Virus record (IMG/VR): IMGVR_UViG_3300050821_017097
Location: 1 to 28,174 of that record
DNA length: 28,174 bases
Direction: 5' to 3' (one strand)
From: a virus
The position numbers and the translations under genes are program-made. Position 1 is the first letter of the stretch; each line of letters begins with the position of its first letter. Below the pieces are notes generated by a model, which saw only the letters and a list, made by a program, of their open reading frames with translations, was not told the origin of the DNA and did not search any database. Below are positions 1 to 28,174 of the stretch, piece after piece.

Positions 1-81
1 AAAGATCGGGAAGTGAGAGGACCTCTGTTCTCGTGGAGCAGAGCGCCAGGCGGCGAGATGGGCGCGGGGCTGCACGATCAA
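1..81 (-). CDS. Partial small phage protein, 5' end only
   Basis: The minus strand stays open from a TTG at 81 (or GTG at 75) to the window edge, about 27 codons. The TTG overlaps the stop codon of the connector gene (TTGA), the coupled arrangement seen throughout this operon. The visible N-terminus (V-Q-P-R-A-H-L) matches no family I recognise. By position, the gene after a head-tail connector is often a head-closure or tail-completion protein, but that is only synteny. It is cut by the window edge and could be chance. Confidence 0.3.
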   Translation of the reverse strand, partial: MIVQPRAHLAAWRSAPREQRSSHFPIF

Positions 82-938
82 TTCGGGACCGTCCGCCGGT
101 AACTTTGGATGACTCGTTCCACCTCGGGCGGGACCTCCCAAGAACGGTAGCTGGTGGATCCGCCTGTGGACGGGAGGCCCACCGAGCCCTGATCGAGCGT
201 CCCTTTCCGTTTGTAGTTGATGGCGACTTGCTTCCTGACCGCATCGGCAATGTCCCACGGCACCTCGGGATAACCGGCTGTGTAGGTAACGGCGATGTTC
301 AGACGGCCATACCCGAAACCGTCGCCGAATGGTCCGCCCCCGATCAACACAATCGAGTCGATGGCAGGATCGATGACGTAGCCGGTTTGGATGTAATCCG
401 GGCTGGGCGCCAGCGCCAGACCGTTCAAAGTCAAAGACTGGATCGCGACGAGGGGATAATAGCGAAGCATGAGCGCGTCTTTGCCGTTGCCGTTGTAACG
501 TTCGTTGCTGTACTGCACGACGGAATTCAGCGAGCCTCGGCCTGTGCGGGTGAGCCAATACTGGCTGATGCCGGTGATGAGCGATTGCAACAGCGGATCA
601 TCGCCGTTTTTGGTGGGATCGTTCGACCCCGCATACGGACGCACCTGGTCGAGCGTGGTGAGATCGATCGGATTCGGAACCAAAAACGTAAGCGTATTGG
701 CGGAGACTCCGCCTTGAGACACCGTGACAAGAGTGGCGCCGCTAGCCGTGAGTAACTGCGCCGGGACGCTGGCAGTGAGATGCGCCGGATCCACATAGGT
801 TGTTGCAAGTGGGAGAGCACCCCAAAGGACGGTCGCGCCAGAGACGAAGCCGCTGCCGAGGACTGCGAGTGTGAGCGTATCTGCTCCCAGGCTAGCGGTA
901 GCCGGAGTCAAGCTGATGAGTTGTTGGGGGGTGGCCAT
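78..938 (-). CDS. Head-tail connector (gp6-like) with N-terminal IPT/Ig-like domain
   Basis: A 286-residue virion protein. Residues about 7-90 read as an IPT/TIG beta-sandwich (LTPATASLGADTLTLAVLGS, then GFVSGATVLW and LTASVPAQLL). Residues about 92-286 resemble the gp6-like head-tail connector family: N-terminal DQVRPYAG, two helices around DPLLQSLITGIS, a central KDALMLRYYPLVAIQSLTLNG strand region, VTYTAGYPEVPWDIADAVRKQ, and a C-terminal VERVIQSYRR. Connectors of this family form a ring under the portal. I start at the ATG at 938; the frame is open upstream to 1064, but that part is low-complexity and lacks a ribosome site. The start is preceded by an A-rich GAAACAAC leader rather than a clear Shine-Dalgarno. 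The fused IPT domain is unusual and may decorate the head-tail joint. Confidence 0.75.
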   Translation of the reverse strand: MATPQQLISLTPATASLGADTLTLAVLGSGFVSGATVLWGALPLATTYVDPAHLTASVPAQLLTASGATLVTVSQGGVSANTLTFLVPNPIDLTTLDQVRPYAGSNDPTKNGDDPLLQSLITGISQYWLTRTGRGSLNSVVQYSNERYNGNGKDALMLRYYPLVAIQSLTLNGLALAPSPDYIQTGYVIDPAIDSIVLIGGGPFGDGFGYGRLNIAVTYTAGYPEVPWDIADAVRKQVAINYKRKGTLDQGSVGLPSTGGSTSYRSWEVPPEVERVIQSYRRTVPN

Positions 939-1108
939 GTTGTTTCTGGCTTTCGTGCTTTCGGGCTTTTTTGCGGTGCGGCTAGCACTTTCTCTGCCTC
1001 GCTCCCCAGGTAGCAGTCGGAACCCAGGGAGCGACACGGCAAAGACGGCGCGGGGCGCGTCCACAGATGCCCACTCGGCGGACGCTGCCTCCCGGACCGA
1101 AACCTTAG
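939..1108. other. Intergenic spacer, connector to lipoprotein
   Basis: A 170-base gap between two minus-strand genes. The only structure I see is a 7-bp inverted repeat, CGCTCCC at 1000-1006 and GGGAGCG at 1027-1033, with a 20-base loop and no T-run. A weak mRNA hairpin is possible; no promoter was recognised. Confidence 0.4.
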
Positions 1109-1690
1109 TTACTTGCTCGCGGCGGCGTGAACCGCCAGGGCGCGAACCAGCGCAACTTTGTTTTTGGCTTGGAGCGTCTGCAACCGGGCAACGCCGGCAG
1201 CGGACATGGTATGCGGAGTGACGGCCATGGCGCTGTTCTTGATAGCCGCCGTCGAGACAGTGGTTTGTATGGAGCTCAATTGTTTGAGCAGCGTTTCCAC
1301 TGTGGGGATGAGGGTAGCGACGATTACCTGGATTGGCCCGGCCGGGAGATCGGGTACGATCACCTTTCCGAAGTCGCCCAGTGCGGTGGCAATCTTAACC
1401 TGCAGAGTGTCTGTCGTCTGAAATTCCGTGATCGAGGCATCGATCGCCACGGTGAGTTGCTGGGTGTAGAGACTGGCGGCGGCGGCATCGGGACCTGGCT
1501 GTTGACTGGCGATAAGTTCAACCGCGCCGGCGGCGGCGTTTACCACCACTTCCAAAGTGTTGAGCAGCACCGTTTCACTGGGGCCGCTGCTGGTGCCGCA
1601 ACCGGCTGATGCCAAGAGCAGAGCGCCGACGAGGCCGAGACTGCCGATGAAGGCGAGGGAACGCGCGGGGCGCGCGGTATGAGTTTGCAT
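1109..1690 (-). CDS. Predicted lipoprotein within the head operon
   Basis: 193 residues. The N-terminus is a signal peptide: basic MQTHTARPARS, hydrophobic LAFIGSLGLVGALLLASA, then GC. The lipobox is imperfect (S-A-G-C, where Leu is usual at -3). The mature part is alanine- and threonine-rich, predicted helical, with phage-neutral repeats such as LLKQLSSIQTTVSTAAIKN; no family recognised. The chosen start has a good Shine-Dalgarno (AAGGAATCAT before ATG); the frame extends upstream to 1846 but there overlaps the capsid gene and lacks a ribosome site. It sits between major capsid and connector, where virion proteins are expected, so a host-envelope lipoprotein here looks like an accessory gene, for example superinfection exclusion. 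That role is a guess. Confidence 0.65.
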   Translation of the reverse strand: MQTHTARPARSLAFIGSLGLVGALLLASAGCGTSSGPSETVLLNTLEVVVNAAAGAVELIASQQPGPDAAAASLYTQQLTVAIDASITEFQTTDTLQVKIATALGDFGKVIVPDLPAGPIQVIVATLIPTVETLLKQLSSIQTTVSTAAIKNSAMAVTPHTMSAAGVARLQTLQAKNKVALVRALAVHAAASK

Positions 1691-1717
1691 TATGATTCCT
1701 TTTTTTTGAATGGGGCA

Positions 1718-1753
1718 GGGAACTGGCCGAGCTGGTTGGCGCGGCCAGTTCCC
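1718..1753 (-). terminator. Strong hairpin between capsid and lipoprotein
   Basis: GGGAACTGGCC at 1718-1728 and GGCCAGTTCCC at 1743-1753 are perfect inverted repeats; with G1729-C1742 the stem is 12 bp with a 12-base loop. In the minus-strand transcript it begins 5 bases after the capsid stop and lies upstream of the lipoprotein ribosome site. No U-run follows it, so it may be a leaky terminator, a processing site or a 3' stabiliser of the capsid message rather than a full terminator. Confidence 0.6.
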
Positions 1754-1758
1754 GGTTG

Positions 1759-3282
1759 TTAGTTGATCGCCGCGCCGGTGATCACCGCAGTGAGTTGCGG
1801 CAAACGGTGCGCAAGGACTTCGTGAGTGTAGGTGCCGAACTCCCAACGCCGGGTGCGGATCGGATACAGCAGCGAGTAGTAATCACGCTGAGTCAAGATC
1901 TCGCGAATGTTGGTGAGTCGCGATTGCGGATAGGGATTGGTCGAGATGTCAAACAGCATGGTGCCGGGAGGTAGGCCGGGATGCAGTTTGAAGTTGATGA
2001 CTTTGCTTCCGCCCATGGTGAATTTGGACAGATAGCTCACGACCATGTTGCCGCCGATGAGCTTGCCGGATTGCGCCATATCGAGGTTGATACGGAACGC
2101 GCTGGGATTGCCGCCGCTGGTCCCGGCCAGGATCGCCGAGGATACTTTGATGAGCTGGTCCGAGGACACGTACACGTCGTCAACGGTGGCCTGGTATTGC
2201 ACCCAGAGCGATTGGAGAATGGACTCGATTTCTTTGATCGTGCCGTCGCCGTTCGGGGTAAGTTCGGCGCCGCCGAGATCGACCCAGGTCCCGCTCTGCG
2301 CGGCGATGGTCATTAAGCCATCGAACGCCAGCGGATTGGTCGAATTGTCGAGATTGAGGCCGGTGGCCGCCGCCGTCTGCCCGGAGCCGGATGGCGTGGT
2401 GGCCAGCGTATAAGTGGTGGAATTGGTGATGGCTTGGAGCTTGGCATTGGCCGTGGTGGGAGCCGAAGCATCCGTCACGTCGACATACCAGGCATAAGCG
2501 ATTGCGCCAGGGATGGGAGTACAGGTGAATTTCACCTGCAGAGAACCGCTGGCAGTTACGACAACGTTCGAAGACGGACTGACGGCGCTGATGCCGCCAT
2601 AGACCGTGGTGCTGGTGGAGTCCGCGTTGTTCCGAACCGAACTCGGAGTCAAACCCGCACTGACGGCCGCGAGTCCGCCTTGCGCGTACCAGCCGTAAGG
2701 CGTGATGGCTACCACGCGCGCCGACACGTTGACGCTGGCCGCCAAACCAGTGGCGGCGGTCACAAGCGCGGCGACCGGAGCGGCGGGAGTGCCAAGCTGC
2801 AACGAGGTGTTACCGCCAATGATCATTCCCTCTTCCGAGAGCATGATGGCGTTCAGCACCATCGTCTGGGCGTCCGCCATTGGATCGGTGAAGCCCTCGC
2901 CGGCGAATTGCCCGGTGAAGGTGGTGAACGATTCCTGGCCAAGCTCTTTATAAGCCGCCGTGTAATCCTTTTCCTGGAAGCTCAGGAAGGCGTTGCGTTG
3001 CCCTTCCGCCACGCCCGCGAAGTTGCCGGTAGCGTTCGGATTCAGGTAAGCCTTCCAGTGAGCGGCGACACCCGTTCCCGCGTTCACCGGCCCACTGCGC
3101 GGAATGCTGTTGCGCAAGGGGGTGTTGACGGGAAAGATTAGATAAGCCGGTGGCCGGAGGTCGTAGAAAACCATCCCCAGGCCGGTTGTGATGCCTTGGG
3201 TGGTAGCGTCTTTGCGCAGCTTGCCCGTGGCAGCGGCGGCGAGGGAATAATAAGTCCCCTGATCGAGATCTCTTAAACTCAT
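1759..3282 (-). CDS. Major capsid protein (HK97-fold type) with Ig-like insertion
   Basis: 507 residues. The protein forms the icosahedral shell. N-terminal (about 1-130) and C-terminal (about 335-507) parts look like a phage major capsid protein: QEKDYTAAYKELGQESFTTF with alternating alpha/beta, DVYVSSDQLIKVSSAIL, and a C-terminal YYSLLYPIRTRRWEFGTYTH. Between about 180 and 330 is a Ser/Thr/Ala-rich beta region with an Ig/FN3 look (PGAIAYAWYVDVTDAS, then TNSTTYTLATTPSG), probably a surface-exposed insertion. About 500 residues is larger than the usual 300-400. The start at 3282 is preceded by AGAGGA at 9-base spacing. It lies directly after protease/scaffold, the standard head order. Confidence 0.8.
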   Translation of the reverse strand: MSLRDLDQGTYYSLAAAATGKLRKDATTQGITTGLGMVFYDLRPPAYLIFPVNTPLRNSIPRSGPVNAGTGVAAHWKAYLNPNATGNFAGVAEGQRNAFLSFQEKDYTAAYKELGQESFTTFTGQFAGEGFTDPMADAQTMVLNAIMLSEEGMIIGGNTSLQLGTPAAPVAALVTAATGLAASVNVSARVVAITPYGWYAQGGLAAVSAGLTPSSVRNNADSTSTTVYGGISAVSPSSNVVVTASGSLQVKFTCTPIPGAIAYAWYVDVTDASAPTTANAKLQAITNSTTYTLATTPSGSGQTAAATGLNLDNSTNPLAFDGLMTIAAQSGTWVDLGGAELTPNGDGTIKEIESILQSLWVQYQATVDDVYVSSDQLIKVSSAILAGTSGGNPSAFRINLDMAQSGKLIGGNMVVSYLSKFTMGGSKVINFKLHPGLPPGTMLFDISTNPYPQSRLTNIREILTQRDYYSLLYPIRTRRWEFGTYTHEVLAHRLPQLTAVITGAAIN

Positions 3283-3351
3283 GATGTTTGTCCTCTGAAG
3301 TTGAAAAATTTTGGAAACGATTGGGCAAACTGCGCGGCCAAAAACAGAAGA

Positions 3352-3381
3352 GCCCGGCTAGGGTGCGAACCTAGACCGGGC
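3352..3381 (-). terminator. Bulged GC-rich hairpin upstream of capsid gene
   Basis: Arms 3352-3362 (GCCCGGCTAGG) and 3370-3381 (CCTAGACCGGGC) pair over 11 bp with one bulged A and a 7-base loop. In the minus-strand transcript it is followed within a few bases by CTCTTCTGTTTTTGG, a loose U-run. It lies between the protease/scaffold stop and the capsid start, where many phages place a leaky terminator or processing site to set capsid dosage. Confidence 0.6.
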
Positions 3382-3417
3382 CCTCCGCGCACGTGTGCCG
3401 AAGAAATGAAAAGCTAG

Positions 3418-3963
3418 CTACTCGCTGAGAGGTGCGCCGCGAAGCGCCTTGAAGGCCTCCCGCACTTTGGGATCGGCAGGAGCGCCGCTATTGACCGGTA
3501 CGAATCGGGGAGCTGCTGCTGCCGCACCCGCTGCCGCACCAGCCGCCGCTGTACCATCTGCCGCCGGCACGATACCGGTGTCCTCGGTTTTGTTGACCAC
3601 ACGCCCAGCGGCCGGATCAGCCTGGGCCGCCTTGGGCGGCTCCAAAGTGTTCTCCAGCTTTTCCATGAACTTCATGAATTTGTCAGTCATGGCTTCGATG
3701 ACCGTGTTGACTGCGGCGTTGGCAGACTTGTTGAAATCCGCGATCGCATCTGCGCCCACAGCTACAGCGGCTGTGGTGCCAGCCGTGCCAGCCGCCGCCT
3801 TCGCGGCTTTTTCTTCTTTGTCTTTGTCGTCGTCGCCGCCGACGCACTTGGCGCACTTATCGATCTGCGCCTGCATTTTTTCGTGATGGTCACTGGCCAT
3901 TTCTTTGGCCTTGGCCAGGTGATCAGACAAACTGGCCTTTTTTGTGAGGGTAAGTTCCGACAT
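3418..3963 (-). CDS. Possible nested scaffold from an internal start
   Basis: An in-frame ATG at 3963 begins MSELTLTKKASLSDHLAKAK. The leader AAGAGAACACAACT matches the leaders of other genes here (GGAGAACAACT before the gene at 18180). The product would be 181 residues: a helical region with CAKCVGGDDDKDKEEK, then a helix DKFMKFMEKLENTL and a Pro/Ala C-terminus ending KALRGAPLSE. Phage lambda C/Nu3 is the precedent for a scaffold nested in the 3' half of a protease gene. Seen: ATG and leader. Inferred: independent translation. Confidence 0.45.
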   Translation of the reverse strand: MSELTLTKKASLSDHLAKAKEMASDHHEKMQAQIDKCAKCVGGDDDKDKEEKAAKAAAGTAGTTAAVAVGADAIADFNKSANAAVNTVIEAMTDKFMKFMEKLENTLEPPKAAQADPAAGRVVNKTEDTGIVPAADGTAAAGAAAGAAAAAPRFVPVNSGAPADPKVREAFKALRGAPLSE

Positions 3964-5256
3964 AGTTGTGTTCTCTTTCTTTGCCGGTTCCCCGGCGGTT
4001 TGTTGGATTTTTGCCGCCGCTTTGGTAAGCAGCGACGAAGCTTTGCGAAGTGTGGAGGTGGTGGCGAAAAAGGCCCCAGCGGGCCGTGTAAGCAGCTCCT
4101 TCGTTTCTTCCTCCGCCATCGCAAGGAAGTTTTGGCATAGCTGGCCAATGAGATCGAGCAGCTCAGCGGGAACGGTGCTTTCGTCGCCTTCGCTCTCGCG
4201 TTCCATATCGGCCATGCGTTGCAGCCAGGAAAGCGCATCGATCAGCCCGGCAAATTGGGCCACATCGTACATGCCCTTTTGCACCAGATCGAGCGCGCCT
4301 TTGACGAGCCGGATCCCATCGAGTGCTTTGTTGGCATCCTCGCTCTCGGTATCGATGCCGTGTTTCTTGGCCGCCGCCTTGATGCGTTTGAGCACGCCGG
4401 CCTTCTCGTCTTCGGGAATGCCTTCCGTTTGTCCGAAGCGGGCGAGCGCATTCTGTATGTGCGTTTTGGTCTTCTCGTCGTCGCCCGGAAACTCGATGGG
4501 CAGCTTCCAGGTGGAGGGATCGTCTTTGTCGCCCACAAAGGCGAAGCACTTGGGCGGCAGCTCCACACCGTCAACGCTTTTGGTTTTCGCTTCGCCCTTC
4601 ACGAAGTCGCTTACGGCCTTGCGGACGATTTCCGTGATTTCCTCCCGCGTGGCCGGTGTCGCCGTCGCCGCAGCTTTGTCGAAATGGGCGTTGATCGCCG
4701 CGCGCAAGTCAGTGAACACCGGCGCTTTCTGCAGCGTTGCTACGAATTCCGGTACAGGCTCGGAGCGCACTTTGCGCATCTCGACCTCGCCATTGGCGCG
4801 GATAAAAGCGAAGTGGCAAACGCCCAGCGCCGGGTTATCCACCAGCGAGACTTCACTCGGATCGGCCGTGTAACGGCCCTCCGCATCCGGTCCCTTCACA
4901 TAGCGGCCACCCTGCGAGAAACCGGTGAGTACGGAGTCCTCGACATCCTTCCAGGCCGCGTCCTCGGTGACCTTATAGCCCATCCAGATTTCTTTGTCGG
5001 TGTCGCGGAACTCCAGGCCTACGCCCTTGCCCACGACCCGCATCTGGTGCATGTATCTGAGGTTGCCCACAGACTTGCCATCCGTCGCCTTGACGAACTC
5101 GGCCGACCAGGCCTTGTAATAGGGGACTGTCGATTCGTAATCGCAGATCTCGCCGCCCTTGTCTTTGACCTCGGCGGTGACGATGCCCCACACCTCGCGC
5201 TTGGCCACATCGACTTTGGCGAACGGAATGAATTTCTTAAATGTTTGTTCTGGCAT
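3418..5256 (-). CDS. Prohead protease (XkdF/S78-like) fused to scaffold
   Basis: 612 residues. Residues about 1-165 resemble a head maturation protease that trims scaffold and capsid. Candidate catalytic His70 is in YMHQM and Ser114 in LTGFSQGG, and the hallmark EVSLVDNPA strand follows. Residues about 225-310 match a small domain often fused to phage proteases (ELPPKCFAFVGDKDDPS, then IQNALARFGQT and KAGVLKRIKAAAKKHGI; DUF6582-like). The rest is helical, Ala/Lys-rich scaffold with an acidic-basic stretch and a C-terminal Ala/Pro tail. I start at the ATG at 5256 because AGAGGATTT precedes it; the frame is open to 5334 but that adds a non-conserved leader. A second start inside the gene may give free scaffold (see 3418-3963). 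Confidence 0.75.
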   Translation of the reverse strand: MPEQTFKKFIPFAKVDVAKREVWGIVTAEVKDKGGEICDYESTVPYYKAWSAEFVKATDGKSVGNLRYMHQMRVVGKGVGLEFRDTDKEIWMGYKVTEDAAWKDVEDSVLTGFSQGGRYVKGPDAEGRYTADPSEVSLVDNPALGVCHFAFIRANGEVEMRKVRSEPVPEFVATLQKAPVFTDLRAAINAHFDKAAATATPATREEITEIVRKAVSDFVKGEAKTKSVDGVELPPKCFAFVGDKDDPSTWKLPIEFPGDDEKTKTHIQNALARFGQTEGIPEDEKAGVLKRIKAAAKKHGIDTESEDANKALDGIRLVKGALDLVQKGMYDVAQFAGLIDALSWLQRMADMERESEGDESTVPAELLDLIGQLCQNFLAMAEEETKELLTRPAGAFFATTSTLRKASSLLTKAAAKIQQTAGEPAKKENTTMSELTLTKKASLSDHLAKAKEMASDHHEKMQAQIDKCAKCVGGDDDKDKEEKAAKAAAGTAGTTAAVAVGADAIADFNKSANAAVNTVIEAMTDKFMKFMEKLENTLEPPKAAQADPAAGRVVNKTEDTGIVPAADGTAAAGAAAGAAAAAPRFVPVNSGAPADPKVREAFKALRGAPLSE

Positions 5257-5468
5257 AAATCCTCTAGAGAAATAAAGTTGGTGGTATCGCGCTGATACCG
5301 TTGGAAAATGCGAAGGCGTTCGTAACGCCATCACTGCCGGTAATTTGTCGAGGCTTGTAGCGCGGAGGGAGCGCGGCTAATATCAAGGAAGCCGACACTT
5401 TTGCTAGAAAGTGTGAAAACGTGGCCCCGTCTGGCCAGCGTTCTCGTTCCCCCAAGTAAGAGCCACAA
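5257..5468. promoter_or_regulatory. Divergent regulatory region with three small hairpins
   Basis: This 212-base gap separates the minus-strand protease gene from the plus-strand cassette. It holds three perfect short inverted repeats: GGTATC/GATACC (5283-5288/5294-5299), GGCGTT/AACGCC (5315-5320/5324-5329) and ACACTTT/AAAGTGT (5395-5401/5408-5414). Such clustering suggests operators or transcript-end structures at a cassette boundary. I do not see a convincing -35/-10 pair. Confidence 0.4.
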
Positions 5469-5687
5469 ATGGAGAGCACCTCCGACGAACGAACCGCCAA
5501 CAATACGGTGAGGCACCAATACCGTTTGCTGAGCGACGAAGAAAAAGCTCAAGTGACTGAGCTGAAAGACAAAGGCCTCGACTTCATCGAGACCTGCAAT
5601 CGGATCGGCAAAAGCCGCGAGCTGGACCTCGCCATCGTGAAGATGGAAGAGGCTGTCATGTGGTCGGTGAAGGCAGTAACAAAATGA
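5469..5687 (+). CDS. acb2: Acb2-like anti-CBASS cyclic-oligonucleotide sponge
   Basis: 72 residues, the usual size for Acb2 (T4 Vs.4 and relatives). These small helical phage proteins assemble as hexamers and sequester cyclic di- and trinucleotides made by CBASS immunity. The C-terminal helix, SRELDLAIVKMEEAVMWSVK, follows the family hallmark SRE-x-SLA-x-TKLEEA-x-MWA closely. The N-terminal YRLLSDEEKAQVTELKDKG also fits, with Tyr18 and Lys33 spaced as are the Tyr and Lys reported, as I recall, to bind cGAMP in Pseudomonas phage Acb2. It opens a plus-strand cassette inside a minus-strand head operon, as expected for an anti-defence moron. The Shine-Dalgarno is weak (AAGAG). Family call is from pattern memory; ligand preference is unknown. 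Confidence 0.7.
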   Translation: MESTSDERTANNTVRHQYRLLSDEEKAQVTELKDKGLDFIETCNRIGKSRELDLAIVKMEEAVMWSVKAVTK

Positions 5688-5971
5688 TGAAGGACCTTTT
5701 TTCCAACCTTTTTTCACACTTGCTGTTTTGGCAAGGCTTTGTAGTCGGTGCGTCCTTTATAGTGGGCGGCTGCGGTAGCTGGCACTTTACACGATCCTGG
5801 GCCCGGCGCAGAGCGATCCACCGGCTTCTGTCACACGGACAGATCAGCGTCAACGAAGCGCGCACGCTGCTCCAAATTGATCGGACGCTCCGCTTCTACC
5901 AATCGGTGGATCCGGTCGAGCCACCCAAAGACGTCAAAGTTTGCACGTCCTTTCCTCCCGAAACGCAGTAG
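5684..5971 (+). CDS. Small single-pass membrane protein
   Basis: 95 residues, unknown family. The ATG at 5684 overlaps the stop of the Acb2-like gene (ATGA), so translation is probably coupled; an ATG at 5660 in the same frame would overlap more. After a short head (MMKDLFSNLFSH) there is one hydrophobic segment, about residues 13-31 (LLFWQGFVVGASFIVGGCG). A basic stretch, RSWARRRAIHRLLSHGQ, then places the C-terminus in the cytoplasm by the positive-inside rule. ISVNEARTLLQIDRTL may form a helix. Being co-transcribed with an anti-defence gene makes it a candidate accessory or anti-defence protein, but no function is seen in the sequence. Confidence 0.6.
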   Translation: MMKDLFSNLFSHLLFWQGFVVGASFIVGGCGSWHFTRSWARRRAIHRLLSHGQISVNEARTLLQIDRTLRFYQSVDPVEPPKDVKVCTSFPPETQ

Positions 5972-5980
5972 CCTTAGGAA

Positions 5981-6325
5981 GTGAACCTCGGCTCCGGCAA
6001 ACTAAAATTCCGGTTCAATGAAGGAGAGCCATGGACCGAGGTAGACGTCACTTCGATCGACATCAAGCTCCCTCCGCACTGCCCGTGGTGCCTAGAGCCA
6101 ATCCTGCCCGGTGAGCCGGTGCTGCCCTGTGTCCGCGATGGTCTGCCGTGCGATTACCACGAAGAATGCATGATTCGCGCGGGGTTCGGCTCGGTCGCCC
6201 ACCAGTTGAAAGTTTGTTCCTGTTTCCTGCCCGGTGCCGAGGCCCACGAAGATCCGCCCGACATGTCCAAACGCGCGGCGGCGAAGCTCGCTTTCGATTA
6301 CTTCACGTTGCAGTATGAGCGCTGA
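5981..6325 (+). CDS. Cys-rich (RING/zinc-ribbon-like) small protein
   Basis: 114 residues from a GTG at 5981; AGGA lies only one base upstream, so the start is unsure, but no other in-frame start exists before the conserved part. CPWC at residues 34-37, then PCVRDGLPCDYHEEC and a later CSC form a plausible two-zinc knuckle set (C-x2-C, C-x6-C, H-x2-C), like a treble clef or RING. The N-terminus (GKLKFRFNEGEPWTEVDV) is beta-rich. It is third in the plus-strand cassette, 9 bases after the membrane-protein gene, and ends 11 bases before a convergent minus-strand gene. Function unknown; the zinc cluster suggests nucleic-acid or protein binding. Confidence 0.6.
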   Translation: MNLGSGKLKFRFNEGEPWTEVDVTSIDIKLPPHCPWCLEPILPGEPVLPCVRDGLPCDYHEECMIRAGFGSVAHQLKVCSCFLPGAEAHEDPPDMSKRAAAKLAFDYFTLQYER

Positions 6326-6336
6326 ATGGAAATGAA

Positions 6337-6558
6337 CTAATGTTTGGCTTCCACTTTCACCCGCTCCCGTTCACCATCGGGTTTGGCCTCGGCTGGCTCT
6401 GCTATGGGATCTTCGCCTTCTTCCACCGGCGGCGGAAAATCGGCAAGCTCTAGGAGTAGCAGTTCGAAGAGTCGCTCCTGCAATAGGTGTTCGAAGTCAG
6501 ACGGACGTTCCGCCTGATTCAGCTCTCCGACAGTTCCAGAGTTAATCGCTTGTGTCAT
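6337..6558 (-). CDS. Small acidic hypothetical protein
   Basis: 73 residues starting MTQAINSGTVGEL. The middle (SDFEHLLQERLFELLLLELAD) is a strong amphipathic/leucine helix; the tail is acidic with Pro/Glu (PPPVEEGEDPIAEPAEAKPD). The frame is open to an ATG at 6657, but that stretch contains an inverted repeat and low-complexity codons with no ribosome site, whereas AAGG precedes the ATG at 6558. It follows the glycosyltransferase gene. Unknown family; a helical protein-protein adapter is conceivable. Confidence 0.5.
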   Translation of the reverse strand: MTQAINSGTVGELNQAERPSDFEHLLQERLFELLLLELADFPPPVEEGEDPIAEPAEAKPDGERERVKVEAKH

Positions 6559-6608
6559 AGACCTTGCAGAGCGTAGCCGACCCTCGCCTCTCTGCGATTC
6601 CCCTTCTA

Positions 6609-6636
6609 ACGGCGGGCTTACCACAGTTTCCGCCGT
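6609..6636 (-). terminator. Hairpin after the glycosyltransferase gene
   Basis: ACGGCGG (6609-6615) and CCGCCGT (6630-6636) are perfect 7-bp inverted repeats, 9 of 10 if the flanks are included, with a 14-base loop. In the minus-strand transcript it begins 24 bases past the glycosyltransferase stop. No U-run follows. The hairpin argues that 6559-6659 is untranslated. Confidence 0.45.
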
Positions 6637-6659
6637 AGGAAATCCCCGCGCCGCCATTG

Positions 6660-7754
6660 TTAGGAAGCCACTTCCCAGCGATGGAAGCCGGGCGGATTCA
6701 GCTTGTCAGTGTAAGGCGGTAAATCGCTCAACCCGAGTTCGCGGCCCCAACTGCGCGCGCCGGTCACGTCATGTCTCACGAGGGAGGCATAGCCATCGCG
6801 CGCCGCATGACGATCATGCAAGACCCGGATGGCCGTCTCGGCGATATCGGTCACTTCGTCGCCGTGAGCGATCCAGTGCTCCGGTACCCAATCGATCGCA
6901 TCGGACACCACGGAAGGGACGCCCATCGCGGCTCCATCGGCGGTGACCATGTTGAAGGATTCGGTATAGCTGGGTTGTAATAAAAGGTGCATTTGGGCGA
7001 CGAGCCGGCGGAAATCCGGCCACCCGCTCCAGCCGTTGTAATGCAGCGATGCGCCGGGCATTCCGGCGAACAATTCGGTGATGGATTTCAGGATCGTGGG
7101 AACGCCGGTTTCGACGCGCCCAGCCGAGATCCAAAATTCAAGCGGGCGCCGCAATTCGCGGGATACTTGCAGGGCGGCGGCGGCGGCCGACACCATGTTT
7201 TTGAGAGGCCGCGGCGCTCCGAACGCGCCGATCCGCAGCGTTACGCCCGGTTGGTGGTGCCAGCAGTGCTCCGGCGGCGTGTGGGAATCAAGGTAGTAAC
7301 AATTCGGCAGATAGGCGCAGTCCGCGCCGAAGCAGGCATGGACCCACTCGACGAACCGCTTGCTATTCCCGGCGACGTGAAAGTTATGAGTGCCGATGGC
7401 CAGATTGATGGCTTCGCGGAAGAGTTTGACGCCATTTGGATCCGCCTGCAGGAAGCCGACATTGGAATGGCAGTTGATGGCGAAGTAGGTGTCGCTGTAT
7501 TCCAAAGCGAGGTGCGCTAGTTCGTTGGTCGGGATCCAGGGCGCGGAGATGATGACATGCGTGCGCGGGGTTTTGTTTAGGGACCGAGCCAGGTCCGCGA
7601 CTGAAACGCACGGCAGCACGTCCACTTTCAGTCCGAGCGAACGGAGCACTTTCTGATTGTTCATGGCCGCAACTCCGAGTCCGATGTGCGACACGTTTTG
7701 ATTTGCGGCGAAATTCTTGTAGATGATGAGGACGCTTGCGTCTCTGGTGAGCAT
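6660..7754 (-). CDS. GT-B fold (GT4-type) glycosyltransferase
   Basis: 364 residues, the normal length for a GT4 enzyme. The family transfers sugar from a nucleotide donor with retention of configuration. The C-terminal donor-binding half is clear: LRIGAFGAPRPLKNM (start of the second Rossmann domain), ASLHYNGWSGW, then LLLQPSYTESFNMVTADGAA-MGVPSVVSD, which carries the E-x7-E-type region. The N-terminal half (VLIIYKNFAANQNVSHIGL) is the acceptor domain. It lies between the AAA+ ATPase and the protease in the head operon. Phage glycosyltransferases may modify phage DNA, virion proteins or host surface polysaccharide; nothing here decides between these. No membrane segment. The start at 7754 has GAAGGAAAG about 11 bases upstream. 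Confidence 0.75.
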   Translation of the reverse strand: MLTRDASVLIIYKNFAANQNVSHIGLGVAAMNNQKVLRSLGLKVDVLPCVSVADLARSLNKTPRTHVIISAPWIPTNELAHLALEYSDTYFAINCHSNVGFLQADPNGVKLFREAINLAIGTHNFHVAGNSKRFVEWVHACFGADCAYLPNCYYLDSHTPPEHCWHHQPGVTLRIGAFGAPRPLKNMVSAAAAALQVSRELRRPLEFWISAGRVETGVPTILKSITELFAGMPGASLHYNGWSGWPDFRRLVAQMHLLLQPSYTESFNMVTADGAAMGVPSVVSDAIDWVPEHWIAHGDEVTDIAETAIRVLHDRHAARDGYASLVRHDVTGARSWGRELGLSDLPPYTDKLNPPGFHRWEVAS

Positions 7755-8021
7755 TTGGGCGGGCGGCTTTCCTTCTGTTGTTTGGTTTTTGTTGGTTAGT
7801 AGTTACGGATGCGGGTGTGAGTGTTCCGGCCGTGCTAAGCACAAAGGCGTTTCTCGATGAGCGAGTGCGCCGCGCGTGCGGGTGATTAAAGGAGCTGGTC
7901 TCGGTCAACCAGCCGAATGGATAAACACAGTAGTCAATTTCGACGTCATCGAATTCGTCCACTTTCGGTCACCTCTGCTCGAAATGGAGCGACCGGTGGA
8001 TGAGGGAATGCGGGAATGAAG
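7755..8021. other. Spacer upstream of the glycosyltransferase, one doubtful reading frame
   Basis: 267 bases between minus-strand genes. A minus-strand frame opens at ATG 7962 (MDEFDDVEIDYCVYPFGWLT) with AGAGGTG about 10 bases upstream, but it runs far into the glycosyltransferase in another frame and turns basic and low-complexity. It may be a short remnant gene or a coding leader. Nothing else was recognised. Confidence 0.3.
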
Positions 8022-9029
8022 TTAGGAGCCTGAAGCGGCGCGGATTTCTCCGGAAAATCGTTGGACGGTGAATTGACCGTCTCTCGCATCGAGCATCACC
8101 AGACTGCCCGGCGAGACCAAACCGCGTTGGGTCATCACGGCGACCGGCCGCAGAAAGTTGCGCTCAACAGTGCGCTTCAACTCGCGAGCCCCGAACTCGA
8201 TGTTGGTCCCGAGGTCGAGCAGCAGCTTGCGGGCCATAGCCGTAACGCCCAGGCGAAACGCCCGCACCCCACGCCGTCTCACAATCAGCCGCCCGGCTTC
8301 GTTCAGGATCTCGGTTAAGATCCAGTCGCAGTGCTCGCGGGTGAGCGGCTGATAGGTAATGGCCGTATCGAGGCGGTTGACGAACGGCGTGCCGAATTTT
8401 TTGCGGAGTTCGTGCAGCGCGATCGCTTTGAGGGTCTTTGGATCCAACGGCTTCACGATGCCAGCTTCGAAGCCAAAATTTGGCCGCAAGGCCCGCATTA
8501 TTTTGTCCTCGGCCAGATTGGAGGTCATGAAGATCAAGCAACGCTCGAAATTGACCTTGGTGTTGTCGCCCAGGCGACACGTGGCTTTATCCAAGATGCC
8601 GAACAGCAGCCGCGAGAGCGCGAGGGAGGCCTTCTCGATCTCATCGAACAGCAGCAAGGAAAGATCGCAGTTTTCCGACGATACGGCGCTGAGGTTGAAC
8701 TGTGTAAGGATCGGCACCGTTTCCCGATGCCCGAGATAGCCGGGCGGCGAACCGATCAGCTTGGCGATTTCATGATCCTGTTGAAGCTCGCCGCAATCGA
8801 CCCGCAACACGTTGCGGTTGCTGCCATGTAAAATCTCAGCCAGCGCTTCGACGGTATGTGTTTTGCCCGAGCCGCTCGCACCGAGCAACATCGCTACACC
8901 GGCCGGGCGACCTTCCGGAGCCAACCCGCTGAGATGCGCTTCGATAAACGGGATTATCTCTTCGATCGCCTCAGACTGCCCAACCAGCAATTCGCCCAAC
9001 TGATCGGCGAGGCTGGTTTCCTCGAACAT
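8022..9029 (-). CDS. Clp/Hsp100 D2-type AAA+ ATPase
   Basis: 335 residues, a single AAA+ module of the ClpA/ClpB second-domain type. It has VGQSEAIEEI (box II, residues 16-25), Walker A GASGSGKT (50-57), the pore loop PPGYLG (95-100), Walker B LLLFDE (125-130), sensor-1 TSN (169-171), an arginine finger in PFVNRLD, and sensor-2 GARELKR. Family members form hexamers that thread or remodel proteins using ATP. There is no N-domain, no middle coiled-coil domain and no IGF/L loop for ClpP, so it is probably a remodelling ATPase rather than part of a protease. It starts one base after the preceding stop (TGAATG) in the portal-to-protease stretch. A role in head assembly or in disturbing host proteins is inferred. 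Confidence 0.8.
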   Translation of the reverse strand: MFEETSLADQLGELLVGQSEAIEEIIPFIEAHLSGLAPEGRPAGVAMLLGASGSGKTHTVEALAEILHGSNRNVLRVDCGELQQDHEIAKLIGSPPGYLGHRETVPILTQFNLSAVSSENCDLSLLLFDEIEKASLALSRLLFGILDKATCRLGDNTKVNFERCLIFMTSNLAEDKIMRALRPNFGFEAGIVKPLDPKTLKAIALHELRKKFGTPFVNRLDTAITYQPLTREHCDWILTEILNEAGRLIVRRRGVRAFRLGVTAMARKLLLDLGTNIEFGARELKRTVERNFLRPVAVMTQRGLVSPGSLVMLDARDGQFTVQRFSGEIRAASGS

Positions 9030-9245
9030 TCAATTCAACCCCAGCCACACCCGGAAGCCAAAATCGCGGTTGAAGACGGCGAAGTAGGAAAAGCGGAATT
9101 GCCGGGCCAGGTTGTCACGGATCTGTTGCTCCATGGCGCGCCGGGCCGCCAGCTCCTGGATGGAGACGAAATCCACCGTGCGGCTGCCACCGGCCTTGTT
9201 GCGGCGAGCACTGGCCGTGCGAACGCGGGGAGGTTTTTCGTTCAT
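9030..9245 (-). CDS. Small basic linker protein between portal and AAA+ gene
   Basis: 71 residues from ATG 9245, or 75 from ATG 9257, which overlaps the portal stop (ATGA) and would be translationally coupled. The N-terminus is basic and disordered (MNEKPPRVRTASARRNKAGG). The middle, VSIQELAARRAMEQQIRDNL, is helical and the end is aromatic (FRFSYFAVFNRDFGFRVWLG). Unknown family. Tight packing between portal and the ATPase suggests it works with one of them, for example as an adapter, but nothing shows this directly. Confidence 0.5.
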   Translation of the reverse strand: MNEKPPRVRTASARRNKAGGSRTVDFVSIQELAARRAMEQQIRDNLARQFRFSYFAVFNRDFGFRVWLGLN

Positions 9246-9253
9246 TGGTCCGA

Positions 9254-11626
9254 TCATTCGATGTCAACTGCCGTCAGAGAACACTTGCAGCGAGGGTGTG
9301 CGGGTGGGGCGATGTCTCCGCTTGGGTACGGATCGCCTAATGGAACCGGATCAGCCTCCGAATTCTTGAGGCACTCATCGCATGGACCGTCGGCACTGAC
9401 TGTCCACTGGGTTGTTTTCACGTTGCCCAGTTTCTTCCACACATCCATAGTGCCGAGCGACTGAGCACGGGCAATTTCGGTAGCGGCTATGGTGAGCGCC
9501 CGGCTATCCGAGAACGCGCCGGCCTGCCTGATTGCTTCCGCCAGGTCCTCGACCTTAGTTTCTTCGACGAATGCCTTTTCTACCAGGGTACGAATTTCAT
9601 TGCGCGTGGTGTTTGTGATTTGCCACTTGGCGTTGGGGTTGGGAACGAGCTTGCCCCCGCGATACTGCATTCCCACCAGCTCCGCGGCGCGGGCGTGAGC
9701 GAAATCCCGAGCGAGCGGGCTCACTGAGGAAATGAGATCTCCGTCCGTGATTTCCAACTGGCCGATCGCGATATCCGCGCCGGTCGTTGCCGCGCCAAAC
9801 AGAGCTGCCTCGGCGGGCGCCACTAAGTCTGTCCAGCTAATGTCGACCGCCACGTCGATCACTTCTTCTGGCGTCGGTGGCTTCTTGGTTTCGTCCGCCT
9901 TCACAATTTCGTGGCCGGCGAACAGCTTCACGACCCGCTCGGCCGAACCGTGGCCAGCCGTCTTTAGAAAGTCGCGTACTGCAGTATGCAGTACATCAAC
10001 GTTGTGCTGCGCAATCGCTTCCTCGTGCGTCTCAATAGTCAGTCTTTTTTTTTTACGCAGACCTTTCTCGATCGACTCGGCGGTGACAGTGTCAGGCCAA
10101 ACGACATTGACTGGCGGCCCGGTCAGTGCCTTCCTGGGCGCTTCTTCGGTATTGCCTCCGACTGGCGGCGGCGTGGCCGGCGTCTTCTTCTCGCCCTCTT
10201 CGCCTTCGTCCTCGTCGCCTGGCTGCGCGTGCGTCTCCGCATGGGCCTCCAGCGCTTTCTGGGTATTGGCGTTGGTAATCGCCTGTTGACCCAGCGGCAC
10301 AAAGCCCGTGCCAGTGGTGATGCCGAGTACGCTCGCTTCCGGGTCGGAACTCGGATCATCCCCTTTGTTCTCACGGATCTCGTTGCGGGTATTGATGCCG
10401 CCGTTGATGTAAATGATGTCAGTCTGCGCTTGCTTGAGAATGTCCGACTCGCGCTTTGACTGGAAGGTGAACTCAATGTCGGTGTCGCCGGCCTTGCGCT
10501 GGATGATGTAGTTGATGGTGTCTACGACCCAGGAGCAGATCGCTTGCACGCCCTGCTCATCGGACGAATCCTGGCTTTGCGTGGCCGTGGCCCGATTCAT
10601 CATTTTGGTGAATTCCATCGGGCTCATGCGGAACGCGTAACAAACAAGGCGCGCGAACCATTCGTCGGCGTCGTCTTTCAACGCATCCGCCTTGGTGAAG
10701 TGCAGGCGTTGGACGCCCTTATCGTCGCCGGGGATGAACCAAATGCGCCGCCGCGCTGCCAGATTGCCGGCGAGCGATTGATCGAACCAGCTTTGGAACT
10801 TGCGAACGTTGTCTTCGGTCACGTTGCCCGGCATCGTGTAGAGCGCTTCGGGCACGTTCCCCTCGGTGTAGAAATTCAGCTTGAAGCGATCGCGCCGCAA
10901 GATGATGTTGAGAGTGAGCAGGATTTGTTCGACCGGACCGCAGCCGTAGAGTTTGCGTGCGCGCACGTTGCGCGGGCGATATACGATATCGTCCGTTGTC
11001 AGATCGACGGCCGGCTGGCCGTACAGAATTTGCTGATACGCCCGTTGCGGCGGTTGTGGCGTGAAACCAAAGTCATCGATCACGCGGTGGATCGTCTGCC
11101 CGTCGATGACGCGCAGCGCCCCGATGGTTTGGCGCCGGGTCCGCTGCAGCAGGATCGTTGGCGCATCGGTGACAAAGACGTCTTCGAGCAACATCCGTAG
11201 GAAATCCGCCCAGCAGTAATCGGGATTGGGCCACGAAAGAAAGGCGGTCCAGTATTGGACCTTCAAGTTGTTTTTCTGCCGCGCCAGGCGCTTCGCCTCG
11301 GTCTCGCCGGGCTGCGCCTTCATGCGGACCTGCCATTGCTTCAGGCAGACTTCATCCTTCAGGGCTTCGATGACAATGCGAACGATGTCGCAGTTGTCGG
11401 CCATGAAGATCAGGTCGGAGAACGAAATCGGTTCGTTGGCGCGCGGCTGGAAGATGATGTTCTGGCCGGGGAGGTATTCGAACTGCCGGATCTGAGTGCC
11501 TGCGGGCGCAGTGGGCCTTAACGGTTCGAGCGGTCCGAACCAGTCCTCGCTGGACACCTGCCGGTTCGGGACGCCGCGCGCTCCTGGCTGCGTCAGCACT
11601 GGCGGTTTTATCAATTGTCCGGCCAT
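9254..11626 (-). CDS. Portal protein fused to Mu F-like head morphogenesis domain
   Basis: 790 residues. Residues about 1-480 are a portal, the dodecameric DNA channel at the head vertex: PISFSDLIFMADNCDIVRIV, DDIVYRPRNVRARKLYGCGP, and QSWFDQSLAGNLAARRRIW are portal-like. A disordered Glu/Pro/Thr linker follows. Residues about 640-790 are a Mu gpF/SPP1 gp7-type domain (TEIARAQSLGTMDVW, then CDECLKNSEADPV and PPAHPRCKCSL, with a probable zinc site). Portal and Mu F are normally separate genes, so this is a fusion; an A10 tract in the linker may also allow the portal alone to be made. The ATG at 11626 is favoured over 11686 because the longer version overlaps no conserved sequence. The leader is A-rich (AAAAACAACCAA). 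Confidence 0.85.
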   Translation of the reverse strand: MAGQLIKPPVLTQPGARGVPNRQVSSEDWFGPLEPLRPTAPAGTQIRQFEYLPGQNIIFQPRANEPISFSDLIFMADNCDIVRIVIEALKDEVCLKQWQVRMKAQPGETEAKRLARQKNNLKVQYWTAFLSWPNPDYCWADFLRMLLEDVFVTDAPTILLQRTRRQTIGALRVIDGQTIHRVIDDFGFTPQPPQRAYQQILYGQPAVDLTTDDIVYRPRNVRARKLYGCGPVEQILLTLNIILRRDRFKLNFYTEGNVPEALYTMPGNVTEDNVRKFQSWFDQSLAGNLAARRRIWFIPGDDKGVQRLHFTKADALKDDADEWFARLVCYAFRMSPMEFTKMMNRATATQSQDSSDEQGVQAICSWVVDTINYIIQRKAGDTDIEFTFQSKRESDILKQAQTDIIYINGGINTRNEIRENKGDDPSSDPEASVLGITTGTGFVPLGQQAITNANTQKALEAHAETHAQPGDEDEGEEGEKKTPATPPPVGGNTEEAPRKALTGPPVNVVWPDTVTAESIEKGLRKKKRLTIETHEEAIAQHNVDVLHTAVRDFLKTAGHGSAERVVKLFAGHEIVKADETKKPPTPEEVIDVAVDISWTDLVAPAEAALFGAATTGADIAIGQLEITDGDLISSVSPLARDFAHARAAELVGMQYRGGKLVPNPNAKWQITNTTRNEIRTLVEKAFVEETKVEDLAEAIRQAGAFSDSRALTIAATEIARAQSLGTMDVWKKLGNVKTTQWTVSADGPCDECLKNSEADPVPLGDPYPSGDIAPPAHPRCKCSLTAVDIE
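10045..10054 (-). other. A10 slippery tract in the portal/Mu F linker
   Basis: The minus strand reads CGT, ten A, then GACTGACTATTGA. In the zero frame this encodes R-K-K-K-R-L-T at about residues 524-530. Gaining one A gives a stop after K-K-K-K-T-D-Y; losing one gives a stop after K-K-K-D. Either slip releases a portal of about 528-532 residues, a normal portal size. Confidence 0.45.
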
Positions 11627-11740
11627 TTGGTTGTTTTTGCTTTCAGGGCTTAAAATCGAAATGTCAGCCGCTGTCCGGGCCGGCACTGGTGAAACAGGGT
11701 GGTTCCTGTTAGCTGGTTTCTTTTTTGGTTAAAAGAAGCG

Positions 11741-11766
11741 AACGGTCTGCCGCAAGGTGGGCCGTT
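11741..11766 (+). terminator. GNRA-capped hairpin, stable as plus-strand RNA
   Basis: AACGGTCTGCC (11741-11751), loop GCAA, then GGTGGGCCGTT (11756-11766). As plus-strand RNA all 11 positions pair, including three G-U pairs; as minus-strand RNA the wobbles become mismatches. TTGCTTTTGG follows on the plus strand, so it looks like a plus-strand terminator or leader element 25 bases before a plus ATG at 11791. It lies upstream of the portal gene. Confidence 0.45.
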
Positions 11767-11790
11767 TTGCTTTTGGCGTAACCTTCAGGT

Positions 11791-11976
11791 ATGAGTGTTT
11801 TCAAAGACGAGAACGGCCACCCGAAAGCGCCTGCTGCTCCACCGCCGAAGCCGCGAAGCGAAAAGCTTAGTCCTCGCGCGGTCGCCCATTTTCTGGGTCC
11901 GTCGCTGCTAGCATTTTGGCTTCGTAATCCCGTCTGTCACGCCGTTTATCGCTCACCACAAACGACCCAGGCGTAG
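11791..11976 (+). CDS. Doubtful small plus-strand protein
   Basis: 61 residues, beginning MSVFKDENGHPKAPAAPPPK. The first 35 residues look like a real disordered protein, the rest less so, and the 3' half overlaps the minus-strand gene at 11867-12145. The ATG has no ribosome site beyond CAGGT. Either this or its minus-strand neighbour may be spurious. A structured GNRA hairpin lies just upstream. Confidence 0.2.
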   Translation: MSVFKDENGHPKAPAAPPPKPRSEKLSPRAVAHFLGPSLLAFWLRNPVCHAVYRSPQTTQA

Positions 11977-12145
11977 GACAGTGGCGAGCCTTGCGAACGT
12001 CCTCGAAGTAGGTTTGCTCGCCGACGCGGATCTCAACACAATCGACTACTGGCAGTTCGTCTGGCACGTGGGGTTCAACCTTTGCTTTAATATCCGGCGG
12101 TCGGATCGTCCGGTACCGGCGCTGCTGGTTTGGCCAGCCAGGCAT
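11867..12145 (-). CDS. Small hypothetical protein
   Basis: 92 residues starting MPGWPNQQRRYRTIRPPD. The middle (PVVDCVEIRVGEQTYFEDVR) is beta-like and the tail is charged (DKRRDRRDYEAKMLAATDPE). It overlaps the preceding zinc-ribbon gene by 59 bases and is the last small gene before the portal. The ribosome site is GGTGG. Unknown family; function cannot be read from the sequence. Confidence 0.45.
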   Translation of the reverse strand: MPGWPNQQRRYRTIRPPDIKAKVEPHVPDELPVVDCVEIRVGEQTYFEDVRKARHCPTPGSFVVSDKRRDRRDYEAKMLAATDPENGRPRED

Positions 12146-12404
12146 CGGCCACCAGAAGCGGCTTCTCGCCCCACTCCGCCCGGCAGATAAAGCACTTGTG
12201 GACTAACAGGCGCAGGTCCACCGAAAACACGATGTCACCTAAGCGATGTCCGCAGGCGGGACATTTGGCGTTGCGGTCGACGCGCCGGAAATAATGGATT
12301 CGCGTCCGCCGGATCCAGCCGCTTGTTGCATGGCTAGCGGCGGCGAACATTGGCAGCGCGTGGACGCGGATCCAGGTTAGCGCCAAGTCGATGATGCTGA
12401 TCAC
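12087..12404 (-). CDS. Zinc-ribbon small protein
   Basis: 105 residues. The GTG start at 12404 overlaps the stop of the gene before it (GTGA), so the two are coupled. The N-terminus is partly hydrophobic and basic (MISIIDLALTWIRVHALPMF). CPAC at residues 48-51 and CFIC about 20 residues later form a C-x2-C/C-x2-C zinc ribbon, closing with RAEWGEKPLL. Zinc ribbons of this size often bind nucleic acid or pair with larger phage enzymes; no specific partner is evident. Confidence 0.55.
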   Translation of the reverse strand: MISIIDLALTWIRVHALPMFAAASHATSGWIRRTRIHYFRRVDRNAKCPACGHRLGDIVFSVDLRLLVHKCFICRAEWGEKPLLVADAWLAKPAAPVPDDPTAGY

Positions 12405-12781
12405 GCCGCCTTCTCATCCTGCTCGGGAGCCCGGCTAGGTCTCAAATCCACCTCCTCAGCGGTCGGAGGACATTTCTCGACGAAGCCGAATATCAGGGCT
12501 TTCATCAGATAGTCGTCGCAGCGGGCTTCTTCGATGAGCTGCACGCGCTGCGGCAAGACGTCGTGGCTTTCGATCTTGTCAGCCAGATCGCGAAGGGCCT
12601 GGATGGTTTTCGCTGTGTCGAGCCCGAAACGAAAGCGGCCGTCACGCGTGAAATCAAAAGCGCTGATGTTCGTCGAGCGCGGGTGGGCGGCCGCGTACTC
12701 TTCCTGAATGGTTGAGGGGTTCTGATGCGCTTTGACATCGACGGGGAGTTTCTCGCCGACGCGCAGTTCTACTTCTTTCAT
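12401..12781 (-). CDS. Hypothetical protein
   Basis: 126 residues. It starts MKEVELRVGEKLPVDVKAHQ, has a central ISAFDFTRDGRFRFGLDTAK followed by the helix TIQALRDLADKIESHDV, and ends in an acidic Pro-rich tail. The core resembles small phage proteins that modulate a readout of a single beta sheet plus helix, but I cannot assign a family. The gene is coupled to the zinc-ribbon gene downstream. The start lacks a Shine-Dalgarno; the leader is AGAAAAGTTGAACCT. Confidence 0.55.
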   Translation of the reverse strand: MKEVELRVGEKLPVDVKAHQNPSTIQEEYAAAHPRSTNISAFDFTRDGRFRFGLDTAKTIQALRDLADKIESHDVLPQRVQLIEEARCDDYLMKALIFGFVEKCPPTAEEVDLRPSRAPEQDEKAA

Positions 12782-12920
12782 AGGTTCAACTTTTCTGGAT
12801 ACAATCGAAGGACTCCGATGTTAGTGTGATTGGGGGACACCAGCTCTTAAATGCACAAGCTCGTGTCTCCCTCCCCGCCATTGAGGGCCTCGTTATCGAA
12901 GATCACAGGAATGAGCATGG

Positions 12921-13373
12921 TTAACAGTCGCAGTCGGCAAACTCCCACTCGACGTGGCCGTTGTCCAACATGCCGATGGCGAACCAAACCGCTTCGCCCA
13001 GGTCGATCCCGGCGCCGTTCGTCTCGCCTCTCACCACATAGCCGCCGGTGTTCACATGGAAGCCTTGTTCAGAGAGCGGGCGATCCGTGCCAAACACGTA
13101 CTTGTCATCGCGCTCGGACCATGGGCCTACTTCGAGGACCTGCGCGAGCGTCGACTTGCCGGTGTGTGGATTCGTGACTCGCACGAAACGCTTGAGCGCC
13201 TTCACGCTGGGCAACGCGACGAACTTCACCACGCGGTCGATCATGTAACCGCTGGCCGACTCTTTGCCTATCAGGCCTTCGCGAGTCGCGAACACCAAAT
13301 GCTTGATCGGCGCTTCCGGCGAAGGCGCTGGTGTCATGGGATCGGGCTGAGTTCTTACCGGTAGGTCGCTCAT
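12921..13373 (-). CDS. RlpA-like double-psi beta-barrel protein
   Basis: 150 residues. The C-terminal two thirds match a phage-associated double-psi barrel family: LAQVLEVGPWSERDDKYVFG, a GTDRPLSE loop, then NGAGIDLGEAVWFAIGM and GHVEWEF, the usual G-x-GIDL...G-x-VEW-x-F ending. RlpA relatives act on peptidoglycan, but many phage versions lack the catalytic Asp/His and are structural. There is no signal peptide. It is coupled (ATGA) to the gene before it. Nearby absence of a recognisable endolysin makes a lysis or tail-tip wall role possible, not shown. Confidence 0.6.
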   Translation of the reverse strand: MSDLPVRTQPDPMTPAPSPEAPIKHLVFATREGLIGKESASGYMIDRVVKFVALPSVKALKRFVRVTNPHTGKSTLAQVLEVGPWSERDDKYVFGTDRPLSEQGFHVNTGGYVVRGETNGAGIDLGEAVWFAIGMLDNGHVEWEFADCDC

Positions 13374-13645
13374 TTGGCTCCCGCCTCCACTGGCGCTGCC
13401 GGCGCGATCGCCGCCTCGGTTTTGGTCACCGCGGAAAGGGCCACCTGTTCCAGCAGCCAGGCGCGTGCGCCTTTCTGGGAAAGGGGATGGCAGACGGCGC
13501 GACGCGTGCCGTCGCAGAAAAATGCGTTATAGGGACCGGTCTTGGTTTCGCGCGTGATCCAGCCGACCGTAAAGTGGCTCGGCATCAAAATGTACGCCTC
13601 GTAGTAAGCAAACCCGAAGGCGACGACGGTCAGAAAGTGGTTCAT
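13370..13645 (-). CDS. Small hypothetical protein
   Basis: 91 residues, starting MNHFLTVVAFGFAYYEAYIL. The first 20 residues are hydrophobic but read more as a beta core than a membrane segment, because HFTVGWITRETKTGPYNAFF continues as sheet. A helix (GARAWLLEQVALSAV) and an Ala/Pro tail follow. It is first in a three- or four-gene group with the RlpA-like gene. The leader is A-rich (AAAAGCCCAACAA). Unknown family. Confidence 0.55.
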   Translation of the reverse strand: MNHFLTVVAFGFAYYEAYILMPSHFTVGWITRETKTGPYNAFFCDGTRRAVCHPLSQKGARAWLLEQVALSAVTKTEAAIAPAAPVEAGAK

Positions 13646-13969
13646 TTGTTGGGCTTTTCTGGCGTCGAAACGCCGTGGTTGGTCCTAGTTGATTGGGAAT
13701 TTCCTAGTTGGCTAGGACAGCGGAAGCGAAGAGGAGAAGGGCGCCTTCTCAATTCGGGAAATTAACTCGAGCATTTTCCGGAAAAGGCGGCGAATTGTAA
13801 GGGAAATTCGGACGGATTTCCACCTGTGCAAAAAGGGTCCCTTTTGCACAAACAGGACTAAACCCTTTGTTGTCTGAACTTTGGATAGTCCCGTACTGAA
13901 CATCCATCGGTACTGCTACTGGGCAAACCAAAGGATGAGAGAACTCTGGAAGCTACCAGACACACGCAG
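13646..13969. promoter_or_regulatory. Gene-free region with repeats and a 26-bp palindrome
   Basis: Only short unconvincing frames occur here. Structures seen: a near-perfect palindrome at 13825-13850 (TGTGCAAAA ... TTTTGCACA with GGG-T-CCC at its centre and one extra A); two direct copies of TCCTAGTTG at 13683-13691 and 13702-13710, spaced 19 bases; and GTCCTAG/CTAGGAC inverted around them. Two helical turns of spacing suggests operator sites for the leftward genes. No clear -35/-10 pair was found. Confidence 0.5.
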
Positions 13970-14005
13970 GTGACCCACCGCCGGTCGCGCGCGCGCGTGG
14001 GTCAC
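13970..14005 (-). terminator. Strong hairpin closing the sigma-factor operon
   Basis: GTGACCCAC (13970-13978) and GTGGGTCAC (13997-14005) are perfect inverted repeats; the loop contains an alternating GC run. The hairpin begins exactly at the stop codon of the 26-residue membrane peptide, so it would end or protect that minus-strand message. No U-run follows. Confidence 0.6.
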
Positions 14006-14082
14006 GGGTGGCGTTCCGAGTACATCGCGTAAACGAGCGCCACGAAAATCAGGAAGTCAGCGAAGAACAGGACGAGGGCCAT
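14002..14082 (-). CDS. 26-residue single-span membrane peptide
   Basis: The peptide MALVLFFADFLIFVALVYAM is followed by YSERHP and a TGA stop. Almost the whole chain is one membrane segment. TAAGGA, formed partly by the stop codon of the preceding gene, is an excellent Shine-Dalgarno five to six bases before the ATG, so translation is coupled. The 3' end merges into a strong hairpin. This gene is easily missed because of its size. It may be a holin-like, antiholin or regulatory peptide; phages often carry such products, but the sequence itself shows only a membrane span. Confidence 0.6.
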   Translation of the reverse strand: MALVLFFADFLIFVALVYAMYSERHP

Positions 14083-14089
14083 GGGTTCC

Positions 14090-14278
14090 TTACCGGTCGG
14101 TGGCACAGGCGATCAGCGCGTCCGCCAGACGCAGCGCGTGCTCGGGTGACAGCTTGCAGCCTGCTACCAGCTCGCCTTCGTATTCGACAATCGACGAATT
14201 CTTCAGCACCAGGGCCACGCCTTCCACCCCGCCGTAATCGTCGGGGAAGACGTCAACGCTGGCATCGTCGTCGGGCAT
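14090..14278 (-). CDS. Small acidic hypothetical protein
   Basis: 62 residues: an acidic start (MPDDDASVDVFPDDYGG), a beta hairpin around ALVLKNSSIVEYEGE, and a C-terminal helix LSPEHALRLADALIACATD. It starts 3 bases after the stop of the gene before it and its stop forms part of the ribosome site for the membrane peptide after it. Unknown family; small phage regulators and inhibitors can look like this. Confidence 0.55.
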   Translation of the reverse strand: MPDDDASVDVFPDDYGGVEGVALVLKNSSIVEYEGELVAGCKLSPEHALRLADALIACATDR

Positions 14279-14281
14279 AGG

Positions 14282-14530
14282 TCAGGCCTCGGCCGGGAGT
14301 TCGTGGCTGGGCAGTTCGCCGGCCGCTTTGAGAGTGCCGACAGTTCTGTCGATCAAAGCGCTCGCCGCATCCTGCAGCGGAGTAGGCACGTGGGCAAACG
14401 ACGCCATCACGATCTCCTTTTTGACAGCGCCTTTCTTGGCTCCTTTGATCGAGCTGTCGACCGCTTTGATGGCGGCGATGATGTCGGGCGTTGCCTGGAG
14501 CAGCGCCAATACGATTTGCAAAATGTTCAT
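14282..14530 (-). CDS. Small helical phage protein
   Basis: 82 residues starting MNILQIVLALLQATPDIIAA, then IKAVDSSIKGAKKGAVKKEI, a pattern I associate with small phage proteins near lysis genes. The first 20 residues are apolar but carry Pro-Asp, so a membrane span is uncertain. The ATG overlaps the stop of the sigma-factor gene (ATGA) and has GGGAAGGGAAACC before it. Function unknown; a holin-accessory role is possible. Confidence 0.55.
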   Translation of the reverse strand: MNILQIVLALLQATPDIIAAIKAVDSSIKGAKKGAVKKEIVMASFAHVPTPLQDAASALIDRTVGTLKAAGELPSHELPAEA

Positions 14531-15243
14531 GGTTTCCCTTCCCAAAAAAAATGACTGGCTGAGTCCACGCCTCGCCGATGGAAGCGTTCGCGCAATTTGG
14601 CGAGGGCCGCGCTGTGAAGCTGGCAGATGCGGCTTTCTCGCACGCCGAAGAGGAGACCGATTTGCTGCATCGTCATCCCCTGCCGGTAATAGAGTTCTAA
14701 AAGTCTCTGCGTTCGGGGTTTCAGACATCGCTGGAACTTTGAGAGGGTGGCGAGTAACTCCTGATGGGCTGCCCTCTGATCCGCGGCCGGCTCGACCGAA
14801 CGCGCCTCACGATCCAGGACGCCGAATGACGTCGCCGACACGGCCCGGAAAGTGGCCATCAACTTTGACCAGTTATGCGGCGTGATGCCGAGCTTTAGCC
14901 GCAGCTCGTCATCATCGGGCGGCCGTCCCAGCTCGATCGCCAGTTGCGTCCTGGCCGCCTGGATCTGCTTATAGCGCAGCCGCGTATTGCGGCTCGCCCA
15001 ATCAAACCGGCGAATTTCATCGAGCATCGCTCCGCGAATCCGGTATTTCGCGTAAGTGATGAAAGAAGCGGGTCCCCGCGCGGAGAAAGCCGTGTCCGGC
15101 CGGTATTTGTGCGCCGCGCCGACCAAGCCCGTCATGCCGGCATCGAACAGATCGCACCATTCCACATGGATGGGCAGCTTCTGTTGAATGTCCGTAGCAG
15201 CGGCGCGCACGAGGTTTATGTGCGCCTCCTCTATGACAACCAT
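14527..15243 (-). CDS. FliA/WhiG-type RNA polymerase sigma factor
   Basis: 238 residues, the normal size for a group 3 sigma factor. Region 2: HVEWCDLFDAGMTGLVGAAH, then FITYAKYRIRGAMLDEIRRF, the FliA-like RIRGA-x-LDE signature that binds core polymerase and the -10 element. Region 3: QLAIELGRPPDDDELRLKLG. Region 4: PRTQRLLELYYRQGMTMQQI followed by GVRESRICQLHSAALAKLR, the HTH for the -35 element. It lies three genes below a response regulator and is coupled to the next gene (ATGA). Phage sigma factors commonly switch transcription to late genes; its promoter set here is unknown. The start lacks a Shine-Dalgarno. Confidence 0.85.
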   Translation of the reverse strand: MVVIEEAHINLVRAAATDIQQKLPIHVEWCDLFDAGMTGLVGAAHKYRPDTAFSARGPASFITYAKYRIRGAMLDEIRRFDWASRNTRLRYKQIQAARTQLAIELGRPPDDDELRLKLGITPHNWSKLMATFRAVSATSFGVLDREARSVEPAADQRAAHQELLATLSKFQRCLKPRTQRLLELYYRQGMTMQQIGLLFGVRESRICQLHSAALAKLRERFHRRGVDSASHFFWEGKP

Positions 15244-15255
15244 TTACTAAGTTCT

Positions 15256-15525
15256 TTAATGAGTTATTGGGATGAACTTCAGCAGGACTTCTATCGCGAC
15301 AACCCCGCCCACAAGCATGTAGACCTTGATCGAAAGGGCATCGTGCTTGTTGTCGCCTCTGGTGAATCGGTCGTTCGTCGTCGATTCCAGCTTTGATATG
15401 CGCTGTTCGATTTGCGCGCTGTCCGCTTTCCCGCCTACCGACAGACGGGCTTCGTTGAGGGTAGCGGCCATCATGTCGAGCTTTACGTCAAGCTTCACCA
15501 GTAAGTCATGATCTTCGTCAGTCAT
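15256..15525 (-). CDS. XhlA-like coiled-coil membrane protein
   Basis: 89 residues: a helical coiled-coil segment (DHDLLVKLDVKLDMMAATLN, then QIEQRISKLESTTNDRFTRG) and one C-terminal membrane span, about residues 67-86 (KVYMLVGGVVAIEVLLKF). This layout is typical of haemolysin XhlA-like lysis-associated phage proteins. It overlaps the response-regulator gene by 8 bases and has a good ribosome site (GGAGAG). Sitting between a receiver protein and a sigma factor, it could instead tether one of them to the membrane, but a lysis role is the more conservative reading. Confidence 0.6.
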   Translation of the reverse strand: MTDEDHDLLVKLDVKLDMMAATLNEARLSVGGKADSAQIEQRISKLESTTNDRFTRGDNKHDALSIKVYMLVGGVVAIEVLLKFIPITH

Positions 15526-16012
15526 GGGACTCTCCGTCGCGGCGGCGGGCTGCGTTAATTTGAATCGAAATCAGGTCGGCCTTGCTGTTCATGCGTACCA
15601 GGAAATTGTGATCGCGCGATTCCATTGTTTTTTGTTCCGCGTCCCTGGCAGCCGCGGCCACGGCGTGACCCAATTCCTCCATCGAGAACGGTTTTTCCAG
15701 GTAGACGAAGCCGGCTGTCAGAAGCTCCAAATCGGGCGCGTCGCCGCGCGTGTAAGCGGTACAGAACACAATCTGTACGGAAAACCGGGCGATCAGATGA
15801 GCTGCCGCTTCCACGCCCGACATGTCGCCCGCAAGGCTGATATCGACGATGGCGATGCGCGGCGGATGGACGGTCGCGAGTGCGAGTGCTTCCTCGGCGC
15901 TGGCGCAAACGCCCACAATTTCATAACCGAGCGCCTGCAGATAAGGGGCCCAGACGAGCTGCGCCAGCTCCTGTTCATCGTCGACTATCAACACACAAGT
16001 GCCGTGATGCAT
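15518..16012 (-). CDS. Receiver-only response regulator (CheY-like)
   Basis: 164 residues. Residues about 5-125 are a complete receiver domain: acidic pair Asp11/Asp12 in LIVDDE, phospho-acceptor Asp56 in AIVDISL, Thr84 in FCTAY, and Lys106 in LEKPFS. All key residues for phosphorylation are present. There is no output domain; the last 40 residues are a charged helical tail (RDAEQKTMESRDHNFLVRMN). Receiver proteins are rare in phages. It is in one transcription unit with the XhlA-like gene and the FliA-type sigma factor, so it may act through the sigma factor or take signals from host histidine kinases. No kinase gene is in the window. Confidence 0.85.
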   Translation of the reverse strand: MHHGTCVLIVDDEQELAQLVWAPYLQALGYEIVGVCASAEEALALATVHPPRIAIVDISLAGDMSGVEAAAHLIARFSVQIVFCTAYTRGDAPDLELLTAGFVYLEKPFSMEELGHAVAAAARDAEQKTMESRDHNFLVRMNSKADLISIQINAARRRDGESHD

Positions 16013-16032
16013 GTAGGTGAAAGGCTCCGAAG

Positions 16033-16485
16033 CTAGTTGTGGAATGGGTTGTATGGAAGGTGACCGGCTTTTGGTGACTTAAACCAGCGCGGATCCCAGT
16101 ACAAATGGCGGCCTAAAATGTCGCTCCAGTAGACGTCGTCGAGATCGTGATCCAGTGGAACAAGGTCGGGGTGGGCGACGAGAAAGCGCTCCCAGGATTG
16201 AGATAATTTGCGCCGCTTCTCGCGTATCTTGCACACGCGGCAACCACCGCAGATACACCGTCGACGGGGAGCAGTTGGCGTTGGCGCAGGCTCTAGCAGC
16301 CGAGCCAACCGAGCCGCCTCTTTCAGGCGACCCTCTTGCAGCCGCTTCTTTAGGAGTCGTTCGCGGTTCTGTTTCTTCCTGTAGATTAGGAGGTTGTCGC
16401 GTCTCCGCTTCTGCTTGAGCTTCAGCAAGCGCTCGCGCATCTCTTTCTGCCTTGCGGCCAGAGGATGGCGCGGAATGTACGGCAT
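16033..16485 (-). CDS. Basic coiled-coil protein with Cys cluster
   Basis: 150 residues. Residues about 12-68 are highly basic and helical (MRERLLKLKQKRRRDNLLIY, then KKRLQEGRLKEAARLARLLE). A C-x-C-x2-C-x2-C cluster, CICGGCRVCKIREKRR, at about 77-92, is a zinc knuckle of a kind seen in phage DNA-binding proteins. The C-terminus (DDVYWSDILGRHLYWDPRWF) is aromatic. Likely nucleic-acid binding. It lies between the collagen-like gene (13 bases away) and the response regulator. Confidence 0.6.
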   Translation of the reverse strand: MPYIPRHPLAARQKEMRERLLKLKQKRRRDNLLIYRKKQNRERLLKKRLQEGRLKEAARLARLLEPAPTPTAPRRRCICGGCRVCKIREKRRKLSQSWERFLVAHPDLVPLDHDLDDVYWSDILGRHLYWDPRWFKSPKAGHLPYNPFHN

Positions 16486-16498
16486 GACTCTTGGTTAC

Positions 16499-17881
16499 TT
16501 AGTTGACTGACCTCTTTGCTCCGAGTCCGAGCATCCGCCTTAAGATCGAAGGCTTCGCGGCGGCCGCCGGCGAGACTAACTCCCAAGCCATGACATTGGG
16601 CGCCGTCTGCGAACACAAGTAGAAGCTCGATTGAGGAGCTTGGGCATCGAGCCGCACATAGACTTTGCCGCCATCGTAGGGCGCGTCGGGCGAGTTTGGC
16701 GCCGGAGGCACAAGGCAGCTTGAGGCCGGGGGAATGCCCAGACCGACGTTCAGCCGGAGCCAGGCCGCTTTGCCGAAATCATTTGCGCCGCCCCAAGGGT
16801 TGGCCGATTTCAGCCTCGGGACTACGCTCGTGACCATATCGCAGACGCCCGGCATCGACACACAATCGAGCGCGCCTGATGGTCCAGTCGTGATGTTGCC
16901 CCAAATGAGATGCGTGCCATCCGTCATCAAATAACCCGGCAAGCCGGTGAGGGCAGGGAGGCTTGAGCCGCCGGTGCCAGTGGTGCCGGTGCCGGGAGCC
17001 CCTTGCGGACCCGCTGGACCTTGCGGACCGGCTGGGCCAGTTGCTCCCTGAGGACCTACCGGACCCTGAGGACCTGCCGCGCCTGGTATCCCGGTGATAC
17101 CAGCAATACCTTGTGGACCCGCCGCGCCTGCGGGACCCGTCGCGCCGTTTAGTCCCGCGATCCCTTGCGGCCCGGGAATGCCTACTGGCCCTGGCGGACC
17201 CGATGGACCGGCTGGGCCCGGAATTCCTTGCGGACCGGCAGGACCTGCGGGACCGGCCGCGCCGCCTGCCGGAAGCGTGAGAGCAAAGGCTTGAATGGCC
17301 TTCGCGATGGCGGTTGAAACCGCTTGTTCGCTGGGTACGTTGGTGTCGACGCCTGGACTGTTCAGAACCGTGGTCAGAGCGATCCCCGCTTCGATCTGTC
17401 GGCCGGGAACGCGCGAATCGCCCCAAAAAACGAAGTGATTGGCGATCGGCGGGTTAGCGTTCGCGGAATCCCAGTAACTGTAATACTGCGAAGTCGCTCC
17501 GTTGCCGCTGCATATCCCGTACTCGGGAGTTGAAAACACCAAGCCGCCTTGCGTCGTTGGACAGGCAGCAGTGGTGATCGGCAAAGTCGGGCCCGGAGGA
17601 CCTTGCGGACCAGTCGGCCCGGCCGCCGGCAGCGGTTGCGTGACCACGGTGATTTGATCGCCGACGGAAAGCGGTCCCACCATTTTGAAAGTGGCCCCGT
17701 ACGTGGTGTAACCGCCGCCCGGCAGCTCCAAAATTCCGTTACGAAAAACAGTGGAGTTGGGCGGAAGCGGCAGTCCCAGACTCAGGAATGCCGTTGGACT
17801 TGTCACGCGGTAAGTCTTGAAGGTCGGCTGCTGCGCAAACGCAGGCAGTAGGCCGAGCAGCAAGAGTAAGAAGCGCGTCAT
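16499..17881 (-). CDS. Secreted collagen-like protein
   Basis: 460 residues. A signal peptide ([18 protein letters not shown]) opens the protein, followed by a beta-rich domain (about 20-85), a first short Gly-X-Y run ([11 protein letters not shown]), and an N-domain to about 200. The main collagen-like tract, residues about 206-302, is built from Gly-X-Y units such as [20 protein letters not shown], which form trimeric rods. A C-terminal domain of about 150 residues may be the knob. Collagen-like rods are common in phage fibres, but fibres lack signal peptides; a secreted or surface protein made during lysogeny is as likely. It is coupled to the gene before it (ATGA). Confidence 0.75.
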
Positions 17882-18180
17882 TTCTTTTTTGAATTTACGA
17901 CGGTCGTTTCGGCCGAGCCAGAATCAGGGCCGGGGTCGGACGATTCCAGCACTGGCTTTGCTGGCACTGGCTTGCTCTTTTCCGCAACCGGCGGAACGAG
18001 CGGCTTTACGGGCTCTGCTGCGTCGACGGCCAGGGCCAAGTTGAGCAACGAAGGCGCGAGGTCCAGCTCGCGAATCACGCTCTCTGCCGGGGTTGGCTCT
18101 ATCGGCGGTTGGACGCTCGCACGGCCGATTGCAATGGGCGGCGTCACAAGCGCGCCTTGATGAAACCAGGTTTCTGACAT
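17878..18180 (-). CDS. Pro/Val-rich disordered protein
   Basis: 100 residues: [20 protein letters not shown], a helix [20 protein letters not shown], then a Pro/Lys/Ser-rich disordered tail ending VVNSKKK. A good ribosome site, GGAGAACAACT, precedes the ATG. It is coupled to the collagen-like gene. No family recognised; it might be a small structural or chaperone protein for the fibre-like product. Confidence 0.5.
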
Positions 18181-18191
18181 AGTTGTTCTCC

Positions 18192-18614
18192 TTATGAGCC
18201 AGCCGCGAACACGGTTGCTCTTTTAGTAACTTCGAGGTTGCGCGATCCGGTTTGCGCTTTGTAGGTCATGGCCACGATGTCGCCCGCGCTCAGCCCGGCT
18301 TCCGCCATCGCCCCGAGAGTGATCGAGCAGGCGGCGATAAATTTCTTGTGGCCGAGGCGGTCATAGACCAGTTGCATGTCTTTGATGACCGTTTGGTTCT
18401 CACAGGGTGACAGCGTGCACACGTAGATGTCACCCTGCGCGATATACGATTTGGATCCGGAGGAATCCTTGAACCAGGACCGGATGCCCTTGGCCACTTC
18501 CGCCAGCCGGGCGAAATTCTTTTTGTGCGGCGCGGTCTTTTCGAGTAAGTGACCATACTCGTCGACGAGTTCGACGCGAGCCGCGTCGCGGATTTCAGCG
18601 GGCGTTGGTTTCAT
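18192..18614 (-). CDS. Hypothetical protein, first gene of the sigma/regulator operon
   Basis: 140 residues starting MKPTPAEIRDAARVELVDEY. A helical N-terminus (KKNFARLAEVAKGIRSWFKD) leads to an alpha/beta core (SYIAQGDIYVCTLSPCENQT, then LGAMAEAGLSAGDIVAMTYK). Unknown family; phage relatives of this shape exist as small conserved proteins. Only 23 bases separate its start from the divergent gene at 18638, so promoters for both must overlap their coding starts. Confidence 0.6.
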   Translation of the reverse strand: MKPTPAEIRDAARVELVDEYGHLLEKTAPHKKNFARLAEVAKGIRSWFKDSSGSKSYIAQGDIYVCTLSPCENQTVIKDMQLVYDRLGHKKFIAACSITLGAMAEAGLSAGDIVAMTYKAQTGSRNLEVTKRATVFAAGS

Positions 18615-18637
18615 AAAAAAATTGGTAGGTGTAGAGG

Positions 18638-18937
18638 ATGCAATCAGACGAAGAGTTGAAGATCAAGTTGCGTGCGCCGGAAGAGATTCAAGCGGCGCAT
18701 GATCGACTCACCGCGATCGTTCTAAACGAGGTTCCGAACCCGTTCACAAACACTCCCCAAGAAGTGTTGACTGCCTCGCTCGATGTGCTCTGTTGGGTTT
18801 TGCATCATGACCACAATCCGAACTTCGAGCGCAATCTCGCGGCTGTGGATTCCTTCTTTGCCGCGAGTGGGTTGCAGTTGAGAGACAGCGGCAAACTCAT
18901 GCGGCGTGATCCCAAGTCGTTGGAGCCCGTCAGTTGA
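18638..18937 (+). CDS. Small hypothetical plus-strand protein
   Basis: 99 residues. Predicted mostly helical: MQSDEELKIKLRAPEEIQAA, then LTAIVLNEVPNPF and ASLDVLCWVLHHDHNPNFER. GTAGAGG directly precedes the ATG. It is an isolated plus-strand gene that overlaps the 3' end of the ECF-like sigma gene by 8 bases on the opposite strand. Unknown family. Confidence 0.55.
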   Translation: MQSDEELKIKLRAPEEIQAAHDRLTAIVLNEVPNPFTNTPQEVLTASLDVLCWVLHHDHNPNFERNLAAVDSFFAASGLQLRDSGKLMRRDPKSLEPVS

Positions 18938-19511
18938 ACAGGGCTTTGCCGGCCTCGCCGAAACGCTCTTTGGCGCGGGTCTTGATGTTACGGAACTGCC
19001 CCGACGTCAACCCCATCGCGGCGCAGATTTGCGGTTCGGTTTGCTCCATGAGATAGAAGCGCGTCAGAATTTCACGGTAGCGAGCCGACAACGCGGCCAG
19101 CGCCAGGCGAATGGGTTCTCCCGCGATCATTGTTTGCTCCGGGTTCAAGTGCGGATCGCAGTAAGCCGATGCCGCCGAATCCTCGGCCTCGACCGACGCC
19201 CGGGCACAGCGTTTGGCCACCTTGCTACGCGCCACAGTGCGCGCCAGGCCCCAGACACATTCGGGGTCGCGTAAACCTCCCATGCGAATGGCGAGGACCG
19301 TCTCTAGAAAGGTGTCATGCACCATGTCTTCGACGTCATCCGCTCCCCAGCGGCGCTGGAGAAACTTCCGAATGCCGGCGAAGCCGTGATACAGCGTTTC
19401 CATGGCCGCGCGATCGCCGCGGGCTATCTGCGCGACCAGAGTGCTTAAAGTGCTGCGGCTAGGCTCACTTGAGTAAGTTGCCACGGCTAGGGCCGCCGCC
19501 GAGTTCTGCAT
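18930..19511 (-). CDS. ECF-like RNA polymerase sigma factor
   Basis: 193 residues, typical for an ECF sigma factor. Region 2 runs from IARGDRAAMETLYHGF to DDVEDMVHDTFLETVL (the D-x2-D-x3-TFL core-binding helix). Region 4 is LAALSARYREILTRFYLMEQ, then PQICAAMGLTSGQFRNIKTR. I start at ATG 19511, with CGGAGA six bases upstream, rather than further up at 19571, which has none. The gene overlaps the terminase end by 47 bases in another frame. It is the second sigma factor in the window. No anti-sigma factor is seen nearby. Promoter targets are unknown. Confidence 0.8.
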   Translation of the reverse strand: MQNSAAALAVATYSSEPSRSTLSTLVAQIARGDRAAMETLYHGFAGIRKFLQRRWGADDVEDMVHDTFLETVLAIRMGGLRDPECVWGLARTVARSKVAKRCARASVEAEDSAASAYCDPHLNPEQTMIAGEPIRLALAALSARYREILTRFYLMEQTEPQICAAMGLTSGQFRNIKTRAKERFGEAGKALFN

Positions 19512-21162
19512 TTTCGTCTCCGTCCGGAGAGGCCCAGCTTTGGCCGCATTGATTGCAGCGCCCGCTCCCATCCGGGTTCATACGCACGGCCAGCGAACGG
19601 CACTCGTCGTTAGGACAAACCGGTGTTTGAGGCGCTACTACGACCTTCGCCAAGCCCGCAGCCGCGGGTTTCTTCGCCTTGTTCGCTTCGGCTTCCATAT
19701 AGGCAAATAGTCCGTGCATGTTTTCGCGCCTCCAATTGAACGCTTGGGTCATGGCGTCGATGTCATGATCCATCGACGTGTTGGGGAAGCTCGCGGCATA
19801 GTCCACGACTTCCATAAACTCGCCCTCGGGGAGCCAGGCATTCCCGGCCTCCAGGTCCGCACTGAACGGCCACGCTCTGGCGATCTTGCCGCCTGCCGGC
19901 GCTATGCCGATGACGGTGACAGCGCCGCCCAGGTTGCGCGACAATTCTTCAATCACCGCCGCGCCATTGGCGGCATCCTCGATCAGCAACGTAGCTGCTT
20001 TGTGTTTGAGAGAGAGCCTGGTCGCTTCCGCCTTGGTGGCCACATAGCCCATCTGTTCGCAAGTACGATCGATCAGATAGCCGCGCGGGCCAACGAAGCC
20101 CCAGACATGAATCGCCACGTGATCGGACGTGGGATTGCTTTTGAACGCGGCATCGAGCGACACCACGATCAGGTCAAATGAAGGCAGATCCCACGTGCCA
20201 TCGGGCCGACGCGTGTAATAGCGCCAGTAATCGCGCTTCAGCATCAGGCCCTCGGCCGGAGCCGGGGCGCCTTGATACAGCGCGGACCAGGCGTAACTGC
20301 CCTGGACTCTCTTGATAGCCGCGAGAGCGGAGAGATTGAAGCGTTCTACGGTGAGCGCTTCGCCCTTGTGCCGAAATTCTTCGTCGTGTTCGGCGATGGC
20401 TGGAAAATTGAATAGGATGAAGGGATCGCCGCCCTCCTTGGCCTCCTCTATCAGCCAGCCGACTAAGTCGTCTTCGTGCCAGCGGGTCTGCATGAGCAGG
20501 ATACCCGCACCCTGTTGCAGCCGTGTGTAAAAGTCAGTTCGGTACCAGTTCTTGAGCTTGGCGCGAGTCGCTTCCGACATCGCCTCGCGATACCCGGCAA
20601 TCGGGTCGTCAATGAGACCGATGTCGCTCGACCGGCCAGAAATGCCGGCATCGACGCCGGCCGCCATCATGAAACCGTCCGCCGTGTTCTCCAGATACCC
20701 GGCGCGCTTGACAGCCAAGCGTGGGGCGTTCTGAAAGACCTCCCGGTATTCCGGCGACTGAAGGACCTTGAGCCGGTCGCCCGATAGCTGCTCGGCCCAC
20801 GGGGAATTGTAGCTCGAACAAACGAACCGCAGCTCCGGGTGGAGACCTTGCGCCCAGCAAGGAAATTTGCGGCTGACTATTTCGCTCTTACCGTGTTGCG
20901 GCGGAGCGGAGATCGCGTAGCGGGGCCGTTCGCCGGCCATCACTGCCGCGAGAAACCGCTGCATGATGAGACACAGCTCGCGGTGGAACCAACCGGGTTT
21001 GTAATCGTTCTTGGTGTACTGGATGAATTCCAGTAAGCCGTCCTGCTTGGCCGCGCGACTGGCCAGAGCCTCGCGCTTTTTGCGCTCCCTCAGCCGCAGC
21101 CACGCCGTCACTCCCAGTTGCTGTTTGACGGAGGGTTCTAGCAACTCCCGCAAATCGACCAT
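19465..21162 (-). CDS. terL: Terminase large subunit with C-terminal zinc ribbon
   Basis: 565 residues. The ATPase that packs DNA and the nuclease that cuts it. Walker A-type loop PPQHGKSE at about 87-94; Walker B GLIDDPI; coupling region LLMQTRWHEDD. The RNase H-like nuclease has SLDAAFK, LLIEDAANG and DIDAMTQA carrying the three acidic residues. The last 60 residues hold a zinc ribbon, CPNDEC ... CNQCG, which is not standard in TerL and may contact DNA or the portal. The ATG at 21162 has little ribosome site. It follows the ParB-like genes but is 320 bases away with a plus-strand gene between. Confidence 0.9.
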   Translation of the reverse strand: MVDLRELLEPSVKQQLGVTAWLRLRERKKREALASRAAKQDGLLEFIQYTKNDYKPGWFHRELCLIMQRFLAAVMAGERPRYAISAPPQHGKSEIVSRKFPCWAQGLHPELRFVCSSYNSPWAEQLSGDRLKVLQSPEYREVFQNAPRLAVKRAGYLENTADGFMMAAGVDAGISGRSSDIGLIDDPIAGYREAMSEATRAKLKNWYRTDFYTRLQQGAGILLMQTRWHEDDLVGWLIEEAKEGGDPFILFNFPAIAEHDEEFRHKGEALTVERFNLSALAAIKRVQGSYAWSALYQGAPAPAEGLMLKRDYWRYYTRRPDGTWDLPSFDLIVVSLDAAFKSNPTSDHVAIHVWGFVGPRGYLIDRTCEQMGYVATKAEATRLSLKHKAATLLIEDAANGAAVIEELSRNLGGAVTVIGIAPAGGKIARAWPFSADLEAGNAWLPEGEFMEVVDYAASFPNTSMDHDIDAMTQAFNWRRENMHGLFAYMEAEANKAKKPAAAGLAKVVVAPQTPVCPNDECRSLAVRMNPDGSGRCNQCGQSWASPDGDENAELGGGPSRGNLLK

Positions 21163-21175
21163 GTAAGCCAGTCAT

Positions 21176-21205
21176 TTGGTATTTACTTAATGCATTTGAT
21201 ATACT
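21176..21205 (+). promoter_or_regulatory. Promoter P1 for the ribbon-helix-helix gene
   Basis: TTGGTA at 21176-21181, an 18-base spacer, TATACT at 21200-21205. Transcription would begin about 2-3 bases before the ATG at 21215, so the message is nearly leaderless. The core TTGATATACTGATTA recurs at two other plus-strand promoters. Confidence 0.55.
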
Positions 21206-21214
21206 GATTAGCGA

Positions 21215-21475
21215 ATGACCAAACAAGAAACCAAGACCACGGGGCGCGCCAGCCGCCCGGCCAGTACCGCGACCGTCCCCGTTAAAAGAGTTCACAAAGC
21301 CGCCTTTCCCGGAGTTCGTATCGCTGCAGGGCCACTGCCGAACTACACGCCCATCTTGGTCAAATTCGACTCTGAGTTTCTAGCCCAGATCGACGACTTC
21401 CGCTTTAAGGAACGCATCGGACCGCGCGTGAAAGCGATTCGCGAATTGATCCGAAGAGGTCTGACGGTCAAGTAG
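21215..21475 (+). CDS. Ribbon-helix-helix DNA-binding protein
   Basis: 86 residues. A basic, disordered N-terminal arm (MTKQETKTTGRASRPASTAT) is followed by the fold at about 45-86: strand ILVKFDSEF, helix LAQIDDFRFKERI, and helix GPRVKAIRELIRRGL. This is the Arc/CopG-type layout, in which a dimer places a two-stranded sheet in the major groove. It is a small likely repressor, divergent from the terminase, and reads from a promoter that shares its core with two others (24578 and 26351), so it is the natural candidate regulator of that set. That link is inferred. Confidence 0.7.
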   Translation: MTKQETKTTGRASRPASTATVPVKRVHKAAFPGVRIAAGPLPNYTPILVKFDSEFLAQIDDFRFKERIGPRVKAIRELIRRGLTVK

Positions 21476-21489
21476 CACTGGCCGTGCGG

Positions 21490-22209
21490 CTAGAGCCCAA
21501 GTTCGTCCAGTTGTTCGCGGGCTTTTTCTACCCGCGTCTGGCTCGCGGCGAGCACTGGCAGCGGTGCGACTAGCACCCAGCCGATTTCCTCGGCCGACAG
21601 GTATTCGATATCGGCCGGAAACTGCCGGCGTTTGAGCCAGTCTTCCTTGGCGGCGGCATCGGCAAACACCAGTAAAACATGCGGATAATCGATGGCTGGC
21701 CGCGCGGGAACGTCAACTATAGTTGACGAAGTTACCGGAGCGGGGGTCGATGCAACTTTGTCAACTGGTGGCTGTGCAGCTAACGCCGGCGGCAGCTCGC
21801 CGAACTCCAGCTCAACGTCGAGCGGGGTCAGACCCAGATCCGACAAATCGAACGGCTCGGCCTCGAGCAAAGCAAAAAACAGGTCCTTATCGAAGTGCCC
21901 TTGCGCCTGGCTGTTGTTCAGGAAGACATTCATCTCCCTTTCCCGCTTCGGCGAGAGCCGGGCCACGGTCACGCCTAATATGTAGTCAAGCGTGCCCTCT
22001 AATTCGTCGAGGATGCGCAGCCGATGATGGCCGCCCACCAGGTTGCCAGTCGTCTCGTTCCACACGAGCGGCTGAATACAGCCACTGGCGGCTATCTTGG
22101 CTTCCAGCAGCTTGTAAGCTTCCGGATCCATCACGTTCGGGTTATACGCCGCCGGCTGAATCAGCGCCCGGTGGACTTGCCGATACTCGAATTTTTGGTG
22201 CTTCGTCAC
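21490..22209 (-). CDS. ParB/sulfiredoxin-fold protein (IbrB-like), copy 2
   Basis: 239 residues from a GTG at 22209 overlapping the preceding stop (GTGA). The ParB/Srx domain covers about residues 5-95: FEYRQVHRALIQPAAYNPNV, then CIQPLVWNETTGNLVGGHHR with the GGHxR nucleotide-binding loop and a LRILDELEG helix. A linker and a beta C-terminal domain (DYPHVLLVFADAAAKEDWLK) follow. IbrB and relatives pair with PAPS-reductase-family IbrA; the partner is two genes upstream. The domain is about half identical by eye to copy 1, so this is a tandem duplication. Substrate unknown. Confidence 0.75.
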   Translation of the reverse strand: MTKHQKFEYRQVHRALIQPAAYNPNVMDPEAYKLLEAKIAASGCIQPLVWNETTGNLVGGHHRLRILDELEGTLDYILGVTVARLSPKREREMNVFLNNSQAQGHFDKDLFFALLEAEPFDLSDLGLTPLDVELEFGELPPALAAQPPVDKVASTPAPVTSSTIVDVPARPAIDYPHVLLVFADAAAKEDWLKRRQFPADIEYLSAEEIGWVLVAPLPVLAASQTRVEKAREQLDELGL

Positions 22210-23087
22210 ACGTCGGCCGTCTCGGCCAGCAGGTACTTGGTATTGCGATCGAGCTTACGGCTGTCGAGAAACAAGTCCCTCTGGGCAGTGTTCGCAAAGG
22301 TGATCACCAGGAAGTAGCTCACATCGTGCTCGGGCGAGGCCTCCGACCTGGCCGCATACCGGCGCTTGGCTTCCTTGATTTTCTGGATAGCCCGCTTCTG
22401 CGATTCGGCTTCCTCGGGTGTCAAATCTTTCTTGGCAGCCGGCGGCGGTGCTTCGGCCGGTCCAAGGATCGCGATTTCTTTTTTGCGCGGAGCTGCTAGC
22501 ACTTCCGCTTCGGCGACAACGTCGGCGATCGCGGCCGCCTGGCTCTCGGCGATGCTCGGACCCAGGTTCAATTCCGGCAGCGAGCCAAACTCCAGTTCGA
22601 GGTCGATCCGCGTAAAGCCCAGCTCAGTCAGTTCGAGCGGGTACTTTTCATCCAGCAGTAACGAGACAAAGCGGTCCTTGTCGAAGTTGCCCTGAGCCAG
22701 TTGATTGTTCAGGAAAACGTTCATTTCCATCTCGCGTTTCAGCGGGAGGTGAACGACGGCGACCCCGACTTCGTAGGTCAGGGTCCCTTCCAATTCGTCG
22801 AGGACAGCCAGCCGGTTGTGACCGCCAATCATATGGCCGGTGGTTTCGTTCCACACCAGGGCCTCCAGACAGCCGACGTCCTTAATCTTGTCCCGCAGCA
22901 GCTTGCGGCCGTAATCGGTCATCACCTGCGGGTTATACGGCGCCGGAATGATGAGCGAGCGCGGGATCACTCGAAACTCGAACGGTTGATGGCGAGTGAT
23001 CGATGCGGCCGTGGGCTCGGTTGGTTTTTTGCGCTTCTTCGATTTGCGCCCGGATACGGGGAGCGCGATCGGCGTGGGCACAGGCAT
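22206..23087 (-). CDS. ParB/sulfiredoxin-fold protein (IbrB-like), copy 1
   Basis: 293 residues. A basic leader (SGRKSKKRKKPTEPT) precedes the ParB/Srx domain at about 32-125: FEFRVIPRSLIIPAPYNPQV, then CLEALVWNETTGHMIGGHNR and LAVLDELEG. A long helical linker (EEAESQKRAIQKIKEAKRRY) joins it to the same C-terminal beta domain as copy 2 (YFLVITFANTAQRDLFLDSR). The ATG at 23087 overlaps the PP-loop gene by 155 bases, yet AAGGTG sits seven bases upstream, so the overlap is probably real. Known family members bind nucleotide through the GGHxR loop; whether it acts as a kinase, nuclease or DNA clamp is not visible. Confidence 0.75.
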   Translation of the reverse strand: MPVPTPIALPVSGRKSKKRKKPTEPTAASITRHQPFEFRVIPRSLIIPAPYNPQVMTDYGRKLLRDKIKDVGCLEALVWNETTGHMIGGHNRLAVLDELEGTLTYEVGVAVVHLPLKREMEMNVFLNNQLAQGNFDKDRFVSLLLDEKYPLELTELGFTRIDLELEFGSLPELNLGPSIAESQAAAIADVVAEAEVLAAPRKKEIAILGPAEAPPPAAKKDLTPEEAESQKRAIQKIKEAKRRYAARSEASPEHDVSYFLVITFANTAQRDLFLDSRKLDRNTKYLLAETADV

Positions 23088-23694
23088 AAGGAAACACCTT
23101 CAAGATGCGTTGATAGTCGTCTGGCCATTCCGCACGCAGCCATTCGAGCGAAAATGGTCCGAGGCCGATGCCGCTGTTACGTTTGGTCCCATCGGTGATT
23201 GGTTGCGGCAGTCGATTGCGGTCCAGATAGGCGCGTACATCGTTGTCGCTCCAATCTTTGAGCGGAGCAAAGATTTTGCCGCGGGCTGAGACCGGACAGA
23301 TGCCGCCCGGCCAGGCGTTAATCATGCCGCGGCGGTGCAAGGAATCGCGCGACTTGTAGCCATAGCCGATCCACTCGATACCGGAAGCCGCGCGGGCGGC
23401 GTCCTCGATGTGGCGAACGGTGAGCTTGCGAATCTGCAAGGGTTCATGACGGAAGAGGCCGGATCGCAGCCACTGAATGGTATTCCAATGCAGGAACGTG
23501 TGAACCCGGATGCCCCAGCGGTGTTCCGCGAATTTCACCCAGTGCGCGGTGTAATCCATGCCGGCCAGGAAGTACATGAAGAAGGCTTCCACCCGCCGGC
23601 CGCTGTTGACCGCCAGGTCGAGAAGAGCGAGACTGTCTTTGCCGCCTGAATAAGCAATCAGGTAGGCGGAAGCCTCGGGTAGAACGATCGGCAT
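22933..23694 (-). CDS. PP-loop ATP pyrophosphatase, PAPS-reductase family (IbrA-like)
   Basis: 253 residues. The PP-loop SGGKDS at residues 16-21 binds ATP and adenylates a substrate. Downstream are WVKFAEHRWGIRVHTFLHWN, IEWIGYGYKSRDSLHRRGMI, GICPVSARGKIFAPLKDWSD and NDVRAYLDRNRLPQP, the PAPS-reductase/IbrA order. The C-terminal catalytic Cys of true PAPS reductase is not evident. The family includes IbrA and the sulfur-DNA enzyme DndC. With two ParB/Srx genes directly after it, this is an IbrA-IbrB-type pair; such pairs are frequent in phages and their chemistry is undefined. The ATG lacks a Shine-Dalgarno. Confidence 0.75.
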   Translation of the reverse strand: MPIVLPEASAYLIAYSGGKDSLALLDLAVNSGRRVEAFFMYFLAGMDYTAHWVKFAEHRWGIRVHTFLHWNTIQWLRSGLFRHEPLQIRKLTVRHIEDAARAASGIEWIGYGYKSRDSLHRRGMINAWPGGICPVSARGKIFAPLKDWSDNDVRAYLDRNRLPQPITDGTKRNSGIGLGPFSLEWLRAEWPDDYQRILKVFPYACAHADRAPRIRAQIEEAQKTNRAHGRIDHSPSTVRVSSDPALAHHSGAV

Positions 23695-23720
23695 TAAAAC
23701 GTTGACCAGCTTGGACTGAC

Positions 23721-23737
23721 ATGCGCTTTACGCGCAT
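23721..23737. promoter_or_regulatory. Small hairpin upstream of the PP-loop gene
   Basis: ATGCGC (23721-23726) and GCGCAT (23732-23737) form a perfect 6-bp stem with a 5-base loop, 27 bases upstream of the PP-loop start, in the 120-base gap after the Lys/Ala-rich gene. It could be an operator or a mild terminator. Confidence 0.3.
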
Positions 23738-23814
23738 TTGCACTCACCGAACGTGCGCTGGCCAAGCCCGCTTGCGCGGTGTCGCTCTGACAGCGGCCTT
23801 ATTGGGTTATACCT

Positions 23815-23928
23815 TTAACCGCCGCTCGATCCGCCCTTGGAACTGGCGGCCGATTTACTCGACTTGCTGGCTTTACCGGCTTTACCGGCTTTTCCCTTGG
23901 CGGCTTTCGCCGGTGCTTTTTTTGCCAT
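23815..23928 (-). CDS. 37-residue histone H1-like Lys/Ala peptide
   Basis: MAKKAPAKAAKGKAGKAGKA followed by a Ser/Lys/Gly tail ending SSKGGSSGG. The KAAKGKAGKAGK pattern is that of histone H1-like DNA-coating tails. The ATG at 23928 has GGAAGG ten bases upstream; the frame is open to 24054 but overlaps the previous gene. Likely non-specific DNA binding, perhaps in packaging, since it lies between small and large terminase genes. Low complexity makes the call tentative. Confidence 0.4.
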   Translation of the reverse strand: MAKKAPAKAAKGKAGKAGKASKSSKSAASSKGGSSGG

Positions 23929-24022
23929 TGCTGGAACCTTCCTTTTTTGAGATGGCCGGATGCCCGGCGTGTCGTTGAGAACTTCGTTGACTTTGGTGGA
24001 GCGGGTAAACCGCCTCTCTGTA

Positions 24023-24574
24023 TCAATCTTGGGGCTCGGGCTCTTCCGGCGCAAGTTGTACCGGTTCTTTTTCCGTTGCGGGTTCTTCCTGCGCGGGTTC
24101 TTCCGGCAGAAGTTCGGCGGGAAGCGTCACGCCGTTTTCTTGAGCCCAGCGCCGCAGTTCCTCTTCGCTGAGCTGATCGAGCAACCGCTGGATCATGTTG
24201 ACCTCGACCGGGCCGCCGTTGAGGCCTGTGATCTCGTGAAGATCCTTCTGACCGAGCAACTGCCGGCCGAGCCAGATGAGCATGCCGGTGTCGCCCTTGA
24301 GCGCCTTTGTAAACTGGGCGCGCCGCAGCGAGATCTTGCCATCGGCGTGGCCTTTGGCGAAGAAGGCGGCAAACTCGGGATCGTCATGGCGGCGCCGTTC
24401 GATGGTCCGCACACTCACACCCAAATGCGCGGCGATCTCTTCGTCCGTCGCGTGCACCTGACAGAGCGCCTGAAGCTTTACGAGATCGAGGGCGACTGGC
24501 TTGCGGCCGCGCGTTTCCTCTTTGCCGTCGCCGCTTTCGCCGCCGCCTTCGTCGCCTAGTGGTTTTAAAAACAT
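24023..24574 (-). CDS. Terminase small subunit-like HTH protein
   Basis: 183 residues. An HTH at about 35-60 (HATDEEIAAHLGVSVRTIER) is followed by FAKGHADGKISLRRAQFTKA and TGMLIWLGRQLLGQKDLHEI, the hallmark order of a phage small-terminase/DNA-recognition family (GKISLRRAQ ... AMLIWLGKQ-x-LGQKD). The C-terminus is acidic, with repeats of EEPA/EPE. Small terminases recognise the packaging site and load the large subunit. TerL lies 2.9 kb further on, unusually far, because the IbrAB-like module and a ribbon-helix-helix gene sit between. The start region overlaps the divergent promoter at 24578. Confidence 0.65.
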   Translation of the reverse strand: MFLKPLGDEGGGESGDGKEETRGRKPVALDLVKLQALCQVHATDEEIAAHLGVSVRTIERRRHDDPEFAAFFAKGHADGKISLRRAQFTKALKGDTGMLIWLGRQLLGQKDLHEITGLNGGPVEVNMIQRLLDQLSEEELRRWAQENGVTLPAELLPEEPAQEEPATEKEPVQLAPEEPEPQD

Positions 24575-24577
24575 GAT

Positions 24578-24607
24578 TTGACTTCAGAAGTATATACTTG
24601 ATATACT
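24578..24607 (+). promoter_or_regulatory. Promoter P2, leaderless small gene
   Basis: TTGACT at 24578-24583, 18-base spacer, TATACT at 24602-24607, close to sigma-70 consensus. The expected +1 falls at the ATG at 24614, so the message is probably leaderless. The palindrome AGTATATACT (24589-24598) lies within the spacer and is shared with P3. Confidence 0.65.
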
Positions 24608-24613
24608 GAATAC

Positions 24614-24778
24614 ATGAAGAGACAAACGAGAACACAAATTCTCAAACAGATCGCCCAGAGCCAAGAAACACCCTTGGCCCTCATCCGCAAAGAACATGCG
24701 CACTTGAACCGCGTTCGCCTTTCCCGGCTCTACCGGAGGGTTTACGATTTGGATCCGGGAGGACCGTATCCCGCATAA
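24614..24778 (+). CDS. 54-residue basic protein, leaderless
   Basis: MKRQTRTQILKQIAQSQETP, then helices LALIRKEHAHLNRVRLSRLY and a C-terminal RRVYDLDPGGPYPA before TAA. Strongly basic and helical, so DNA or RNA binding is plausible. It has no ribosome site, but a consensus promoter puts +1 at its ATG. It is convergent with and overlaps the minus-strand gene at 24742 by 37 bases. Unknown family. Confidence 0.55.
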   Translation: MKRQTRTQILKQIAQSQETPLALIRKEHAHLNRVRLSRLYRRVYDLDPGGPYPA

Positions 24779-24999
24779 ACGCGGGGTTTGCCGGGCGGCT
24801 GGAACGCGGGAGAGAGATTGGCCTTGGCGATCGCCTGGGGCAGCGTGCGCGCTCCCACAGTGCGCAAGACCGAAGAATAAGGGCCGCGGAATTCCAGGAT
24901 GACTCGATTCTTGTGACGGGCGTACGGAGGCAGGTCCTGGATCTCAATCCGCGCGGCAAACTGGTCGACCCACACGAGCAGGGACAACGCGGTATCCAT
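24742..24999 (-). CDS. Small hypothetical protein
   Basis: 85 residues starting MDTALSLLVWVDQFAARIEI, then RHKNRVILEFRGPYSSVLRT and a basic helix. It looks like a small alpha/beta fold. A very good ribosome site, AAAGGAACCAAT, precedes the ATG. The 3' end overlaps the convergent basic gene. Unknown family. Confidence 0.6.
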   Translation of the reverse strand: MDTALSLLVWVDQFAARIEIQDLPPYARHKNRVILEFRGPYSSVLRTVGARTLPQAIAKANLSPAFQPPGKPRVYAGYGPPGSKS

Positions 25000-25010
25000 G
25001 ATTGGTTCCT

Positions 25011-25241
25011 TTAGACGGTCGGTTCACCCGTGATCGTGCCGGTAGCGCAAGCCAGACAGCTCAGCGCCGTCCGGGAAATCGTCTTCGAGCAGCCGGGGCA
25101 GCGCTTCGTGCCACAGCGCATATTCTTTTTCATCCACTCCCGCAAGTTGCCGGTTGGCAGATCGACCGCGGTCCGCATTCGCTTGCGACGGTCGGCCTCT
25201 TCGAAGGCCCGGCGTTCGGTTTTGGTCAAGAGTTCGTTCAT
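25011..25241 (-). CDS. Zinc-ribbon small protein
   Basis: 76 residues from ATG 25241 (a GTG at 25253 would add four). A helical, basic N-terminus (MNELLTKTERRAFEEADRRK) is followed by C-x4-C-x2-C and CLAC, a zinc ribbon: MRCGTKRCPGCSKTISRTAL, then SCLACATG. Likely nucleic-acid binding. It lies 33 bases after the gene at 25275 and 11 bases before the gene at 24999. Unknown partner. Confidence 0.55.
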   Translation of the reverse strand: MNELLTKTERRAFEEADRRKRMRTAVDLPTGNLREWMKKNMRCGTKRCPGCSKTISRTALSCLACATGTITGEPTV

Positions 25242-25274
25242 GGCGGCGAGCACTATTTTGTCGGCGTTTGCTGT

Positions 25275-25904
25275 TTATATAGAGCCCGACAAAATAAGGC
25301 GTTTCCGGGCTTGTTTGCTTTGTTTGCGGAGCTCGCGGAATTTCCGGTCGCCCAGGCTGCAAAGGTGGGCCGCTTTGACGGCTCCGCTCGGCTTTTCCTT
25401 TTCGGCGACGATGCAGGAAAGCGCCACGGCGCGGGCGATGGTCTTAAGAAACACGTCCACGTCCTCGCACTCGGCGCGCTCACCCATCACCTGGGAAAGC
25501 TGGTTCGGAGTGATCGCCGGCCGGAACTGCCAGAGCCAGTGGTTGTCAACCAGTTCCTCGCGGCTATAGTACGTGCCGGTGGGAATCGTCGGCCGGTTGG
25601 GATTGCGGCGGGTATAGGAATCGAACTGCTCGGGGCGGAAAGTAGCGCAAACGATTTGGCCGCGCCGCTTGCGTTGCAGCACCATCATGCCAATCGCTTC
25701 GAGGCGCAGACAAGCGTCCTTGGAGTAATCGCGGCAACGCGCCCCATTAGCTAAATAAGTAGGAACCTGGGCAGTCGGTTGTGGCACGAAGGGCAAGCTC
25801 GCGAGAGCTGCAGTCCGATGGATTTGAGTCGCTCGGTTGACGACTTTGGTTTCATAGTGCCTTGTCGCGGAGCGTTTGTATAGCGGTCGCAAACGCGCCG
25901 GCAA
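25275..25904 (-). CDS. Hypothetical protein, uncertain start
   Basis: Up to 209 residues from a TTG at 25904; no good ribosome site is present. The middle looks like a genuine protein: ARCRDYSKDACLRLEAIGMM, TGTYYSREELVDNHWLWQFR, and a helical RKFRELRKQSKQARKRLIL end. The acidic ECEDVDVFLKT helix and NHWLWQF suggest a winged-helix-like fold, but that is a guess. A second frame opens at ATG 25856 with AAGG upstream and stops at 25751, so either a frameshift or a wrong start is possible. Confidence 0.5.
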   Translation of the reverse strand: MPARLRPLYKRSATRHYETKVVNRATQIHRTAALASLPFVPQPTAQVPTYLANGARCRDYSKDACLRLEAIGMMVLQRKRRGQIVCATFRPEQFDSYTRRNPNRPTIPTGTYYSREELVDNHWLWQFRPAITPNQLSQVMGERAECEDVDVFLKTIARAVALSCIVAEKEKPSGAVKAAHLCSLGDRKFRELRKQSKQARKRLILSGSI

Positions 25905-26350
25905 GAGGCAGCAACGGCTGGGATCCAGTCGAGCGCCGGCGGGCGGCGTGTTGCAAATACAAGCGGAAAAAAAAAGAGCGCCGGTGTGACTCCCAGCGGG
26001 TCGCGCGCAAGACCAGCTCGGCGGGCGAGGTTAACCACTTTTGATTTGAACGGGTTGGAGGAAAACAAATATTTATTTTTCGGAAGGTGAAAAAAACGGC
26101 TCTCCTCCTCCCCAAAACGGTTTCCCGCCATCCTCCCCAAGCGCGATTTAAAGCCCCTGCCAATTTCGCCTCACTACACCCCGGAAACGGCCAAACGGAG
26201 CCCCTAAAGCCGTTTCCAGCGCCTAAAACCGCCTCCCTGCCAGCCTATTTCCCGCCCCAAAACCGCGCCCATCCGCCTATTCCTGCCCTGCGTACCGGAT
26301 TAATCCGTACCAAAGCGCTGTTTCAGCCCCTTGAAAATAAGCTCCCGAAC
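25905..26350. other. Gene-poor, C-rich regulatory region
   Basis: No convincing gene. The plus strand is strongly C-rich with recurring CCCCAAAAC and CGTTTCC/GGAAACG blocks. GGAAACGGC (26183-26191) and GCCGTTTCC (26209-26217) are perfect 9-bp inverted repeats. CGGATTAATCCG at 26296-26307 is a perfect 12-bp palindrome about 44 bases upstream of promoter P3, an operator candidate. The region separates divergent operons. Confidence 0.5.
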
Positions 26351-26379
26351 TTGACTATACAGTATATACTTGATATTCT
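26351..26379 (+). promoter_or_regulatory. Promoter P3 of the right-end operon
   Basis: TTGACT at 26351-26356, 17-base spacer, TATTCT at 26374-26379; +1 about 26386. The motif AGTATATACTTGATAT overlaps the spacer and matches P2 almost base for base. The 40-base leader has AGAGAGAAACTCTCT, a small hairpin, then a good ribosome site (AAAAGGAACC) before the ATG at 26428. Confidence 0.65.
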
Positions 26380-26427
26380 TAATACAGAGAGAGAGAAACT
26401 CTCTCAAACCTAAAAGGAACCTTAAAC

Positions 26428-26748
26428 ATGAAGACCCTATCTCGACGTGTGCAAGCCACTGTGCAAGCCACTACCACCAAGAAGGCGAAGGCGCTCACTG
26501 AAGCCCAGATCGCCAAACTGAGCCCGGCCAAACGCGCCTGGATTACGATTCGCAAGAAATACAGCGAAGCCCAGATTCACAAGATTTACTCAGCCGCTGG
26601 CGAAAAAGCTCGCGAGACCCGTCTCGCCAACATCAAGGCCGCGAAAAAAGCGGAAAAAGAGAAGGCCAAAACAGCGCCTGTCAAGCGCGCGGCACACTCC
26701 AAGCGCGCTCCCAAAGCTACTCCCGCGAAAGTTGAAATCGCGGCCTAA
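26428..26748 (+). CDS. Histone-like Lys/Ala-rich basic protein
   Basis: 106 residues, strongly basic. Starts MKTLSRRVQATVQATTTKKA, has SPAKRAWITIRKKYSEAQIH (an AW-x-T-x-R motif shared with the next gene) and a Lys/Ala tail such as AAKKAEKEKAKTAPVKRAAH. Probably coats or binds DNA. First gene of the right-end operon, with a good ribosome site and its own promoter P3. About 110 bases follow before the next gene, containing no clear terminator. Confidence 0.6.
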   Translation: MKTLSRRVQATVQATTTKKAKALTEAQIAKLSPAKRAWITIRKKYSEAQIHKIYSAAGEKARETRLANIKAAKKAEKEKAKTAPVKRAAHSKRAPKATPAKVEIAA

Positions 26749-26857
26749 ATCCTCCCCAAACCGGGCGGTGCTATCCGCCCGTTTCCTAATGCGACCTCGC
26801 CTAGAGCGAGACGGTCCCAAGTCCGTAAAAACGCAGAGGGGGAAACGGAAACTACCA

Positions 26858-27004
26858 ATGAACATCCTTACAGCAGCACAGAAGGCGTGGGTGACCCGCC
26901 GCTCCAAGAACACTCCCGCTCATCGCGCCTGGATTACGAGACGCTCCAGGAACACGCCAGCTCATCGCGCGTGGGTGACTCGGCGTGCGAATGCCCAGCA
27001 GTAG
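26858..27004 (+). CDS. Triple AW-x-TRR repeat peptide
   Basis: 48 residues: MNILTAAQ, then three copies of about 14 residues, KAWVTRRSKNTPAH / RAWITRRSRNTPAH / RAWVTRRANAQQ. Each repeat is one 42-base unit in the DNA. Related AW-x-TRR segments occur in many phage proteins and look like DNA- or RNA-binding modules. The ATG at 26858 is favoured over the one at 26732, which overlaps the previous gene. The repeat number is likely variable. Confidence 0.55.
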   Translation: MNILTAAQKAWVTRRSKNTPAHRAWITRRSRNTPAHRAWVTRRANAQQ

Positions 27005-27365
27005 CGCGAAGCGTACTCGCAATCACGGCATGAACTGGCTCCGCCAGGATAAGCGGCTCGCGATTTACATTCGCGACGGCTTTCAATGCCTTTACTGCCA
27101 GTCGGGACACTGGCTCTCGCTCGATCACCTGAAGCCGACCTCCAAAGGGGGAGGGAACGAGTCGGAAAACCTCGTTACCTCCTGCATGTCATGCAACGGC
27201 AAGCGAAGCTACCGCCCATGGAGAACGTTCGCGAAGGGTGCGGCCAGCCGGATCGAGAAAATGCGTTTGAGACCGCTCCCGATCTCAATGGCGCGCGAGC
27301 TGCTCGCGAAACACGGGGGACTCGCCAGTGTGCTGGCAAATCAAACCAAGAAGGAAACCAAATGA
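26991..27365 (+). CDS. HNH endonuclease
   Basis: 124 residues. HNH (beta-beta-alpha metal) nuclease: IYIRDGFQCLYCQSG supplies the first Cys pair; LSLDHLKPTSKGG carries the catalytic Asp-His; ENLVTSCMSCNGKRS gives the Asn and the second Cys pair. HNH enzymes near cos-type terminases can help packaging; here it is far from the terminase, so a homing or modular defence/anti-host role is also open. It overlaps the repeat gene by 14 bases. GTG 26985 or ATG 27030 are other possible starts. Confidence 0.8.
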   Translation: MPSSSAKRTRNHGMNWLRQDKRLAIYIRDGFQCLYCQSGHWLSLDHLKPTSKGGGNESENLVTSCMSCNGKRSYRPWRTFAKGAASRIEKMRLRPLPISMARELLAKHGGLASVLANQTKKETK

Positions 27366-27457
27366 ATCAACCAGACGGAAAGGGCAGGCTGCTGGACTTC
27401 GTAGTGCTCGTTTTGATCGCGGCGCTGGCGGCGTCGGTCACATTCCACTGGTTTTAG
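27362..27457 (+). CDS. 31-residue membrane peptide
   Basis: MNQPDGKGRLLD, then the span FVVLVLIAALAASVTFHWF and a TAG stop. Its ATG overlaps the HNH stop (ATGA) and AAGAAGGAAACCAA gives a strong ribosome site, so it is a real coupled gene though very short. A single membrane span only; a lysis or small regulatory role is possible. Confidence 0.55.
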   Translation: MNQPDGKGRLLDFVVLVLIAALAASVTFHWF

Positions 27458-27471
27458 GCGAAGAGGAATCT

Positions 27472-27873
27472 ATGAGACAACCACCAGAATTTAACCACCG
27501 GGTCCGCACGGTCTGCGCGGTCATTACCACGGGCATCCTGCTCACGGGCGCCATCTACTGGAGCGCGACCAAATACCAAGAGTCGAATGCCCAGGCGAAG
27601 GCGAACGAGGACGCCCGGGCGGAAGCGGTCGGCAACATGGTCGATGAGAACGCGCAAAACGATTTGAATGATTGGACGCACGCCATCGTGGATGCCCACA
27701 GCGATTGCCGGCTGAAGGCCAACGGCAACAAACGCCAGATCGGGGCGTGCGATGCGGTCTACCTTGCGCGCGACAAGCAGGCGCACGCGGCCTACGATGC
27801 CAGAACGCAGGACATGAACAAATTCCTGCGCGATGCGATCGCGGCCACCGAACAACTCAAGGCAGGCAAGTGA
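27472..27873 (+). CDS. Membrane-anchored helical protein, possible spanin-like
   Basis: 133 residues. Starts MRQPPEFNHRVRTVCAVITT, with one membrane span at about 11-30 (VRTVCAVITTGILLTGAIYW), then a long helical periplasmic region (QESNAQAKANEDARAEAVGN, then ATEQLKAGK). An N-anchored coiled coil is the shape of an inner-membrane spanin (Rz), though no outer-membrane partner is seen. A strong ribosome site, AAGAGGAATCT, precedes the ATG at 27472. The Cys pair in SDCRLKANGNKRQIGACDA might form a disulfide. Confidence 0.55.
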   Translation: MRQPPEFNHRVRTVCAVITTGILLTGAIYWSATKYQESNAQAKANEDARAEAVGNMVDENAQNDLNDWTHAIVDAHSDCRLKANGNKRQIGACDAVYLARDKQAHAAYDARTQDMNKFLRDAIAATEQLKAGK

Positions 27874-28174
27874 GCCGGCCGCCCCAGCTCCTGCTGGCGG
27901 TGAAGCAGCCGTACGCCTGGCTGATCGTGCACGGGTTGAAGGATGTGGAAAACCGCAGTTGGTTTCAGCAACGGGCCTTAGAGGGCCGGATCGGAATTGT
28001 GTCCAGCAAGGCGAAGTGCCCACTTCCCAAACTGCGCGAGATCGAACGCGCCTATCGAGTCAAGATCCCGCCGGAGGAGCTGGTCTATAGCGCGATCATC
28101 GGTTCGATCCAAGTCACGGGGTACGTCGAAAAGAGCCGCAGCAAGTGGTTCAGCGGGCCGCTCGGCTGGCTTCT
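27870..28174 (+). CDS. ASCH-domain protein, 3' end cut by the window
   Basis: At least 101 residues. The GTG at 27870 overlaps the previous stop (GTGA). LLLAVKQPYAWLIVHGLKDV and ENRSWF are the ASCH opening; the fold continues GRIGIVSSKAK, then YSAIIGSIQVTGYVEKSRSK and GPLGWL. ASCH domains are beta barrels that bind RNA or modified nucleosides, and some hydrolyse N4-acetylcytidine. The C-terminus lies outside the window. The function in a phage is unknown; RNA-related regulation is the family expectation. Confidence 0.75.
   Translation, partial: MSRPPQLLLAVKQPYAWLIVHGLKDVENRSWFQQRALEGRIGIVSSKAKCPLPKLREIERAYRVKIPPEELVYSAIIGSIQVTGYVEKSRSKWFSGPLGWL

Follow-up and report, generated by a model that had tools for sequence, protein, structure and literature searches.

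Candidate slip sites at the portal–MuF junction that probably let one viral gene encode both a portal and a portal–MuF fusion

Does a viral gene that joins a portal to a MuF module in one reading frame make the fusion alone, or also a portal free of MuF? The question arises from the window, the whole stretch of viral DNA analyzed here (a 28-kb IMG/VR virus record of 28,174 nucleotides), whose portal–MuF gene carries ten consecutive A on the coding strand where the two modules meet. From comparison with related genes, we consider it probable that this one gene yields both portal alone and portal–MuF through a programmed slip at the junction, with the A10 tract as the window's slip site.

The window gene encodes both modules in a single frame. 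PF04860 and PF04233 each score past the Pfam cut-off, phrog_2662 matches residues 67–806 (E 6e-80), and Foldseek against the PDB confirmed the portal fold. Its features are as follows.

9254..11686, minus strand: portal–MuF fusion coding sequence, 810 codons from GTG 11686 or 790 if translation begins, as is likely, at ATG 11626
10370..11248, minus strand: portal domain PF04860, residues 147–439 (Pfam, E 2.3e-20)
10037..10237, minus strand: disordered linker, residues 484–550, with the tract at its MuF end (AlphaFold2 pLDDT < 50 at 484–535 and 537–550)
10045..10054, minus strand: A10, candidate slip tract, AAA AAA AAA A followed by GA (from sequence and class enrichment)
10039..10041, minus strand: TGA stop of the +1 frame, predicted product ending KKKD after loss of one A
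10032..10037, minus strand: Tyr codon and TGA stop of the −1 frame (TAT TGA), predicted product ending KTDY
9917..10030, minus strand: first long helix of the MuF module, residues 553–590 (AlphaFold2)
9275..9601, minus strand: Mu F domain PF04233, residues 696–804 (Pfam, E 2.1e-7)

The tract lies at the extreme end of the linker, since AlphaFold2 leaves residues 484–550 almost wholly disordered and begins the MuF-side helix at 553. A preliminary description had placed an A10 at this junction, and it is there: ten T on the plus strand at 10045–10054, read on the coding strand from 10054 to 10045 as CGT AAA AAA AAA AGA, with the run beginning in phase 0 at codon 545. The early stops that it expected in both shifted frames are also present, after 4–7 codons. 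One added A or a −1 ribosomal shift leads to RKKKKTDY-stop (TGA 10034–10032), and loss of one A to RKKKD-stop (TGA 10041–10039). Its sizes for the two products, 790 and about 530 residues, agree with translation from ATG 11626, which is codon 21 in the longest open reading frame.

Within the window gene the position of the tract is unusual. No other A/T run in the window is longer than 9; the A10, a run of at least nine A or T inside a coding region, falls at the same exact spot in 0.39% of within-gene synonymous codon shuffles; Lys codons of the gene divide into 14 AAA and 27 AAG. A −1-frame stop equally near arises in 44% of the shuffles and is unremarkable alone.

Candidate slip sites recur at the same place across the wider family. 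The window protein alone, used as query, found no relatives among viral and genome contigs; alignment-based profile searches succeeded, and our counts rest on 132 non-redundant in-frame portal–MuF fusions. As null model we shuffled synonymous codons within each gene, leaving protein and codon use unchanged, in permutation tests that take genes as independent within the limits set on redundancy. Linkers hold 27 runs of at least nine A against 3.1 expected (maximum 7 in 200 shuffles), and the portal and MuF cores of the same 132 fusions hold none. Because a global alignment of the linkers was uninformative, we placed slip sites by their distance to the MuF core. Runs at the site are A6 or A7 in phase 2, or A9 or A10; A8 never occurs among the fusions compared.

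Genes without a long run often carry a different zero-frame heptamer at an equal distance from the MuF core. The canonical −1 heptamers found there are A_AAA_AAR, C_CCT_TTY, G_GGA_AAA and C_CCA_AAA; as codons, A_AAA_AAG gives Lys-Lys, C_CCT_TTT/C Pro-Phe, G_GGA_AAA Gly-Lys and C_CCA_AAA Pro-Lys. In a zone 90–130 codons before the MuF core, picked after viewing these data and fixed beforehand only for the held-out set, 83 of 132 genes carry a canonical heptamer, where 17.0 were expected and the highest of 100 shuffles reached 26. A histogram of heptamer positions has no peak of similar size outside this zone. A stricter set of 107 genes had 68 with a heptamer where 14.8 were expected; for A-type sites the count was 39 (8.3 expected) and for non-A sites 34 (8.1 expected). 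In held-out fusions, with the zone preset, 6 of 16 carried a heptamer against 0.87 expected (maximum 3). The zone lacks a canonical site in 50 of the 132 fusions, and almost no isolated phages have a site of the family type. Together these candidate sites at the portal/MuF junction form a widespread and apparently undescribed set. Beside them, a Neisseria gonorrhoeae DSM 9188 contig (L306) has G_GGA_AAG, and its N. sicca sister (L296) has the non-canonical GGG AAG in the same codons.

The nearest relatives of the window lack the tract, and here the preliminary description, which looked to relatives for conservation of the A-run, fares unevenly. In L008 and L009, the two closest, neither the tract nor its surrounding segment is present, with the L008 portal core 71% identical to that of the window; nearby, L375 (39% identical in its best segment) has a reversed form, described below. 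The AAG-coded Lys that it named as a counter-indication does occur in part: the Brevundimonas phages Polewnik and Strzyga, and contig L042, use AAG AAG. The objection from missing tracts and AAG codons is met by the wider family, where slip sites recur; the window's own subclade has no conserved site. In another near relative, L011 (about 6343–9060), MuF is joined to a long upstream region instead of to the portal; by eye, that region contains ADP-ribosyltransferase-like (YRGYG...SSFSTS) and metallopeptidase-like (HEVAH) stretches.

Could the run be a mere basic patch, with AAA arising by drift or codon use and no second product made? Lys/Arg patches often precede the MuF helix, and L002, L003 and L042 write their Lys pair as AAG AAG. 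Shuffles that preserve the protein nevertheless fall far below the observed counts, other genes have at this position a site that codes for Pro-Phe, Pro-Lys or Gly-Lys, and relatives with a reversed frame require a shift. We therefore regard a simple Lys patch as improbable.

In some relatives the default frame is reversed, so that the portal alone is the in-frame product and the MuF lies in the −1 frame. This polarity is found in L313, L312, L213, L218, L200, L199, L202, L205, L358, L375 and L577. In the first nine, the portal frame stops 4–27 codons past the slip site, and the −1-frame MuF overlaps it by 61–286 nt. A search of the −1 frame for ATG, GTG or TTG before the first conserved MuF motif (PIDRDR-like) found none in ten of the reversed relatives, all but L577; a fusion there would thus need a shift, because no start codon precedes the motif. 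The subclade search placed L375, whose portal ends TQLY-stop, among the contigs closest to the window. L213 and L218 closely resemble each other at the slip site and at the start of MuF, and the L218 portal reading frame is about 180 residues longer.

Polarity changes between close kin. L200 (TCAAAAAAG, A6, reversed) has as its sisters L226 and L240 (TCAAAAAAAG, A7, in frame), and a single A at the slip site is the difference. On a FastTree phylogeny of the portal cores, a quick tree whose forks stay open, we count at least 42 changes of site class and 7 of configuration. Since the default frame flips between relatives, the pair of products appears to be conserved and the default frame not. 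The single base between L226 and L200, and the mutability expected of an A10, would also suit DNA phase variation, in which replication slippage switches MuF off in some phage genomes. Yet A6/A7, CCCTTTT, CCCAAAA and GGGAAAA, which make up roughly half of the sites, are ribosomal slip sites and not long mutable repeats, and most of these short sites come with stimulators. We judge phase variation very improbable.

The tail that a −1 shift would add shows a preference of its own. Of the 90 site-bearing genes, 45 have a tail that ends in Tyr, against 4.5 expected when downstream codons are shuffled (maximum 10 of 300 shuffles; tails of 4 to 53 codons); in the +1 frame, 4 Tyr endings compare with 0.8 expected. 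By class, Tyr endings number 23 of 25 for A6–7 (1.9 expected), 14 of 26 for at least nine A (1.2) and 4 of 8 for GGGAAA (0.2). The CCCTTT class has 0 of 19, six of them ending directly in Phe as a consequence of the coded Asp. Around the Tyr-stop hexamer we found no nucleotide motif other than TAY and the TGA or TAA that comes next. The window's tail, KTDY, would end in Tyr by chance in 8.6% of shuffles. Held-out sites, mostly of non-A classes, showed no Tyr ending (0 of 6), and for that reason we restrict the claim to A-type sites; there, comparison points to selection on the predicted −1 product. Examples of Tyr tails are those of the window (10032–10037), L223, L237, L226 and L143, and the ending is independent of tail length.

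Reversed portals end in the same residue in 8 of 11 cases. Tyr as a general ending of stand-alone portals was considered and ruled out: 9 of 129 end so, the reversed ones being among these 9.

Which enzyme slips appears to depend on the class of site. We scored a Shine–Dalgarno (SD)-like element and a downstream fold against synonymous shuffles in each class. The element peaks 11–13 nt 5' of the slip site, a spacing that resembles that of the dnaX stimulator. Its z score is −6.4 for A6–7, −7.2 for CCCTTT and −4.1 for GGGAAA; fold z scores are −7.9, −3.1 and −3.5 for the same classes and −5.0 for CCCAAA. Sites with at least nine A show no selection for either stimulator (SD z +0.4, fold z +0.5). 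Because they combine an SD-like element with a hairpin, the short heptamers look like dnaX-type ribosomal frameshift signals. At A9/A10 sites, the window included, polymerase slippage is likelier because both are missing, and we infer that the window's A10 acts in this way. The preliminary description had made the same attribution, which the A9/A10 tracts without ribosomal stimulators favor.

An SD-like element might instead serve internal initiation of a separate MuF. Separate MuF genes with their own ATG do exist, in L027/L174, L030, L097 and L130. Against this, the element stands 11–13 nt before the slip site, the ten reversed relatives checked have no ATG, GTG or TTG before the first MuF motif, and the class with at least nine A, window included, has no such element. 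We judge internal initiation very improbable. L027, L030, L097 and L130 had themselves been considered as frameshift cases and were rejected, since their MuF appear to be separate genes with their own starts.

The main rival to polymerase slippage in the window is −1 ribosomal slippage, because A_AAA_AAA sits in the zero frame within the A10; both products would then come from the ribosome here too, as the heptamer-only classes with ribosomal stimulators at the homologous place might suggest. Such stimulators usually, though not in every case, accompany −1 ribosomal frameshifting. The window offers little for a ribosome to respond to: its best anti-SD pairing reaches only −3.0 kcal/mol and its downstream fold is weak (−9.4). 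Nor does the class with at least nine A as a whole show selection for an SD-like element or hairpin, and the absence of A8 beside common A9 and A10 is as expected if the polymerase threshold is nine A. A large fraction of bacterial genomes show signs of selection against slippage once a run reaches nine A (PMC1088944). A ribosomal origin of the window's products is thus possible but doubtful, and we favor the polymerase.

Under polymerase slippage, faithful window transcripts would give the portal–MuF fusion. Transcripts with one added A would end the protein in KKKKTDY-stop, and those that lose one A in KKKD-stop. In relatives with short heptamers, −1 ribosomal frameshifting would do the same work. 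Either way, a programmed slip site at the module junction would give a portal–MuF gene two products, the fusion and a MuF-free portal that ends in a short tail read in the −1 frame. Two products are well supported by comparison, the slip sites appearing selected and the default frame flipped among relatives, and to this extent the earlier proposal that A-run slippage yields a free portal beside the fusion gains ground. The purpose, we infer, would likely be to set the number of MuF-bearing portal subunits in the capsid: with some portal chains freed from MuF by the slip, a twelve-membered ring would not have a MuF domain on every subunit. Mixing of both forms within one dodecamer is speculation. 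It seems to us an even call whether a family-wide switch keeps two portal forms while the type of slippage, slip sequence and default frame drift, with the Tyr of the free portal functional in head assembly.

The nearest parallel is dnaX, where one gene gives full-length tau and truncated gamma. E. coli dnaX uses a −1 ribosomal frameshift at A_AAA_AAG with an upstream SD and a downstream hairpin. As proposed here, an A9 run or a heptamer with SD and hairpin serves the same gene in different lineages. In Thermus thermophilus dnaX the device is A9 transcriptional slippage (PMC1088944). Unlike dnaX, a clamp-loader gene, the gene described here is a viral portal gene that uses further heptamers; some relatives have the opposite default frame, and the predicted truncated product often ends in Tyr.

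Virion genes provide further parallels. The gpG/gpGT gene of lambda and many tailed phages is likewise a virion assembly gene in which a −1 slip at canonical heptamers sets the ratio of products, and the shift lengthens the protein, as it would in our reversed relatives; it is a tail chaperone gene, whereas here portal and MuF are concerned and the shift in the window would truncate. PSA and SPP1 gp17.1/17.1* (PMC6316719), and the A2 major head protein, also place a recoded C-terminal extension on a fraction of a structural protein, but none is a portal, and SPP1 gp17.1 uses +1 at CCCUAA. Long in-frame A-runs that give two length variants are known from other genes, in IS elements with A9 transcriptional slippage (PMC1088944) and in the poly-A tract of Citrobacter tssM (PMC4256274).

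The two modules themselves are familiar. SPP1 has them as separate proteins, portal gp6 and the MuF protein gp7, and portal–MuF fusions of Microbacterium and Arthrobacter phages have been described (PMC7302621); that of Arthrobacter phage Sonali is annotated as such. The literature consulted describes no recoding for SPP1 gp6/gp7 or for these fusions, whereas here one gene would yield both forms. The transcriptional slippage surveys searched name no phage portal, and our searches of open-access full texts turned up no account of recoding where portal meets MuF. The type of device is known from dnaX, gpG/gpGT and IS elements, but the same searches gave no description of it in a portal gene, of reversed polarity or of a product ending in Tyr.

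Should the two-product reading hold, the gene itself encodes, in this family, how a twelve-fold portal comes to carry one or a few MuF-like copies, and the portal joins the virion parts whose stoichiometry phages control through recoding. Polymerase and ribosome slippage apparently share one job at one position, which makes a natural comparison, and the Tyr-ended tail hints at an additional contact of the free portal. Current annotation of portal–MuF genes gives the fusion alone; many portal genes in databases would then be short of one product, or would seem broken while intact.

Elsewhere among the portals collected, L377 and several of L400–L448 form a distant group with a separate MuF reading frame, mostly overlapping in the −1 frame, and with no canonical slip site; these portals share a C-terminal WYAERYL or LAKAYL. 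In the window, two reading frames downstream of the portal–MuF gene, 8022–9029 (minus strand) encodes an AAA+ protein with AAA_2 and ClpB D2-small domains (phrog_4871, ATP-dependent protease). Also on the minus strand are a phage-encoded Sigma-70-like factor with regions 2 and 4 (14527–15243) and a tail fibre-like reading frame with collagen triple-helix repeats (16499–17881).
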